Assembly (NCBI RefSeq): GCF_025950085.1
Contig: NZ_JAPDDS010000009.1
Location: forward strand, 124,001-188,000
Length of the DNA stretch: 64,000 bases
Source of the DNA: Luteolibacter flavescens
GTDB taxonomy: Bacteria > Verrucomicrobiota > Verrucomicrobiia > Verrucomicrobiales > Akkermansiaceae
Direction: 5' to 3'
Shown one piece after another: positions 1 through 64,000 of this stretch. The position numbers and the translations under genes are program-made. Numbering within the stretch: position 1 is the stretch's first letter; each line of letters opens with the position of its first letter. Under the pieces are notes generated by a model. That model saw nothing but the letters and a program-made list of their open reading frames with translations, made no database searches and had not been told where the DNA came from.

Positions 1-636
1 CATCACCGCCTTGTTGTCCGCCACCGGCTTGCGCAGCCAGAACTCGCGGAAGCGGGGGAATTCCTCCTGCGCGCCATCGACGCCGGTGTCCACGGCGATG
101 CCGCGGGCGGAGATGCCGTAGCGCTGGTTCTTCCCCAGCGCGCGCCAATAGCTCGCGCCTTGGAAGACGGCCAGCTCGTCGTAGTAGTCCGGGCGGTTCA
201 GCGGGTGGTGCAGTCGGAAGCCCGCGTAGCCCGCATCCGGCGGCAGGTCACCGCGCTGCGGCACCAGCGGCCCGTAGTTGAAGAAGGCATCCGTCAGCCG
301 GATGCGCTGGACGTGCGTGTCCGTGAATTCGTTGATCCCCACCGGCTCGCGGAAAAGGTAGCCGGGGTGGAAGAGCATCGCGCGGAAGGGGAGGTTCTCC
401 GCCGCCCACAGGGAGCGCTCCGGGATGAAGCGGATGTCGCGATACTGGTCGTAGGAAAGATTCTTCATCCAGTCCGGCAGCGCCTCCTTGTCAGGAGCGG
501 CGTAGGGCTGGGCCGCCAGGTCGCGGGCGCGCTCGTCGATCTTTTCGAAGGTCACATCCTCGCGCTCCCAATCCTGCGCGGGTGCGAGCGGCGCGAGAGC
601 CAATGCGGCCGTTAGGTGGATGATGCGTTGAAGCAC
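1..636 (-). CDS. Periplasmic glucan biosynthesis protein, OpgG/OpgD (MdoG) family, C-terminus beyond left edge
   Basis: The minus strand is open from the left edge to a GTG at 636 and gives 212 visible residues. A short signal peptide (MLQRIIHLTAALALAPLAPAQ, ending near residue 20) is followed by the typical family start: a segment FEKIDERARDLAAQPY, then IPERSLWAAENLPFRAMLFH and FREPVGINEFTDTHVQRI. MdoG-family proteins are periplasmic and shape the backbone of osmoregulated glucans. The family is about 500 residues long, so more than half lies outside the window. No ATG is close upstream in frame, and GTG is preferred because the signal peptide begins there. OpgG and OpgD cannot be told apart from this part. 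The glucosyltransferase partner OpgH is not in the window. Confidence 0.88.
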   Translation of the reverse strand, partial: MLQRIIHLTAALALAPLAPAQDWEREDVTFEKIDERARDLAAQPYAAPDKEALPDWMKNLSYDQYRDIRFIPERSLWAAENLPFRAMLFHPGYLFREPVGINEFTDTHVQRIRLTDAFFNYGPLVPQRGDLPPDAGYAGFRLHHPLNRPDYYDELAVFQGASYWRALGKNQRYGISARGIAVDTGVDGAQEEFPRFREFWLRKPVADNKAVM

Positions 637-750
637 AAGCCAGCGGATAGCCTGCTTGGGGGTTCTGTCAATCCGCGGTTGTGAGATAGGCTGTAAGACT
701 TCCGGAAAAGTTGCGTATGGGCGAATTGGTTTCCCAGCGGGCGCGGGTTT

Positions 751-1134
751 TCAGCGGCTTCCGTCATCAGGAGGGGCCTCTGCCTGGAGCTTTCCCAGTC
801 GGTGCCAGCGCCATGCCAGCCACCTGAACCATGGCAGGGCGAAGGAAAGCATCACGGCCCAATGTGCCACCGCGAAGGTCGGGAACTTCGCCCGGATGCC
901 CGGCAGCCAGACGGTGCCCAGAGGTGCGCGCGAGACCGCAAATTCGAAGGAATCGGGTGCCAGGAAATCATTCCTGCTGATGCCAGCCATCCCCGCGCCA
1001 TTCCACGCGAAGCCCTTCCCGACCCAGATGAGGGTGGAGTAGTAGCGATGGGAATCCCACCAGGCCCAGCCGACGAAGACGATGACGAACAGGCCGAGCC
1101 AAAAGGAGATCCAGCGGTGAAGGGGCGGGCGCAC
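751..1134 (-). CDS. Small two-helix membrane protein, unknown
   Basis: The 127-residue protein begins at an ATG. It has two clear hydrophobic helices, one near residues 8-26 (FWLGLFVIVFVGWAWW core) and one near 85-108 (FAVAHWAVMLSFALPWF), separated by an extramembrane stretch of about 60 residues that is rich in aromatic residues. The tail after the second helix is basic and polar. I do not recognise a named family. The tryptophan-rich helices and the coding-like codon use on this strand make it a likely real gene. It follows opgG-like DNA on the same strand with a gap of about 110 bases, so co-transcription is possible but not shown. Confidence 0.6.
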   Translation of the reverse strand: MRPPLHRWISFWLGLFVIVFVGWAWWDSHRYYSTLIWVGKGFAWNGAGMAGISRNDFLAPDSFEFAVSRAPLGTVWLPGIRAKFPTFAVAHWAVMLSFALPWFRWLAWRWHRLGKLQAEAPPDDGSR

Positions 1135-1413
1135 GGGAAAGGCGGGGATTTGCCCCTGCTACTTGCCTCGTTTCCCACGGGGCTCAAGGTCCCTGTGACG
1201 GAACGGCGATCCGCCGGGGCTTGGCCCGTTTCATGCACTGCGGCGGCCCCATCGGAGTCACGGGCGCGGGCCTGCAAGGGATTGCGCGTGTGGCATTCCA
1301 CCGACGAAGGCGGTTCCCTGTCCTCACCATGCTCCCGGGAAGGACGGGGGCCGCCAGCACGCGGGCTCGTGTGGTTCGGTTCGAGCGGGTAGCCTCATGG
1401 CAGCGATGCCCTG
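1135..1413. other. Intergenic stretch, GC-rich, no gene seen
   Basis: There is no convincing reading frame here on either strand. The bases around 1198-1217 (ggaacggcg followed by atccgccggggc) form a GC-rich imperfect dyad. The word ggaacggcg recurs in reverse complement near 34330-34340, in another intergenic gap, so this may be a decayed dispersed repeat. Confidence 0.4.
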
Positions 1414-1670
1414 AAAAAACATCGACCCGCACAACAGACTTACCGCGCGCGCAGCATCGCCTATCATGCGGGTCGAGTTAAGACCCCGAAGGGTCGACAG
1501 TTCTCTCCCCAGAGAACGCCTATGTAATGGCAATCCTCGTGCCAAAATTTGGCGACGTGCTACATCTCCCTGATTTCCAATGATATGATTAATATCGCGA
1601 ATTTCGTGGGAGAATCGGATAGGTGGCATATCCGGAAGGTCTTGCAAACTTGCCTGCAAATCTTGCAAGG
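1414..1670 (-). ncRNA. Candidate structured non-coding RNA with its own terminator
   Basis: The stretch is poorer in GC than its neighbours and packed with complementary arms. On plus-strand coordinates these are: 1641-1647 with 1663-1669 (CTTGCAA/TTGCAAG); 1616-1621 with 1629-1634 (CGGATA/TATCCG); 1565-1570 with 1608-1613 (TCTCCC/GGGAGA), enclosing 1582-1586 with 1592-1596 (GATAT/ATATC); 1522-1526 with 1561-1565 (ATGTA/TACAT), enclosing GGCA/TGCC and GCCAAA/TTTGGC arms; 1500-1506 with 1511-1517 (GTTCTCT/AGAGAAC); and 1482-1486 with 1491-1495 (GACCC/GGGTC). The last stem, 1467-1475 with 1423-1431 (nine pairs), is followed on the minus strand by six T at 1419-1414, which is the form of an intrinsic terminator. 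This sets the strand. I recognise no known RNA class. The 5' end is a guess. Confidence 0.5.
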
Positions 1671-1787
1671 CTGTCAGTCCTCTTTCATGGGGCGATTTCC
1701 TAGTGTGCCGTCAGTCTAGTTCGTTTCAATAGAGGCATTGAGGTTCCTGTCGTCCTTATGGCTTTTGGACGACCGACCTTGAGAGCC

Positions 1788-1832
1788 AAAAAAGAAAGGC
1801 GACCCGGGGCCGCGGTGCCGCCGGATCGCCTT
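1788..1832 (-). terminator. Intrinsic terminator of the first PEP-CTERM gene
   Basis: Read on the minus strand, GGCGATCCGG pairs with CCGGGTCGCC (one G-T pair) around a GC-rich loop, and is followed by TTTCTTTTTT. It lies about 28 bases beyond the stop codon of the gene at 1860. Confidence 0.8.
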
Positions 1833-1859
1833 AGGAAGGAAGCTGACTTTTCCGGTCGA

Positions 1860-2621
1860 TCAGCCGCGGCGGCGGCGGGCCATGGCTGCCAATCCGCCCA
1901 GTCCGACCAAGAGGGCGGCGCCGGGCTCGGGCACGGCGGCACCGAAGACGTCCACTTCGAGCATGCCGGCGTGGCCATTGTCGCTATCCGTAAATTGCAA
2001 CTGAACGAATCGGACTCCGGTGGCAATAGCGGCCCCGCCGTCATCGACAATGCTGTGACGGTTGGTGACGGGCGTGGTGTAAGTCCCGGTGTCATCCGGT
2101 CCCTTTGCATAACCGGCGATCAAACTAAAGGTGATGCCATCGACTGACACGAGCAGGTTGAACGAGCTGTCGTCGCGGCCCGAGTCGTTCCAGCCGGTGA
2201 ACACGTTGACCTCGGTAAGATTGAACAGCGATCCGAGGTCGTAGGTCACGAAGGTGTCGATGTTGGATGTGCCGACCGTCCCATTCACCACTCCATAGGC
2301 GGCGTGTGCGGTGGCGTCGGGCACTCCGCCGTAAACCGTGGTGATCGAGCCGTTGGTCCAGACTGCCGAGCCGGCGGAACCTTCGGTGGTCGGTGAACCA
2401 GTTCCACCGGTATAAGTCACCGTGGGGGTCATTCCTTGTATCAAATCCGAGCTGGAGGCGGAGAATTGGTTGGGGGTGCCGGAAGTCGAAGGGTCGTGGG
2501 CCGCGCCCGGGGTGCCGCCCGCCGGGGCGCGATTGACCGAGTTGTTGATGACGACCGCGCCGGGGGCGATACTTGCCAAGGCGAGGAAGCCGAGGAGTGG
2601 CAGGATGTGGTGTTGAGACAT
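1860..2621 (-). CDS. PEP-CTERM sorting-domain surface protein with discoidin-like body
   Basis: The protein has 253 residues when started at the ATG at 2621, where a signal peptide begins (MSQHHILPLLGFLALASIAPGA). An upstream in-frame start would add 23 polar residues before it and is less likely. The middle holds a jelly-roll segment that looks like a discoidin/F5-8C fold, with a YDLGSLFNLTEVNVFTGWN core and VRFVQLQFTDS near the end. The last 24 residues are a textbook PEP-CTERM tail: VPEPG, a hydrophobic helix, then ARRRRG. Such tails are recognised by an exosortase, which cleaves and anchors the protein at the surface. No exosortase gene is in the window. A promoter-like pair lies about 90-115 bases upstream and an intrinsic terminator follows. 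Confidence 0.9.
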   Translation of the reverse strand: MSQHHILPLLGFLALASIAPGAVVINNSVNRAPAGGTPGAAHDPSTSGTPNQFSASSSDLIQGMTPTVTYTGGTGSPTTEGSAGSAVWTNGSITTVYGGVPDATAHAAYGVVNGTVGTSNIDTFVTYDLGSLFNLTEVNVFTGWNDSGRDDSSFNLLVSVDGITFSLIAGYAKGPDDTGTYTTPVTNRHSIVDDGGAAIATGVRFVQLQFTDSDNGHAGMLEVDVFGAAVPEPGAALLVGLGGLAAMARRRRG

Positions 2622-2706
2622 GGATATTTTTTTTCGTGGACGGGGAGAAGAAGAGGTGATTGCAAAATGCAATTCCTCAGGTTCCACCAAACTTATTCAA
2701 GTCGAG

Positions 2707-2735
2707 AAACTAGCCACCCTCCTGAGAGGGGTCAA
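2707..2735 (-). promoter_or_regulatory. Candidate promoter with dyad in the spacer, PEP-CTERM gene
   Basis: Read on the minus strand, TTGACC (2735-2730) and TAGTTT (2712-2707) are 17 bases apart. The first fits a sigma-70 -35 box well and the second fits a -10 box weakly. The spacer contains the perfect dyad CCCTC-ctga-GAGGG at 2717-2730, which could be an operator. This is inferred from the pattern only. Confidence 0.35.
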
Positions 2736-2833
2736 CGACACCCGCCCTAGGATTTCTCCTAGTATCCCCTTCGGTTGGTTCTTTCCGGAACAGGTGATGC
2801 TGTTATTTTTGTCCTCGTTTACCCCTTGGGTGA

Positions 2834-3181
2834 TCGACGTTGCGACTGGTGTTGAGAAGGAAGGAGCGGGACGAACTCACCCGCATGGCTGAGGCAAGGA
2901 AGACGCCCCAGGCCAAAGCCCGGAGGGCAGAGGCTGTTCTGCTCAGGTCCCCGGCCCCTGCAGTGGTTCTTCGAATTCCTGTGCCACCCACCATGGCGGC
3001 TTCCCTTCATTCCCGCGCATTCCAGTCGGCTGAAGCAGGTGGAACGCTTCTCCGCCAAGCGTGGCTGACCTTCGCGAGGTATGTAGCCTCCTACGACCAA
3101 GTCTCCGAATCCTTCCGCTGGACAGCCACAGCGGACAGGACCTTCGGGAAGATCGATAGCTATTGTGGCAAACTAGCCTAA
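2834..3181 (+). pseudogene. Possible IS630-type transposase N-terminal remnant
   Basis: The frame is open from 2834 (after a stop at 2831-2833) to 3181, with only a TTG near the start. The first 35 or so residues (RKERDELTRMAEARKTPQ, then an RRAEAVLLRS segment) resemble the N-terminal helix-turn-helix of IS630-family transposases, which typically read as 'eReeLerl.rsrktpq...RaRivLla'. After that the translation loses the similarity, and no DDE domain or terminal inverted repeats were seen. I read it as a short decayed fragment. It could also be a chance resemblance, because the stretch is short. Confidence 0.3.
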
Positions 3182-3188
3182 CGGGACA

Positions 3189-5297
3189 CTAGTTGCCATG
3201 GGCGAAGTCCCCATTGGTCAGGACATTCTGGCCGCCCGAGTTGCCGGTGGCGGTATTGGAAGAGAAGGCCTGCGGATCCAGGCCCCGCTCCAGCGATAGG
3301 CCGGGCCCCTCGTTCTTTTCCAAGACGTTGTTCTCGAAGATCAGTCGCGCGGCGGTGACGCGGACGGCCATGCCGCCGATCAGGTTCTCGCGGCAGCGGT
3401 TTCCGTGGATGCGGCCGGAGCCGGCATTTGCCACCACGATCCCGTACTCGCGGTTCGCGCGCAGGTCGCAGTTGCCGATGACGATATTGTCCGCGGTGGT
3501 GCCGACCACGATGCCGTTGCCGCTGTTGTCGCGGGCGATGCTCTGGTGGATGGCCGCGGAGCCGCCGTCCCAGAGGTCGAAGCCGTGGCCGATGTTCCCA
3601 ACGGCCTCGCACTCGGAGAATTCGATGCGGCTGCCAGCCCCGCGCACGGCCACGCCGTCCCAGCCGTTGTTCTCAAAGAGGCAGCGGGTGGCGCTCACCT
3701 GCCCGGCCTCGACCACGGCCAGCCCGTGCCCCGCGGAATCCGCCGCGCGGCAGTCGGTCAGCGTGACCTCCGCGCCTCGCACCAGCAGTGCCGAGAAGCG
3801 ATCCTCCCCGGCCTCGAAGCCGCGGTGGCGGAAGGTGATGCCGCTGACCCGGGTGCCTGACGATTGCCGGCTGAAGGTGGCGGCGGTGCTCTCGCTGGCT
3901 TCCACTTCCACGAAGGTTTTGTCGCGGCCCGCACCCTCGAGGGTGATGACCTTGTCCACGATCAGCGGCCCGGTGTAGGTCCCCTCTGCCACCACGATAC
4001 GGTCGCGGTCACGGGCGGAGGCGATGGCGTCGGCGAGTTGCGGGTAGTCGCCCGGCACCTGGATGGTGCGGGTGTAGGAGGCGATCTTTTCGTAGAGCGC
4101 GGCGATCTCCTCGTCATCGGGAGAGAGCCCGGTCGCCTCGCGCAGCCACTCGTAGGCCGTTTTGTCAAAGGTGCCGGTGTCCCGCTGGCGGGCGGCGTCG
4201 TAGAGCTCGCGGGCGCGCTGGCGCTCTCTGGTTTCCTTGTCCCGGCCCGCGCGGATCTCGGCGAGCAGCGCATTTCCCTCGGGATCGCCGGGGAAGGAGG
4301 ATGCGAGCTGGTTGGCCTTGTGCTCCGCCTCGTCCCAGCGGCGCTTCTGGATGGCGTCGGAAGTGGCCGTCACCAGCGCCTCGCGGGCCTGGGTGGTGCG
4401 GGCGTCCTCGGCCTTCTGGAGCAGCTCGGCCATTTCCTTCTGGTTCGGATACTTCTCCAGCACCTTGCGAGCGGCCTCGATCGCGACGTCGAGGTGGCCC
4501 AGGTCGAAGGCACTCGTCGCCTCGCCGGACAAGTAGCCCACGAATTGCTCCTGCTCTTCCACCATGCCCGCCTCGATGCTGCGGCGTCCCACCTCGGCGG
4601 CCTTCGTGCCGGGGCGGAGGTGGTCGATCTCATCGTAGGCGGCGGTCGCTTCCGGCCAGCGGCGGGACTCGATCATCTTCGCGCCCATGCGTTCCAAAAA
4701 CGCAAGCCGCTCGGTCGTGCGCACCTTCTGGTCGGCCAGGTGCCACGCATAGAGCGCGCCCCCGATGGTGGTCAGCACGAGCAGGATCACCAAAGTGGAG
4801 AAAATCCGCGAAGCGACGCTGCGCTTTTCCTCGTCCTCTTCCGCATTCGGATCCGGATCCGCGTCGCTTTCTCCAGCCTCCGGCTTCGGTTCCGGGGCCT
4901 TGGCTGCGGGGGAAGGTGGGGCCGGTGCGGGAGGGGTGGTCGCAGCGGCTTCAGCGGGAGCAGCCGACTTCTCGTCGGACTTATCCTCCTTCTCCTGCCC
5001 GGCTTCCGCGACGGGTCCGGCCTTGGGCTCATCCGCGGTGCCACCGCGGGCAGCCGTCATCCATTCGCGGGCTCGGATCACGTCCTCCGGCTCCTTTTCC
5101 GACTCCTCGCGCAGGACTGCCAGCGCCTTGTCGAATTCCACGAGCCCGTCCTGATAGCGCATCGCCAGGACATCATTCGGCGCGCCACGGACCATGTCCG
5201 CGATTCTCTCCCGCGCGGCGGAAAACTCCCCCAGCCGGTTATTCACGTCATCGTCCGCGGACAATCCGAGTATGCGCCGTGCTTCCTCCAAGGTCAT
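3189..5297 (-). CDS. Membrane protein with J-like N-terminus, TPR-like helices and a parallel beta-helix
   Basis: The protein is about 702 residues when started at the ATG at 5297 (MTLEEARRILGLSADDD). An in-frame ATG at 5378 and a start at 5411 would give longer forms. Its order is: an N-terminal helical module of about 65 residues whose MTLEEARRILGLS opening resembles a J-domain or TPR-associated start; a long Ala/Pro/Glu-rich linker; one membrane helix (IFSTLVILLVLTTIGGALYAW); about 220 residues of TPR-like helices (for example WPEATAAYDEIDHLRP); then a right-handed beta-helix of about 270 residues with repeats of the type GIVVG, NIVIGNCDL and GRIHGNRC, as in NosD/pectate-lyase folds. The segment YPQLADAIASARDRDRIVVAEGTY is the usual lead-in to such a fold. 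The beta-helix would lie outside the membrane. No substrate can be named. Confidence 0.75.
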   Translation of the reverse strand: MTLEEARRILGLSADDDVNNRLGEFSAARERIADMVRGAPNDVLAMRYQDGLVEFDKALAVLREESEKEPEDVIRAREWMTAARGGTADEPKAGPVAEAGQEKEDKSDEKSAAPAEAAATTPPAPAPPSPAAKAPEPKPEAGESDADPDPNAEEDEEKRSVASRIFSTLVILLVLTTIGGALYAWHLADQKVRTTERLAFLERMGAKMIESRRWPEATAAYDEIDHLRPGTKAAEVGRRSIEAGMVEEQEQFVGYLSGEATSAFDLGHLDVAIEAARKVLEKYPNQKEMAELLQKAEDARTTQAREALVTATSDAIQKRRWDEAEHKANQLASSFPGDPEGNALLAEIRAGRDKETRERQRARELYDAARQRDTGTFDKTAYEWLREATGLSPDDEEIAALYEKIASYTRTIQVPGDYPQLADAIASARDRDRIVVAEGTYTGPLIVDKVITLEGAGRDKTFVEVEASESTAATFSRQSSGTRVSGITFRHRGFEAGEDRFSALLVRGAEVTLTDCRAADSAGHGLAVVEAGQVSATRCLFENNGWDGVAVRGAGSRIEFSECEAVGNIGHGFDLWDGGSAAIHQSIARDNSGNGIVVGTTADNIVIGNCDLRANREYGIVVANAGSGRIHGNRCRENLIGGMAVRVTAARLIFENNVLEKNEGPGLSLERGLDPQAFSSNTATGNSGGQNVLTNGDFAHGN

Positions 5298-5437
5298 GCC
5301 ACGCGCGCTGTAGCAGTCCCGCGGCACCGGGGGAAGGGCGCTTTCCGGGAAATCGACTAACAACGTCCGGAATCTCATCCGCAAGCTCCTCGCCACCCGC
5401 CTTGACCGCACGGGCAGTAGGGGGCAGGGTGCGCGCG

Positions 5438-5917
5438 ATGTCCTCCAGCAAATCGGTCCTTTTCGTCTGCACGGGAAACACCTGCCGCAGCCCGATGGCC
5501 GAGGGCATGTTCCGCAAGGCGGTGGAGAGCCGCGGGGACTTCACGGTCGCCTCCGCCGGCGTGGCCGCCTATCCCGGCGACAGCCCGAATCCTGAGACGG
5601 TGAAATTCCTCTCCGGCCGCGGCATCACGCTCGATGGCTTCTCCAGCCAGCCAGTCTCCCCGGAACTGCTGGAGAATGCGACCCACGTCTTTGCCATGAC
5701 CTCGGGTCATCTCGAGGCTCTGGAGAATCTCTTCCCGGAGTATTCGGACAAGTTCTACCTCGTTTGTGAATTCGTGGAGATCCCAGGCCGTGGCGTGGCG
5801 GCGGACGTGCCGGATCCCATTGGCATGGGGCGAAAGGCCTACGAGGACACCGGCAAGACCCTCGATCTCGCCATCCCGACGCTGGTCGCCTTCATCGACC
5901 AGACCTGGCAGGCGTGA
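5438..5917 (+). CDS. Low-molecular-weight protein phosphatase, arginine-phosphatase-like
   Basis: The 159-residue protein starts at the ATG at 5438, just before MSSSKSVLFVCTGNTCRSPM. The P-loop C-x5-R-S runs from Cys11 to Arg17, and the general acid lies in DPIG (Asp126). Length and layout match the cytosolic LMW-PTP family. In YwlE-type protein arginine phosphatases the P-loop reads CTGNTCR, with the threonine before the second cysteine favouring phosphoarginine, and this protein has exactly that sequence. Arginine phosphatase is therefore a reasonable call, but the matching kinase McsB is not in the window and tyrosine phosphatase activity cannot be excluded. It is divergent from the beta-helix gene with about 140 bases between starts, and 64 bases before tadA on the same strand. 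Confidence 0.88.
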   Translation: MSSSKSVLFVCTGNTCRSPMAEGMFRKAVESRGDFTVASAGVAAYPGDSPNPETVKFLSGRGITLDGFSSQPVSPELLENATHVFAMTSGHLEALENLFPEYSDKFYLVCEFVEIPGRGVAADVPDPIGMGRKAYEDTGKTLDLAIPTLVAFIDQTWQA

Positions 5918-5981
5918 GACGACGGTCTCGCGGCCGGTCTTGGCGCTTGGATCTTTTCCGGCGCTGCCTATTGCTCGGCCC

Positions 5982-6509
5982 GTGAGCGGGATCATCGACC
6001 TGGGCAGTGACGAGTATTTCATGGGGCAGGCCCTGCGCGAGGCGCGGAAGGCCTACGCCGCCACCGAGGTGCCCATCGGCTGCGTGATCGTCCGCGAGGG
6101 GAAGATCATCTCCCGCGCGTGGAACCAGGTGGAGACCCTGCGCGACGCCACCGCCCACGCGGAGATGCTGGCCCTGACTGCAGCCCAGAATGCCATCGGT
6201 GACTGGCGGCTGGAAAAATGCACGCTTTACGTGACGAAGGAGCCGTGCCCGATGTGCGCCGGGGCGATCGTCCACTGCAGGCCGGAGCGCGTGGTCTTCG
6301 GCTGCGGCGATCCGAAGGCAGGGGCTGCCGGGGGATGGATCAATCTGCTGAACTCCTGCCCGCCGCTCAACCACCGCTGCGAGGTGGTCTCCGGCGTCAT
6401 GGGCGAGGAATGCCTCGGGCTCGTACAGGGATTCTTCCGCGAGGCCCGCGAACGGAAGAAAGCGGGCGAGGAAAAGCCGCGTCCGCCGGGATTCCCAACG
6501 GACATGTGA
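5982..6509 (+). CDS. tadA: tRNA-specific adenosine deaminase TadA
   Basis: The protein has 175 residues from a GTG start at 5982, or 162 from the ATG at 6021. The GTG is preferred because it keeps the DEYFMGQALREAR helix that begins TadA proteins. Zinc ligands and catalytic glutamate are present: HAE at residues 59-61 and PCPMC at 88-92 (Cys89, Cys92). TadA converts A34 to inosine in tRNA-Arg(ACG). The C-terminal FFREARERKKAGEE tail is also typical. A guanine-type deaminase is less likely given the EVPIGCVIV and NAIGDWRLEKCTLYVT segments. The gene follows the phosphatase on the same strand and may share its transcript. Confidence 0.92.
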   Translation: MSGIIDLGSDEYFMGQALREARKAYAATEVPIGCVIVREGKIISRAWNQVETLRDATAHAEMLALTAAQNAIGDWRLEKCTLYVTKEPCPMCAGAIVHCRPERVVFGCGDPKAGAAGGWINLLNSCPPLNHRCEVVSGVMGEECLGLVQGFFREARERKKAGEEKPRPPGFPTDM

Positions 6510-6588
6510 AGGCACTTTGCATGATTATCAGGATGGCTTAACACGCCGGTTGACAATCTGGCGCTAAAGTCACGTAAATGCGCCCCGC

Positions 6589-7125
6589 ATGATTAAATCT
6601 GCTCTCCTCCTCAGTGTCATTGCCCTAGCCGTCCCGGCCTTCGGTGGCTCCCCGACCCCGGAACCCGTTCCAGCCCGCAAGACCTTCAAGCAAGTTGTCT
6701 ACACCAAGCTCTTCGTCGAAGCCGACGTGGATGGTGATGGTGTCCTCGATTACGAAGAATTCTCCAAGTCCATCGGCGGAAACCCGCGCCCGATCGTGAC
6801 CCAGATCCGCTTCGACATCATGGCAACCGACCTCGACGTGATCGCTGATCGCGGTGCCATCATCGTGGTCCCGGAGCGCGGCATCCTTCTCGAAGAATTC
6901 ATCGAGTACGGCGGTGGTCGCAAGATCAAGCCGACCAAGGGCCAGATCTTCGACGCAGCCGACACGAGTGAAGACGGCTTCCTCGACATCGAGGAATTCG
7001 AAGCGACCCGCCTCTTCCCGCCGTCGACTCCTTCCACCATCTTCCGCGCCTTCGACAAGATGGACAAGAATGACGACGCCCTGATCTCTCCCGCCGAGTA
7101 CGGCGTGAAGCCGATCAAGGCCTGA
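6589..7125 (+). CDS. Secreted EF-hand calcium-binding protein
   Basis: The 178-residue protein begins with a signal peptide (MIKSALLLSVIALAVPAFGG). It has three EF-hand-like loops: near residues 46-57 (DVDGDGVLDYEE), 124-135 (DTSEDGFLDIEE) and 158-169 (DKNDDALISPAE). The first two carry acidic residues at positions 1, 3, 5 and 12 of the loop. The middle part (residues 65-110) is probably a degenerate pair member. The role is unknown; such proteins are common in Planctomycetes and Verrucomicrobia envelopes. A TTGACA at 6550-6555 lies upstream, with a poor -10 box 17 bases on, and a strong terminator follows the gene, so it is likely transcribed alone. Confidence 0.88.
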   Translation: MIKSALLLSVIALAVPAFGGSPTPEPVPARKTFKQVVYTKLFVEADVDGDGVLDYEEFSKSIGGNPRPIVTQIRFDIMATDLDVIADRGAIIVVPERGILLEEFIEYGGGRKIKPTKGQIFDAADTSEDGFLDIEEFEATRLFPPSTPSTIFRAFDKMDKNDDALISPAEYGVKPIKA

Positions 7126-7151
7126 TCGATCTTTCCCGGTTGATTCGTTCG

Positions 7152-7185
7152 GTGCCCGGTCGTCCTGACGGCCGGGCACTTTTTG
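7152..7185 (+). terminator. Intrinsic terminator after the EF-hand gene
   Basis: GTGCCCGG pairs with CCGGGCAC around a short loop and is followed by TTTTTG. It begins 27 bases after the EF-hand stop codon. The T-run also covers the TTG at 7183, which argues against that TTG as the holA start. Confidence 0.9.
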
Positions 7186-7221
7186 TTTCCCGCCCCTCCG
7201 TCCTCCGCGTACACCAGCGGC

Positions 7222-8334
7222 GTGGCCGTCACTGCGAGCACGAAAATCTACGCCATCGTCGGCAGCGACGAGGGGCGCGTGAAGGAGGAGTCCCTGCGCC
7301 TGCACCGGGAGCTCACGGGCGGCATCGACGACGGCTTCACCCACGAGACCATCGAGGGCACGGCGGACAATTCCGAGGGTGCCTTCCAGATCTGCCGCTC
7401 GGTCGTGGAGGCGCTGCTGACGCTGCCCTTCTTCGGGCAAAAGGTGGTGTGGCTGAAGAACGCCAGCTTCCTCCTCGACGATGTCACCGGCCGCTCCGAG
7501 CGCACGCTCTCCGGAGTCGAGTCGCTGAAGGGCTGCCTGGAAGCCGGCCTGCCGGATGGCATCACCTTCCTCCTGAGCGCCACCGGCATCGACAAGCGCC
7601 GCGCCTTCTGGAAATTCCTCGAAAAGGGTGCCCAGGTCAGGGCCTACGACAAGATCGACACCTCCCGCGACGGCTGGCAGGACGAGGTCATCGCCATCGT
7701 GGAAAAGCGCGCGAAGGAGCTCGGACTGCGCTTCAGCGATGATGCGCTGGAGCTCTTCGTGATGCTGGCCGGGGAGGCCACCCGCCAGATCGGGAACGAG
7801 CTGGAGAAGATCGACCTCTACCTCGGCCCGGACCGTCGCGATGTAACGCCGGAGGACGTGCGCCGGATGGTGCCGCTCAGCCGCGCGGGCGTGGTCTTCG
7901 AAATCGGGAATGCCCTTCAGAATGGCGATGCCGCGCGCGCGCTGGAACTCATCGACCAGCAGCTCGAGCGCGGTGAAAATGCCATCGGCCTGATGCGCGC
8001 GTCGATCATCCCGACGGTGCGGAACCTTTTCATGGCGAAGGTGCTTTCTGAGAAGAAGCTGCCGACGCGGAACTACCGCGACTTCGCCGCCGCCATCGAC
8101 CGCATGCCGGAGATGGAGCGCCTGTGGCTGCCGCAGAAGAAAGCGGGCGGCGTGAATGTCTATCCGCTCTTCCTCTGCCTGCGCGGTGCCGACCAATTCA
8201 CGCTCGAGGGCCTCCGCGGTGCGATGGAGTCCGCGCTGCGTGCGGACCGCTCGCTGGTCACCACCGGGCTGGATCACCGGCTGGTGCTGCACCGCCTGGT
8301 GGCGGAGATCACCGCCGCGGCACGGAAGCGCTGA
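7222..8334 (+). CDS. holA: DNA polymerase III delta subunit
   Basis: The protein has 370 residues from the GTG at 7222; an earlier in-frame TTG at 7183 sits in the T-run of the preceding terminator and is rejected. It starts in the family manner with KIYAIVGSDEGRVKEES, the first strand of the AAA+ fold that in delta subunits lacks a proper Walker A. Later come FFGQKVVWLKNASF, LELFVMLAGEATRQIGNELEKIDLY (the conserved middle motif) and VFEIGNALQNGDAARALELID, and the C-terminal collar domain ends in the usual helical region. Delta opens the beta clamp within the clamp-loader complex. The length fits the family (about 340-370). Confidence 0.9.
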   Translation: MAVTASTKIYAIVGSDEGRVKEESLRLHRELTGGIDDGFTHETIEGTADNSEGAFQICRSVVEALLTLPFFGQKVVWLKNASFLLDDVTGRSERTLSGVESLKGCLEAGLPDGITFLLSATGIDKRRAFWKFLEKGAQVRAYDKIDTSRDGWQDEVIAIVEKRAKELGLRFSDDALELFVMLAGEATRQIGNELEKIDLYLGPDRRDVTPEDVRRMVPLSRAGVVFEIGNALQNGDAARALELIDQQLERGENAIGLMRASIIPTVRNLFMAKVLSEKKLPTRNYRDFAAAIDRMPEMERLWLPQKKAGGVNVYPLFLCLRGADQFTLEGLRGAMESALRADRSLVTTGLDHRLVLHRLVAEITAAARKR

Positions 8335-8352
8335 TCGCGGGTGGAGGACGGG

Positions 8353-10254
8353 TCAGGAGCCTGCACCCGCATTCACCGCCTCCAGCTCTTCCCAGCGGGC
8401 GTAGAGCTTCACCACGCCTGCCTTGACCTCGTCCAGCTTGGCGACGGTTGCGGGGATCTCCGCGTAGTTCTTCTGGAATTCCGGGTCGTTCAGCTTGGCT
8501 TCCAGCTCCGCCACGGACTCCTCCGCGAGCAGGATGGCCTCTTCCATGCCTTCCAGTTCCTTGCGCTCGGCCAGCGTCAGCTTGCGCGGCTTCGTCGATG
8601 CCGGGGCGACCGCTTTCTGGCGTGCCGCGGCATCGCGTGCTGCCGCCTGCGCGTGGAGGCGCTCCACCTGCTCGCGCGCCTGGCGCTTCTCCAGGTAGTA
8701 GGAGTAGTTCCCCGGCTGCACCTTCACCCCGCCGTCCTCGAAGGCGATGATCTGGTCGCAGATCCGGTCGAGGAAATAGCGGTCGTGGGAGACGACCAGC
8801 ACCGAGCCATCGAAGTCCGCCAGCGCCTCCTCCAGCATGCGGAGCGAGGGCAGGTCCAGATCATTGGTCGGCTCGTCCAGCACCAGCACGTTGCCGCCGG
8901 TCTTCAGCACCTTTGCCAGCATCAGCCGCGCGCGCTCGCCACCGGAGAGCAGGTCCACGCGCTCGTTGATGCGGCGGTCGTCGAAGAGGAAGCGTCGCAG
9001 GTAGGCGCGCGCGCCGAGCGTCTGCTCGCCGAATTGAAGCTTCTCGTTCCCGTCGGAAATCTCGTCGAGCAGCGAACCCTCCGCATCCAGCGCCATGCGC
9101 GTCTGGTCGATGTAGTTGATCCGCACCTTTTTCCCGACCACGGCGGTGCCTTCGGTCGGCTCCAATTGGCCGAGGCAGACTTTCAGCAGCGTCGTCTTGC
9201 CCACGCCATTCCGGCCCACGATGCCGGTGCACTGGCCGGGCTCCAGCTTCAGGTCCAGATGGCGGAAGAGCCAGCGCGGGGAAGCCGCGGTGCCGACGTT
9301 CACGCCCGCGCCTTCCAGTTCCACCACGGTATTGCCGAGCTGGGGCGGGGGAGGGATGAGCATGTCCATCTCGCGCTCCTCGGGCGGGGCTTCCATGCCC
9401 TCGATCTCGTAGTATTGGTCCAGCCGGTGCCGGGACTTCGTGCCGCGCGCCTTCACCCCGGAGCGCACCCAGTCCAGCTCCTCGCGCAGGAAGCGCTGGC
9501 GGCGCCGCTCCGTCTGCTCGGCGATCTGCTGGCGCACCGCCTTTGACTCCAGATACGCGGTGTAGTTACCCGGGTGCGAGTAGGCCTTGCCATTGTCGAT
9601 CTCGATGATGCGCGTGGCGATCACATCGAGGAAATAGCGGTCGTGAGTGACGAAGATGACCGCGCCCGAATAGGTCTTCAGGAAATCCTCCAGCCACCGG
9701 ATCGAGTCCGCGTCCAGGTGGTTCGTCGGCTCGTCCAGCAGCAGCAGGTCCGGCTGCGATGCCAGCGCGCGGCACAGGGCCACACGGCGCTTTTCCCCGC
9801 CGGAAAGCGGGCCGACCGACGTCTCCAGCGGCGGCGTGCCGAGCGCCGTGGCCGTCGCCTTAATCCGCGCGTCCAGGTTCCAGCCATCCGCGTGGTCGAT
9901 CAGGTGGAGCAGGTCTGCCAGCTCCACCTCCGAGCCATCGCCCTCTTCATAGCGGCGGATCGCCTCCACCACGTCCGCCGCGCCTGCCGCGATGTTTTCG
10001 TGGACGCTCAATTCCGGATCGAGCTCGAATTCCTGAGGCAGATAGCCCACGCGCAGCGCGCGCCGCAGCGAGATCTCCCCGGAGTCTGCTCGTTGTGAGC
10101 CGGTCAGGATTTTCAGCAGCGAGGTCTTCCCGCAGCCGTTGCGCCCCACCAGCCCGACCTTCTCCCCTGCCGAGACGGCAAGCGTCACGCCATCCAGCAG
10201 CGTCTGGTAGCCATAGGAAAGCCGGAGTTCATTGGCGGAAAGCAAAGCGGACAT
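8353..10254 (-). CDS. uup: ABC-F family ATPase, Uup type
   Basis: The protein is 633 residues from the ATG at 10254 (MSALLSANELRLSYGYQTLL); a start seven codons earlier is possible. There are two ABC cassettes and no membrane helices. Cassette one has Walker A GRNGCGKTS at residues 37-45, signature LSGGEKRR and Walker B LLLLDEPTNHLD. Cassette two has GRNGVGKTT, LSGGERAR and VLVLDEPTNDLD. A linker rich in basic residues joins them, and the C-terminus (from LTLAERKELEGMEEAIL) is a coiled coil as in Uup. ABC-F proteins act on ribosomes; Uup is linked to translation quality and to transposon excision or DNA junctions. The Uup assignment rests on the C-terminal coiled coil. It is convergent with holA, with an 18-base gap. 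Confidence 0.9.
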   Translation of the reverse strand: MSALLSANELRLSYGYQTLLDGVTLAVSAGEKVGLVGRNGCGKTSLLKILTGSQRADSGEISLRRALRVGYLPQEFELDPELSVHENIAAGAADVVEAIRRYEEGDGSEVELADLLHLIDHADGWNLDARIKATATALGTPPLETSVGPLSGGEKRRVALCRALASQPDLLLLDEPTNHLDADSIRWLEDFLKTYSGAVIFVTHDRYFLDVIATRIIEIDNGKAYSHPGNYTAYLESKAVRQQIAEQTERRRQRFLREELDWVRSGVKARGTKSRHRLDQYYEIEGMEAPPEEREMDMLIPPPPQLGNTVVELEGAGVNVGTAASPRWLFRHLDLKLEPGQCTGIVGRNGVGKTTLLKVCLGQLEPTEGTAVVGKKVRINYIDQTRMALDAEGSLLDEISDGNEKLQFGEQTLGARAYLRRFLFDDRRINERVDLLSGGERARLMLAKVLKTGGNVLVLDEPTNDLDLPSLRMLEEALADFDGSVLVVSHDRYFLDRICDQIIAFEDGGVKVQPGNYSYYLEKRQAREQVERLHAQAAARDAAARQKAVAPASTKPRKLTLAERKELEGMEEAILLAEESVAELEAKLNDPEFQKNYAEIPATVAKLDEVKAGVVKLYARWEELEAVNAGAGS

Positions 10255-10325
10255 GACCGCGGGATGACGGTCCATCCCGGCTGGAAAGGCAAGGGGGAAG
10301 CGGCAATCATCTGCGACCCGGAAAG

Positions 10326-10465
10326 GTGGTCCGCATCGCTCCGCGTGCGGTTCACCGGTCGGGGAGGCAGTGGGTGGGGTCCGCTGCCAGGGTTTGCTGG
10401 TCCGGGAGTCCGGAGTGAGGTCTGCTGCCTTGGTGCTTCGGCCGCACGCGGAGCGTGCGGACCAC
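10326..10465. repeat. Inverted pair of REP-like hairpins
   Basis: Two copies of a 24-base unit face each other: GTGGTCCGCATCGCTCCGCGTGCGG at 10326-10350 (one extra T) and its near-exact reverse complement at 10442-10465. Each copy is a hairpin by itself (CCGCACGC with GCGTGCGG, 3-base loop). Two facing hairpins about 90 bases apart is the layout of REP/BIME elements. No transposase of the RAYT type was seen in the window. Confidence 0.6.
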
Positions 10466-10527
10466 TATGGGGGTGGCGCCGGCTTTGGAGGTTTGGCTGG
10501 CCTTGCCCTTGCCGCCACCAGCCATGC

Positions 10528-13500
10528 TCACACCTCCTCCGACTTCAGCCAGCGGAAGGAAACCTGCTTGAAGCGGCGGCCGAAGATGACGTTCTCGGCT
10601 TCCTTCGGCTCGGTGAGGATGTCGGCGGATTCACTCGGATTGATGAATTCCCGGGTGCGGACCACCACGGCTTCGCAGACGGCGGTGGCAAGGATCTTGC
10701 CGCTGCTGTCTCGCGCATCGCCGTAGCCGCGCACGGTGAAGGTGTCGTCGCGGGCGGTCAATACGGGGGCGATCGGGCGGAGGATGTCCGCCTGGCGTGT
10801 CCAGCCGGGCAGGCCGTAGCCGCTGTAGCCCACGGCAGCTTCGGGGAACTTGTAGCCGGCGGCGGCGGTGGCCTTCGGCTCCGCCAGCGATGCGCTCGAG
10901 AGCCCCTGAACGTTCGCGAAGATGTTGTTCGAGGACTTGGACGCGGTTTCGTTGATCGCCGTCTGCAAGGCCCCGGCCAAGGCGAGATTGCCCGAGGACA
11001 ACTGCCGGTTGACGAATTCCGAAAGCGAAAGGAAGGGGCCGCGGAGGCGCACCTGTGCGACCACTTCCTCCGCCAGAGCGTCGAGGAAATCATCGTCCAG
11101 GGTCCGGTAGCCCGCGAATTCATTCGCCTCGGGGAAGGATCCGGAGGTGCTGGATTCTCCCGGCGCGCCATCTCCCGCGATGCTGAAGCGCGTCACGGGA
11201 TGGTCCTTTCCGGAGGTCAGCTTCGTGTTCCAGGAGGTGCCCGCCTCGTTATACTGGGGAACGGAATGATTGCGCGCATGGCCGAGCAGCGCACGCCACG
11301 CACGGACCGAGGTGGAGTTCACATTGAACATGCCCTCGACCTCCAGTCGCGATGCGATCCTCTTCCACGAGTCCACCTTCGCGACCTGGTCGGTGTAGAG
11401 CTTGGCGGCTGCCGAGGAGTCCCCGGAGGAACCTGCAGCCAGGTCTTCCGTGATGGGCTTGTAAGCGGCGTTCGGGAGCGCCTTCAGGCCGGAGATGAGA
11501 TCGGTGAAGACGGTGCGCTGGTTCCTTCCATTGTTGCCGAATTCCTTCGGGTCCGGGGCGATGGAGGAGAAGAACCAGTCGTCGAAGAGCAGGTGATTCG
11601 CGCAGTAGGAGTCATCGTACTGCAGGTTGGTCGCCAGGCCCTTGTCGGCGGCGTTATAGACGGCATTTGCGGGCAGCAGCGGGCTCGCGTCCGAGTTGCC
11701 GATGATGTTCAGGGCAAAGGGCGGGATGGGATTGTCAAAGCGCAGGTCCCAATTCACCAACTCGCCGAGGGAGGTGATCGGGCGCGTCGGCAGTTCCGCA
11801 ATGATGCAGCGGGAAAGGCCGTCGCTCTTCGTGAATCCCGTCACGATGTGGCCGCGGCTTCCATCGTCGGTCGGCAGCAGGCTGTCGCCGGTGGGCGTGT
11901 GCGCCACGAAGCTGAAGTCGAAGGGGGAATTCACCGGGTGGTCCGTTCCGGCGTAGCGGCGGCGGATGCTCCACTCCACGTCGTCCTTGCCCATGGCGGT
12001 GTAGTTCACCATCGGGCTGGACTGGACGAAGCCCTTCGCCGCGATGTGGGTCCGGCTGGCCATCCGCACGCCGAACATGGTGGAGAGGAAGGGCTTCGGG
12101 GTCGTTTTGCTGTCATTGAGGGTGGCCTCTGCCAGCCCGTTGAGCGGCGTGTAGAGCTGCTGCGCGACCGCGCTGGTGCAGATGCCACGGTAGGCGAGGT
12201 CGGTGGAACCGGCGACCTGCATGTCGAGCACCACGCCGACGCCCGGCTTGGTGAGTTCCGCATACTGGTTGTGCTCCGTGTCGAACCGGGCATCCGCCTT
12301 GATGGTGGTGCCGCCAGGCAATGCCATCGCAGCTCCCTGGTCGTTCTTTACGGCGTAGTAGTTTCCTCCGCCAGTCCGATAGCCCACCTTCAGCGGCACG
12401 GTGGTGCCGGATGGCACGGGCGTGGTGTTGGTGGGGCTGAATACCCGGACCTCGCCTGGCTTCATGGCCGTCATCGTCGCGATGCTGTAGCGCATCCGGG
12501 GCACGCCCAGGCTGGGCTGGTTGGTGATGGCATCACCCATCACGGCGTTGAACTTCGAGTTCGGCACGCCGTTGATGTAGTACTTCAGCGCGGTGGGGAA
12601 GGGTTGGTCGAGGATGAAGGCCAGGCAGGGATTCGTGTCGTTGCCAGTGGGCAGGCTGATCTCCACGTTGTAGGGATTCCACATCGTGATGACCGGCGTG
12701 ATCAGCAGGCGCGGCTCCAGCAGCGCGTCACCGGTGGCTCCCGCGGTCGTGGCGGCGGAGTGGGAAAAGATCCACTGGATGCGTGCGATCACCGGCAGGA
12801 TGCGCACCTTGTGGATGAAATTGAAGGCATTGCCCGAGATGGCCGTGGAGTAGGAAGTCGTGGAGAAACGCCCCGTGGAAGTCGTGCTGACACGCTTGTA
12901 GAAGGTCGCGTAGTTCACGAGATTTTCCCAACTGCTGACCGCACCGAGCTGGTAGATGGGCGCGGTGCCGCTGCGATAGGCGGCCCATGGATAGATCATC
13001 GAGCCGGTGGCAAAGGGGCTGCTGGCCGTGGGGCGTCCCACGGAGGTTTCCTTCTGCGGGGTCAGGCGGAAGAGCGGCAGCCGGGAGGATGGCTGGTTCG
13101 ACCAAGCTTCCGTGAGCAGCGACATGTCCTTCCGCCATCCACCCGTGGCGGTATTCGTCAGCAGGCCCACGGAGACCGCGGAGAGATCGTGGAAATGATC
13201 CACGGATGCCTTTGCCTCATCCGCGGTGGCGATCAGATCCGCCTGCCGCAGGGTGAATGCCTTGTCGGCCAGCGCGGCATTGCCGAGCAGGTTCTCCAGT
13301 CCGAAGGGCTTCGGATCCGCCACCGAGTGAGACTTGGCCACGGCTGCCCAGCTCCCCGGGGAATCCTCCGCTTCCGGGCGAACGGGCTTAGGCAAGCGTG
13401 CCTTCTGGTTCTCGCCGCCGGTCCACCACGCGATGCCGCCGGATTGTCCGCTGGCGTCGATGGAAAGCGGGGAGAGATGGATCTGAGCTTTCTCGCTGCC

Positions 13501-14013
13501 GGCCTTCGTCCCAATGGAGCCTTTTCCGACCAGTGCCGCCTTGCCATTGCCAGCCTGAGTGTCGGGCAGGTTCTGCAGGTCCGCCGGGTCGAAATTCGAC
13601 GAGGTCAGCCAGCCTTGGAAACGCGCTTCCTTCGCGCTCTTGTAGTTCCCGGGTGAGATCGGGCGTCCGGCGAAGGTTCCGTTCGACTCATGGTCTATGC
13701 CTTCCCAGCTCTTCCAGGTGCCGAGCACCATCGGATTATCCTCGTCGAGGATGTCCGCTCTCGCGGTGACGCGGGTATCGTGGCCCGCCTGCTTCTGGAG
13801 TTGGCCGATCGCCAGGGCGAGCGAGAGGCGGGCATTCGCACGGGCGATCGCCATCGCCTCGCCGTGGGAACCGCTCCGCAGGGAGATCGAGGAAAGGCTG
13901 AGAAGCCCCACGCAGAGGATCGTCACGATCACCATCAGCGACAGGGTGATGACGAGGGCGAAGCCCCGGTGCCGTGGCCGGGGATGGCGGGTCCATTTCT
14001 TCTTCGTTGGCAT
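10528..14013 (-). CDS. Giant prepilin-like protein, Verru_Chthon cassette protein A family
   Basis: The protein has 1161 residues. It starts with a basic leader (MPTKKKWTRHPRPRHRG) and then FALVITLSLMVIVTILCVGLLSL, the shape of a prepilin peptidase site: Gly17 followed by a hydrophobic helix. The fifth mature position is isoleucine rather than the glutamate found in most pilins, as in GspK-like minor pseudopilins. The rest is a very long extracellular part without membrane helices, rich in Ser, Thr, Asn and aromatic residues. Size, N-terminus and text such as GYGDARDSSGKILATAVCEA near the end match the Verru_Chthon cassette protein A family known from Verrucomicrobium and Chthoniobacter. In those genomes it heads a cassette with smaller prepilin-like proteins B, C and D, none of which is beside it here. 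Function is unknown. Confidence 0.82.
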   Translation of the reverse strand: MPTKKKWTRHPRPRHRGFALVITLSLMVIVTILCVGLLSLSSISLRSGSHGEAMAIARANARLSLALAIGQLQKQAGHDTRVTARADILDEDNPMVLGTWKSWEGIDHESNGTFAGRPISPGNYKSAKEARFQGWLTSSNFDPADLQNLPDTQAGNGKAALVGKGSIGTKAGSEKAQIHLSPLSIDASGQSGGIAWWTGGENQKARLPKPVRPEAEDSPGSWAAVAKSHSVADPKPFGLENLLGNAALADKAFTLRQADLIATADEAKASVDHFHDLSAVSVGLLTNTATGGWRKDMSLLTEAWSNQPSSRLPLFRLTPQKETSVGRPTASSPFATGSMIYPWAAYRSGTAPIYQLGAVSSWENLVNYATFYKRVSTTSTGRFSTTSYSTAISGNAFNFIHKVRILPVIARIQWIFSHSAATTAGATGDALLEPRLLITPVITMWNPYNVEISLPTGNDTNPCLAFILDQPFPTALKYYINGVPNSKFNAVMGDAITNQPSLGVPRMRYSIATMTAMKPGEVRVFSPTNTTPVPSGTTVPLKVGYRTGGGNYYAVKNDQGAAMALPGGTTIKADARFDTEHNQYAELTKPGVGVVLDMQVAGSTDLAYRGICTSAVAQQLYTPLNGLAEATLNDSKTTPKPFLSTMFGVRMASRTHIAAKGFVQSSPMVNYTAMGKDDVEWSIRRRYAGTDHPVNSPFDFSFVAHTPTGDSLLPTDDGSRGHIVTGFTKSDGLSRCIIAELPTRPITSLGELVNWDLRFDNPIPPFALNIIGNSDASPLLPANAVYNAADKGLATNLQYDDSYCANHLLFDDWFFSSIAPDPKEFGNNGRNQRTVFTDLISGLKALPNAAYKPITEDLAAGSSGDSSAAAKLYTDQVAKVDSWKRIASRLEVEGMFNVNSTSVRAWRALLGHARNHSVPQYNEAGTSWNTKLTSGKDHPVTRFSIAGDGAPGESSTSGSFPEANEFAGYRTLDDDFLDALAEEVVAQVRLRGPFLSLSEFVNRQLSSGNLALAGALQTAINETASKSSNNIFANVQGLSSASLAEPKATAAAGYKFPEAAVGYSGYGLPGWTRQADILRPIAPVLTARDDTFTVRGYGDARDSSGKILATAVCEAVVVRTREFINPSESADILTEPKEAENVIFGRRFKQVSFRWLKSEEV

Positions 14014-14331
14014 TTTTCGGGTGGGTCCGGGTTTTTGTGTTCTTGGCCGCCACCGCGGGGTCCTTTCATCGCGGTCCGAGACGCGCGGAGATTGGCCAGT
14101 AACAGTCTCCCACTATTGCGAATGAGAGGGGGAAGAGGAATGGATGATATGGTATTTATCATGTATTCTTTGGCGTGATGGGTGCACGCGGGGAGGCTCG
14201 CGATGAGGTCGCCGAAAAGTGGGACACCATTCCTACTGGGTCGGGTAGGTAGGCCGGGAGGACGGCGCGGGGCATGATCCTGAGTGAGACCGGCTCCCCC
14301 TGATGCCGCCTCCAACCTGCGAAAGAAAATC
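14014..14331. promoter_or_regulatory. Divergent promoter region between prepilin-like and PEP-CTERM genes
   Basis: This 318-base gap separates two genes that diverge, so it must contain two promoters. An AT-rich patch at 14140-14170 holds the dyad ATGATA-tggtatt-TATCAT (14144-14162), a possible operator or -10 region. No clear sigma-70 pair was found. The sequence near 14248-14256 (gtcgggtaggtagg) is repetitive but short. Confidence 0.35.
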
Positions 14332-15030
14332 ATGAAATCCCTCGGGACCCACCCAATGAAGACCGCCCTCGCCACCGGCCTGCTCGCCACTGTCCTGTCC
14401 ACCGGAGCCGCCAGCGCGGTCACCCTCATCTCGTCCACCGTGAACAACGGCAGCTTCGAGTCCGTCGATGGCGTCGTGAACACGAGCTACATCGAGAAGG
14501 TGACGCAATTCGACGGAGCCGCTGCCGGTGAAGTGGACAACTGGACCATCTGGAGCTCGGTCGCGACCAACTTCAACAACAGCGGCACCGAGGTCTGGTC
14601 GCCCGCGCCTGCTGCCCCGGTCGGCCCGGACGGCATCCGCTTCGCCTTCCTCCAGCCGGGGAATGCCATCTACAATCTCACGTCCCACACCATCCAGGCG
14701 GGCGATATGCTCAGCTTCTCCTGGGACCACATCCGCGGGCGGAACCTGAGCCACACGGTCACGCTGGTTTACTTCGACGGTACGAATGTGCTGCCGGTGC
14801 CGGCCACCGAGGTCTTTGCCACCGCGTCCAGCCAGAGCTACAGCGGCACCTTCACCATTCCGGCGGGCAGTTTGGCCATCGGTCACACGCTGGGCCTCGG
14901 CATCGTGAACACCAGCGACAACTGGGTGGAAGTGGACAACTTCAAGCTGGATACCATTCCGGAGCCATCCGTGGCACTGCTCGGCGCACTGGGCCTGCTG
15001 GGCTTCTCGCGCCGCCGCCGCTCCTGCTGA
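14332..15030 (+). CDS. PEP-CTERM surface protein with beta-sandwich body
   Basis: The protein has 232 residues from the ATG at 14332, which follows a purine-rich gaaagaaaatc; a second ATG eight codons later would also leave a full signal peptide (MKTALATGLLATVLSTGAASA). The body from VTLISSTVNNGSFES to VEVDNFKLDTIPE is a beta-sandwich of the carbohydrate-binding-module kind, with NGSFES near the start and DNWVEVDNFKL at the end, as in many PEP-CTERM proteins that bind or coat polysaccharide. The C-terminus IPEPSVALLGALGLLGFSRRRRSC is a complete sorting signal: motif, helix and arginine cluster. It is a single-gene unit with an intrinsic terminator. Confidence 0.9.
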   Translation: MKSLGTHPMKTALATGLLATVLSTGAASAVTLISSTVNNGSFESVDGVVNTSYIEKVTQFDGAAAGEVDNWTIWSSVATNFNNSGTEVWSPAPAAPVGPDGIRFAFLQPGNAIYNLTSHTIQAGDMLSFSWDHIRGRNLSHTVTLVYFDGTNVLPVPATEVFATASSQSYSGTFTIPAGSLAIGHTLGLGIVNTSDNWVEVDNFKLDTIPEPSVALLGALGLLGFSRRRRSC

Positions 15031-15070
15031 TGACCGACGTCTCCGCTCCGGTGCGGAGACGGGATTTTAC

Positions 15071-15112
15071 CGGCCCCACGATGCCTCCGGGCATTGTGGG
15101 GCCGTTTTTTTT
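15071..15112 (+). terminator. Intrinsic terminator after second PEP-CTERM gene
   Basis: CGGCCCCACGATGCC pairs with GGCATTGTGGGGCCG (15 positions, one G-T pair) around loop TCCG, followed by eight T (15105-15112). This is the strongest terminator in the window. Confidence 0.95.
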
Positions 15113-15200
15113 GTGCCAGTGGCCGGGTGCGTGGACCGGCGGCACACTTTTCTTTCGACACCGGATTCGGGTGGACTAGGGAGTGCTTGGATTGGCCCCG

Positions 15201-15660
15201 ATGTCCTTCCGCGCTGTCCTAACGATCCTGCCCTTGGCTTTCCTTGCTGCGTCCACGACGGGCGGCGGCGAATTCACCGACGGGTCAGGTGAAGTGGGCG
15301 ACTGCGGTGGCGAGCTACGAGGTGGAGGGGAAGGAGGTTGCCCAGGCAATCGACGGTCTTTTCTCGGAAGGCAATGGCTGGAGCGTGGATGGCGGGGAGC
15401 TTTCCGAGCAGACGGCGATCTTCTCCGTGGTGCAGCCGCTGGATGCCGGCGAGCTACAGATACAGCTCTCTTGCGCGGCTGCCGAAGCACGGCTCCGTCC
15501 GATACGCTTCGAGGTCTCCGTGACGAAGGACATCTCGCCCAAGCCTGACGGGCAGTGGACGCCGCTGCTTCCGTGGAAGGTGCTGGGCGTGGACGCGGAG
15601 ACCTTTGGCAATCTGGTGACCGTGGATCAGACGGTGGCCACGGTGGCGATGCGCGCACCG
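15201..15660 (+). pseudogene. Frameshifted and truncated secreted discoidin-like gene
   Basis: From the ATG at 15201 one frame gives a signal peptide (MSFRAVLTILPLAFLAAS) and then turns to low-complexity residues. A second frame, open across the same place, gives a sensible domain: VKWATAVASYEVEGKEVAQ, IDGLFSEGNGWSVDG, AIFSVVQPLDAGELQIQLS and RPIRFEVSVTKD. This is the discoidin-like 'A-x-D-G...GW' module also seen inside the PSD1 protein at 40781. The frames meet near 15285-15295 (gacgggtcaggtgaag), so one small indel breaks the gene. Similarity ends near 15660, where the sequence changes character. I read it as the 5' part of a secreted protein, killed by a frameshift and then cut. Confidence 0.6.
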
Positions 15661-16317
15661 GCCCCGCCTCTCCACGCCAGCGGATACACCGCCAGAATCC
15701 CCGAGTCCGCATGCTTCCTCAGGACCCGCGCCGTACGCTTCACCCCGATCTCCTCCGCGATCGCGATCCTCCTCCGCCACATCATGAACGCCCCGTCCGC
15801 ATTGGATGTCTGCACCGACTCGAATATCAGCGTCATCTGTTCTCGTCTCTCTCGTGGCTTTGTAGTTGGCCATGCCAAAGGATAAGCCAACCCCTTGCTT
15901 ATTCCTCGTGCGGCACCGCCAGCCGGCGTGGTTGGTGAAGATCCGCTTTCCCTGAAAAGGAAGCGTGACGCCCGTGCCCTGCGGGATGGATGATCCACCG
16001 GTTCGCCGGTGAATTCTTGGAATCCATCCTGCTCTGCCGTCCCTTCATGGAAGGTCTTTCCGATGAATGTGGATCGCCCGGTAGCCCAGATTCGTCGTCA
16101 GTAAGATTCCTGAAGATTTTATGTCCTGTCTCTGCCGTGGCTCAACAGTGTAACGCGAAACCCCGGCTGGATCGCAGGTTCGACCTGCCAATTGGCGAGG
16201 CCTTTGTCGCCAATCCGCAAACCCCCGAGGAATTTCTCCTCAAGCCACCGTTTCCTGCACAAAATTGAGCATCCGTTTCGTTCCAAATCATTTCCAACCG
16301 CTCCGTCCGTTTTCCCT
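15661..16317. other. Decayed island and leader of the MoxR operon
   Basis: No intact gene. On the minus strand, 15834 to about 15660 reads MTLIFESVQTSNADGAFMMW and then RRRIAIAEEIGVKRTARVLRKHA. The second segment has the look of a helix-turn-helix from an integrase or transposase N-terminus, but it runs out into the broken gene and has no DDE part. Closer to the MoxR gene there are three consecutive hairpins (16174-16188, 16191-16214, 16227-16241), listed separately. Confidence 0.4.
16174..16241 (+). promoter_or_regulatory. Three tandem hairpins upstream of the MoxR operon
   Basis: GCAGGT-tcg-ACCTGC (16174-16188), ATTGGCGA-ggcctttg-TCGCCAAT (16191-16214) and GAGGA-atttc-TCCTC (16227-16241) follow one another, ending 77 bases before the MoxR start codon. 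No T-run follows, so they are not a simple terminator. A structured 5' leader or protein-binding dyads are both possible. Confidence 0.4.
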
Positions 16318-17334
16318 ATGATCGCATCCGCCCCGACCGAATCCGCCGCCGGTGAAGAGCTGGCCCAATTCATGACCACCAGCGTGGAGCGCCTGCGCGC
16401 CGAACTCGCGAAGGCGATCATCGGCCAGAAGTCCGTGGTGGAGGATGTGCTGCTGGCTCTCTTCTGCGGCGAGCACGCGCTGCTGACCGGTGTTCCCGGC
16501 CTGGCGAAGACGCTGCTGGTGCGCAGCCTCGCGGAGTCGGTGCATCTTTCCTTCAACCGCATCCAGTTCACGCCGGACCTGATGCCGACGGACATCACCG
16601 GCACGGACATCATCCAGGAGGACCTCTCCTCCGGACGGCGCGAGAAGCTTTTCCTGAAGGGCCCCGTCTTCTGCAACCTGCTGCTCGCGGACGAAATCAA
16701 CCGCACCCCGCCGCGTACGCAGGCCGCGATGCTCCAGACGATGCAGGAGCGCCAGGTGACGGTGGGCGGCGTGACCTACGAGTTGCAGCGTCCCTTCCAC
16801 GTCTTCGCCACGCAGAATCCCATCGAGCAGGAAGGCACCTACCCGCTGCCCGAGGCGGCGGCGGACCGCTTCATGCTCTCCATCGAGATCGGCTACCCGA
16901 CCGTGGAGGAGGAGATGCAGGTGGTGACGGAAACCACCGGCGTGCGCCAGGCCGCGCTGAATCCGGTGATCTCTGGCGAGGAGCTGCTGCGCATCCAGAA
17001 GGGCGTGCGCGCGATGCCGGTGTCGCAGGACGTGGTGAACTACGCCGTGCGACTCGTGGCTGCCACGCGCTCCGGCACGCCGAATTGCCCGAAGTCCATG
17101 GAAGACCTGCTCCGCTGGGGCGCGGGACCGCGTGCCTCGCAGTATCTCATCCTCGCTGCAAAGGGCCGCGCCGCGATGCTGGGTCGCCCGTGCGCGGACT
17201 TCGATGGCGTGCGCTCCGTGGCCCGCCAGGTGCTCGGCCACCGCATCCTGCCGAGCTTCAAGGCACGCACGCAGGGTATCACGAGCGCTGATCTGGTCAC
17301 GCGCCTGCTCGAGTCCGTTGGCGAAAAGGCCTGA
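16318..17334 (+). CDS. MoxR-family AAA+ ATPase
   Basis: The protein has 338 residues from the ATG at 16318; the frame is open further upstream but through hairpin DNA without family similarity. Walker A is GVPGLAKT (residues 58-65), Walker B LLLADEINR (121-129), followed by PPRTQAAMLQTMQE and the sensor-like TQNPIEQEGTYPLPEAAADRF. MoxR ATPases act as chaperones for partner proteins with VWA domains. It is the first gene of a five-gene run on the same strand; the next gene, DUF58, starts 23 bases after its stop. That pairing is typical of the MoxR-DUF58-Bat type of cluster. Confidence 0.95.
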   Translation: MIASAPTESAAGEELAQFMTTSVERLRAELAKAIIGQKSVVEDVLLALFCGEHALLTGVPGLAKTLLVRSLAESVHLSFNRIQFTPDLMPTDITGTDIIQEDLSSGRREKLFLKGPVFCNLLLADEINRTPPRTQAAMLQTMQERQVTVGGVTYELQRPFHVFATQNPIEQEGTYPLPEAAADRFMLSIEIGYPTVEEEMQVVTETTGVRQAALNPVISGEELLRIQKGVRAMPVSQDVVNYAVRLVAATRSGTPNCPKSMEDLLRWGAGPRASQYLILAAKGRAAMLGRPCADFDGVRSVARQVLGHRILPSFKARTQGITSADLVTRLLESVGEKA

Positions 17335-17357
17335 CCGGATCTATCGACCTTTTCGTC

Positions 17358-18251
17358 ATGGCTGACGCCGCTATCCATCTCGACGAGTCGCTGCTGGACT
17401 CGATCCAAGACCTGTCGCTGACCGCGCGACATCTGGTCAATGGCTTCCTGCAAGGGCAGCACCGCAGCGCCTTGCGCGGGGTGAGCCAGGAATTCATGGC
17501 CTACCGTCCCTACCTCCCCGGCGACGCGCTGAAGGACGTGGACTGGAACGTGTGGGCGCGCAGCGATCACTACTTCATCCGGCAATTCCGCCATGAGTCG
17601 AATTTCCGCGGCTACCTCGTGCTCGACGCGAGCAAGTCGATGGACTTCGGCGACGGCACGCGGAACAAGTTCACCTACGGTCGCCTGCTCGCGGCATGCC
17701 TGGCCTCGCTGATGCTGGCGCAGATGGATGCGCCGGGCCTGGCGGTGCTCGGCCTGGAGGGCGGCGTGAAGTGGCTGCCGCCGAGCACGCGCGCGGATCA
17801 CCTCGACCAGCTCTTCCATCAGCTCGGAACCACGCGCGCGGATGGACGGACGGCTGGACTCGGCGACATTTCCTCGATGGCAGAGGACCTGCGGCGGCGT
17901 TCGCTCGCGGTATGGATCACCGATGGCTTCTTCGATCCCGAAGAAGGCCGCGACCTGCTCACCCAGCTCCGCCTGCGCGAGATGGACGTGCTCGTCTTCC
18001 ACCTGATGCATCGCGAGGAAATGGAGCCGCAGTACGATGGCGAGGTGCTGCTGACCGACAGCGAGACCGGCGAGGAGATGATCGTGGATGGGGCACAGCT
18101 CCGCCGTGACTACGCGCCCCGTCTCGCCGCCTTCCTCCAGGAAATCGAGGGCCTCTGCACCGGCCTGGAGGCACACTACTGCCGCATCATCACCGACGAG
18201 CCGCTCGACGAAGCCCTTCACCGCTACCTCGCCCTGCGCGAGCAGCTCTGA
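17358..18251 (+). CDS. DUF58 protein with VWA-like domain
   Basis: The 297-residue protein starts at the ATG at 17358. The family core is clear: YRPYLPGDALKDVDWNVWAR followed by FRGYLVLDASKSMDFG, which provides a MIDAS-like D-x-S-x-S. No membrane helix is seen, so it is a cytoplasmic form that would work with the MoxR ATPase before it and the membrane VWA protein after it. The C-terminal part (LTQLRLREMDVLVFHLMH) continues the Rossmann-like alternation. The gap to the next gene is six bases, which implies co-transcription and possibly translational coupling. Confidence 0.92.
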   Translation: MADAAIHLDESLLDSIQDLSLTARHLVNGFLQGQHRSALRGVSQEFMAYRPYLPGDALKDVDWNVWARSDHYFIRQFRHESNFRGYLVLDASKSMDFGDGTRNKFTYGRLLAACLASLMLAQMDAPGLAVLGLEGGVKWLPPSTRADHLDQLFHQLGTTRADGRTAGLGDISSMAEDLRRRSLAVWITDGFFDPEEGRDLLTQLRLREMDVLVFHLMHREEMEPQYDGEVLLTDSETGEEMIVDGAQLRRDYAPRLAAFLQEIEGLCTGLEAHYCRIITDEPLDEALHRYLALREQL

Positions 18252-18257
18252 GCCCCC

Positions 18258-20288
18258 ATGTTGCCAAATCTCCTTCTCTTCACCCTCGGCATCGCGGCCA
18301 TCGGCGCGCCGGTCTGGGTCCACCTGCGGCTGGGTCGCGTCAAGAAGCGCGCCACAGTGAGTTCGCTGCGGCTGATGCGTGCCACGCCGCAGACGTCGCG
18401 GTCGCCGCGCCGCTTTGTCGATATCCCGCTGCTGCTCTTGCGCGCGCTGGTGTTGCTGCTGGTGGCGCTCGGCTTCGGCCGCCTGCTGGTGCCGGGCATG
18501 CGCAGCCACAATGCCCGCGCGTATGCGGCCATTGTCGTCGATGTCTCCGGTAGCATGCAGGCCGAGGCCGGCGGCAAGGTCTGGGACCAGGCGAAGGCGC
18601 AGGTGCTAGCCTCGCTGGAAAAACTCGATGCGAGCTCGCGCGTCGCGGTGATCCTCTCGCCTGCCGGTCGCAGCGTGCCCTCGTGGGAATCTCCCGCGCA
18701 GGCCGCCACGCGTGTCGCGGCGTTGGAGCCGGGCTACGGGGCGAACCAGCTCGCACCATCGGTCCGCGAGGGCGTGCGCCTGCTTGCCGAGATGCCGGAG
18801 GACCGGCCGAAGGTGCTGCACCTGGTGAGCGACTTCCAGCGCAGCGCGCTAGCCGGGCTGGACGAGGTGAAGCTCCCGGTAGGCGTCGGCCTGGAGATCG
18901 CGAAGCTCGGTGCGACGCAGGGTCAAAACCGCGGCGTGACCGTGGAAGTCGTCTCCGCCGGTGCCACCGACCTCGGCATCTATTCATTCAATGACGGCAC
19001 GGGTGGCAAGCTGGTGCTGGATGAAAACGGCAGCTCGCGCGAGCTGGAGATCACGCCCGGGAACAGCGGCGTGCGCCTCGGCCATGCGGGAGAGAAGGGC
19101 GAGTGGGTCACCCGGCGCCTGGAGCTGCAGGAGACCGACGGCATCGCCGCGGACAATGTCGCTCACGATGTCTATCAGGCGCAGGACTACATCCCGGTGT
19201 GGCTGTGGGAGCCGCCGAGCGAGGCGAAGCACGTATATGAGCAAGCGTCGTATTACATCAGCCGCGCGCTGCAACCGGTGTCCACGGAGGATGGCCGCGC
19301 GGTGTCCCGCTACCTTCCGGTCGCTCTAACAGAATCTAACATCTCGGCTGCCGTCGGCGAGCTCGGCACCGCGGCCGCCCCGCGCCTGCTCTTCGTGCCC
19401 GCCACGGCATCGCCGTCCGCGGAGCTGGCAGCGCTGGTGAAGGGACTGGTGGAGAATGGCGGCTCGGTCGTCTTCTTCGGCGGTCCGGCACTCGATGCGG
19501 ACGAGTATGCCGCCGCGTTCGGGGAGTTCCTGCCGGTGCGCGTCGGCAAGGCGGAATCGATCGCGCTGACGCCATCGCTTGCCGAGATGAACGACGGCAA
19601 CCTGCTGTGGGGCCCGCTGGAATCGCTCTCGCGCCGCCAGCTTGAAAAGGCCCCGCTGCGCCAGCGCCACGCGGTGGAACTCGCGGCGGACGCCGCTGTG
19701 CTGGCATCGTACGCGGATGGCGTGGCCTTCGTGGCGGAGCGCGTCATCGGCAGCGGCCGCACGGAATTCGTGAATACCTCCGCCAACCGTGCGTGGGGCG
19801 ACTGGGCGGCGTCCGCGCCGCTCTTCGTGCCCGCGATGCACCTGCTCGCGGCGCGCTCGCTGGGAGATGCTCCTTTCCAGCCCGCCCACCAGCCGGTGGC
19901 CGCGGGTGCGCCGGTGACGCTGAAGCTCGGCACGGCGCTGGCCGGTCGCACGCTGAAGCTCGGCGAGGCGACCTACACGGTGGGTGCGGACGGTCGCGCG
20001 ACCGATGTGATCTTTGACAAGCCCGGCGTGGTGGATCTGACGCTCGATGACGGGACATCCGCGGGGAAGATCGCGGTGAATTTCCCCACCACCGAGTCCG
20101 TGCTGGAAAGCGACCCCGAGCCGGTGGTGCGCCAGCGTCTCGAATCCCTCCGCCAGTCCGGCAGCGGCTCCACGGTCCGCTGGGAGGCGGAGGAGCAGGG
20201 TGGCCTCGCCTGGAGGCTCTGTCTTTTGGCAGCGGCACTGCTGCTCGTGATCGAACCCGTGGTGGCAAACCTGAGGATGAAACCATGA
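18258..20288 (+). CDS. BatA-like membrane protein with VWA domain
   Basis: The 676-residue protein begins with the BatA N-terminal pair of helices: MLPNLLLFTLGIAAIGAPVW, then RFVDIPLLLLRALVLLLVAL after a basic loop. A VWA domain follows, with YAAIVVDVSGSMQ holding the D-x-S-x-S metal site. The long middle carries beta-rich domains and a GATase-like stretch (LFVPATASPSAELAALVKGL, then GGSVVFFGG). One helix near the C-terminus (LCLLAAALLLVIEPVV) returns it to the membrane. Its stop overlaps the next start by four bases (ATGA at 20285-20288). Bat proteins are linked to stress tolerance and envelope integrity in other phyla; the task here is unknown. Confidence 0.88.
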   Translation: MLPNLLLFTLGIAAIGAPVWVHLRLGRVKKRATVSSLRLMRATPQTSRSPRRFVDIPLLLLRALVLLLVALGFGRLLVPGMRSHNARAYAAIVVDVSGSMQAEAGGKVWDQAKAQVLASLEKLDASSRVAVILSPAGRSVPSWESPAQAATRVAALEPGYGANQLAPSVREGVRLLAEMPEDRPKVLHLVSDFQRSALAGLDEVKLPVGVGLEIAKLGATQGQNRGVTVEVVSAGATDLGIYSFNDGTGGKLVLDENGSSRELEITPGNSGVRLGHAGEKGEWVTRRLELQETDGIAADNVAHDVYQAQDYIPVWLWEPPSEAKHVYEQASYYISRALQPVSTEDGRAVSRYLPVALTESNISAAVGELGTAAAPRLLFVPATASPSAELAALVKGLVENGGSVVFFGGPALDADEYAAAFGEFLPVRVGKAESIALTPSLAEMNDGNLLWGPLESLSRRQLEKAPLRQRHAVELAADAAVLASYADGVAFVAERVIGSGRTEFVNTSANRAWGDWAASAPLFVPAMHLLAARSLGDAPFQPAHQPVAAGAPVTLKLGTALAGRTLKLGEATYTVGADGRATDVIFDKPGVVDLTLDDGTSAGKIAVNFPTTESVLESDPEPVVRQRLESLRQSGSGSTVRWEAEEQGGLAWRLCLLAAALLLVIEPVVANLRMKP

Positions 20289-22846
20289 CCCCGGAACTGA
20301 AGCAGCTCATTGGAAAACATCGCGCGTTGCACCGCTCGGGATCGGTCCGGAGGTGGGCGGTCATCTCGTTGCTCGCGATGGCCCTGCCATTCGCGCTCGT
20401 CGCATGGACGGATGGCATTCACGCGCTGGATGCCTCGTGGCGCTGGGCGGGATTGGTCGTTCTCGTGATTGCGGTGCTGTCGGCGCTCGCCGGGATCGGT
20501 CGCGCGCTCCGCACTCCGGACGAGCGCGAGGTCGCGGCAACTCTGGACGAGCACTCATCCCTGGTGAAGGGCCATGCGATCTCCACGTCCGCGCAGATCG
20601 ATGCCCCGGCGACGGATCGCGTGGAGGAGCAGGCGTTGCTCGCCCGACTTCACTCGGAGGCGGGCAAGCTCGCGGCGGGCGCGAAGGTCATCCACCCCGC
20701 GCCGCGCGGTTGGCAGGTCGTTGGTGCGCTTTGTGGCGTGGTGCTTTTGGGCTCGCTTGTTGCGGTGCACGGCACGCGGCCGGTGGTGCGCGTTCTCCAG
20801 CCGTGGAAGGAGCTGCCCTACACGACCATCGGGCTCACGGGGCCGGAGAAGAAGCCGCTGGCCGGAGAGGCCTTCGCCGTGAGCGGCGTGGTGGCCGGGC
20901 GCATCCCGGCGAGCGTGGAGCTGCATGGTGTGGATGGCCCGGCGATCACGGTTGCGGTTTCACAGGATGGCAGCTTCCGACATAACTTTGAGAATGGCGT
21001 GCCGGCCCCGGTGAAGCTGGTGGCGCGCGGCGCGGCGGACGGTTTCTCTCCGGAACTGAAGATCGACCTGCGCTCCTTTCCGCATGCGGTGGAATTCGCG
21101 CACCGCATCGTGCCGCCCGCCTACACGGGCGAGGGCGAGCGCATCGAGACGCAGGGGAGCTTCACGATCCTGCGCGCGACGAAGGTCGGCTACGTGGCCG
21201 TCTTCGATCAGCCCGCGACGTCGGTGCGCATGGTTTTCGACAACGATCTGGAAGCGATCGAACTCACCGCCGATCCGGAAAATCCGCGCTCGTGGAAGGC
21301 GGACCTACCGCTGATGCGCCGCACCTGCGGCTACCATCTGGAAGCCGCGGAGGCAGGCGGGGAACCGCGCCTGACGGGCGAGCCCCAGCAGATCGTCGTC
21401 TACCCGGACAAGCCGCCCGTCGCGGAGATCACGTCTAACAATGCAGAGGAAATCAAGACGCTGAAGGATTCGCTGAAGATCAAGTTCGACACCAGCGATG
21501 ACATCGGCCTGGCGGACGTGCGCGTGACCTACACCCGCGTGGGCGACCCGAAGCCGACGGAGATCCCCATTCCGCTCAGTGCGCCCTTGGTGCGGAACCA
21601 GCGTGGCGAGTGGGAGCTGCCGCTTTCCGAGATCGAGGCCGAGCCGCTCGATATGGTCGTGATCGTCGTGCAGGCGCGCGATGCCAATGACGTGGACGGT
21701 CCCGGTATTGGCAGCTCCGAGCCGATCATCATCGAGATCCCGGAAGACACCGGGGAAGAGGAAGACCCGAGTTCCGGCGGCGGTGGTGGCGGCGGCGGTG
21801 GTGGCCCCGAGCAGGTGAATCCACTGGAGATCCAGCAGCAGCTCTATCGCGAGACCCTGCGTCTTTCGCTGGGTCGTAAGTCCGCGCCGAAGGAGGAACT
21901 CTTCGAGCGGCAGCAGGAGAATGCGAAGAACCTCGCCGAGATGCTGGAGGATCCGCAGCAAGAAGAGATGGGCGAGGAATACATGGGTCTGCTGAGAACC
22001 GCGAAGAAATCCGCGGAGCAGGCCGCCTTGTTCCTGCGCTATTCCTATCCCACGCGGAACGGCACCCCGTACGACCGGGCGCTCCAGTCTGAAGGTGCGG
22101 TGATCGACTCCCTGCTGAAAGCCGCGCGCATCGCGCAGGAGGCGGGGCAACAGCAGCAGGGCGGCGGTGGTGGCGGCGGCGAAGGTGCCGCGCCTCCGGG
22201 CAAGCAGTATTCGCTCACGAAGTCCGGTTCCCCGCAGTCCCGTCCGCTGACCGAGCAGGAGCAGCGCGAACAGATCGAGCAGGCGCTTGCCGAGATCGAG
22301 CAGGCGATGCAGGAGCAAGAAGAGATCAATGAAGAGCTCGCCGAAAATGAAGGCGAGGGTGAAGGAGAAGGCGAGGGCCAGGAGGGCGAATCGCAGGGCA
22401 GCGGTTCTCCGGGCAGTGGCCAAGGCGGCAAGCCGGGCCAAGGGCAAGGTGGCAAGGGCCAAGGGCAGGGAAGCCCGGGCCAAGGTGGCCAGGGCGGCGG
22501 TGGACTCGCCGGTCGCCAGGGCCAGGCCAGCCAGATGTCCTCCGCCATCCGGGCGCAGCTCGAAGCGATGGGCAAGGCCTCGAACGGTGCCGATCCCGGC
22601 CTGGCCGCGGATCAATTGAGGCAGGCCGCCGAATTCCAGGCGCAGGCCGCACAGGCGATCGCGCAGGGGGAGGGCGGCGCGCAGACGCAGGGCCGGGCCT
22701 CCACCGACGCGCTGCGCAAGGCGCATGAGTTGACCAAGTCCCTCTTCGGCGAATCGGCCAGTGGTGCCGTCGAGCCAAGGGCGCAGGCGTTGGAATACCA
22801 GCACCTGATCCAGGAATACACGCGAAGGCTTTCGTATGATGATTGA
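20285..22846 (+). CDS. DUF4175-like membrane protein with Gly/Gln-rich C-terminus
   Basis: The 853-residue protein has three predicted helices in its first 160 residues (WAVISLLAMALPFALVAW, WAGLVVLVIAVLSALAGI and VVGALCGVVLLGSLVAVHG), then a large extracytoplasmic part. Between the helices, REVAATLDEHSSLVKGHAIST is typical of this type of protein. A polyglycine stretch lies near residue 500 (twelve or so Gly), and residues from about 615 to 760 are Gln/Glu coiled coil followed by Gly-Gln-Ser repeats (for example GKPGQGQGGKGQGQGS). Such low-complexity tails are common in DUF4175 members of MoxR clusters. The gene overlaps its neighbours by 4 and 11 bases, so the operon is tightly coupled. Confidence 0.8.
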   Translation: MTPELKQLIGKHRALHRSGSVRRWAVISLLAMALPFALVAWTDGIHALDASWRWAGLVVLVIAVLSALAGIGRALRTPDEREVAATLDEHSSLVKGHAISTSAQIDAPATDRVEEQALLARLHSEAGKLAAGAKVIHPAPRGWQVVGALCGVVLLGSLVAVHGTRPVVRVLQPWKELPYTTIGLTGPEKKPLAGEAFAVSGVVAGRIPASVELHGVDGPAITVAVSQDGSFRHNFENGVPAPVKLVARGAADGFSPELKIDLRSFPHAVEFAHRIVPPAYTGEGERIETQGSFTILRATKVGYVAVFDQPATSVRMVFDNDLEAIELTADPENPRSWKADLPLMRRTCGYHLEAAEAGGEPRLTGEPQQIVVYPDKPPVAEITSNNAEEIKTLKDSLKIKFDTSDDIGLADVRVTYTRVGDPKPTEIPIPLSAPLVRNQRGEWELPLSEIEAEPLDMVVIVVQARDANDVDGPGIGSSEPIIIEIPEDTGEEEDPSSGGGGGGGGGGPEQVNPLEIQQQLYRETLRLSLGRKSAPKEELFERQQENAKNLAEMLEDPQQEEMGEEYMGLLRTAKKSAEQAALFLRYSYPTRNGTPYDRALQSEGAVIDSLLKAARIAQEAGQQQQGGGGGGGEGAAPPGKQYSLTKSGSPQSRPLTEQEQREQIEQALAEIEQAMQEQEEINEELAENEGEGEGEGEGQEGESQGSGSPGSGQGGKPGQGQGGKGQGQGSPGQGGQGGGGLAGRQGQASQMSSAIRAQLEAMGKASNGADPGLAADQLRQAAEFQAQAAQAIAQGEGGAQTQGRASTDALRKAHELTKSLFGESASGAVEPRAQALEYQHLIQEYTRRLSYDD

Positions 22847-25178
22847 TCTGCCGGTGTCCGGCTCCCTGACGTATCTGATGCCCGGCTGGTGGCCGTGGGC
22901 GGCGGCATTCTTCGGCGCTACCGCCATTGTCGCCGGATGGCTTTTCATCCGCGGCGAGCACCCGCACCTGTCGCGCGGGCTGCGTGCGAGGCTGTGGCTG
23001 CTGCGCGTGGTCGCCGGTGCGCTGCTGCTCGCCTGCCTGCTCGACTGGCGGGCGGAGGACACGCGGCGCACGGCGGAGAAGCCGCTGCTGCGCGTGGTGG
23101 TGGATCGCTCGCAGAGCATGGCGGCGAAGGATGCGGAGGGCGGCAAGTCGCGCTTCGATGCCGCGCGCGATATCCTCACCAGCCAGATCGAGCCCGCATG
23201 GAGCGGCGGCGCGAAGCTCGAGACGGGCTTCGCGGGTGAACGATACACGCAGGGCGATGTGGCAACGGCCACGCCGGATGCGCCGCGCAGTTCGCTCGGT
23301 GGTGCCTTGCGCGAGGCGCTGGAGAATCGCAGCCAGCAGGCGCTCGGCGGCGTGATCCTCTTGTCGGATGGCTCGGCGAGCGATGCTGCCGAGCTGCATG
23401 CCACGGCGCGGCTCTACCAGGACGCGCGCGTGCCCGTCTTCCCCTGGGTGCTGGGCACGCAGGACCAGCCGGATGACCTGCGGATCACCTCCGCCAGCCT
23501 GCGCCAGCCGAGCCCGTCGCAGACCGCGCTCCATCTGGAGCTGGGCATCGAGAGCCCGGGCTACGCGGGGAAGGAGGCGGAGCTCACCGTGCGCTTCGGC
23601 GAGCAGGTGCTACACCGCCAGCAGGTGAAGCTGGCGGGCAAGGCCCAGCCGCTCGCCATTGACTTCCTTTCGCCCTACCGCGGCCTGCAATTCTACCAGG
23701 TGGCGCTTTCCCCGATGGAGCGTGAGGCGACCGTCTCGAACAACTCCACGCGCGTCGCGTGCGACGTGCGGCGCGAGCCCATCCGCGTGCTCTACATGGA
23801 GGGCTCCATGCCCACCGAGACGGCCTACCTGCGCGAGGCGATCGAGGCGGATCCGGAGATGGAGATCACCTGCCTGCACTTCCCCGGCGATGCCTCCGTG
23901 GAGGCGCTGGCCCAGCAGGCGCTCGCGCTGCGGGGAAAGGACATGCGCATCTTCCAGGACTCGAAGGGTCGGCCCGTGCCCAGCGTGTGCCACCCCACGC
24001 GCGGCTATCCGGTGAAGATGGAGGAGCTGCTGAAGTACGACGTGGTCATCGACAGCGACATCATCAAGGAAGCCTTCTCGCCCGAGCAGATGGCGCAGAC
24101 CGTCGCCTTCGTCGAGGAATTCGGCGGGGGCTTCGTCATGGTCGGCGGGCAGACGTCCTTCGGCGCGGGCGGATATGAGAAGACGGTCATCGACCTCCTC
24201 ATGCCCATCGAGATCGCGAACAACAGCGACCCCTTCTGGCAGCAGTTCCAGGTGAGCGTTTCGGACGCCGGCTACGAGCATCCGATGATGCGCGTGGGCA
24301 AGACTCTCGCGGAGACGAAGGAGGCGTGGACGAGCCTTTTCCCGGGCTTCGGCGGCGCGAACTACGCCACGCGGGCAAAGCCGGGTGCGCACGTGCTCGC
24401 ACGCATCGACCTGCCGGGCAGCCAGTATGATGACCTGCTGCTCTTCGCCGTGCAGCAGATCGGGCGCGGCCGCACCATGGCCTTCATGTCGGACACCACC
24501 AGCGGCTGGGGCTCGGCCTTCGAGACGCAGTGGCCGACCCACGGGGACGCGCATTATTACCGGAAATTCTGGAACAATACCGTGCGCTGGCTGGCCGCGG
24601 ACCGCATCGCGCGGAAGGGTGGACAGGCCTCCATCGAGGTGCCCTCCGCCATGGTCATGCCGGGCGATGCCGTGGAGATCCGCCTCGCGGCACTGTCCAC
24701 CGCGGACCTGCCGGGCTTGGAGTTGCGCGTGCGCGAAGGCGACAGCGAGCCGCAATTGCTGCCCATGCAGTGGAACGGCGCGACGCGTCACTGGCAGGGC
24801 GGCTACGTCCCGCGCATCGCCGGCGACGTGACCATCGAGGCCCGCTACAAGAATGCCGAGGGCACGCCGGTCACGACACTGGCGGGATTCCACGTGCAGG
24901 CCACCGGCGATGAAGCCGTCGCCGTCGCCGCGCGCCCGGACCTGATGGCGGACCTCGCCCGCGAAACCGGTGGCCGCATCCTCGATGAAAAGAGCGCCGG
25001 GCAGGTGCTCGGCGAGCTTTCCTCACGCTCCGTGGACGTCACGTGGAAGCGCGCCGTACCCGTGTGGGACCGCTGGTGGATCCTCCTCCCGCTGCTCCTC
25101 GCCATCACCGCCGAGTGGCTGCTCCGCCGCCGCCGCGAGCCCGCCCGTGAACCCCGCCTCGCCCCGGCACGCGGGTAG
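22836..25178 (+). CDS. Membrane VWA protein with glutamine-amidotransferase-like domain
   Basis: The 780-residue protein has two N-terminal helices (WWPWAAAFFGATAIVAGWLF and LWLLRVVAGALLLACLLDW), a VWA-like domain starting LLRVVVDRSQSMAAKD (a D-x-S-x-S metal site), a beta domain, a class I amidotransferase-like fold (YDVVIDSDIIKEAFSPEQM, then EEFGGGFVMVGGQTSFGAGG) and a last helix (WWILLPLLLAITAEWLL) with an Arg-rich end. The amidotransferase-like domain shows no clear catalytic Cys at the usual elbow (GGQTSF), so it is probably a binding domain. The first ATG, at 22836, lies inside the end of the previous gene. It closes the five-gene operon; an 11-pair hairpin follows. Confidence 0.85.
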   Translation: MMIDLPVSGSLTYLMPGWWPWAAAFFGATAIVAGWLFIRGEHPHLSRGLRARLWLLRVVAGALLLACLLDWRAEDTRRTAEKPLLRVVVDRSQSMAAKDAEGGKSRFDAARDILTSQIEPAWSGGAKLETGFAGERYTQGDVATATPDAPRSSLGGALREALENRSQQALGGVILLSDGSASDAAELHATARLYQDARVPVFPWVLGTQDQPDDLRITSASLRQPSPSQTALHLELGIESPGYAGKEAELTVRFGEQVLHRQQVKLAGKAQPLAIDFLSPYRGLQFYQVALSPMEREATVSNNSTRVACDVRREPIRVLYMEGSMPTETAYLREAIEADPEMEITCLHFPGDASVEALAQQALALRGKDMRIFQDSKGRPVPSVCHPTRGYPVKMEELLKYDVVIDSDIIKEAFSPEQMAQTVAFVEEFGGGFVMVGGQTSFGAGGYEKTVIDLLMPIEIANNSDPFWQQFQVSVSDAGYEHPMMRVGKTLAETKEAWTSLFPGFGGANYATRAKPGAHVLARIDLPGSQYDDLLLFAVQQIGRGRTMAFMSDTTSGWGSAFETQWPTHGDAHYYRKFWNNTVRWLAADRIARKGGQASIEVPSAMVMPGDAVEIRLAALSTADLPGLELRVREGDSEPQLLPMQWNGATRHWQGGYVPRIAGDVTIEARYKNAEGTPVTTLAGFHVQATGDEAVAVAARPDLMADLARETGGRILDEKSAGQVLGELSSRSVDVTWKRAVPVWDRWWILLPLLLAITAEWLLRRRREPAREPRLAPARG

Positions 25179-25180
25179 GG

Positions 25181-25208
25181 CATCACGGGCCCCCGGCGGC
25201 CCGTGATG
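25181..25208 (+). terminator. Hairpin at the end of the MoxR operon
   Basis: CATCACGGGCC pairs perfectly with GGCCCGTGATG around CCCGGC, starting two bases after the stop codon. There is no T-run, so it is either a weak terminator or a 3'-end stabilising stem. Confidence 0.6.
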
Positions 25209-25308
25209 ATCCGGTGAAGCACGCGCGCCCTGCTTTCCCTTGTGGCGCGGGGGATGGCGGACGTTAGACGCTCTTGACCGCTGGTGAGCTTCGTGCGATT
25301 CCCCGCGC

Positions 25309-25638
25309 ATGGCAAAGAAGCTTACTCCGATCAAAGAACGCTACTCGAAGACCCAGATCCTCGATCAGATCGCCGCTGAGACCGGCCTCGCCCGCAAGCA
25401 GGTCGCCTCCGTCCTCGATGGCCTCGGCACGATCATCGCCGGTCACCTGGACAAGCGTGGCGTGGGCGAATTCGTCCTCCCGGGGTTGCTGAAGATCAAC
25501 ACCGTCAAGAAGCCCGCCGTGAAGGCACGCAAGGGCATCAACCCCTTCACCAAGGAAGAAGTCACCTTCAAGGCAAAGCCTGCCTCGACCGCCGTCAAGG
25601 TGCGCCCGCTGAAGGCGCTCAAGGACATGGCACTCTGA
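25309..25638 (+). CDS. HU-family DNA-binding protein
   Basis: The 109-residue protein starts at an ATG. The HU/IHF fold is recognisable from YSKTQILDQIAAETGLARKQV (first two helices), EFVLPGLLKINTVKKPAVKAR (the strands of the beta arm) and GINPFTKEEVTFKAKPAS, which holds the arm-tip proline region. It is a little longer than the usual 90 residues because of a Lys-rich lead and tail (MAKKLTPIKER, then VRPLKALKDMAL). The alanine/lysine-rich composition and the solitary position with its own terminator suggest an abundant nucleoid protein. HU and IHF cannot be told apart, and other HU-like genes may exist outside the window. Confidence 0.9.
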   Translation: MAKKLTPIKERYSKTQILDQIAAETGLARKQVASVLDGLGTIIAGHLDKRGVGEFVLPGLLKINTVKKPAVKARKGINPFTKEEVTFKAKPASTAVKVRPLKALKDMAL

Positions 25639-25685
25639 GCCGGCTTTCTCCGGAGTGGCTCCATGCCTCCTCCGGTGCAGTCTTT

Positions 25686-25724
25686 CCGCCTCGTCCGGGA
25701 TTTCCGGGCGGGGCGGTTTTGTTT
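25686..25724 (+). terminator. Intrinsic terminator of the HU gene
   Basis: CCGCCTCGTCCGG pairs with CCGGGCGGGGCGG (13 positions, two G-T pairs) around GATTT, followed by TTTTGTTT. It begins 48 bases after the HU stop. Confidence 0.88.
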
Positions 25725-25752
25725 CAATCCGGAGTGACGGGGGCTGCGACAT

Positions 25753-27099
25753 TCACTGTTCCTCGCGCAGCTTGCGAAGCTTCGCGACGATCTCCGGGTG
25801 ATCCGCGGCGCGGTTCTTCGACTCCGCGGGATCGTCCGCGATGTTGGCGAGGAACCACTCCTTGTCCTCCGCCAGCAGCGGCGGGCCCCCGGCGGGCTTT
25901 GGCCGGTGGATCAGCTTCCATGGTCCCTGCCGGACGCACCATTGCTCGCCGACCTTCCACTCGAGGTGAGCGTGCGGCGTAGGAGCATCTGCAGAGCGGA
26001 TCACCGGCGCGAGGCTGCGACCGTCCAGCGGTGCCTCCGGTAGTTTCACCCCGCAGAGGTCGGCCAGCGTCGGCAGCCAGTCGCAACCGTGCGCCATGGC
26101 GTCGCGGCTCTCGCCGGAAGGAAGTCCTGCGGGCCAGGAGATCACCGCGGGCACACGGATGCCGCCCTCGAAGAAGCTGAATTTCCCGCCGCGATACGGC
26201 CCCGCGCTGCCGCCGCCGCCATGTGCGCGCTCTTCGCTGGAGGCCCCATGGTCGGACTGGAAGACGATGATGGTGTCATCCCTCACGCCGAGCCGGTCCA
26301 GATGGTCCAGCAGCTTGCCAATGCGTGCGTCCATCGTGCTCACCGTGGCCGCGTAGAGATTCCGCGGGTAGGGGAGGGAGGCGTATTCCTCCAGCGCCGC
26401 CGGGTCTCCCTGGTAGGGGTAGTGCGGCAGATTGATGGCGAAGTAGATGAAAAAGGGGCGCTCGCGGTGCTGCTCGATGAAGGCGGCGGTCTTCTCCACC
26501 ATCAGGTCCGGGAAGAAGCGGCCCGGCATGCGCACGCGGCGATTCCCCTCCCACAGGTCGTGCCGGTTCGGCCCGGCCCAGTAGAAGAAGTGCGACCAAT
26601 TATCGATGCACCCGCCCATGTGGCCGAAGGAGTAGTCGAATCCTTGGTCGAGCGGCTTCGTACCATCGCCATGGCCGAGATGCCACTTCCCGATGTGGGC
26701 GGTGGCGTAGCCGGCATCGTGGAAGACCTCCGCCATGGTGACCTGCGCGGCGGGCAGGCCGCCCTTTTCCTTGCTGGTGGAGAGATCGTTCACAGCCTCG
26801 GACGGGCTGCCCGGGCCATTCTGCTCCAGCCCGGCCTTCCATGGATAGCGGCCCGTCATCAGGCCCGCGCGGCTCGGCGAGCACACGCAGGAGGCGGCGT
26901 AGAATTGCGTGAACTTCACGCCCGCCGCAGCGATGCGGTCGATCGCGGGCGTCTTGAGATCCTTTGCCCCGTAGCAACCCGCATCTTCGTAGCCTTGGTC
27001 GTCGGTGAGGATCACGATGACGTTCGGCCGCGGCTTTGGCTGCTGTGCTCCGAGAGGGAGTGCGGTGATCAGAAGTAGGGCGAGGAAAGGGGTGCGCAT
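25753..27099 (-). CDS. Secreted arylsulfatase-type sulfatase
   Basis: The protein has 448 residues from the ATG at 27099, where a signal peptide begins (MRTPFLALLLITALPLGAQQ); an in-frame start 21 codons earlier lacks one. Family marks are the metal ligands in ILTDDQGYEDAGCYG (Asp33, Asp34), the modification motif C-S-P-S-R with Cys73, the formylglycine precursor, and FQSDHGASS further on. HIGKWHLG is also canonical. The Cys-type motif needs an FGE-type maturase, which is not in the window. These enzymes take sulfate off polysaccharides and are expanded in this phylum. The gene is convergent with HU, and a 318-base gap with a sharp dyad lies before it. Confidence 0.95.
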   Translation of the reverse strand: MRTPFLALLLITALPLGAQQPKPRPNVIVILTDDQGYEDAGCYGAKDLKTPAIDRIAAAGVKFTQFYAASCVCSPSRAGLMTGRYPWKAGLEQNGPGSPSEAVNDLSTSKEKGGLPAAQVTMAEVFHDAGYATAHIGKWHLGHGDGTKPLDQGFDYSFGHMGGCIDNWSHFFYWAGPNRHDLWEGNRRVRMPGRFFPDLMVEKTAAFIEQHRERPFFIYFAINLPHYPYQGDPAALEEYASLPYPRNLYAATVSTMDARIGKLLDHLDRLGVRDDTIIVFQSDHGASSEERAHGGGGSAGPYRGGKFSFFEGGIRVPAVISWPAGLPSGESRDAMAHGCDWLPTLADLCGVKLPEAPLDGRSLAPVIRSADAPTPHAHLEWKVGEQWCVRQGPWKLIHRPKPAGGPPLLAEDKEWFLANIADDPAESKNRAADHPEIVAKLRKLREEQ

Positions 27100-27417
27100 G
27101 GTGAGCAGGGTATACGGGCGTCTTTCCCCAGCACATGAATACCATCGCGGGCCGGGATGCAATTCCGCGCATCGGCCACGGTGGCGAAGGGAGCGGTGCC
27201 GTAATACTACGAATATCGTAGATCGCCGGATGCGCCCTTCACGGATCTTCCTTGCCGCCCGGCGGGTGGCGGGGGATTGTTCATTTACGGAAGCTCGTTG
27301 GCGGGTTTATCTTCCACGGTGAAGAACCATCAAGCTGCCGGATAGCAGCCATCTAACATGGCAGTCCATGGCATGATTAGTGCATTCCACGGGCTGCAAA
27401 ACCCGTAGGCCCGTCCC
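27100..27417. other. Divergent intergenic region, sulfatase and ECF sigma
   Basis: This gap holds the promoters of two divergent genes. Its clearest feature is a dyad at 27207-27221 (listed separately). The part next to the sigma gene is AT-richer (27280-27350) but shows no clean -35/-10 pair. Confidence 0.35.
27207..27221. promoter_or_regulatory. Palindromic operator candidate CTACGA-ATA-TCGTAG
   Basis: A perfect six-base dyad with a three-base centre lies in the divergent gap, about 108 bases before the sulfatase start and about 197 before the sigma start. TAC...GTA dyads of this general form are used by BlaI/MecI-type repressors, which are common in this phylum. That link is inference, because no such repressor gene is in the window. 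Confidence 0.4.
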
Positions 27418-28023
27418 GTGATTCACGAAGTCACCATACCCGAAGCAGGGTGCTCGCGCGTCGATCTGTCGGTGACAGATCCTGATTTCGAGGAGCTTCT
27501 GAAAGCGCAGCAGCACCGCCTGCTGCTGCACATCAAGTCGATGGTGAGGAACCACCACGAGGCGGAGGACCTGCTGCAGCGAACGAATATCGTGCTGTGG
27601 CGGAAGCGAAAGGACTTCCAGCGTGGTACGAATTTCGGGGCTTGGTGTGCTTCCATCGCACGTCTTGAGACTCTCAATCAGCTCAAGCAGCGCAGGCGGG
27701 ATGAGCGCGTCTTTTCCTACCACGCGCCGGACGAACCCCGGGCGGCTGCATTTTCAGAGGTTCCGGAAGAAGTGGACGAGGACACCTTGGCGGCGCTCAG
27801 GAGTTGCCTCGGTCGGCTTCCACTGCGGGACCGCGAGCTGCTGCTCGTCCGCTACGGTAGCGAGAAGACGCTGCAGGAATACGCGGCGAGCCTGAATCGC
27901 CAGCCCGGCACGCTGAAGGCGCGGCTCTTCAAGATCCGCGAAACGCTCAGGAAAAGCATCGAGGACGAGCTGATGAAGGCAGGCAGGAAGTCGGCGACGG
28001 GATGGGGACGCGATGGCGTGTAA
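27418..28023 (+). CDS. ECF-type sigma factor, Rhodopirellula/Verrucomicrobium group
   Basis: The 201-residue protein starts at a GTG at 27418. Region 2 covers about residues 20-90 (LLLHIKSMVRNHHEAEDLLQ, then WRKRKDFQRGTNFGAWCASI, the -10-binding part) and region 4 about residues 120-185, with LPLRDRELLLVRYGSEKTLQ and a helix-turn-helix in QEYAASLNRQPGTLKARLFK. The NFGAWC segment is typical of the planctomycete/verrucomicrobial ECF group. Most members sit beside a FecR-like anti-sigma gene, as at 44785-46874 in this window. Here no such partner follows: after the stop come 410 bases with terminator-like hairpins, so it is an orphan. Confidence 0.88.
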   Translation: MIHEVTIPEAGCSRVDLSVTDPDFEELLKAQQHRLLLHIKSMVRNHHEAEDLLQRTNIVLWRKRKDFQRGTNFGAWCASIARLETLNQLKQRRRDERVFSYHAPDEPRAAAFSEVPEEVDEDTLAALRSCLGRLPLRDRELLLVRYGSEKTLQEYAASLNRQPGTLKARLFKIRETLRKSIEDELMKAGRKSATGWGRDGV

Positions 28024-28433
28024 GTTCGCGTCGGCTGGGGGGAGGAATTCCGGATCAAGCTTAAAATGACCGACGTCGCTTGATCTTGGAAAAAGTTCGT
28101 CGAGACTGACGAGTGGCCCGTCCTGCGCGGCGGTGGCACCGCGACATTTGCGCGTTGCAAATGTCCATTTTTGGCGCGCTCGACGTGGCAATTTGACGCT
28201 CCCGGGGCGGAGCTTTGTCCAAGGGGCTGTCGGACACGTGATTGCAATCTTTTGATCATCAATGGTTGACAGTGCCGGTTAAGCGGAGGGCACAGCGGAT
28301 GCTCAGGATATGAGAGAAATTCGCCCGATCAGTGTAGTGACCATGTGGTTACAAAATGGCGGTCTGATTTCAGGAATAATTCCGCACGCCACGGCGTTAA
28401 ACTTACAGAACCCGGGAACACCGGGACCTAGCC
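28024..28433. promoter_or_regulatory. Long upstream region of the primary-type sigma factor
   Basis: The 410-base gap holds an inverted repeat GATCAAGC...GCTTGATC at 28053-28085, a terminator at 28143-28172 and an AT-rich half from 28180 on. TTGACA occurs at 28265-28270 without a good -10 box at the right distance. GTTAAACTTACAGAACC near 28396 is a second AT-rich block close to the gene. No reading frame of interest was found. Confidence 0.4.
28143..28172 (+). terminator. Intrinsic terminator downstream of the orphan ECF sigma gene
   Basis: GACATTTGC pairs with GCAAATGTC (nine pairs, loop GCGTT) and is followed by CATTTTT. It lies 120 bases after the ECF stop, so it would end that transcript with an unusually long 3' tail, or end a separate short RNA. 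Confidence 0.75.
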
Positions 28434-29294
28434 ATGCCATACGATTCCGACTCCAGTTTGAAGGTCTACCTGCGGGAGATTTCCAAGACCCCGCTGCTCA
28501 CCCCGGAAGAAGAGGTCACTCTCGCGAAGCGCATCAAGAAGGGCGACAAGGATGCCCGCGCCCACATGATCAAGGCGAACCTCCGCCTCGTGGTAAAGAT
28601 CGCGCAAGACTACTCCGGCTACGGGCTGCCCATTTCCGACCTGATTTCCGAAGGCAACATCGGCCTCATGAAGGCCGTCGAACGCTTCGACCCTGCGAAG
28701 GGTGGCAAGCTCTCGACCTACGCCGCCTGGTGGATCAAGCAGTCGATCAAGCGCTCGCTCGCCAATCAGAGCAAGACGATCCGCCTGCCCGTCCACATGG
28801 TGGACAAGATCGCCAAGATGCGCCGCATCTCCACGATGCTTGCCGAGGCTCTCGGCCGCGAACCGACCGACGAGGAACTGGCCGACGAAATCGGTCTGCC
28901 ACGCCGCAAGCTCGCCATGCTGAAGCAGGCATCCCAGCGCCCGACCTCGCTTGACGCGCCCATCAACGAGGGTGAGGCGACCGAATACGGCGAGATCATC
29001 GGCGACGATCGTGCGGAAGACCCGCTCGAAAGCCTGTCCGAGAAGAACCTTCACGGGGAGCTGGGCGGACTGCTCGACGTCCTCGACAAGCGCGAGCGCC
29101 GCATCATCGACGAACGCTTCGGCCTCACCGGCAAGACGCCGATGACGCTTGAGGAAGTCGGCCGCGAATTCGGCGTAACCCGCGAACGCATCCGCCAGCT
29201 CCAGAACGTGGCGCTGACCAAGATGCGCAAGGCCTTGCGCCGGAAGGACAAGCCGCTGCCGAAGCCGGTGGCGGATGGCCTCCAGGCCACCTGA
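28434..29294 (+). CDS. Primary-type (group 1/2) sigma-70 factor
   Basis: The 286-residue protein starts at the ATG at 28434. It has the -10-binding 1.2/2 regions (SLKVYLREISKTPLLTPEEE, then ANLRLVVKIAQDYSGYGLPI and DLISEGNIGLMKAVERFDP), the highly conserved YAAWWIKQSIKRSLAN, a region 3 with GREPTDEELADEIGL and a region 4 ending in MTLEEVGREFGVTRERIRQ. It lacks the long region 1.1 and the non-conserved insertion of RpoD, so it is the short type seen in SigA-like and RpoS-like proteins of this phylum. Whether it is the vegetative factor cannot be told. Its region 4 sequence suggests consensus -35 recognition. It is a single-gene unit with a terminator. Confidence 0.93.
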   Translation: MPYDSDSSLKVYLREISKTPLLTPEEEVTLAKRIKKGDKDARAHMIKANLRLVVKIAQDYSGYGLPISDLISEGNIGLMKAVERFDPAKGGKLSTYAAWWIKQSIKRSLANQSKTIRLPVHMVDKIAKMRRISTMLAEALGREPTDEELADEIGLPRRKLAMLKQASQRPTSLDAPINEGEATEYGEIIGDDRAEDPLESLSEKNLHGELGGLLDVLDKRERRIIDERFGLTGKTPMTLEEVGREFGVTRERIRQLQNVALTKMRKALRRKDKPLPKPVADGLQAT

Positions 29295-29320
29295 AGCACC
29301 TTATCGGTGTGGATTGTTTG

Positions 29321-29363
29321 AAAACAGCCGTGGGCGGGGAGGCCTGCGGCTGTTTTCTTTTTT
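29321..29363 (+). terminator. Intrinsic terminator of the primary-type sigma gene
   Basis: AAAACAGCCG pairs with CGGCTGTTTT around a 16-base GC-rich loop, followed by a run TTTTCTTTTTT. It starts 27 bases after the stop. Confidence 0.92.
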
Positions 29364-29436
29364 GGGCAGGAGCTCACAAGCTCGAGTCCATAAATTGTTG
29401 AGCGCCTGACTTCATCCGTGAAGAGTCGTGGCATTG

Positions 29437-30444
29437 ATGGACGAGCACTTCATTTCGGTGACAGAAGCTGTCGGAGCCTTACCTGGTGATGACGGCTTCT
29501 ACCGCGGAGTTTTGGATTTCGCGCCCTTTTTGCTGAGGGAGACAGCGTCGGAACCTCCCGGGTATTACTTCAGATTCAGGAAAAAGGGCCGCATGGGACT
29601 ACCCGGGCCCGTGTCGCGTCCAGCACCTCCGGTGAGACCGGGGTCCACGGGATACATTCCACCCGTGGCGTGGCAGGACACTTTGCCAGAGGCCTATGTC
29701 ATGGCTGGAGTGAGCTGCGACGTGGATGATGAATACGTTTTCCTATGGATTGCCAGGCCGGGACTGCTGACAGCTCAGGACATTGCCTTTCTCGCGAAGG
29801 AATGTGTCAATAAGCATGCAAGCACCTTGCCCGATCATGACGGCATGTGCCTGACCTGCGGTGGCTTGGGCGAAGCAACCCTGGTTCAGAACGGAGCCTC
29901 GATCACGGCGATCTGCCCGCGTTGTCTGGAAAGCAAACAGATGACCCACCAGCAGGACTTGGAGCAGCTCAATCTTCCCTCAAAAAAGCTGCCCCTCCTG
30001 TATCCGGCCGCGCTTTTGGCCGGTGGCTTGGCGTGGGGAGTATTTTGGAATCTTTGGGCAGCGATGTTTCGCGTGTTGGATGCGAAACAACTGCTCATCC
30101 CTTCGTGGGTGGTGATCGTCCTGGCAGTGGGATTCGGATTCTGTGCAGGATGGCCCATCGGGACAGTCATCCGGCGATCTGGGGCCATCAGCCGTTTTTC
30201 AGCAGGTACCGTGTCGTTCCTTGCCACACTGACGATCGTCGTTATGGGCGAGTTGCTGTACGGCATTGGATTGGCCTATGCGATATCCGGGGCCTTCGAT
30301 CTGGGGTTGGCGCTGCAAGCGACACTGCCGTTCGTCTTGGTCCAGATCCCGACGTATGCGGCTCTCAAATTCACCTTTGCGTGCACCTTGGGAGGGGCCG
30401 CTTACGAATTCTCCAAGCCAAAGACGAAGAAGATGAAGATCTAA
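29437..30444 (+). CDS. Membrane protein with a cytoplasmic zinc-ribbon-like segment, unknown
   Basis: The protein has 335 residues from the ATG at 29437 (or 338 from a GTG three codons earlier). The N-terminal half is soluble, and a C-x2-C...C-x2-C pair, CLTCGG near residue 140 and CPRCLES about 22 residues later, could bind zinc. From about residue 190 there are four or five membrane helices (LYPAALLAGGLAWGVFWNLW, LIPSWVVIVLAVGFGFCAGW, FLATLTIVVMGELLYGIGLA and more). A Lys-rich end (KPKTKKMKI) closes it. I do not recognise a family. The codon use is less GC-biased than that of its neighbours. It is convergent with glnS. Confidence 0.7.
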   Translation: MDEHFISVTEAVGALPGDDGFYRGVLDFAPFLLRETASEPPGYYFRFRKKGRMGLPGPVSRPAPPVRPGSTGYIPPVAWQDTLPEAYVMAGVSCDVDDEYVFLWIARPGLLTAQDIAFLAKECVNKHASTLPDHDGMCLTCGGLGEATLVQNGASITAICPRCLESKQMTHQQDLEQLNLPSKKLPLLYPAALLAGGLAWGVFWNLWAAMFRVLDAKQLLIPSWVVIVLAVGFGFCAGWPIGTVIRRSGAISRFSAGTVSFLATLTIVVMGELLYGIGLAYAISGAFDLGLALQATLPFVLVQIPTYAALKFTFACTLGGAAYEFSKPKTKKMKI

Positions 30445-30466
30445 CGCTCGTTTCCGACCGACCCGG

Positions 30467-32134
<1,668 letters not shown>

Positions 32135-32163
32135 GGGAAATGAAATTGAAATTGGTCGGGATG

Positions 32164-32565
32164 TTACTCGATTTCGAACTTCGAAAGGTCCGCCGCGAGT
32201 TCTTCTAGTTCCCCAGTTTCATGATCAAACTTGAGGATCTTGTCTTCGAGCATGCCGGGATCAGCCGGTGATGGCATGAGCAGGATGATGTCGCCGGATC
32301 CGCTGCTTCCAATGGCGAGTCCTTCCGGAGGAAAGCCACGCCATTCTTTTGCCTTCGATGTTTCGACAATCACATGATTGCAGGAACGTGAGAGCCGTTT
32401 CCGGTCGGATGAATCCTTGATGGGGTTCAGCGTCCATTCGTCCATCCCGTCGAAGGCGAGACCACCGTTGTTAGCCATCATCAGGGAGCGATAGACCGGC
32501 GGAAAGCCAAGACCGATCTCGGCTTCAGTAAGTCGGACCTGCTCTTCTGAGATGTCGAATGCCAT
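32164..32565 (-). CDS. SMI1/KNR4-family protein
   Basis: The 133-residue protein begins at an ATG 29 bases upstream of the M20 dipeptidase stop, on the same strand as glnS. The SMI1/KNR4 fold marks are TEAEIGLGFPPVYRSLMMAN, with the LP/FP-x2-Y...N pattern, followed by NNGG, and a late IGSSGSGDIILLM block with a short acidic tail. In bacteria such proteins are often immunity proteins of contact-dependent or polymorphic toxins, but no toxin is near it, so a standalone role or an orphan immunity gene is possible. Codon use is more AT-rich than in glnS and the dipeptidase around it, which hints at transfer. Confidence 0.82.
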   Translation of the reverse strand: MAFDISEEQVRLTEAEIGLGFPPVYRSLMMANNGGLAFDGMDEWTLNPIKDSSDRKRLSRSCNHVIVETSKAKEWRGFPPEGLAIGSSGSGDIILLMPSPADPGMLEDKILKFDHETGELEELAADLSKFEIE

Positions 32566-32588
32566 GAGCCCTTCGAGGTTTCAGGGAA

Positions 32589-33920
32589 TTACTTCCCCAA
32601 CTCTTCCAACAGCGCCTGATTGAGCCTGATACCCGCCTCGAAGTTCTCGATCGGGAAGTTCTCATCCGGCGAGTGGATCTGCGAGTCGGCGAGGGCGAGG
32701 CCCAGCAGCAGCGTATCGGTCCCGAGGATGTCGCGGAACGCCTGCACGATCGGGATGCTGCCGCCTTCGCGGATGAGCACGGGCTCCTTGCCAAAGGCGG
32801 TCTGCAGCGCGCGCTGCGCAGCCCGGCCAAAGGTGCTGTGCGGATCGGTGAAGAAGGGCTTGCCATCGTGGCCGCCCACGTAGAGCAGCGAGACGCCGGG
32901 CGGGCAGTGCTTGTCCAGGTGCGCCTTCACCTTGTCCATGATGTCGGACGGGTCTTGGTTCGGGACGAGGCGGAAGGTGAATTTCGCGAATGCCTCCGCT
33001 GGCAGCACGGTCTTCGAGCCCTCTCCCTGATAGCCGCCGCCGATGCCATTGATCTCTGCGGTCGGGCGGGCCCAGGTGCGCTCGGCGCTGGTGTAGCCGG
33101 CCTCGCCGTGGGTGCGGGAGGAGCCGCTGTAGCGGAGGAAATCGTCATCGCTGGTGCCGGGCAGCTTTGCCCACATCTCGCGCTCCCACTCTTCCAGCGG
33201 CTTCACGTGGTCGTAGAAGCCCTCGACCTGCACGCGGCCGTCGGCATCGTGGAAGGTGGAGACCAGCCGGGCGATCTCTGTGGCGGGATTCCGGATCGCG
33301 CCGCCGTAGATGCCGGAGTGCAGGTCGCGCGCCGGGCCGCGGAGGATCACCTCGCAGGCGGCGATGCCGCGCAGGCCGTAGCTGAGGGTCGGCTGGCCGG
33401 GGGCGACCATGCCGGTGTCGGAGATGGCGATGATGTCGCACTTCAGCAGCTCGCGGTTTGCCTCCAGGAAGGGCGCGAGGCTGGGGCTGCCGATTTCCTC
33501 CTCGCCCTCGAAGAGGAAGGTCAGGTTCACGGGCAGCTCGCCCTTTTCCTTCAGCGTCTTTTCCACGCCGAGGATGTGTGCGAGCATCTGGCCCTTGTTG
33601 TCCGTGGAGCCGCGGGCCCAGATCTTGCCGTCGCGGATGGCGGGCTCGAAGGGCGGGGTGGTCCACAGGTGGAGCGGGTCCACGGGCTGCACGTCGTAGT
33701 GGCCGTAGATGAGCACGGTCTTGCGACCGGGCTTGTGCTCGTTTTGCGCGACCACGATGGGGTGGCCCTCGGTCGGGTGCAGCGTGGCCTTCAGGCCCAT
33801 GCCGGTCAGTTTCGTGATCAGCCACTCGCCGCAGGCGCGGACGTCGCTGGCATTCCGCGAGTCCGTGGAAATGCTGGGAAAACGAAGGAAGGCGAAAAGG
33901 TCCTCAAGCTCCGGCGTCAT
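32589..33920 (-). CDS. M20-family dipeptidase/metallopeptidase
   Basis: The 443-residue protein starts at an ATG at 33920. It shows the di-zinc peptidase marks: IYGHYDVQP (His74, Asp76), RGSTDNKGQ (bridging Asp106), and FEGEEEIGSPS with the catalytic Glu near 140. The lid domain follows, with PARDLHSGIYGGAIRNP. DSQIHSPDENF near the C-terminus holds the last zinc histidine. The absence of a signal peptide puts it in the cytoplasm. The closest known types are the carnosinase-like dipeptidases and related M20 peptidases; the exact substrate is not decidable. Confidence 0.93.
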   Translation of the reverse strand: MTPELEDLFAFLRFPSISTDSRNASDVRACGEWLITKLTGMGLKATLHPTEGHPIVVAQNEHKPGRKTVLIYGHYDVQPVDPLHLWTTPPFEPAIRDGKIWARGSTDNKGQMLAHILGVEKTLKEKGELPVNLTFLFEGEEEIGSPSLAPFLEANRELLKCDIIAISDTGMVAPGQPTLSYGLRGIAACEVILRGPARDLHSGIYGGAIRNPATEIARLVSTFHDADGRVQVEGFYDHVKPLEEWEREMWAKLPGTSDDDFLRYSGSSRTHGEAGYTSAERTWARPTAEINGIGGGYQGEGSKTVLPAEAFAKFTFRLVPNQDPSDIMDKVKAHLDKHCPPGVSLLYVGGHDGKPFFTDPHSTFGRAAQRALQTAFGKEPVLIREGGSIPIVQAFRDILGTDTLLLGLALADSQIHSPDENFPIENFEAGIRLNQALLEELGK

Positions 33921-33975
33921 GCGGGCGAATCAAGCGCTCCACCCCCGTCCCCGGCAAGGCGAAACCCCGGGCGAT

Positions 33976-34251
33976 TCAATCCCGGTCCCGCTCCTCGCGG
34001 ATCACCCGCATGGCATCGTAGAGCGCGAAGAGGACGACGAAGAGCGCGAGGAACCCGCAGGCCCCCCACCACAGGACGAAGCGCATGAGGTCCGCCGCCA
34101 GCCATTCGTCGATACCCCACAGGCCGATGGCGAAGACGATCATCAGCAGTGCGAGGCTGCGCGCCATCGCCTTCCGCCGCGCCGTCCGGTCGTGGAGGAT
34201 GCTCCTGGCGATGCCCTTGCTGGATTGCCAATCGGACGGTGGGGTGGTCAT
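33976..34251 (-). CDS. Small membrane protein, unknown
   Basis: The protein has 91 residues from the ATG at 34251 (a start 20 codons upstream is possible). A basic N-terminal third (SKGIARSILHDRTARRKAMA) leads to two membrane helices (SLALLMIVFAIGLWGIDEW and VLWWGACGFLALFVVLFALY). The tail is charged (DAMRVIREERDRD). No family is recognised. It is the first part of a run of minus-strand genes, 55 bases before the dipeptidase start. Confidence 0.6.
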   Translation of the reverse strand: MTTPPSDWQSSKGIARSILHDRTARRKAMARSLALLMIVFAIGLWGIDEWLAADLMRFVLWWGACGFLALFVVLFALYDAMRVIREERDRD

Positions 34252-34394
34252 CGGGAAGGAGGCTCCGCGATGATCCCCCGTCCCGCAAGGCCGGGAATCG
34301 GGGGGCGTCACGTAGCGGACCGGCTGCGCCGTTCCGTTTGGGGGCGGGTGGAATGGTGGTCGGGCGGGCGAATTTGTTCGGGCCTCGCCCAGCC

Positions 34395-34438
34395 AGAAGG
34401 ACGCAGTCCTTCTGCTACGAAAAATCCTTCAGCTACGA
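34395..34438. repeat. Hairpin with GCTACGA tags
   Basis: AGAAGGAC pairs with GTCCTTCT (loop GCA) at 34395-34413. The heptamer GCTACGA follows at 34414-34420 and again at 34432-34438. A related unit lies at 39231-39282, also in an intergenic gap and ending in GCTACGG. Confidence 0.5.
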
Positions 34439-34462
34439 GAGCATCCCGCGCCCCACATTTCC

Positions 34463-35101
34463 TCACCGCTCCGGCAGGTGGATGATCCCTCTGCGGAGGG
34501 CTACGGTCACGGCCTCGGTGCGGTCGCGGACGTGGAGCTTCGCGAGGATGTTCTTCACGTGCGACTTCACCGTCTGCTCGGAGATGCCGACGGCGATGCC
34601 GATTTCCTTGTTCGCCTCGCCGAGCGCGAGGTGGCGCACGATTTCCTTTTCCCGCTCGGAAAGCACCTCGCCGCGTTGGCGGGCGGCCAGGTGCTCGCCC
34701 ACTTCCGGCGGGATCCACTGGTCGCCCTGCATCAGCGCTCGCACGGCGGGGATGACCTGGTCGCCCGAACTGTGCTTCAGCAGGTAGCCGGAGGCCCCGG
34801 CGGCAAAGGCGGCGTGGATGTCCTCGTCGCCATCGAAGCTGGTCAGCACCAGGATCTTCGCGTCCGGTGTCTCCTGGCGGATCAGCCGGGTGGCCTCCAC
34901 CCCGCCCATCACCGGCATGCGCAGGTCGATGATCGTGACGTCCGGAGTGAGAAGCTGGTGCATCTTCACCCCTTCAGCCCCGTGCGATGCCTCGGCAATG
35001 ACCACCATGCCGGCCTCCCGGCGGATCAGGCTGCGGATGCCCTCGCGGACGACGAAGTGGTCGTCCACCACGAGGATGCGGATGGGGGAGGCGTGGGTCA
35101 T
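34463..35101 (-). CDS. NarL/LuxR-type response regulator
   Basis: The 212-residue protein starts at the ATG at 35101, which overlaps the kinase stop by four bases. The receiver domain opens RILVVDDHFVVREGI and has Asp59 in IIDLRMP as the likely phosphorylation site; the switch Thr is in VLTSFDG and the Lys in GYLLKHS. The C-terminal LuxR/GerE helix-turn-helix is in LSEREKEIVRHLALGEANKEI and VGISEQTVKSHVKNILAKL. The overlap shows translational coupling with the sensor kinase upstream, which is therefore its partner. The target genes are unknown. Confidence 0.95.
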   Translation of the reverse strand: MTHASPIRILVVDDHFVVREGIRSLIRREAGMVVIAEASHGAEGVKMHQLLTPDVTIIDLRMPVMGGVEATRLIRQETPDAKILVLTSFDGDEDIHAAFAAGASGYLLKHSSGDQVIPAVRALMQGDQWIPPEVGEHLAARQRGEVLSEREKEIVRHLALGEANKEIGIAVGISEQTVKSHVKNILAKLHVRDRTEAVTVALRRGIIHLPER

Positions 35102-37164
35102 GGCTTGCGATGGCTTTCGTGATCGTTTCTCGGCAGCGGCACCTCCACTCCCACGGTCGTGCCGCCTTGGGAATTTGTCTCCACCCGCAGCGTGCCGCCG
35201 ATGCGCCTCGCGCGCTCGTGCATGCCGGTGAGGCCGAAGCGCCCCGGCGCTGCCGCCCGGCGGATGCCGCTGCCATCGTCCGCGACGGAGAGCGTGGCGC
35301 GTGCTTGGGTGACCTGCAGGTCGATGGTGATCACTGTCGGCTTCGCGTGCTTCACCGCATTCGTGATCGCCTCCTGGCCGATGCGCAGGAGATTGTCCTC
35401 GATCAAGGCCGGTAGCCGTCCGGAGGTGCGGACTTGCCTCGTCTCCACGCGGATGTCGGACCCCAGCGTGAGCGATTTCGCCGCGCGCTCGAGTGCTTCC
35501 GCGAGGTCGAATTTCTCCAGCGCCACCGAGCGGAGGTTCCAGATCGACTGCCGCATTTCCGAGTGGCATTGGCGCACCAGGGAATCCACCGCCTGCAGAT
35601 GCTCGCGCGTCTCGGGCGAGGCGTCGGCTTCATCCGGACCGATGCTGTGCAGCCGCAGGTGAATGCCAGTGAGTCCCTGCTCCAGTGTATCGTGCAGGTC
35701 GCGCGCGAGGCGGCTGCGCTCGGCCGTCACGGCATTCCTCTCCCGCATCTCCGCGGCCAGGCTCAGGTTCCGCCGCGTGGTGAGATAGGCGAAGAGGATC
35801 ACCGCGACCAGCACGCCGAGCACGATGCTCAGCATCACCAGCAGCCGCTTCACCGTGAAAAAGCTGGCAGGCTCGACCACCGAGATCTGGTCCGGCCCGG
35901 AGAGCAGGATCTTGAATGACGTGGGCGAGCCAGCGCCATCCACGCTCACGAGGCAGATGCCGCTCACATCGAGCGTGGCGCCATCCTCCACGCCCGGGAT
36001 GCTCTCGCCGTGGCCTTCCAGTTCCGCGGTGAAGACGCCGTGCGGGGTATTCAAGGCGAGCACCAGCGCGCGATGCGTCTCCGACTCCGGTGTCTGGAGC
36101 CGGTCTAACAGACGGCCGCGTGCCGTGACGTAGTTCGCGTGCTCCAGCCCGTCGATCAGGTCTTCGACCGGCATCGCCTTCGGCAGCGCGCGTGGGCCTT
36201 CCGGCGGGAAGGAGGCGAAGACCGCATCGGAGAGGATGGGTAGGAAATCCTCGAGATCCGGAAACCCCACCGCTTCCACCTGATCACCGCGCCGCAGGTC
36301 GTGTGCCCCGGCACCGCGCACGGCAATGCCGCTCTTGCCGTCATTCAGATACACCACGCCATGGCTGTGGTGGATCACCTCCCCACGCACGCGGATGCGG
36401 TCGCCGCGGCTGAATCCGGGACGGTATTGGAAAGCCTGCTCGAGCGGGAGCGCCGGGATTTTCCACGGGTCATACTCCTCATGCTCGAAGACATGGAAGT
36501 CCGCCTCCGAGGCAGCCAGCACCTGGAGATCGACGAGCTGCCGGAGGCCGCCCCGCGCCCTCATCGGCACCGCCACGCCGCGCAGCCAGACCTTTGCCGC
36601 GATGAGCTTCTGCGGGTCCAGCGTGCGAGCATTGCTCACCCGCACGGTGATGCGGGCGGAGCCTGAGCTGAGCAGCGCGGAGAAGGTGGTGGGCGTGACC
36701 ATCTCGGCGCTGCGCACGAAGCCGTGCACGTCCACCAGGTCGCCATTGTATTCGCCATGAAGCAGTCCGCCGCCCGAGGCGTTCTTGCGTTCCGGCAGTT
36801 CGCTTTTGCCGAGATTCGTGAAAGTCGCGCGATCAATGACGGGCGCATACGGGCCGCGATCCAGCACGCCGGTCACTTCCACCTTGTCTCCCACGGCGGG
36901 CCACTCGGCATTCGTGAAGGTCACCTGCACGCCGCCGGTATCGTCCTGTATCTGGAACCACCGCCCCTCGGTCGGGTCGGTCCAGGTAACCACGCCGCTG
37001 GTCTTCACCTCGATGGGTTGGAAAGGTTCCGTCGCCGCCTTGCCTTGGATCGCCCGCACTTTTTCCAGAGTGGGCTCCCCGGAAACGACGCTCGTACAGA
37101 CGAGTACACACACGCAGGCAAGCAGCCTCCGGAGTAACCGCGGCTTGGTCTGCGGATGGCTCAC
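35098..37164 (-). CDS. NarX-type sensor kinase with secreted OB-fold-like sensor part
   Basis: The 688-residue protein has a signal-like N-terminus (LLRRLLACVCVLVCTSVVSG), then roughly 390 residues with three OB-fold-like repeats (SGVVTWTDPTEGRWFQIQDD, VHGFVRSAEMVTPTTFSALL and RGEVIHHSHGVVYLNDG), one helix (LLVMLSIVLGVLVAVILFAY), and a HisKA_3/HATPase core. The phosphorylated histidine is His491 in RDLHDTLEQGLTG, with NAVKH as the N box and DDGSG as the G1 box. OB-fold-like domains of this sort occur in some secreted nucleic-acid and carbohydrate proteins, so the signal may be a surface-borne ligand. It is coupled with the regulator downstream. Confidence 0.9.
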   Translation of the reverse strand: MSHPQTKPRLLRRLLACVCVLVCTSVVSGEPTLEKVRAIQGKAATEPFQPIEVKTSGVVTWTDPTEGRWFQIQDDTGGVQVTFTNAEWPAVGDKVEVTGVLDRGPYAPVIDRATFTNLGKSELPERKNASGGGLLHGEYNGDLVDVHGFVRSAEMVTPTTFSALLSSGSARITVRVSNARTLDPQKLIAAKVWLRGVAVPMRARGGLRQLVDLQVLAASEADFHVFEHEEYDPWKIPALPLEQAFQYRPGFSRGDRIRVRGEVIHHSHGVVYLNDGKSGIAVRGAGAHDLRRGDQVEAVGFPDLEDFLPILSDAVFASFPPEGPRALPKAMPVEDLIDGLEHANYVTARGRLLDRLQTPESETHRALVLALNTPHGVFTAELEGHGESIPGVEDGATLDVSGICLVSVDGAGSPTSFKILLSGPDQISVVEPASFFTVKRLLVMLSIVLGVLVAVILFAYLTTRRNLSLAAEMRERNAVTAERSRLARDLHDTLEQGLTGIHLRLHSIGPDEADASPETREHLQAVDSLVRQCHSEMRQSIWNLRSVALEKFDLAEALERAAKSLTLGSDIRVETRQVRTSGRLPALIEDNLLRIGQEAITNAVKHAKPTVITIDLQVTQARATLSVADDGSGIRRAAAPGRFGLTGMHERARRIGGTLRVETNSQGGTTVGVEVPLPRNDHESHRKP

Positions 37165-37240
37165 GAGCCCGTCGAAGCTGAAGACGCAGCACCGCCAAGG
37201 CGAACACTTTTTGACTCACTCCAAAGAGTGATCGTCGATT

Positions 37241-38608
37241 TCATCGAGGCAACCACTCACCCGCGTGCGGTGTGATCCAGCGCTTGTGCCAGGGATTCCG
37301 CGGCTCGCGTGCGAGATCCACGGCGGGATCGATCATGACGGCGGCTTCGCGTCCATTCAGGCTCACGCTCGTGTCCACGGTGACGGCCACATCCATGCCG
37401 TATTCCCTGCGATACTCGTCGGCGATGTGGATGGCAAACTGGTGGATCAGGTCCGGCTGGCCGGGCATGCGGAAGGCCTGGCGATCCGTCAGGAAGTCAC
37501 CGGGCTCGATCTCCCACTGGTGCCCGCTTTGCAGGTCGCGCACGCGGAAGGCGAGCCGTTCCGATTGCTTGTCGCGCAGTTTCATGCGCCACGAGTAGAG
37601 GTGGCCCTCTTCCGTCCACGCCACATCGCCGGGATAGGGCCAGTGGCGGAGGGGCAATAAGACCTGGATGGCGAGATACACCGCGATGCCCGCGAGCACC
37701 GGTTTCGACACGCGGGGCATGTGATTCGTGGGGCGAGCCTTTCTCCCGAATCTCGGCCACTCCGGCGGGAAGAAGAGCAGCGATGCCGCCACCATCATCC
37801 ACGGGAAGACCCCGATCTCGAAGAGCCAGCCATTCATCGCATTGAAGCACAGCACCAGCACGTAGGCGGCGAGCCGCGTGCGCTTCCACAGCAGCAGCGG
37901 GACGAAGGCGAGATCGAGGATGAGCCCGGAGTAGCTGAAAAGAAGCGCCACCCACTTCTCCGTGAGCCACGGGCCGATCCACGGGAAGTCCGCGCGCTTG
38001 GCGAGCCACGTGCCGAGAGGTTCGCCGCGCAGCCAATCGCCATTCAGCTTTGCGATGCCACCGAAGAAGTAGGGGATGCCCACCTGAATACGCATCAGCC
38101 ACAGCCAGCATGCAGGCATGGTGGGGGAGGATTTCGAGGAATCCCTGATGGCGTCGAGCGACCAGAGCCGGTGCGCGGGGACAAAGATAAGTGCGAAGGC
38201 GATCAGGCAGATGAGGTAGAGGTGATTCAGATACTCCGCCGCATCGATGAGGAAGACCTGCGCGAGCGCGAGGAAGAGCACCACCGTGGCGATCCGATAG
38301 AAGAGCCCCGCCGCCACCATCAGCGCCGCGATGGCGAGCACGATGAAGTGCGCCATCATCCCGTCACCCGGCCACGGCTTCACCCAGTCGAAGCCGAGGT
38401 AGGAGAAGTGGAAGGCGGGGTCGATGTAGAGCGCGCGCACCCAGCCGCGCTTCAGATAGACGACGGCGTCAAAGAACATCAGCAGGCCAAAGGCGATGCG
38501 GAAAACCGCGAGCGATGCGCCGTCCACCGGCTTGGCCGCGGCCTGCATCAATCTGGCGAGTCGTGATCCGGCAATGTGTTTTCCAGAATCGGATGCGCCG
38601 GTAGCCAT
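37241..38608 (-). CDS. Vitamin-K-dependent gamma-carboxylase/HTTM-type membrane protein
   Basis: The 455-residue protein begins at an ATG. The first 300 residues form an HTTM-type bundle: FRIAFGLLMFFDAVVYLKRGW, LAIAALMVAAGLFYRIATV, LYLICLIAFALIFVPAHRLW and further helices. The segment KPVDGASLAVFRIAFGLLMF is the characteristic opening, and GIPYFFGGIAKLNGDWLRGE the next conserved block. Residues after about 330 (HLYSWRMKLRDKQSE, then a beta-rich part) resemble the lumenal domain of the animal enzyme. Bacterial relatives are known, but their role is mostly untested. No gamma-carboxylated target is apparent nearby. The role remains open, but the family assignment is good. Confidence 0.85.
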   Translation of the reverse strand: MATGASDSGKHIAGSRLARLMQAAAKPVDGASLAVFRIAFGLLMFFDAVVYLKRGWVRALYIDPAFHFSYLGFDWVKPWPGDGMMAHFIVLAIAALMVAAGLFYRIATVVLFLALAQVFLIDAAEYLNHLYLICLIAFALIFVPAHRLWSLDAIRDSSKSSPTMPACWLWLMRIQVGIPYFFGGIAKLNGDWLRGEPLGTWLAKRADFPWIGPWLTEKWVALLFSYSGLILDLAFVPLLLWKRTRLAAYVLVLCFNAMNGWLFEIGVFPWMMVAASLLFFPPEWPRFGRKARPTNHMPRVSKPVLAGIAVYLAIQVLLPLRHWPYPGDVAWTEEGHLYSWRMKLRDKQSERLAFRVRDLQSGHQWEIEPGDFLTDRQAFRMPGQPDLIHQFAIHIADEYRREYGMDVAVTVDTSVSLNGREAAVMIDPAVDLAREPRNPWHKRWITPHAGEWLPR

Positions 38609-38737
38609 GCTGACCCGCGATCATCGAAACGGTCTCCGCTCCGGCAAGCTGGAATCCCTGCATCGCGGCGAGGGAGCTTGAATCAGGGGCGCAGATGCGC
38701 TATCGAGCGTGATCTACCTTCATCCCTCCCTCCCGAG

Positions 38738-39226
38738 ATGACCCTGAGCACCGATGTCACCATTGAGAAAGAGACCGTCGCCTTTCCTTCGAAGTGCATC
38801 GCTTGTGGCGAGGCGAGCCAGCCTGACGAGGTGGTGAAGTTGCGGGCGAATCCGGTGGGATTCTTCGGGATGACCCCGTGGATCTTCGGCGCGACGGCGA
38901 AGCTGGTGGTGCCCGCCCACCGAGGATGCGGGGTCAGGCTCTCGCGTGCGATCTTCCTGCGGAGCTTCTCGTCGCTGGTGTTCATCACCGTGGTGGGGGT
39001 GGTGGCGGTCCTATGGGGCTTGTCGAAATGGCAGGCGCTCGGCGTCACCCTGTTTGCCGTGCTGCTGCCGCTCCTGTGGCAGGTGCTGCATCCGCTGGCC
39101 TTTGAGTTCACCCACCGGTCCGGCAGCTACAAGCTGATGTTCCGCGACCCCGGCTATGCGCGCGAGGTTGCGGAAATGAACGGCGGTGAGAAGGATGATG
39201 AGGACGAGGAGACGTCCGCGCGATGA
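38738..39226 (+). CDS. Two-helix membrane protein with N-terminal Cys pair, unknown
   Basis: The 162-residue protein starts at the ATG at 38738; 54 in-frame codons upstream carry no coding signal. FPSKCIACGEASQPDE gives a C-x2-C knuckle near residue 18. Two membrane helices follow (SSLVFITVVGVVAVLWGLSK and LGVTLFAVLLPLLWQVLHPL). The tail is very acidic (EKDDEDEETSAR). I do not recognise a family, though the zinc-knuckle plus helices resembles the protein at 29437 in outline. It is divergent from the HTTM gene, with about 130 bases between starts. Confidence 0.65.
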   Translation: MTLSTDVTIEKETVAFPSKCIACGEASQPDEVVKLRANPVGFFGMTPWIFGATAKLVVPAHRGCGVRLSRAIFLRSFSSLVFITVVGVVAVLWGLSKWQALGVTLFAVLLPLLWQVLHPLAFEFTHRSGSYKLMFRDPGYAREVAEMNGGEKDDEDEETSAR

Positions 39227-39230
39227 GGAA

Positions 39231-39282
39231 GAAGGGGCGGGACGCCCCTTCAACGGACTAGGGCAAGATGCCCCAGCTACGG
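39231..39282. repeat. Double hairpin with GCTACG tag, convergent gap
   Basis: GAAGGGGCG-gga-CGCCCCTTC (39231-39251) is followed by GGGCA-aga-TGCCC (39261-39273) and GCTACGG (39276-39282). The gap separates two convergent genes, so the stems may also act as a bidirectional transcription end; there is no T-run. The tag matches the unit at 34395. Confidence 0.5.
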
Positions 39283-39312
39283 TAGATGGTCAGCACTGTG
39301 GATCGCCGTGTG

Positions 39313-40776
39313 TCACGCCATGATGTCCTTCACCACATGGCCGTGCACGTCCGTGAGGCGGAAGTGGCGGCCGGCGAAGAAGTAGGTGAGGCGCTCGTGG
39401 TCGATGCCGAGGCAGTGCAGGATGGTGGCCTGCAGGTCGTGGACGTGGACGGCCTTGTCCACGACGTGGTAGCCGAGGTCATCGGTCTCGCCGTAACTCA
39501 CGCCGCCCTTGATGCCACCGCCGGCCATCCACACGGTGAAGGCGGACGGGTGGTGGTCGCGGCCAAGCGCGCGGCCCAGCGTGGGATTCGTCTCCACCAT
39601 CGGCGTGCGGCCAAATTCACCGCCCCACACGACGAGCGTCTCATCGAGCAGTCCGCGCTGCTTCAGGTCGGTGACGAGCGCGGCGCTGGCCTGGTCGGTG
39701 GCCTTGCACATCTCCTTGTGGTTGCCGGAGAGGTCCGAGTGCGCGTCCCAGCCCTCGTGGTAGATATTGATGAAGCGCACGCCGCGCTCGACCATGCGGC
39801 GGGCGAGCAGGCAGGCGCGGGCGTAGGAGGGCTTCCGGATGTCCTCGATGCCGTACATCTTCAGCGTCGCCTCGGTCTCGCCGGAGAGGTCGGTGAGTTC
39901 CGGCGCACTGTGCTGGAGGCGGAAGGCCATCTCATGCGCGGCGATGCGGGTGGAGATCTCCGGATCGCCCACGCTGGCGAGCTGCATCTTGTTGAGCTGC
40001 GAGACCGCATCGATGGTGCGGCGCTGGAGCCGGTCGTCCACGCCGCGCGGGCTGGCCGTATTCAGGATCGGATCGCCGGAATTCCGGAAACGCACGCCCG
40101 AGTGGACGGTTGGCAGGAAGCCGCTCGACCAATTCGCCGCGCCGCCGCTGACGCCCGCGCCGGTGCTGAGCACCACGAAGGACGGCAGGTTGTTGTTCAG
40201 CGAGCCGAGGCCGTAGGTGACCCACGAGCCGATGCACGGCCGGCCGGGCTGGAGGAAGCCGGTATTGAAGAAGATCTGCGCCGGTGCGTGGTTGAATTGG
40301 TCGGTCTTCACCGACTTCACGAAGCACAGGTCATCCGCGATCTTCGCCGTGTAGGGGAGCAGGTCGCTCACCCACGCGCCGCTCTGGCCGTGCTGGGCGA
40401 ATTTGAAGCGCGACGACATCACCGCGGCGTCCGGCTTGATGAAGGCGAGGCGCTGGCCATTCGTCACGGACGGCGGCAGTGGCTTGCCGTCCAGCTTTGC
40501 CAGCTCCGGCTTCGGGTCGAAGAGATCGAGCTGCGACGGCGCACCGGCCATGAAGAGGTGGATGACCGACTTCGCCTTGCCCGCGTAGTTCGCGCCGATC
40601 GGTCCGATGCTGTTCGTCGGGACGGCAGCGGCGGCATTCCGGATGAGCGCGTCCCCCATCAGGGAAGCGAGGCCCATCTTGCCCACGCCGAGCCCGCACT
40701 CGCGGAGGAACCAGCGGCGGCTGACGTCGTTGCCGGGCGTATGCTGACGGGCGAAGAAAGAGTTGTGGCAGTTCAT
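39313..40776 (-). CDS. DUF1501 secreted protein
   Basis: The 487-residue protein has a twin-arginine-like leader: SRRWFLRECGLGVGKMGLAS. The family core follows, with KSVIHLFMAGAPSQLDLFDPKP, a late ERGVRFINIYHEGWDAH and LVVWGGEFGRTPMVE, which together give an alkaline-phosphatase/sulfatase-like fold. The leader suggests folded export by Tat. DUF1501 proteins nearly always sit beside a PSD1 cytochrome, as here (4 bases after the PSD1 stop). The function is unknown, although a role in complex polysaccharide use is often proposed. Confidence 0.93.
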   Translation of the reverse strand: MNCHNSFFARQHTPGNDVSRRWFLRECGLGVGKMGLASLMGDALIRNAAAAVPTNSIGPIGANYAGKAKSVIHLFMAGAPSQLDLFDPKPELAKLDGKPLPPSVTNGQRLAFIKPDAAVMSSRFKFAQHGQSGAWVSDLLPYTAKIADDLCFVKSVKTDQFNHAPAQIFFNTGFLQPGRPCIGSWVTYGLGSLNNNLPSFVVLSTGAGVSGGAANWSSGFLPTVHSGVRFRNSGDPILNTASPRGVDDRLQRRTIDAVSQLNKMQLASVGDPEISTRIAAHEMAFRLQHSAPELTDLSGETEATLKMYGIEDIRKPSYARACLLARRMVERGVRFINIYHEGWDAHSDLSGNHKEMCKATDQASAALVTDLKQRGLLDETLVVWGGEFGRTPMVETNPTLGRALGRDHHPSAFTVWMAGGGIKGGVSYGETDDLGYHVVDKAVHVHDLQATILHCLGIDHERLTYFFAGRHFRLTDVHGHVVKDIMA

Positions 40777-40780
40777 CGGG

Positions 40781-43700
40781 TCAGTTGCGGGTGATGGTTT
40801 CGTCGAGATTGAGGAGGATGCGGGCGACCGTCATCCATGCGGCTTCATCGTCGGTGGAGCCTGCGGGCATCAGTTCGGAGGTTTTCAGCTCGCCGCTCTT
40901 CAGGCGTTCGAGCTGTTCCCGGTGGAAGGTGACGAGGGTGTCGGCCTCGCTGACTTCCGGTGGGCGGGTGAGGCAGCGTTCGAAGATATACTTCGCCTTT
41001 TCCTCCGGCGTCGCGGAGAGGGCGGCGACCTTCTTGCCCAGCACTTGGGCCGCTTCGAAGTAGACCTCGTCATTCAGCAGCACCAGCGATTGCAGCGGCG
41101 TGTTCGCCATCTCGCGGCGGGGAATGCAGGCCTCACCGGTCGGCGCGTCGAAGGTGAGGGAGGAGGCGAATGGAGCCGAGCGCTTCGCGAAGGTGTAGAG
41201 CGCGCGGCGATAGCGGTCCTCGCCCTGGCTCACCGGCCAGGACATACCTCCGTAGGCGGCCTCGGTCACGCTGTCCGGCTGTGGCGGACGGACGGAGGGG
41301 CCATACATCTTCTTGGAAAGCAGGCCCGCCGAGCTGAGGGCGATGTCCCGCACCATCTCCGCCTCCACGCGGGTGCGCGGGCCACGGGCGAGCAGGCGGT
41401 TCTGCGGGTCTTCCTCCAGCAGTTCCGGCGTCACCTTCGAGCTCTGCTTGTAGGTGGCGCTGGTGACGATCTGGCGGTGGAGCTTCTTCATCGACCAACC
41501 GTTTTCCATGAAGTCCACGGCGAGCCAGTCGAGCAGCGGCTGGTTGCTGGGCATTTCGCCCTGGAAGCCGAAGTCATCGATCGTCTTCACCAGGCCATTG
41601 CCAAAGAAGGCCTGCCACTGGCGGTTCACCGTGACGCGTGCGGTCAGGGGATGCGTGCGGGAGACCAGCCAGCGGGCGAAGCCGAGGCGGTTCTTCGGCT
41701 CCTTCGGGTCCATCGGCGGGAGGAAGGCCGGCACGTCCGGTTTCACCTCATTCGCGGGCTGGGTGTATTCACCGCGGCTGTGGAGGAAGGTCTTCCGCGG
41801 GTGCGCGGCATCGCGCTCCTCCATCGCCAGCGTGGTGGTCGTCGGCAGGGGCTTGAGCAGCTCGCGGATGGGGTTCGTGTGAGCGGTCAGCTCCGGCGAA
41901 TTCAGCAGGAAGTAGCGCGTGAGAGCCGGGCGCACCGCCTCGATCTTCGCCTCATCCCCGCTGGCCAGTGCCAGCTCCAGCTCGTAGGGCAGCACTTGCG
42001 TCGGTGCCTTGGCTTGCTTGGTCGTGGCGGACAGGCGGAATTTCCCGAGCGTGGCTGCATAGTGGCGGCCCATGCGCAGCTCGATGGTCAGCTCGGTCGC
42101 CGCGGGTAGCGGCTCGGCCAGATTGAAGACCGCCTGGCAATCCTCGCCGAAGCGTCCTCCCGGACCCCAGCCGGTGAGATCCTCCTCATCGATGGCGAGC
42201 ATGGCATTGCCGCCGCTCGCCGCGTTGCTGGAGCTTGCGGAGGCGATCTTCAGCTCCTTGCCATCCGCCTTCACGATGACGTCATAGACGAGGAAGTCGC
42301 CGCTCGGGCCTTCGTAGTAGGTCTTGCCCGGGCCGTAGGCTGGCAGGCGCTTGTCGGACAGAGCCTCCAGGCGGATGGAGGAGGTGCCTGCGGGGAAATC
42401 CTTGTAGGTGAGGACGAAGCGGTCGTCCTTCGTGGTGTCGCCGGAGACGAAGATGGACTTGTCCTTCTCAAGAGTCAGCACCGGCTCGTTCGACTCCATC
42501 TTCACCGGCTCCAGCGTGGTCCACGGGATGGTGGCGGCGCGGCTGCGCTCGACCCAGGATTCGTAGGCGAGCTTCGCGTCGTTCCTGCCGTTGTGCGTCG
42601 GCTCCTCCGGGCCGCTCACGGCGAGGCGCACGCGACCCATGGTGTGGGAGCCGCCGAAATTCTGCACCAGCTTCACCATGAAATACGGCGTGCTGCGGGT
42701 ATCGACCGGGGCTTTGAAGGTGAAGGTGGCGTTCTTGTCCGACTTGAGATTCGTGCCGTCCTTCTGCACCGCCCAGCCGGTCTCGGGATTGCCGTCGATG
42801 GCGTGCGCCACCGGGAAATTCGGCTGCTCGACGGCGGCGCTGGCACCTGCAAGTTCCACGCGCTGCCACTCCGATCCCACCTGCCGGGTGCGGACATAGA
42901 CCTCGATCTCGCTCAGGACGAAATTCCCGTGCGATGTCCGGCCCGGACCTCCGGATGGAATGCCGGCATCGGCCAGCGCATCCAGGCGGATGCGATCGAC
43001 CACGCCGTCCTTCGCCTCGAATTCCAGCGTGTAGCTGTCCTTGTTCGCGCCGGGGGTGGAAAAGAGCGCGGACTGGTCGGGCAGGACCTTCGCCGTCTCG
43101 CCGGACTCGCTGGTCACGGAGGTGAGCTTGGGGGCTGGTGGCGGCGGTGCGGGCCACTTGTCCGGCAGCGCGGCGATCAGATCGGCCACCTGCTTGTCCC
43201 TCGCAGCCTCGCGTCCGGCGAGCGTCGCGTCCGGGAGCTCATAGCGGATTTCTTCCGTGTTGTTCAGGAAGGCCATGAACTGGAAATACTCCGTGTGCAG
43301 GATGGGGTCGTACTTGTGCGTGTGGCACTGCGCGCAACCCACCGTCATGCCCAGCCAGGTGGTCCCGGTGGTAGCCACGCGGTCGGTCATCGCGTGGTAG
43401 CGGAATTCCAGCGGATCGATGCCGCCTTCTTCATTCAGCATCGTATTCCGGTGGAAGCCGGTCGCGACGATGTCATCCGGCGTGGCATCCGGGAGCATGT
43501 CCCCGGCGAGCTGGCGGATGGTGAATTGGTCGAAGGGCATGTCGTCGTTGATCGCGCGGATCACCCAGTCGCGCCACGGCCAGATGCTGCGCTCGCGGTC
43601 CTTCTCGTAGCCATTCGTGTCCGCGTAGCGGGCGAGGTCCATCCAGCGGCGTGCCCAGCGTTCGCCGTAGGCGGGCGAGGCGAGCAGGCGGTCCACCAGC

Positions 43701-44311
43701 TTGTCATAGGCGTCGGGCGAGGTGTCCTCGATGAAGGCGCGGGTTTCCTCCGGCGACGGTGGCAGGCCGGTGAGGTCGAGCGAGACCCGGCGGATGAGCT
43801 GGTATTTCCCGGCCTCGGGCGAGGCTTTCATCTTTTCCTCAGCGAGGTGCTTGCGGATGAATTGGTCGATCGGATGCACGGCGTCGCCTTCCGGCAGCGC
43901 GGCCTTCACCGGCGCGACGAAGGCCCAGTGCTCCTTGTATTCCGCACCCTGCGCGATCCACTGGCGCAGCACGTCGCGCTCCTTGTCGCTCATCTCCATC
44001 TTCGCGCTCGCGGGCGGCATGATGTCGTCCGGATCGGTCGCGTGGAGGCGCTTCATGAATTCGCTTTCATCCGGCTTGCCGGGGACGATCGCGATCTTTC
44101 CTGAATCGCCCTCACCGAGCGCGGCCTCGCGCAGGTCCAGACGCAGGCCGCCCTCGCGGGTGCCTTCATCCGGGCCGTGGCACTTGAAGCAACGGTTCGA
44201 GAGAATGGGCCGGACCTCCTTGGCAAAGTCCACCTTTCCCGCCTCCTCGGCACGGAGGAAGGAAGGAATGGCAAGGAGCGAAACGGAGCAGATGGGCAGG
44301 AGTGCTTTCAA
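40781..44311 (-). CDS. PSD1-type cytochrome c protein (DUF1549, DUF1553)
   Basis: The protein has 1176 residues from a TTG at 44311, where a signal peptide begins (MKALLPICSVSLLAIPSFLRA); a TTG 15 codons earlier is the only other start. The c-type haem site is CFKCH (residues 41-45) in VRPILSNRCFKCHGPDEGT. DUF1549 follows from HPIDQFIRKHLAEEKMK (about residue 150-370), and DUF1553 is C-terminal with NRLGFARWLVSRTHPLTARV. Between them are discoidin-like segments (for example AVEQPNFPVAHAIDGNPETGW). These Planctomycete/Verrucomicrobial proteins are secreted and of unknown chemistry. It is the first gene of an operon with DUF1501. Confidence 0.93.
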   Translation of the reverse strand: MKALLPICSVSLLAIPSFLRAEEAGKVDFAKEVRPILSNRCFKCHGPDEGTREGGLRLDLREAALGEGDSGKIAIVPGKPDESEFMKRLHATDPDDIMPPASAKMEMSDKERDVLRQWIAQGAEYKEHWAFVAPVKAALPEGDAVHPIDQFIRKHLAEEKMKASPEAGKYQLIRRVSLDLTGLPPSPEETRAFIEDTSPDAYDKLVDRLLASPAYGERWARRWMDLARYADTNGYEKDRERSIWPWRDWVIRAINDDMPFDQFTIRQLAGDMLPDATPDDIVATGFHRNTMLNEEGGIDPLEFRYHAMTDRVATTGTTWLGMTVGCAQCHTHKYDPILHTEYFQFMAFLNNTEEIRYELPDATLAGREAARDKQVADLIAALPDKWPAPPPPAPKLTSVTSESGETAKVLPDQSALFSTPGANKDSYTLEFEAKDGVVDRIRLDALADAGIPSGGPGRTSHGNFVLSEIEVYVRTRQVGSEWQRVELAGASAAVEQPNFPVAHAIDGNPETGWAVQKDGTNLKSDKNATFTFKAPVDTRSTPYFMVKLVQNFGGSHTMGRVRLAVSGPEEPTHNGRNDAKLAYESWVERSRAATIPWTTLEPVKMESNEPVLTLEKDKSIFVSGDTTKDDRFVLTYKDFPAGTSSIRLEALSDKRLPAYGPGKTYYEGPSGDFLVYDVIVKADGKELKIASASSSNAASGGNAMLAIDEEDLTGWGPGGRFGEDCQAVFNLAEPLPAATELTIELRMGRHYAATLGKFRLSATTKQAKAPTQVLPYELELALASGDEAKIEAVRPALTRYFLLNSPELTAHTNPIRELLKPLPTTTTLAMEERDAAHPRKTFLHSRGEYTQPANEVKPDVPAFLPPMDPKEPKNRLGFARWLVSRTHPLTARVTVNRQWQAFFGNGLVKTIDDFGFQGEMPSNQPLLDWLAVDFMENGWSMKKLHRQIVTSATYKQSSKVTPELLEEDPQNRLLARGPRTRVEAEMVRDIALSSAGLLSKKMYGPSVRPPQPDSVTEAAYGGMSWPVSQGEDRYRRALYTFAKRSAPFASSLTFDAPTGEACIPRREMANTPLQSLVLLNDEVYFEAAQVLGKKVAALSATPEEKAKYIFERCLTRPPEVSEADTLVTFHREQLERLKSGELKTSELMPAGSTDDEAAWMTVARILLNLDETITRN

Positions 44312-44784
44312 AACGATGATGAAATCGGGTAATGCGAGCGGTGCCGCTTGATACAAAAACTACCTGCCAAGCCTTTCAAAAGCCAGCATTTCGAGCGGGG
44401 CCTACCCGAACGGACAGGCTTCTAGCAGAATGACTTTGGCGGTTCCGAGGGGCGAAAATCGGGTCGATCGGGCGGGTCCGGAAGATGCCTCCGGGCGGAG
44501 TTGCCATTTTTGGTCTCCGGTGGCTGTAGAATTAAAGGCACGATAATCAGCGGTTTCCGGCGGAATGCATGTAAAATATGGAAAGAGGGGGTCCTCCGGC
44601 GAGTGTCACCGGTCGCGTGAGGCGGATCGCGGTGACCAGTGCCGCCTAGACTACGTTTTCACCCTGAAAAAATCTCCGATGCGATGCCCCCAATTATGCA
44701 TAGGCCGCTCCGGGATGACCGATTTTTCCCCGGAAACGCTGCTAACCTTCTCCGATTTTCGCTATTTCCAAGGAAGGCCCGAGC
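44312..44784. promoter_or_regulatory. Divergent region, PSD1 operon and ECF sigma
   Basis: The gap holds two divergent promoters. Close to the sigma gene a very good ribosome site, AAGGAAGG at 44770-44777, lies seven bases before the ATG. The rest has no recognised pair; the block AGAATTAAAGGCACGATAATC near 44528 is AT-rich and could contain a -10 region. Confidence 0.4.
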
Positions 44785-45315
44785 ATGGCGGACGACCCGG
44801 ACAAAGACTTTGTGAAGCTGCTGACCGAGCACCAGGGGGTGATCTGCTCCTTCGTGATCTCGCTGCTTCCCGGCGCCCCGGGGACGGACGACGTGATCCA
44901 GGAGGTGAATACCCTGCTGTGGGCAAAGCGGTCCCAATTCGAGCTCGGCACGAATTTCCGCGCCTGGGCGCTGGCCGTCGCGCGCTTCCAGGTGATGGCC
45001 CATCTACGGGTGCTGAAGCAGCGCCGCTGGGTCACGCTGGATGACGATGTGGCCGCGATGTTGGCGGAGGAGATCGAGGAGCACGCGGAGCCGGAGGTGA
45101 TGGAGCGCCAGCTCGATGCGCTGCGTGCCTGTCTCGGCAAGCTGCGCCCGGAGGATCGCGACCTGCTGCTCCAGCGCTACTGGCGGAAGAGCCGGCTGCA
45201 GGACTTCGCCGTGGATCGCGGGCGCTCGTTGAGCGGGCTGAAGGTGCAGCTCTTCCGCCTGCGCGCTGCCTTGAAGCGCTGCATCGAGGACCGTATCGGT
45301 GAATGCCTGCCATGA
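44785..45315 (+). CDS. ECF sigma factor, Rhodopirellula/Verrucomicrobium group
   Basis: The 176-residue protein starts at the ATG at 44785 behind a strong Shine-Dalgarno site. Region 2 runs through QGVICSFVISLLPGAPGTDD, then IQEVNTLLWAKRSQFELGTN and NFRAWALAVARFQVMAHLRV. Region 4 has LRPEDRDLLLQRYWRKSRLQ and DFAVDRGRSLSGLKVQLFRL with a helix-turn-helix. It is the same type as the factor at 27418 but not close in sequence. Its stop overlaps the FecR-LamG start (ATGA at 45312-45315), so the two are coupled, and the second protein is its likely anti-sigma. Confidence 0.92.
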   Translation: MADDPDKDFVKLLTEHQGVICSFVISLLPGAPGTDDVIQEVNTLLWAKRSQFELGTNFRAWALAVARFQVMAHLRVLKQRRWVTLDDDVAAMLAEEIEEHAEPEVMERQLDALRACLGKLRPEDRDLLLQRYWRKSRLQDFAVDRGRSLSGLKVQLFRLRAALKRCIEDRIGECLP

Positions 45316-46874
45316 AGCCGCGCCCGCCCGTATCCCGACGACTCGAGCAGGCCTTCCAGGATTTGGAAGACGGCACCATCGCTGCGGACGATCACGTGTG
45401 GCTGATGGAGCAGCTCCGCGAGAATGCGGAAGCCCGCCGTGCCTATCGGAAGCACATGTCCTTCGCCACGCTGATGCACTGGACCGCCGAGGCCTCGATC
45501 CCGGAGGACGGTCAGGATGATCGCTCGGTGGTGGTTTTCCCCCGGCGGACGTCGGGGGCTTCGCGCAGGGTGATCTATGCCGCGGCGGCGATGGTCGCAT
45601 TGCTGGCCGTCGCGGGCAGCCTGATCTTTTGGCACGCTGGAAAGCAGCCGCCCGCGCAGGTCATCGCGGGTGGGAATGCCCGGTGGCACTACTCGAGCGG
45701 CGGCATCGGGGCGGAGGGTGAGTTCCTCCCCGGCACGCGTCTGGTGGTCGAGCAGGGAAATCTGGAGATCGTCACGCGCAAGCGCACGCGCATCGTCGTG
45801 GAAGGCCCGGCCACGCTGGAGATCAGCGATCCCCGGCAGGTGAGCGTTTCGAGCGGCAAGGCGTGGTTCGAGATGGGCGCGGAAGACCGGGATCTCACGG
45901 TGATGACCGAGCGCCTGCGTGCGCGCACCTCGGCGACGCGATTCGGCGTGGCGGTATCGACGGGCAGCGATCGCATCCAGGTGGAGTCCGGCGAAGTGCT
46001 GCTGGAGCCGAGGCTGCCTGGCATCTCTCCCGTGACGCTGCGCAGCGGCGAGGCGGCGATCACGGATCTCGTCGGCAGGTCAAAGCTCACCCCGGCGGAC
46101 CCGGGGCTCTTCGTGGCGGAGTTGCAAAGCGAGCCTGCCTATATCCACTGGAGCTTTGACCAGGAGTCGGGTGGTGCTTTTCCGGCCACGGGGCGTGGCA
46201 TGCAGACGGTTCCGCTCACCGTCCGGGATCTGGACGGGCGCGCGGTGATGCCGCGGCAGGCGGAGGGGGCTTTCGGTGCCGGTCTCGATCTGACGGACGG
46301 CAAATCCTTTGCCGAGAGCGCATTCGCGGGCATTTCCGGCGGCGGGCCGAGGACGGTGGCGGTGTGGGTGAAGGGCTGGCCGATCGAGCGCCGCTCCACT
46401 GCGGATGCCGTGGACTACACGCCGTCCGTGGTCATGTGGGGGGACGAGTCGATCGAAGGTGGCAGTTGGACGCTGCGCGCGCACTGCGTGTCCGGCATCA
46501 TCGGCACGCAATGGGGCACCACGGGATTCCTGACGGCCGGGAAGATCGGCACGCGGCGCGTGCTGGATGGCGAGTGGCACCACATCGCCTGTGTTTTCAC
46601 CGGTGAGGTGAGCGAGACGGGCATGGTGAAGGTGGCGCATTACATCGATGGCGAACCTGTTCCCATCACCTGGGCCACCCTCGGCGCGGGGGTGGACACG
46701 CGTGCGGGCGGCGGCCCTGCGACGCGTCTGCGGGTCGCGTGCGACAGCATGATGCCCGGCGGGCCGGGAAATGTGCCGGTGATGGTGGACGAATTGTTTA
46801 TCATCCGCGGAGCGCTGAGTGACGAGCAGGTGAAGATCCTCTATCAGGAGAATCGCTTCGTCCCGGGGGATTGA
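45312..46874 (+). CDS. FecR-like anti-sigma protein with extracytoplasmic LamG domain
   Basis: The protein has 520 residues from the ATG at 45312 (an ATG three codons earlier is the alternative). A cytoplasmic helical part (RLEQAFQDLEDGTIAADDHV and RENAEARRAYRKHM) resembles the sigma-binding N-terminus of such regulators. One membrane helix (VIYAAAAMVALLAVAGSLIF) leads to a FecR beta domain of about 150 residues (VVEQGNLEIVTRKRTRIVVE and MTERLRARTSATRFGVAVS). A LamG/concanavalin-like sandwich fills residues 280-515 (YIHWSFDQESGGAFPA, then DGEWHHIACVFTGEV and VDELFIIRGALSDEQV). The LamG part would let it sense a surface glycan. It is coupled to the ECF gene by a four-base overlap. Confidence 0.9.
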   Translation: MKPRPPVSRRLEQAFQDLEDGTIAADDHVWLMEQLRENAEARRAYRKHMSFATLMHWTAEASIPEDGQDDRSVVVFPRRTSGASRRVIYAAAAMVALLAVAGSLIFWHAGKQPPAQVIAGGNARWHYSSGGIGAEGEFLPGTRLVVEQGNLEIVTRKRTRIVVEGPATLEISDPRQVSVSSGKAWFEMGAEDRDLTVMTERLRARTSATRFGVAVSTGSDRIQVESGEVLLEPRLPGISPVTLRSGEAAITDLVGRSKLTPADPGLFVAELQSEPAYIHWSFDQESGGAFPATGRGMQTVPLTVRDLDGRAVMPRQAEGAFGAGLDLTDGKSFAESAFAGISGGGPRTVAVWVKGWPIERRSTADAVDYTPSVVMWGDESIEGGSWTLRAHCVSGIIGTQWGTTGFLTAGKIGTRRVLDGEWHHIACVFTGEVSETGMVKVAHYIDGEPVPITWATLGAGVDTRAGGGPATRLRVACDSMMPGGPGNVPVMVDELFIIRGALSDEQVKILYQENRFVPGD

Positions 46875-47129
46875 TGGGGCTGAAGAAGCTGCCCTCGTAG
46901 TCCCCTGTGAGAGTGGCCAGCCGTCCCCGTGCTGCCCGCGTTCTCACGAACGCAGCTACTGAGGGAGAGGTGGATCTTCCCCCGGGATGTTTCTCGCGAG
47001 CGATGACCGTCGCGAAAAAATTTCCTGCAATCCTGCTAACCATTCCGCGGCTCGCACATTTCCTAGTGCCCGCGGATCCAAGTCCAACCAAGCGCCGGGC
47101 GAAACCCCTCCACGAAAAACCCGACAGCG

Positions 47130-49574
47130 ATGAATCCTTCCCGACTGATCCCGTGTGCCCTCCTCCTTCAAATCCTCCCCGCCACGGCCGGCGTATGGGC
47201 GCACTACTCCTTTGACACCAGCTTCGACGACGTTTCCGGAAACAACCGCCACGGCACGCTCACCGACAATGGCACCCTCGGAAACAGCGGCATCATCAGC
47301 ACGCCGGGCGATTTCAAGTTCGGCAATGGCGCGATGAACTTCCATGCGGACCGGGATTTCATCGCGATCCCGTCGAAGACCTTTGGCTCTGGACTCTCCT
47401 ACACGGTTGCCTTTTGGGCGCGGAAGTCACCGGGCGACACCGGAGGTGCCAGCCAGTGGGACATGGTCATCGGCCAGCGCGACAATGCGAACCACTTCAT
47501 CGGCCTGAATGACGCGAGCGGCACCGGCATGCGCTGGCGGGGTTCCTCGAATGCCGCGGACCGCGAAGCGAATTTCGGCGTGCCGCTCGACTACGATTGG
47601 CACCACTACGCCATCGTCGCCTATGGCAGCACCATCACGCTGTATCTCGACGGGCAGTTCTTCGGCACGGTCGGCGGGAAGCAGACCGGCTTCATCATCG
47701 ACACCATTGGCGAGGCCTACACGGCGGCGGCCGACTATGATTTCAATGGCCAGATCGATGAAGTTTGGATCTTCGAGGATGCGCTCGGGCCGGACAAGAT
47801 CAGCTCGCTCTACCTCTCGAATGATCCGGATGCCGGCGGGCCCTACGCGGGCTTCCACTACCGCTTTGACGAGAATCTCAATGACAGCGGAAGCGGCGCA
47901 TTCCACGGCGCGACCGAAGGAAATGCAGCGCTCACCACCGATCCCCAACGGGTGGTGGAGGGGAGCGGCGCGCTGTGGACGGATGGCGCGGATGCCTCGC
48001 GCATGGTGCTGCCCGTGCCCGGCTACTACACCGCCACGCAGCCCTGGACGGCCACCTGGTGGGCGCGGCGCGAAGGCATCGGATCCAGCAAGGGCATGGT
48101 GATGGGTCGTGCGGACAATACCAACGACTTCATCTGGCTGAATGACACGAACCCGGGCCTGCGTTTCCGATCCTCCACGGGTGCCACGCTCGACTTCACC
48201 GCGCCGAAGGGCAGCCAGCTCCGCCACTATGCGCTGGTGGCCGATGGCATGGGAAACATGACGCTCTTCATCGACGGGCAGGAATCCGAGACGCTCGCGG
48301 GCAATACCTCCTTCGCCGTCGATAGCATCGGCAAGGCCTACCCGACGACCACGCTGAAGTATAACTTCCACGGCACGCTGGACGAGGTACGTCTGATGCC
48401 ATCCGCGCTCACGGCCACGCAGGTGGCGACGATCTACAACGACGAGAAGCCTGTCGAAACGCCCTCCACAGCGACGAAGGTTCGCGTTATCCTGCTGGGC
48501 GGGCAGTCGAATGCGGATGGCCGTGCCGCGATCACCGGGCTGCCCGCCGCACTGCAATCCTCGCAGGCGGATGTGGATTTCTACTATCGCATCGAGGGTG
48601 GGGCGGGCTCCTTGACCACCCTGCAGCCCGGGCTCAGCGAGACCTCGCAATTCGGCCCGGAGATCGTGCTCGGTCGCAGGTTGGCAGATCTGTATGCGCA
48701 TGAAGCCGGCACGCGTGTCGCGATCATCAAGTATGCGAATGGCGGCACGAACCTGCACACCCAGTGGAAGGCCGGAGGCGACGCCACCACCACGGGCGAT
48801 GGCCCGGAGTATGTGACATTCCAGCAGACAGTGACGGCGGGCCTTGCGGCACTCGCGGCGAAGCATCCGCTCGCGACCGTGGAGATCGATTCCATGGTCT
48901 GGATGCAGGGTGAGGCCGATGCCAGCGCGGCGCAGGCGGGTAACTATCAGGCAAATCTCGGCACGTTCATCGCGGATGCCCGTGCGACCTTTGGTCCGTC
49001 GCTGGCGTTCGTGATCGGCCGGCTTTCCAGCGGTCAGACTTCGATCGACGGGACGTGGCGCGGGCAGGTGCAGGCGGCGCAGGATGCCGTGGCGGCTGCC
49101 GATCCTCGCACGTCGGTGCTTTCCACCGATGGCTTCGGCATGGCGGGGGACAATCTCCACTTCGACGCGAGCGGCCAGCAATCGCTCGGCAGCGGCTTCG
49201 CGGAAGAGTCCGCATACTACTCGTGGATGATGGAGCATTTCTCCCCCGCGGACATCGATGCGGGGAGAGGCGCTCCGGATGCCGATTTCGACGGTGACGG
49301 GCAAAGCAATCGCACGGAATTCCTCGGAGCGAGCAATCCGTCGCAGGGCGAGTCCCGATTCATGGCTTCCTTCACCCGCACAGGCGCGGCCACCGGCAGC
49401 ATCTCGTATGTGTCCACGCCTGCCCGTCTCTATGCGGTCGAGCGTTTGGTCGAGGCCAGCGGGACGTGGCAGGTCGAGCTTCCCTTCGCCGCGGGTGAGA
49501 ATGGCACCACCGTGCGTCCGCTCAATACCCCTGCGGCCCGCGGGATCTATCGGGTGACGTCGAAGTTGCCTTGA
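47130..49574 (+). CDS. Secreted two-LamG protein with sialate O-acetylesterase-like (SASA) domain
   Basis: The 814-residue protein starts at an ATG behind a signal peptide (MNPSRLIPCALLLQILPATA). Two LamG-type sandwiches cover about residues 20-215 and 235-440 (each with a WHHYAIV or LRHYALV line and an IDEVWIF or LDEVRLM end). The SASA/SGNH-like esterase follows, residues 455-690: ILLGGQSNADGRA (nucleophile Ser), KYANGGTNL, VWMQGEADAS and LHFDASGQQSL, the last holding the catalytic His. A calcium-type DADFDGDGQSNRTEF loop and a beta-sandwich end it. Such esterases remove O-acetyl groups from glycans. It lies 255 bases after the FecR-LamG gene. Confidence 0.9.
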   Translation: MNPSRLIPCALLLQILPATAGVWAHYSFDTSFDDVSGNNRHGTLTDNGTLGNSGIISTPGDFKFGNGAMNFHADRDFIAIPSKTFGSGLSYTVAFWARKSPGDTGGASQWDMVIGQRDNANHFIGLNDASGTGMRWRGSSNAADREANFGVPLDYDWHHYAIVAYGSTITLYLDGQFFGTVGGKQTGFIIDTIGEAYTAAADYDFNGQIDEVWIFEDALGPDKISSLYLSNDPDAGGPYAGFHYRFDENLNDSGSGAFHGATEGNAALTTDPQRVVEGSGALWTDGADASRMVLPVPGYYTATQPWTATWWARREGIGSSKGMVMGRADNTNDFIWLNDTNPGLRFRSSTGATLDFTAPKGSQLRHYALVADGMGNMTLFIDGQESETLAGNTSFAVDSIGKAYPTTTLKYNFHGTLDEVRLMPSALTATQVATIYNDEKPVETPSTATKVRVILLGGQSNADGRAAITGLPAALQSSQADVDFYYRIEGGAGSLTTLQPGLSETSQFGPEIVLGRRLADLYAHEAGTRVAIIKYANGGTNLHTQWKAGGDATTTGDGPEYVTFQQTVTAGLAALAAKHPLATVEIDSMVWMQGEADASAAQAGNYQANLGTFIADARATFGPSLAFVIGRLSSGQTSIDGTWRGQVQAAQDAVAAADPRTSVLSTDGFGMAGDNLHFDASGQQSLGSGFAEESAYYSWMMEHFSPADIDAGRGAPDADFDGDGQSNRTEFLGASNPSQGESRFMASFTRTGAATGSISYVSTPARLYAVERLVEASGTWQVELPFAAGENGTTVRPLNTPAARGIYRVTSKLP

Positions 49575-49760
49575 GGCGACCCTTTCGTGGAAGCGGGTGG
49601 GCTGCTTTCCAGCGCCATCCGCGCTCGATTGATCCTCTCGTGGGATTGCCCAGCCGACCCTTCTCGCATTCGCTCGCCTCTCCAATCGGGGAGAAATTTA
49701 AAATGGCCAATCGAGGGATTGGGGGCGTGGATGAGGTGTGGATCATTCCGCCGAGATGTG

Positions 49761-52700
49761 ATGGGGGGGCATTCCGGGTCATGGCAGGCGCGATTTCGGC
49801 GCACGGGCGTGTTTGCCCGCGCGCTGTGGCTCGTCGTGGTTATCGCCTGCATCCCGGTCGCGCAGGGCAAGTCGCTCACCCTGCAGGACCTGTGGGAGCT
49901 GTCCGTCGCGGGTGGCGGTAGTAGCGACCCGATGAGCGTCACGGGCACGATTCTCGCCACGGACGCCGCGGGAGGGCTTGTCGCCTTGGAGGATCAGTCC
50001 CGTGCGGTGATCCTTTCCGTGCAGCTCCCCGCCGGGGCATGGCCGCAGCTCCAAGTCGGGAAATCGGTCCAGTTCGACTTTCCCGCGAGCCGGTTCTTCC
50101 GGCGTGGCTTGCGGATCGATTGTGTGGGCGCACCGCTCATCGACGCGGATGGCCTTCACCCGCCGACGGAGAAATCCGGCACCGTCTTCCTCACGCGTGG
50201 GAAGCATCCGCTGGGGGTGGAGTGGTTCAATGGACGCGCCACCTCGGTGCTCTCCCTCGCAATGGAGGGCCCCGGCTTCCAGCACGAGGTCGTCCCGGCG
50301 GAGTGGCTGTCGCATGACGGTGGAAAGCCGGGACTGCGGTTCGAGAGGTTCCGCATCGATGGGATCAGCTCGCTCGATCAAGTCCCGGAAGAGGGCGGGG
50401 GAGATCTCACGGGATCGGTCACGAAGATCGATCACTCGGCAGGCGAAGGGCTGGAGAATGTCGCGCTGCGCTTTTCCGGCATGCTGGAGGTTCCCTCGGA
50501 CGGGACCTATACCTTTCGCATGCGCTGTGACGACGGCGCTCGGCTCAGCCTCGGCGCTCCGCAAGCGGCGTGGAAGATCCTTCCTGATCTGGAGCCGGTG
50601 AAGGATTCCCTCTGGAGAGAGGTGGAAGGCACCGTCTCCTTTGCCAGCAAGGAGGGGGCGCGGCTCCGGCTGGAAGTCGCGACCGATCAGAAGCGCTCGG
50701 AATTGACCGTGCTGAATCCGGCCGGGCTCGACCCGTGGGTCTTGATGGGGCGGTACATCACGGCGCAGGGCATCGCCTATGAGGGCGGCGTCTGCGTCCT
50801 CTCAGCGGGGCACCTCCGGCTGGAGCCGTCTAACAGATTGTCCGCGCCGGTGCTCGCATCCGCCGTGCAGGTGCGCGAGTTGCAGCCGGACGAAACGGCG
50901 AAGTATCCGCCGGTGGTGCTGCGCGGCGTGGTCACGATGGTGAACTATCGCTCGCTCGTGCTGCAGGATGACAGTGGCGGCGTCTTCGTGCTTGCGCAGA
51001 ACATGACGATTGAACCGCCACCCGAAGTGGGCGAGCGCTGGATCGTGGAAGGCGAGGCGGCACCCGGGGATTTCTCGCCCATCGTCGTCGCGAAGAACTG
51101 CCGCTTTCTCTCGTCCGGCGCATTGCCGCTTCCGCGCCGTCCGAATTGGGAGGAGTTCCAGAATGGCAGCGTGGATGCCGAGATGGTGGAAATCGAGGGC
51201 GTGATCATCTCGCTGGGCGCTGACCGTGCCGAGCTGCTGACGCGCGATGGAACCACCGTCCTGCAATCGACCCAATTCTATCCGCTGCCCGTGGAGTTGC
51301 TCCGTCCAACGGCTACCAGCCTGGTCGGCGCGCGGGTGAAGCTCCGCGGTGTCTTTGCCACCAGTTGGGATCGGCATCTCGGCCGCCTCACGCCTGGGGT
51401 GTTTTCCCTGGGGAATGCCACGCTTTCCGTGGTCGAGCTTGCCCCGCAGGACCCGGGCCTGATCCCGCTGGTGACCGTGCCGGATCTCTGGAAATTCACC
51501 ACGCAATCCACCGCGCTGAATCGCGTGCGGTTGCGTGGGCAATTGATGGCGCGCCGTGATGACACGCTGCTCGTTTCAGCGGGCGCGCACACGCTGCGCC
51601 TCGCCAGCGACTCCGCCCACGGAGCTGTGCCGGGCGATGAGGTGGAGGTGGTGGGATTTGCGCGGACGGGCGCCATTTCCCCGCTGATCGTGCATCCCGT
51701 GCTGCGGGTGCTGTCGCAGCTCGCGATGCCGCAGCCGATCGAGCAGGACCCCGCGGAGCTGCCGGACCTGAAGCTGGATGGCAAGCTGCTCCGCATGCAG
51801 GGCCGGGTGATCAGCGATACAATCCAGAGCGGCCAGCGGCGGCTGGAGCTGGAGTCCGGAGCGCAGCGTTTCTTCGCGATAGGACCCCACTCGATGCCCG
51901 GCGATGCCACCTTCCTGCGCGACTCGGTGGTGCAGGTGGACGGCGTGTATTTCGCCATGAATTCCGACCCGCTGTCGATGGGGCAGGGGGACTTCGAGAT
52001 CCGCATGATGGGTGACGATGCATTACAGCTCATCGCGCAGCCTTCGTGGTGGAGCACTCGGCGGCTCTTGCTTCTGGTCGCGGTGCTCTTCGGCGGGCTG
52101 TCGCTGGTGCTCGGCTGGGTGGGCATCCTCCAGCGCGTGGTGAAAAAGCGCACCTCGGAACTCGCCGTGGAGATCGCGAAGAAGGAGCACGCGGAAACCG
52201 AGCGTGCGCTGGAACTCGAGCGCGCGCGGGTGGCCCGCGACCTGCATGATGAGCTGGGCGCTGGTCTCACCGAGATCGGCTTGCTAGGCTCGCTGATGGG
52301 GAATCCCGCCATTCCCGCCACCGCGAAGTCGAACTACGTGAACACGCTCGGCGATGTCTCGCGCTCGCTCGTTTCCGCGCTCGATGAGATCGTCTGGGCG
52401 ATCAATCCCGACTACGATTCGGTGGACGATCTGGCTGCCTACCTGTGGCTTCACGCGCAGCGCCTGCTGAATCCCGCGGGAATTGCCTGCGATCCGGTGA
52501 AGCCCGTGGATATCCCCAGCCGCAGCCTCGGCTCGCGCTCGCGGCACTCGCTGCTGCTTGCCTTCAAGGAGGCGCTGAACAACGTGATCAAGCACTCCGG
52601 CGCCACGCGCGTGGATCTCGGTGTCCGCGTCGAGGCGGATCACCTCATCGTCAGCATCGCCGACAATGGCTCGGGCATCGCTGCCGGTGATGTGCCGCGG

Positions 52701-52826
52701 CCCGGTAGCCAGGGCATTGTGGGATTGCGAGAGCGCATGCATGATCTCGATGGCGGGTGCGAGATCGTGGCAAACCCCGGCGGTGGTACCGTCGTGACCT
52801 TCACCCTGCCCCTGCGATCCCCATGA
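49761..52826 (+). CDS. Large NarX-type sensor kinase with PA14-like and OB-fold-like sensor part
   Basis: The protein has 1021 residues from the ATG at 49761, with a signal-like helix near residues 15-35 (VFARALWLVVVIACIPVAQG); the open frame starts 58 codons earlier. The outer part of about 730 residues includes a PA14-like domain (LRFSGMLEVPSDGTYTFRMR, then CDDGARLSL) between OB-fold-like repeats (VVLRGVVTMVNYRSLVLQDD and LRGQLMARRDDTLLVSAG). A helix (LLLLVAVLFGGLSLVLGWVG) and a HisKA_3/HATPase core follow: His829 in ARDLHDELGAGL, an N box around NNVIKHSGA and DNGSGI. It resembles the kinase at 35098 in layout. Its stop overlaps the regulator start by four bases. Confidence 0.9.
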   Translation: MGGHSGSWQARFRRTGVFARALWLVVVIACIPVAQGKSLTLQDLWELSVAGGGSSDPMSVTGTILATDAAGGLVALEDQSRAVILSVQLPAGAWPQLQVGKSVQFDFPASRFFRRGLRIDCVGAPLIDADGLHPPTEKSGTVFLTRGKHPLGVEWFNGRATSVLSLAMEGPGFQHEVVPAEWLSHDGGKPGLRFERFRIDGISSLDQVPEEGGGDLTGSVTKIDHSAGEGLENVALRFSGMLEVPSDGTYTFRMRCDDGARLSLGAPQAAWKILPDLEPVKDSLWREVEGTVSFASKEGARLRLEVATDQKRSELTVLNPAGLDPWVLMGRYITAQGIAYEGGVCVLSAGHLRLEPSNRLSAPVLASAVQVRELQPDETAKYPPVVLRGVVTMVNYRSLVLQDDSGGVFVLAQNMTIEPPPEVGERWIVEGEAAPGDFSPIVVAKNCRFLSSGALPLPRRPNWEEFQNGSVDAEMVEIEGVIISLGADRAELLTRDGTTVLQSTQFYPLPVELLRPTATSLVGARVKLRGVFATSWDRHLGRLTPGVFSLGNATLSVVELAPQDPGLIPLVTVPDLWKFTTQSTALNRVRLRGQLMARRDDTLLVSAGAHTLRLASDSAHGAVPGDEVEVVGFARTGAISPLIVHPVLRVLSQLAMPQPIEQDPAELPDLKLDGKLLRMQGRVISDTIQSGQRRLELESGAQRFFAIGPHSMPGDATFLRDSVVQVDGVYFAMNSDPLSMGQGDFEIRMMGDDALQLIAQPSWWSTRRLLLLVAVLFGGLSLVLGWVGILQRVVKKRTSELAVEIAKKEHAETERALELERARVARDLHDELGAGLTEIGLLGSLMGNPAIPATAKSNYVNTLGDVSRSLVSALDEIVWAINPDYDSVDDLAAYLWLHAQRLLNPAGIACDPVKPVDIPSRSLGSRSRHSLLLAFKEALNNVIKHSGATRVDLGVRVEADHLIVSIADNGSGIAAGDVPRPGSQGIVGLRERMHDLDGGCEIVANPGGGTVVTFTLPLRSP

Positions 52827-53476
52827 ACGAAGCCTCATCCCCAGCCGCGAAGACGCCGGTGGCAGTCGTGGAAGACAGCCACACCACGCGCGATGCCCTG
52901 AAGACCATCATCGAGCTCGAGCCGGATCTCGAGTGCGTGGTCACTTGCTCCACGGGTGAGGAGGCGCTGAAGCTGCTGCCGAAGTTTTCCCCTGCGATCG
53001 TGCTGATGGACATCCAGCTTCCCGGCATGTCGGGCATCGATTGCGTGCGCCGCCTGAGGGAGACGATGCCGGATGTGCTGATCGTCATGGTCACTGTTTA
53101 TGAAGATCCGGTTCGCATCTTCAGTGCCCTGCGCGCGGGTGCGAATGGCTACCTGCTGAAGCGCTCCACGCCGGAGGAAATGATCTCCGCTATCCGCGAG
53201 GTGCGTCGTGGCGGTGGTGCGATGAGCGGCGGCGTGGCGCTGAAGGTGATCCAGTATTTCACCGAGCAGGAGCAGCAGAGCAAGGAACTCGACTCGCTCT
53301 CACGCCGCGAGTCCGAGGTGCTGGAGCTGCTATCGAGCGGCATGGGGAACAAGGACATCGCGGCTCGTCTGGGCGTCTCCACGGAGGCCGTGCGCTGGCA
53401 CCTGCGGAGTATCTACACGAAGCTCCACGTGCACAACCGCACCGAGGCGGCGATGAAATACAAGGGCCTGCAGTAG
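52823..53476 (+). CDS. NarL/LuxR-type response regulator
   Basis: The 217-residue protein starts at the ATG at 52823, overlapping the kinase stop (ATGA). Its receiver has Asp63 in LMDIQLPGMSG as the phosphorylation site, VTVYEDPV with the switch Thr, and GYLLKRS with the Lys. A glutamine-rich linker (FTEQEQQSKE) precedes the LuxR helix-turn-helix in LSRRESEVLELLSSGMGNKD and LGVSTEAVRWHLRSIYTKL. It is the obvious partner of the kinase at 49761. The next gene starts 138 bases after its stop on the same strand and might be a target or part of the same transcript. Confidence 0.94.
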   Translation: MNEASSPAAKTPVAVVEDSHTTRDALKTIIELEPDLECVVTCSTGEEALKLLPKFSPAIVLMDIQLPGMSGIDCVRRLRETMPDVLIVMVTVYEDPVRIFSALRAGANGYLLKRSTPEEMISAIREVRRGGGAMSGGVALKVIQYFTEQEQQSKELDSLSRRESEVLELLSSGMGNKDIAARLGVSTEAVRWHLRSIYTKLHVHNRTEAAMKYKGLQ

Positions 53477-53613
53477 CGGGATTGATCTGGGCGGCGGCAT
53501 GCTGCATTGAGGAGAAGCGCGGATTTTTTCTCTCCGGTTGGAGAGGTAGGCAGGAGGCGGTTTCGGAATACGCTCGGGATTGGTCGGGGACCAAAGGCCG
53601 GCCGTTTCTTGGA

Positions 53614-55290
53614 ATGAATTTGCGCACCAAATCGTGGAAGACGGACCGGGCACTGGCCCTGTCGCTCGCAGCACTCCTGGCCCAGACCGGTCTCGTGAAG
53701 GCTGAGGGCGAGGACATCGTCAATATCATCAATTTCATCCGCGGCGTGGAGCCGCGCCACAAGGTCGATCTCGTCGAGCCGGTGGCCGAGCAGCTCAAGT
53801 TGGGCCGCAAGCACGGCCTGCCGACCACCTGGCTCATCCAGTACGACGCGCTGCTCCGCCCGGACATCGTGGACCTGCTGAAGCGCGAGATGGGACCGAA
53901 TGACGAGATCGGCGCGTGGATCGAGGTGGTGCAGCCGCAGGTGGAAGCCGCGGGCATCAAGTGGCGCGGGCGCTTCCCTTGGGACTGGCACGTGAATGTC
54001 GGCTTCACGCACGGCTACTCCGTCGAGGAGCGGAAGAAGCTGATGGATGTCTACATAGCGAAGTTCAAGGAGGTCTTCGGCAAGCACCCGGATTCCGCAG
54101 GCTGCTGGATCATCGACGCTCCGACGCTGAACTACCTGCACGACAAGTACGGGGTCTCCACCGCGTGCAATTGCAAGGACCAGAGCGGCACCGACGGTTA
54201 CACGCTGTGGGGCGGCTACTGGAACCAAGCCTACTACCCCAGCCGCCTGAATGCCTTCATGCCAGCGCAGACCTCGGAGCAGCAGCTCAATGTCCCGGTC
54301 TTCCGCATGCTCGGCAGTGATCCGGTGCACCAGTACGACAACGGCCTCGGCGGCTCGTGGCAGGGTGTCGTCACTCTGGAGCCTGTCTATCGCCCCGGTG
54401 GTGGCGATGCGAAGTGGGTGGACTGGTTCTTCGACACGAACTTCAACACCCCCAGCCTCGGCTTCTCCTACATGCAGGCCGGGCAGGAGAATTCCTTCGG
54501 CTGGCCCGACATGTCGGTCGGCCTCATCGACCAGTACGCGAAGCTCGCAGCGCTGCGCGATCAGAAGAAGATCCGCGTGGAGACCCTTGGCGCGTCCGGC
54601 AAGTGGTTCCGCGACACCTACAAGTCCACTCCAGCGACGTCCGTCGTGGCGCTGGAGGACTCGAAGGGCGAGCCGAACCGCAGCATCTGGTACGAGAGCA
54701 AGCACTACCGCGTGAATCTCTCGTGGGAAGGCGACCAGTGGCGCATCCGCGACATGCACGTCTTCAATGAGGACTACGCCGAGCGCTACCTCGACAAGCA
54801 CGAGCCGAGCGCCGTGGCGACCTACGACACGCTGCCGGTGATGGATGGCTTCCACTGGAGCAGGCCCGGCGACCTCGCGGGCATCCGCGGCGTGGTGAAG
54901 TCTTCCGATGGCACGCAGCCTCTCAAGACGAAGGGCGTGCCCGTGGTGAAGGAAGTCGGCACCGAGTCGCTGGTGGTGACCTGCGACCTCGCGGCAGGTG
55001 GTGCGGTGGAGTTCCGCTGCGACCCCACGAAGTTCGCCATCGAGCTGAGCGGCGAGACCGCGCGCTCCGACTGGGGCCTCGATATGACGTGGGCGAAGGA
55101 CAAGAAAATCCCTCTCGCCGATGTGACGAAGCACGCGATCGGCTTCAAGCAGGAGGGCTTCGGCTACTCGCTTTCCTTCGGCGCCAGCGAGGTCTCGCGC
55201 ACCGGTGACGAGAACAAGATCCACATCAAGGAATCCCGCGACGTGGTGACCTTCACCTTCGGTTCCGACAGCGCCACTTCATCGAACTAG
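53614..55290 (+). CDS. Secreted protein, possible alpha/beta-barrel carbohydrate-active type
   Basis: The 558-residue protein starts at the ATG at 53614; its N-terminus is a signal peptide (ALALSLAALLAQTGLVKA). The residues from EDIVNIINFIRGVEPRHKV onward are beta/alpha-like: GLPTTWLIQYDALLRPDIV, IGAWIEVVQPQVEAAG, WDWHVNVGFTHGYSVEER and AGCWIIDAPTLNYLHDKYG. This is similar in outline to polysaccharide-deacetylase-like barrels, with several acidic and His residues that could be catalytic, but I do not recognise a characterised family. The last third is a beta-sandwich. It stands alone, with a hairpin after the stop. Confidence 0.7.
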   Translation: MNLRTKSWKTDRALALSLAALLAQTGLVKAEGEDIVNIINFIRGVEPRHKVDLVEPVAEQLKLGRKHGLPTTWLIQYDALLRPDIVDLLKREMGPNDEIGAWIEVVQPQVEAAGIKWRGRFPWDWHVNVGFTHGYSVEERKKLMDVYIAKFKEVFGKHPDSAGCWIIDAPTLNYLHDKYGVSTACNCKDQSGTDGYTLWGGYWNQAYYPSRLNAFMPAQTSEQQLNVPVFRMLGSDPVHQYDNGLGGSWQGVVTLEPVYRPGGGDAKWVDWFFDTNFNTPSLGFSYMQAGQENSFGWPDMSVGLIDQYAKLAALRDQKKIRVETLGASGKWFRDTYKSTPATSVVALEDSKGEPNRSIWYESKHYRVNLSWEGDQWRIRDMHVFNEDYAERYLDKHEPSAVATYDTLPVMDGFHWSRPGDLAGIRGVVKSSDGTQPLKTKGVPVVKEVGTESLVVTCDLAAGGAVEFRCDPTKFAIELSGETARSDWGLDMTWAKDKKIPLADVTKHAIGFKQEGFGYSLSFGASEVSRTGDENKIHIKESRDVVTFTFGSDSATSSN

Positions 55291-55300
55291 CCCACCGGTA

Positions 55301-55328
55301 CGACGCCCCGGCATCTGCCGGGGCGTCG
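55301..55328 (+). terminator. Hairpin after the secreted protein gene
   Basis: CGACGCCCCGGCA and TGCCGGGGCGTCG are perfect complements over 13 positions with almost no loop, ten bases after the stop. There is no adjacent T-run (a short TTTTT lies 20 bases on), so it is probably a terminator or a stabilising stem. Confidence 0.65.
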
Positions 55329-55386
55329 CAGGCCGAGGGCTCCTGATTTTTCCCATAGCCCCAGAGAAGACCCAAGACCAAACCCC

Positions 55387-57906
55387 ATGAAATCCAGATT
55401 CACCACACTGCTCGCACTGACGGCCACGGCCTCGGTGTCCCATGCCGGCATCTTCGTCCAGGAGCTGTTTGACAACATCTCCACGGGGAATGCCTCGCTC
55501 AATGGTGCCGGAAGTACGACGACCACCGTCGGCCTTTCCGGGACGTGGGCGACCAATGGCAGCACTGCCATCAACACGGCGAACAACTTCAACGTGAACG
55601 GCGTGAATGGCGAACTCCTGCCCGGATTGCCTTCGGATGGCGGTGCGCCGGGTGGCGTGTGGAATGCGACCGGCGGCTACGGCACGAGCATCTTCGCGAC
55701 CCGCCCGCTTGTCACGCCGATCAGCTTTGCCACGGACCGCACGATCTACTTCAGCGTGCGGCTGAACAATCCTGGCGACACGTCGATGGGTGTGGGTCTG
55801 GCCTCGGGCAATGAGCTGACATCGGACTTCGTGGGGGCTGGCTTTACCTGGAACAACGCGGTTCCGATTGCTGGAGGCGGCAATATTGCGGGGAATTCCC
55901 CTTACATCAGCTACGGCAAGCTGGATGGTGCCCAGCAGAACGGCGTCTATGGCATCCGTGCCTTCGAGCCGGGCAAGCTGGTCAACGGCCCCGGACTTCT
56001 GGTCGGACGCATCAAGATCAGCGCCACCGGCGATGACGAGATCCACATCAAGCGCTACGCGCCGGGCCAGACGATCGATGACAACCTTACGGCGATCGTC
56101 TGGAGCGCCAGCAGCACGGTGAATACCTCGATGAATGCCACCCATCTGCTGCTGTGGATGAATGGCACCGGCTCGGGGGAACTTGATGCCATCCGCTTTG
56201 GCGACACGTGGACGGACGTGACCGGCGTGACGCTCGCAGCGAATGAGCAGCCCGCGCTGACGTCCGCAGCGGTGACGAATGTCACCCTCACCGGTGCCCA
56301 GGCATCGGCGAATCTTTTCACCAGCCCCGGTCAGGTGACGCTTTACTGGGATACCTTCGACCAAGGGACCGATGCGGGTGCTTGGTCATCGTCCCTTTCG
56401 CTGGGGACACAGGCCATCGGCCCGGTCAGCGGAGCCATCACCGGCTTGTCCGCGGACACCCGCTACTACTATCGCTTCCGTGCCGTGAATACGAATCCCG
56501 AGCCGGATCTGGAAGGCTGGAGCGAGAACGGCCGCTATTTCGATACCCCGCTCACAGGCTTGGCCGTGGATGATCTCTTCGCCGAGGCGCAGAGCGCGTA
56601 TGCGGTGGATCTCTACTGGAGCGATGTCTTCTACACCGAGACGGGCTACGTCATCGAGCGCTCGCTCTCCGGGGCGAACGAATGGACGACGGTGGCCACG
56701 CTGCCGGCGAATACCGGCCAATACACGGACACCGCTTCCGGCCTGCAGCCGAATACCGCGTATGAATACCGCATCTCGGCGACGCATCCCGTCGGAGGAT
56801 CCAATCTGTCGAATGTCGTGGCCGTCACGACCGATGACGTCTCTCCGTTCCAGACGAAGCTGCTGATCAACTTCGACGGAACGCTGGACGGCAACTTCTA
56901 CACCCTGGGAGAAGGGGAGATCGACGAGACATCGAGCTTCAAGGCGAATGGCGCGCCTACCGTGAGCAATGGGGTCGCGAGGCTGAATCCCGGAGTGGAC
57001 AATGGCCCGGATGGCTTCGACGCGAACCCATCGATGCTCGGTGACCTGCGCGCGCAGAATTGGATCGCGGAAGCAGTCGTGACCTACAACTCCGTCAACA
57101 GCACCACGACCACACCATGGCTGATCGACGTGCAGGGCGATACGAATCTCCGCCTGCGCAGCGAGACGAGTGCCGATGTGCTCCAACTCTTCTACTACAA
57201 TGGCAGCGCCGTGCAGCGCAGCCTGAGCCCCTTGCCGCCGAGCGGTGTGAAGGCCCACTTCGCCCTCGTCTGGGATGCCGCCACCACGACGCTCACCGGC
57301 TATGTGAATGGCGAGCTGATCGGGCAGTTGAGCAACGGCCCGTTTGCCCGCCCCGATGTCACGAACCTGAGCTTCGGCTACCTCGGTCGCACGAACTTCG
57401 TCGGCAATGGCATCGACGGCACGCTGGACGCGGTATCCTTCCAGACCGGAACGGGTCTCTTCGATCCAGGGTCGAATTTCATCATCATGCCAGAGACGCA
57501 GGGCTATGCGGCGTGGATCGCAGGATACAATGTCGGTGCTCTGACCGGCTTCGAGGATGATGCGGATGGCGATGGCCTGAGCAACGGCTTGGAAGCGCTG
57601 CTCGGCACGAACCCCTCCACGGCGAATGCCTCGGCACTGACGCAGGTCACGTCGAATGGCACGACCACATCCTTCTTCCACACGCTGGCAAGCAACGCGA
57701 TCAGCGACGTGGCGGCATCCTACGAGTGGTCTCCGAATCTGACCGACTGGTATGCCGCGGACGGCGTCGCAGGTCCTGCAGGTGGCGCGACGGTTAATGC
57801 CACCACCACTCCCGCCGCAGGCGGTGTGACGGTCACGGCTACATCCAGCTCACCGATGACAAAGGCCTTCATCCGCCTGAAGGCGAGCCAGATCCTCGCC
57901 GACTGA
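55387..57906 (+). CDS. Secreted multidomain surface protein with fibronectin III and LamG-like domains
   Basis: The 839-residue protein has a signal peptide (FTTLLALTATASVSHAG). Residues 20-300 are a domain that is also present in the next gene: IFVQELFDNISTGN, TTTVGLSGTWATNG, YFSVRLNNPGDTSMGVG and LLLWMNGTGSGELDAIRFG are shared. Fibronectin III-like modules follow around residues 330-500 (SADTRYYYRFRAV and QPNTAYEYRISATHP), then a LamG-like sandwich (FALVWDAATTTLTGYVNGEL) and a DDADGDGLSNGLEALLG calcium loop. It has no PEP-CTERM tail, so it must be attached in another way or be released. It is followed by its PEP-CTERM paralogue 38 bases downstream. Confidence 0.85.
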   Translation: MKSRFTTLLALTATASVSHAGIFVQELFDNISTGNASLNGAGSTTTTVGLSGTWATNGSTAINTANNFNVNGVNGELLPGLPSDGGAPGGVWNATGGYGTSIFATRPLVTPISFATDRTIYFSVRLNNPGDTSMGVGLASGNELTSDFVGAGFTWNNAVPIAGGGNIAGNSPYISYGKLDGAQQNGVYGIRAFEPGKLVNGPGLLVGRIKISATGDDEIHIKRYAPGQTIDDNLTAIVWSASSTVNTSMNATHLLLWMNGTGSGELDAIRFGDTWTDVTGVTLAANEQPALTSAAVTNVTLTGAQASANLFTSPGQVTLYWDTFDQGTDAGAWSSSLSLGTQAIGPVSGAITGLSADTRYYYRFRAVNTNPEPDLEGWSENGRYFDTPLTGLAVDDLFAEAQSAYAVDLYWSDVFYTETGYVIERSLSGANEWTTVATLPANTGQYTDTASGLQPNTAYEYRISATHPVGGSNLSNVVAVTTDDVSPFQTKLLINFDGTLDGNFYTLGEGEIDETSSFKANGAPTVSNGVARLNPGVDNGPDGFDANPSMLGDLRAQNWIAEAVVTYNSVNSTTTTPWLIDVQGDTNLRLRSETSADVLQLFYYNGSAVQRSLSPLPPSGVKAHFALVWDAATTTLTGYVNGELIGQLSNGPFARPDVTNLSFGYLGRTNFVGNGIDGTLDAVSFQTGTGLFDPGSNFIIMPETQGYAAWIAGYNVGALTGFEDDADGDGLSNGLEALLGTNPSTANASALTQVTSNGTTTSFFHTLASNAISDVAASYEWSPNLTDWYAADGVAGPAGGATVNATTTPAAGGVTVTATSSSPMTKAFIRLKASQILAD

Positions 57907-57944
57907 TTGAACTCCCAAAACCCCCACTGAAGACCAAAACAAAC

Positions 57945-58889
57945 ATGGACCTGAAAACCTCCCGATCCCTCGGAATGGCGGCTGCCTCCGCCGTCATGCT
58001 GGCCCTTTCGTCCCAGAGCCACGCCACGATCATTGTCCAGGAGCTCTTCGACAACATCGGCGGCGGCGGTGACAAGTCGCTGAACGGCCTGGGCGACACC
58101 GCCACGACCGTGGGCCTCACCGGCACCTGGCAGGTGAATGGCACCAATGGCATGATGATTGCCACCAACTTCAACGGTGGCACCTCGGCATCGCCCGCCT
58201 TGCCGGGCCTCCCTCCGGGCGATGGTGCATTGGGCGGTGTGTGGAATGGCACCGGAAGCTACAATACGAACATCTACGCCACGAGGCCGCTCACCAGCAC
58301 CATCGACTTCGGCGCGGACCAGGTGCTCTACTTCAGCGTCCGTCTGGACAATCCGCTCGATACCGCCATGGGCATCGGCCTGGCCTCCGGCACCTCGGCA
58401 TCCGGGTCCACGTCCTTCATCGGGGCAGGCCTGAGCTGGAACAATGCGACATCCATCGGCGGTAGCGCAAACGACGCATCGAATGCCTCCTATATCTCCT
58501 ACGGCACGCTGGGTGCGGACAATGGCCCCTATGGCATCCGCGCGCACGAGGCGAAGGATAGCGTGAATGGCGCTGCCTTGATCGTCGGACGCATTACCAT
58601 CAGCTCCACGGTGGCAGACCAGATCGATATCATGCGCTACGGCCCGGGCTCGACCATCCAGGCCGATCCCTCACTGGTGACGGCTTGGACGGCATCGGAC
58701 AGCTTCGACACCTCGATGGTGGCGGACAATCTCCTGCTGTGGCTGAACGGAGGCAGCTCCGGTGGGGGCCAAGTCGATGCAATTCGCATCGGTACTACAT
58801 GGGCCGATGTCACGGGAGTGCCGGAGCCTGGCTCCGTAGCACTGGCCGCCCTTGCAGCGGGTTTCGGTTTTGTCCGTCGCCGCCGGTAA
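57945..58889 (+). CDS. PEP-CTERM protein paralogous to the N-domain of the previous gene
   Basis: The 314-residue protein starts at the ATG at 57945 (MDLKTSRSLGMAAASAVML, then a signal peptide end near SHA). Its body matches residues 20-300 of the gene before it: IIVQELFDNIGGGG, TTVGLTGTWQVNG, YFSVRLDNPLDTAMGIG and LLLWLNGGSSGGGQVDAIRIG. Its own C-terminus VPEPGSVALAALAAGFGFVRRRR is a PEP-CTERM signal. The gap of 38 bases suggests co-transcription. The two are probably the products of a tandem duplication, where one copy kept or gained the sorting signal and the other gained more domains. Confidence 0.92.
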   Translation: MDLKTSRSLGMAAASAVMLALSSQSHATIIVQELFDNIGGGGDKSLNGLGDTATTVGLTGTWQVNGTNGMMIATNFNGGTSASPALPGLPPGDGALGGVWNGTGSYNTNIYATRPLTSTIDFGADQVLYFSVRLDNPLDTAMGIGLASGTSASGSTSFIGAGLSWNNATSIGGSANDASNASYISYGTLGADNGPYGIRAHEAKDSVNGAALIVGRITISSTVADQIDIMRYGPGSTIQADPSLVTAWTASDSFDTSMVADNLLLWLNGGSSGGGQVDAIRIGTTWADVTGVPEPGSVALAALAAGFGFVRRRR

Positions 58890-58918
58890 TATTTCCTGGG
58901 TACTTCGAGTAACTGGCT

Positions 58919-58967
58919 ACAGGGGCAGGCACCGTCTGAGAGCGGTCTTGCCCCTGTGGTATATTTT
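58919..58967 (+). terminator. Intrinsic terminator after the paralogous pair
   Basis: ACAGGGGCA and ACCG pair with CGGT and TGCCCCTGT (two-part stem with an internal bulge), followed by GGTATATTTT. It begins 30 bases after the stop. Confidence 0.82.
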
Positions 58968-59056
58968 CGTCAAATGGACGCAAGGGTCCGGGAAGTGCTT
59001 GTGCCCGGCCTTTGTTTTCCCCCCTTCGTGCAATCCGTAGAGCTTTCCTTTGTCTC

Positions 59057-62000
59057 ATGATGAGGTTTTCCGTTTCCGACTCTTCCGCCGCCGGTTTCAT
59101 GGCTTCCCGGCGAATTCTCACCGCGAGCGCGGCATGCCTGGCGCTTTGCGGAGCGGCGGCAATGGCTGCGGAGGGCCCGGGTCTGGAGAACCGTGATTTC
59201 CCCCCTGCACAGGTGGGCACCATCCTTTCCCATGTGGACACCGGTGCGGCCATCAGCGGCGTGGCCATGCACCGCGGCTACCTCATCGTGCCGATGGGTG
59301 CGGACCACGGCGGCGGGCAGGGTGCTGGCTGCCTTACGGTCTTCGACGTGAGCAATCTCTCCGCCCCGGTGGAGGTCTTCGATTCACGCGATGAGCCGGC
59401 GCGCTACCAGACCTCGTCATCGCCGGACTACTTCGGAGATTTTGCGGAAATGCACCACCTTTCCATCTCGGGGGACCGGATACTGGTGGCCGAGCGGCAC
59501 GGCGCGAGCGGTGGCTTTTCGATCCTCGACATGTCTCCGCTTTATGACGAATCGCCTGCGACGAAGCCGGGCATCGTCAGCCGCTACATTTTCCCGGGTG
59601 GCTCCCCGCCGTCGAACTACGATGGCTTCTCCTTCGCCCCCGCCTGGCAGGGCTCGCGCTATGTCTATGCGCCCACCGGTAGCGGCGGTCTCTACGTGGT
59701 GGACACGTCGGATCCGGAGGAGCCGGTGCTGATCCGCCACATGCCGCGCTCCGCGCTGGCAAACATGACGCTGCGCTCGGCCACGGCCATCGGGAACCTG
59801 CTCATCCTGAATTCCGCCGCCGTGGAGACCAGCTTCACCGCGCTGGTCATGGACATCAGCGACCCGGCGGACCCGAAGCAGATCAGCTCCTTCGGCGGCC
59901 CGCTCGGCTACCAGGGCTTCGTCTATGGCGGCAGCTTTTACGGTGCCGGCAAGCCGATCGTCCGCCACGATTTCTCGAATCCGCAGAACGTCGTTGCCAC
60001 GACCCTGGCGTCCGGCTCCGTGCTCAACCAGCTCGACCGACAGGAATATGGCTTCGGCAAGGACGAGAACATTTTCATCGGTCACTATCCCGGCTCGACG
60101 AAGTGGCGCATCACTGGAAACACGGCCACCTTCGTCAACCGCATCGACTCGGGCATCGTGCCCGCGGATGACCACGCCTTCCTCACGCCGCTCGGCAATG
60201 CGGTGGCGATCACCACGGATCACAACAATCCTCGCAAGCTGATCTTCGGCCTGCACGATGCGGTGAAGGACTCGCGGCCGCCGGTGCCGAATTTCCATTC
60301 TCCGTCCGCGAATGCCACGAATGTCAGCCTGACCTCGCGCATCGGCGTGTGCTTCACCGACTACATCGACGCGGGCTCGCTCGACACCACCAGCTTCCGG
60401 GTCCGCGTCATCGGCCAGCAGGCATCCATCCCCGGCAGCGTGGGGGTGAAGGAAGGCATCGTGAATTTCGTGCCCGCCGCCAACCTGCTTCCGAATACCA
60501 CTTACGAGGTCTTCCTGCAGGGCAATGGCATCCGCGACTACTCGGGGAATGCGGTCCCCTCGGATACGATTGTCTTCCGCTTCTCCACCGGCCAGGCCGT
60601 CAGCGAATACTCCACCATCGTGGAGACCGCGGCACCCGCGGTGATGGGTTCCACGGTCAATATGCACCTCGCGGTGAACAATATCGGCGGGCAGTCGCTG
60701 GAGCACTCGTGGGACTTCGGCGATGGCTCGCCAGCCACTACCTACAGCACTGCGGTCGATGCGTCGCATACCTACAGCACGCCGGGCAATCACCTCGTGA
60801 CCGTGCGCACCCGCATGGCCGGGCAGACCTACGCCACCGCGGTGAGCAACGTGCAGGTGATCCACCGCCCCATCCCGGCTCAGGCACCGGCCCGCAGCTC
60901 GACCATTGCGATGGACGCTGTGAATGGGAAGGTATGGACGGTGAATCCGGACAACGGATCGATCTCCGGCATCCTCACGAGTGACAACACGCGCGCCCAC
61001 GAGATTCCCGTGGGCAGCGATCCGAAGTCGCTCGCGCTGGGGCCTGACAACCGGCTGTGGATCGCGAACAAGGAATCGTCCACGCTTTCCGTTGTGAATC
61101 GCGCTACCGGTGCCGTGGTGGCCACGCACCCGCTGCCGCCCGGCTCCGCTCCGCACGGCATCGTGGTGCATCCGTCCCAGCCGCGCGCCTACGTGTGTCT
61201 CGAAGGAAGACGCGAAGTGGTGGAGATCGATACCGCGAGCGGCGTGGTGCTGCGCACGGTGGCCACGCTCGAGTGGCCGAGGTCGCTGGCTCTCGACCCC
61301 ATCGGCGGCACCTTGTGGGTCGGTCATTTCATTTCGCCGGAGGATGCGGGAAAGGTGACGGCGGTGGATCTCGCGGGCTTCACCGCGGCGACCGTGGTGG
61401 ACCTCGCCCCGGTGATGGACGAGGACACGGCGAGCGGCGGCATGGGATTGCCGAACTACCTGGGCTCGCTGGCGATCTCGCCGGACTACAGCCATCTCTA
61501 CGTCCCGGCAAAGAAGGACAATGTCTTCCGCGGCACGCGTCGCAACGGGCTCGACCTCACCTTCGAGCACACGGTGCGCAGCATGGCATCCAGCATCGAC
61601 CTGCAGGCCCGCACCGAGACCGCATCACGGAGGCTGGACTTTGACAATAGCGACTTCGTGACCGCGCTGGCGTACAGCCCGCAGGGAAATCAGGTCTTCT
61701 TCGCCTCCAGCGGCTCGTCCTTCATCTGGGTGATCGACGCCTATGGTGGAGGCGCTCCCTACAGCATCGGCACGGGAGGCCTGGCTCCGGACGGCCTGGC
61801 CGTCAGCCCGGACGGGTCGCGTCTGTATGTCCACAATTTCATGTCGCGCACGGTGACGGTGCTGGCCACCTCGACGGTGTGCGCCGGATTCTGCGGCAGC
61901 TCGCCTCTGAAGGCAGTGGTGCCCACGGTGACGACCGACGCGCTTGCTGCCGATGTCCTGCGCGGGAAGCAGATCTTCTACAATACGGAGGACCCCCGCC

Positions 62001-64000
62001 TCGCCTCGGACAGCTACATGAGCTGCGCGAGCTGCCATCTGGATGGCGGGCACGATGGCAGGGTCTGGGACTTCAGCGGCATGGGCGAGGGCTTCCGCAA
62101 CACGATCGACCTGAATGGCCGCGGCCTCGGGCACGGGCCGCTGCACTGGACGGCCAACTTCGACGAGGCCCATGACTTCGAAGGGCAGATCCGCGATCTG
62201 AGCGGTGGCACCGGCCTGATGAAGAACAGCGATTTCCACGGCGGCACCTTGTCGCGGCCACTGGGTCAATCGAAGGCGGGCTACAGCAGCGACCTCGATG
62301 CGCTGGCGGCCTATGTGCAATCGCTCACGACGGTGGGCCGCAGCCCCTATCGGGAAGCTGGTGGATCTCTCTCGGCGGATGCCGTGCTGGGCCGCGAGAT
62401 CTTCCGCCAGGAAAACTGTGCCTCGTGCCACTCGGGCTCGACCTTCACCGACAGCGCAAGCCTCACCCGCCACGATGTGGGAACGCTCGGCGTGAATTCC
62501 GGCGAGCGGCTGGGTGGAGAGCTTGATGGCCTCGACACTCCGACCTTGCGCGGCCTCTGGAAGACCGCCCCCTACCTGCATGATGGCTCCGCGGCCACGC
62601 TCCGCGAGGTGCTGGTGGATCGCGACATCAGCGGTCGCCACGCGAATCTATTCCACCGCAGCAGCGCGGAGATCGACCAGCTCGTCGCGTATCTCTTGCA
62701 GATCGACGATCTCGAAACGTCCGCGCCCGGGTCCACGGTCAATCAACCGCCCGTGATCACTTCCTTGCCGAAGCAGGTTTCATCCGTGCAGCAGCCGGTC
62801 AACCTGCAGGTGGTGGCCTCGGATCCCGACGGTGGCGCATTGACCTATCACGCGATGGGCCTGCCGGACGGCTTGTGGATCGACGAATCCACGGGCGCGA
62901 TTTCCGGCGCTCCTTCCATGGTGGCGGGCTTCACCGCGCATGTCTCCGTGCGCGATGCCGCGGGAGCCTCGGCCACGATGTCCTTCGCATGGGACGTGCT
63001 CACCTACTCCTCCGTGCCGGTCATGGCTCCGGCGGTCGCGGGCGAGTTCCGCTACGTGAAGTTCGTCTCGCTTTCCACGCACGATAACTCGCTGTGGACC
63101 GTCGTCTCCGAGTTCAATGTGCTCGATGGAAATCTCCAGGCGATGAACCGCGCGGGCTGGTCGGTCACGGCGGACAGCGAGGAGACGGCACAGGAGAATG
63201 GCCGGGCGACGCGCGCCTTCGATGGCCAGACGAATACCTTCTGGCACACGCGCTGGTCAGGCGGGAATCCGCCGCCGCATCCGCATCACCTCATCATCGA
63301 CATGCTCACCACGCGCAGCGTCGGTGGGTTCTCCATCGCGCCGCGTCAGGACGCAGCCGGTGGCCGGGTGAGGGATTGGGAATTTTACGGAAGCAATGAC
63401 GGCACCACCTGGACGCCTGTATCCACCGGCTCGCTGGCGAATACTGCCAGCACCCAGGCGGTGGAGACGCTCATCCAGGATGAGCAGGAGGTGGAGAAGT
63501 TCCGCTATGTGAAGTTCGAAGCGCTGACTCCCCACGAGGACTACCTCTGGGCCGTGGTGTCGGAGTTCAACGTGCTCGATGCGAGAGGCCTCTCGATGAA
63601 TCGCACCGGCTGGGCGATCACCACGGACAGCGAGGAGACGGCGCAGGAAAATGGCCGCGCTACCCGTGCCTTCGACGGGCAGGGGGGCACCTTCTGGCAC
63701 ACGCGCTGGAGCGGCGACAACCTGCCGGGCTACCCGCATCACCTCACCATCGACATGCTGTCACCACGGCACGTGGGTGGCTTCTCCATCGCGCCGAGAC
63801 AGGACTCCGCGACGGGCCGCGTGAGGACATGGCGCTTCCACGGCAGCCATGACGGCAGCACTTGGAAGCTGCTGGGCGAGGGATCGCTGTCATCCATCTT
63901 CGAAACGCAGAACCGCTACGTCAGCGGCACGCGCGGGCACGCCACATGGGAAACGTGGAGCAATGTCACGGGCGCCCTGACCGCGGATGCCCGCTACCCG
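59057..64000 (+). CDS. Very large secreted protein: propeller, PKD, di-haem peroxidase-like and discoidin modules, C-terminus beyond right edge
   Basis: The frame is open from the ATG at 59057 to the right edge (1648 codons). An adjacent ATG at 59060 is equivalent. Order: a leader with a signal peptide (MASRRILTASAACLALCGAAA); a beta-propeller-like part to about residue 400; an SbsA-type Ig-like domain; a PKD domain (SWDFGDGSPATTYS); a second propeller with YVTN-like lines (SLALGPDNRLWIANKESS); then a di-haem cytochrome region with CASCH at 62024-62038 and CASCH at 62417-62431, ending in LDTPTLRGLWKTAPYLHDGS as in cytochrome c peroxidases. An Ig-like domain and two near-identical discoidin-like repeats (FRYVKF...VVSEFNVLD...RWSG) follow. 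It would act at the surface. The C-terminus is missing. Confidence 0.85.
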   Translation, partial: MMRFSVSDSSAAGFMASRRILTASAACLALCGAAAMAAEGPGLENRDFPPAQVGTILSHVDTGAAISGVAMHRGYLIVPMGADHGGGQGAGCLTVFDVSNLSAPVEVFDSRDEPARYQTSSSPDYFGDFAEMHHLSISGDRILVAERHGASGGFSILDMSPLYDESPATKPGIVSRYIFPGGSPPSNYDGFSFAPAWQGSRYVYAPTGSGGLYVVDTSDPEEPVLIRHMPRSALANMTLRSATAIGNLLILNSAAVETSFTALVMDISDPADPKQISSFGGPLGYQGFVYGGSFYGAGKPIVRHDFSNPQNVVATTLASGSVLNQLDRQEYGFGKDENIFIGHYPGSTKWRITGNTATFVNRIDSGIVPADDHAFLTPLGNAVAITTDHNNPRKLIFGLHDAVKDSRPPVPNFHSPSANATNVSLTSRIGVCFTDYIDAGSLDTTSFRVRVIGQQASIPGSVGVKEGIVNFVPAANLLPNTTYEVFLQGNGIRDYSGNAVPSDTIVFRFSTGQAVSEYSTIVETAAPAVMGSTVNMHLAVNNIGGQSLEHSWDFGDGSPATTYSTAVDASHTYSTPGNHLVTVRTRMAGQTYATAVSNVQVIHRPIPAQAPARSSTIAMDAVNGKVWTVNPDNGSISGILTSDNTRAHEIPVGSDPKSLALGPDNRLWIANKESSTLSVVNRATGAVVATHPLPPGSAPHGIVVHPSQPRAYVCLEGRREVVEIDTASGVVLRTVATLEWPRSLALDPIGGTLWVGHFISPEDAGKVTAVDLAGFTAATVVDLAPVMDEDTASGGMGLPNYLGSLAISPDYSHLYVPAKKDNVFRGTRRNGLDLTFEHTVRSMASSIDLQARTETASRRLDFDNSDFVTALAYSPQGNQVFFASSGSSFIWVIDAYGGGAPYSIGTGGLAPDGLAVSPDGSRLYVHNFMSRTVTVLATSTVCAGFCGSSPLKAVVPTVTTDALAADVLRGKQIFYNTEDPRLASDSYMSCASCHLDGGHDGRVWDFSGMGEGFRNTIDLNGRGLGHGPLHWTANFDEAHDFEGQIRDLSGGTGLMKNSDFHGGTLSRPLGQSKAGYSSDLDALAAYVQSLTTVGRSPYREAGGSLSADAVLGREIFRQENCASCHSGSTFTDSASLTRHDVGTLGVNSGERLGGELDGLDTPTLRGLWKTAPYLHDGSAATLREVLVDRDISGRHANLFHRSSAEIDQLVAYLLQIDDLETSAPGSTVNQPPVITSLPKQVSSVQQPVNLQVVASDPDGGALTYHAMGLPDGLWIDESTGAISGAPSMVAGFTAHVSVRDAAGASATMSFAWDVLTYSSVPVMAPAVAGEFRYVKFVSLSTHDNSLWTVVSEFNVLDGNLQAMNRAGWSVTADSEETAQENGRATRAFDGQTNTFWHTRWSGGNPPPHPHHLIIDMLTTRSVGGFSIAPRQDAAGGRVRDWEFYGSNDGTTWTPVSTGSLANTASTQAVETLIQDEQEVEKFRYVKFEALTPHEDYLWAVVSEFNVLDARGLSMNRTGWAITTDSEETAQENGRATRAFDGQGGTFWHTRWSGDNLPGYPHHLTIDMLSPRHVGGFSIAPRQDSATGRVRTWRFHGSHDGSTWKLLGEGSLSSIFETQNRYVSGTRGHATWETWSNVTGALTADARYP

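Follow-up and report, generated by a model that had tools for sequence, protein, structure and literature searches.

A candidate sigma-54-controlled small RNA family in Luteolibacter flavescens and related Verrucomicrobiota

The most likely identity of the stretch 1414-1670, which lies in a 64,000-nucleotide segment of the Luteolibacter flavescens genome (hereafter, the window), is a short gene for a non-coding RNA that has a switchable promoter of its own. It would belong to a previously uncatalogued family which, in Luteolibacter-like bacteria, goes together with one particular pair of sensor and activator genes. We think it probable that the minus strand of 1669-1414 is the complete gene of a small RNA which is induced by an activator and acts in trans, much as Qrr, CrcZ and GlmY do, without belonging to any of those families.

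Anatomy of the putative RNA gene

An earlier note on this DNA had described a single hairpin-dense RNA over 1414-1670. The entire stretch folds better than shuffled sequence on the minus strand (z -5.49, beating 200 of 200 shuffles), but the hairpins of the RNA lie in 1517-1414, where 104 nt reach z -7.17 with none of 200 shuffles as good, versus z -0.80 for 1518-1740 alone, which 39 of 200 shuffles equal. The 257-base RNA of that note is thus a 104-nt RNA plus control DNA. The predicted fold of 1517-1414 consists of three hairpins and a U-tract, and the features of the locus are as follows.

1414-1517, minus strand: small RNA of 104 nt, proposed +1 at 1517 (z -7.17; matched by model R1, see below)
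1500-1517, minus strand: HP1, near-invariant 5' hairpin GUUCUCUGGGGAGAGAAC (alignment and fold)
1482-1495, minus strand: HP2, variable hairpin with a UUCG loop (alignment and fold)
1414-1479, minus strand: HP3, long hairpin with a U6 tract, probably an intrinsic terminator (covariation, fold and pair probabilities)
1530-1544, minus strand: sigma-54 -24/-12 promoter, TGGCA-N7-TGC, ending 12 nt before the RNA and its first hairpin
1571-1584, minus strand: tentative, weak likeness by eye to a second conserved block near -65 (CATTGAA), not significant in the window copy alone
1641-1669, minus strand: likely activator site with TTGCA-type repeats, core TGCA-N9-TGCA at 1642-1658 (-141)

The nine-pair terminator stem followed by six T on the minus strand, as first noticed by the earlier reader, is indeed present, with arms CGACCCGCA (1475-1467) and TGCGGGTCG (1431-1423) and the T6 at 1419-1414. 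Its pair probability exceeds 0.999, and a consensus terminator scan listed only an inner hairpin of HP3 without the full stem. The two closing stems that had been proposed, TCTCCC/GGGAGA (1565-1570 and 1608-1613) and ATGTA/TACAT (1522-1526 and 1561-1565), lie wholly upstream of the proposed RNA start at 1517, and the upstream inverted repeats fall in the sigma-54 promoter and the likely activator site rather than forming stems of the RNA.

At the promoter place the minus strand reads TTGGCACG..TTGCC, which we take to be the -24/-12 sigma-54 pattern, followed by GTTCTCTGGGG. This pattern is described in the available text of PMC1569441. The DNA across 1376-1750 is AT-richer than its surroundings, as had been observed (GC 0.47-0.53 versus about 0.65), with the minimum in the upstream part. 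The absence of a credible gene is likewise borne out: ORF 1324-1668 was rejected as a protein gene, given that it is not a common frame and that starts, stops and linker lengths vary between members, and no reading frame is common to the 26 RNA copies compared. The PEP-CTERM gene at 2690-1860 lies upstream of the sigma-54 promoter, not downstream, and a PEP-CTERM leader was discarded on this ground; downstream of the RNA there is a gene for a 127-aa membrane protein at 1134-751. Further along, positions 1-636 of the window and its left flank (L079:2376-6637) carry an mdoG-like gene (Pfam MdoG) and then a glycosyltransferase gene, for which no link to the RNA was seen.

An RNA family with a conserved fold and promoter

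When 1400-1760 was compared at the DNA level with the own genome and with 96 relatives, most matches were short and chance-like. The best one outside the locus itself is on contig C3 of the own genome (E 2.4e-8), and this match, together with those in the same-genus genomes G012, G003, G007, G015, G009 and G010, covers about 1547-1499. The matching loci show the same three-hairpin RNA. Model R1, made from 13 main-locus copies of the genus with the window copy left out, matches the window at 1517-1419 with 30.3 bits (E 4.2e-5 for the 64-kb window, E 0.0039 for the whole genome). R1 also matches copies in a second genus of the GTDB family (E 1.3e-4 to 2.3e-3), which had been found before R1 by pattern searches for a sigma-54 site plus hairpin.

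Model R2, made from 19 members without promoter columns, was run on 260 genomes of the GTDB family and matched 28 places in 15 of them. Of these places, 26 are intact copies, spread over 13 genomes with one to three each; G011 and G008 contribute altered loci. Three of the intact copies, in G710, in G724 and the second one of G110, were new, and the match in G714 is on a contig already met as L184 through the promoter pattern. This search used stricter filters and scored 15 candidates per genome, so that weak copies may be missed; it did miss an altered locus in G006 that the R1 genome search had found. Neither antisense matches nor the altered loci in G006, G008 and G011 enter any of the 26-copy counts. 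The set A3, used for the 19-member alignment, left out L069, L071, L072, L075-L078, L081 and L131, and its E cut-off was set to exclude antisense matches, by which the third G211 copy was lost. The own genome holds three RNA genes, the window copy being the most diverged by R2 scores.

In a wider scan, which may omit records near the window's genome, a promoter and hairpin-start pattern run over 84,980 species genomes matched 12 contigs; five of them carry the RNA (8 sites) and it is absent from seven. The carriers are Luteolibacter marinus NBU1238, Haloferula sp. BvORR071, two Verrucomicrobiaceae MAGs and one Akkermansiaceae MAG. Within the GTDB family, 18 of the 27 places listed by the pattern search are RNA copies, with L083, L091, L092, L099 and L100 outside the inspected set of this tally, and inspection of the sequence at L095, L096, L098 and L101 found the RNA absent. 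The same search in the rest of the phylum gave 12 matches, of which the one inspected, L111, has no hairpin.

Three hairpins recur in the members: the first, at the 5' end, is near-invariant, the second is variable and the third is long. In the model-fitted alignment of 19 members, which leans towards the structure, the paired cells amount to 92.1%, and changes on both sides are seen in 23 of 32 pairs, a count reached by none of 500 shuffles and compared with 9-15 in slid versions; all four model pairs of HP2 are among those that change on both sides. Homologues with covarying pairs thus exist in Verrucomicrobiota, a point that the earlier note had proposed to check. The signal is weaker in an unfitted MAFFT alignment of 13 copies, where the count is 6 of 32 pairs, with 3 of 500 shuffles reaching it and 0-6 in slid versions; further pair types are not above shuffles in it (473/500). 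HP1 hardly varies, and its pairs therefore say little on covariation. Most main-locus copies of the genus are without a clear U-tract, which leaves their 3' ends uncertain.

Promoter spacing is a second common feature. The GG-N10-GC element occurs 11-13 nt before the RNA in 25 of the 26 copies, window included, and at exactly 12 nt in 20; the sole exception is G012a. It is also found 12-13 nt upstream of the copies of G710 and G724 and the second copy of G110, which were first detected by the promoter-blind R2. Further upstream, 13 of the 26 copies have a T[TG]CA-N7-9-TG[AC]A repeat within a single 12-bp position window near -140; the -141 repeat of the window copy is one of these, sharing its position with 12 of the other 25. 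Any other position window holds the repeat in at most 3 of 26. Since this motif was derived from the same sequences, and under that definition 13 of 26 copies lack it, we take the shared position as evidence and not the motif itself. A longer upstream motif is not significant in the window copy alone (P = 0.13).

No RNA class of Rfam 15 fits, in keeping with the earlier note: the 64-kb window has no match at gathering score, and three sub-threshold matches in 1150-1860 are at chance level. No match lies inside the RNA, whether in the window or in any of 18 loci, seven of them searched at gathering score and 11 at E 0.5, the latter giving one chance match. Low-score matches to miRNA, ctRNA, PhotoRC-I and HepC_CRE were treated as chance. 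The view of an orphan, uncatalogued, structured and terminator-ended minus-strand RNA stands, and a literature search with little cover of subscription papers found no printed description of the family. An Acido-Lenti-1 RNA (RF01687) scores above the gathering score at L012:521-566, about 0.8 kb from the nearer G007 copy; being outside the RNAs, it was rejected as the identity of the family.

Linkage to a sensor kinase and a sigma-54 activator

Each of the 13 genomes has one RNA copy whose locus also contains an ortholog of a hybrid kinase, of an NtrC-type activator (EBP), or of both. Nine genomes have both in the RNA locus (G000, G007, G009, G010, G012, G015, G110, G211 and G710), G029 and G724 have the EBP without the kinase, and G714 (at a contig end) and G003 have the kinase without the EBP, the EBP of G003 being about 8.6 kb from the nearer RNA. 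In the window's own genome, kinase and EBP are encoded elsewhere, beside the two sister RNA genes, and the window copy is solitary. The three EBPs scanned all have receiver and sigma-54 activation domains, with a Fis-type HTH in two. For the kinases, two were scanned, and each has PAS, GAF, HisKA, HATPase and receiver domains.

The RNA and the EBP also co-occur. Among genomes tested for both, the intact RNA is present in 10 of 10 with an EBP of at least 65% identity and in none of 56 without. These comprise 57 genomes of the same family (8 with an ortholog at this threshold) and 9 further ones (2 with), beside which three entries of the second search repeat the first. The EBPs of G710 and G724, at 65% and 63% by local comparison, are outside the two tally searches. 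Three of the 56 genomes, G011, G008 and G006, carry an altered RNA locus (L071, L072 and L075) and no EBP: GG-N10-GC and the -65 block are kept, the lower stem of HP1 is lost and the -140 repeat is absent. Such loci constitute a natural experiment on activator loss. The sigma-54 gene itself is found in 17 of 18 genus genomes, own included, the one miss being a genome of 72% completeness.

More distant EBPs (45-51% identity) were rejected as RNA partners, as no opening hairpin follows their sigma-54-like sites; about 1.5 kb on each side of 12 such loci showed no TGGYA-N7-WGC site followed by an opening hairpin. Two of these sigma-54-like sites, in L142 near 3502 and in L137 near 1284, are possibly promoters of other regulons.

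Besides the window copy, G007:C5, G010:C1 and G110:C12 are solitary and away from the kinase and the EBP. No gene is common to the neighborhoods of these four copies, which speaks for an action in trans. The solitary copies of G010 and G007 each have a small protein nearby, of 102 and 121 aa respectively (L073:5321-5629 and L074:6562-6927); the two proteins resemble each other and have no Pfam match.

Hfq (PF17209) was not found in any of the 18 genus genomes, with a control positive in 5 of 14 genomes, and neither was CsrA (PF02599), with a control positive in 3 of 14 well-known genomes, including E. coli and B. subtilis. This makes action in the manner of Qrr/CrcZ or CsrB unlikely as such.

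Proposed mode of action and alternatives

We propose that a hybrid sensor kinase with PAS and GAF domains would sense a cue and activate the NtrC-type EBP, which, judging from the sequence, would bind the repeats near -141 and fire the sigma-54 promoter. Transcription would stop at HP3 and its U-tract, giving a product of about 104 nt, and one to three such RNAs per genome may be made under the EBP and sigma-54. Without Hfq or CsrA, the RNA could act in trans through its near-invariant 5' hairpin, either by titrating an RNA-binding protein or by base pairing. HP1 is the part nearly unchanged across all copies, and its core TTCTCTGGGGNGAGAA occurs three times in the own genome, once per RNA gene, from which we infer that HP1 may be the head through which the RNA works, by binding either a protein or a target. 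The invariance is partly a matter of ascertainment, because HP1 was the seed of the first searches. More tentatively, and with somewhat less than even confidence, we suggest a new class of enhancer-activated regulatory RNA in a group without detectable Hfq and CsrA, in which HP1 would dock an RNA-binding protein that one to three copies titrate or recruit under a dedicated PAS/GAF kinase-EBP pair.

An attenuated 5' leader would offer a different account of the same promoter and terminator, with sigma-54 transcription mostly stopped at HP3 and read-through controlling the downstream gene, here the 127-aa membrane protein and elsewhere the kinase or the EBP. The RNA does precede an EBP or kinase gene in the same direction in G029, G724, G211, G714 and the second G110 copy, but it follows the EBP in the main loci of the window's genus (e.g. 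L064, L066 and L069), the solitary copies have no common downstream gene, and a second conserved fold was not found, so that we hold a leader to be unlikely. The lack of such a fold also bears on the switching RNA, riboswitch or attenuator, with competing stems that the earlier note had favored. The hexamer GGGTCG is present twice, at 1470-1475 and 1491-1496, and in principle one arm could pair with either of the two minus-strand CGACCC copies; nevertheless, pairing of the second copy with the terminator arm has a probability of about 1e-4, while that of the terminator stem exceeds 0.999, and by eye the alternative pairs are not found in the other 18 aligned members, making a switch very improbable.

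The presence of several copies, the link to a two-component system and the G-rich loop of a hairpin recall the CsrA-titrating RNAs of the CsrB/RsmY kind, to which we give almost no weight given that the Pfam CsrA model has no match in 18 of 18 genus genomes. It is also highly improbable that the window copy is a decayed or neutral repeat without function. It is solitary and the most diverged of the three in its genome, but its promoter is intact at the exact spacing, HP1 is intact, HP3 is strong and has its U-tract, the repeat is present at -141, and HP2 and HP3 have changed in sequence with their pairing kept.

An activator-induced small RNA acting in trans has precedents in other bacteria. 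Qrr RNAs need Hfq, which was not found in the 18 genus genomes, and the window family has no Rfam match to Qrr. According to the available text of PMC10162802 and PMC2680268, the Qrr RNAs of Vibrio are sigma-54 small RNAs under a response-regulator EBP (LuxO) that often adjoins them, with several copies in V. harveyi, and the LuxO site TTGCAWWWTGCAA has half-sites similar to those of the window family, the spacing being wider here (7-9 nt). A sensor kinase, an NtrC-family EBP and sigma-54 small RNAs are also combined in CbrA/CbrB and CrcZ/CrcY/CrcX of Pseudomonas, which act on an RNA-binding protein (PMC8657755, in the part available); CrcZ, however, antagonises Hfq-Crc, with no Hfq found in the 18 genus genomes here, and there is no Rfam match in sequence or structure. 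GlmY of E. coli, which sequesters RapZ, shares the two-component sigma-54 control through QseE/QseF (PMC7073468, available text), whereas the window family is without an Rfam match. The PrsK/PrsR-dependent sites of PEP-CTERM genes have a -24/-12 element and an upstream response-regulator EBP site, as here, but in the available part of PMC1569441 they are reported only for Proteobacteria and for mRNA genes; the site in the window is predicted to drive a non-coding RNA, and the neighboring PEP-CTERM gene is upstream of it. The best reading is that the window RNA would work like a sigma-54-controlled small RNA of the Qrr/CrcZ/GlmY sort without being a member of those families.

Regulation by small RNAs has been little explored in Verrucomicrobiota; for the PVC group as a whole, a 2022 review gives, in its available part, 8 distinct annotated small RNAs, versus 345 for Proteobacteria (PMC9029176). 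The family described here brings its own putative switch, made of kinase, activator, upstream site and promoter, and a fixed head motif, in bacteria without detectable Hfq and CsrA, the two textbook partner proteins of small RNAs, which raises the testable question of what reads a small RNA without them. It would also extend to another phylum a sigma-54-to-small-RNA logic that the cited papers, as far as available, describe for Proteobacteria.

Five places that match TTCTCTGGGGNGAGAA have no sigma-54 site and were set aside as not belonging to the family. They carry the HP1 core TTCTCTGGGG[AG]GAGAA and are L175 (G007:C18:62286), L173 and L174 (G007:C10:149700 and 287608), L155 (G009:C18:98816) and L159 (G003:C11:10590). 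A strong hairpin follows the core in at least four of the five, and these places possibly represent a second, differently driven use of the same head.
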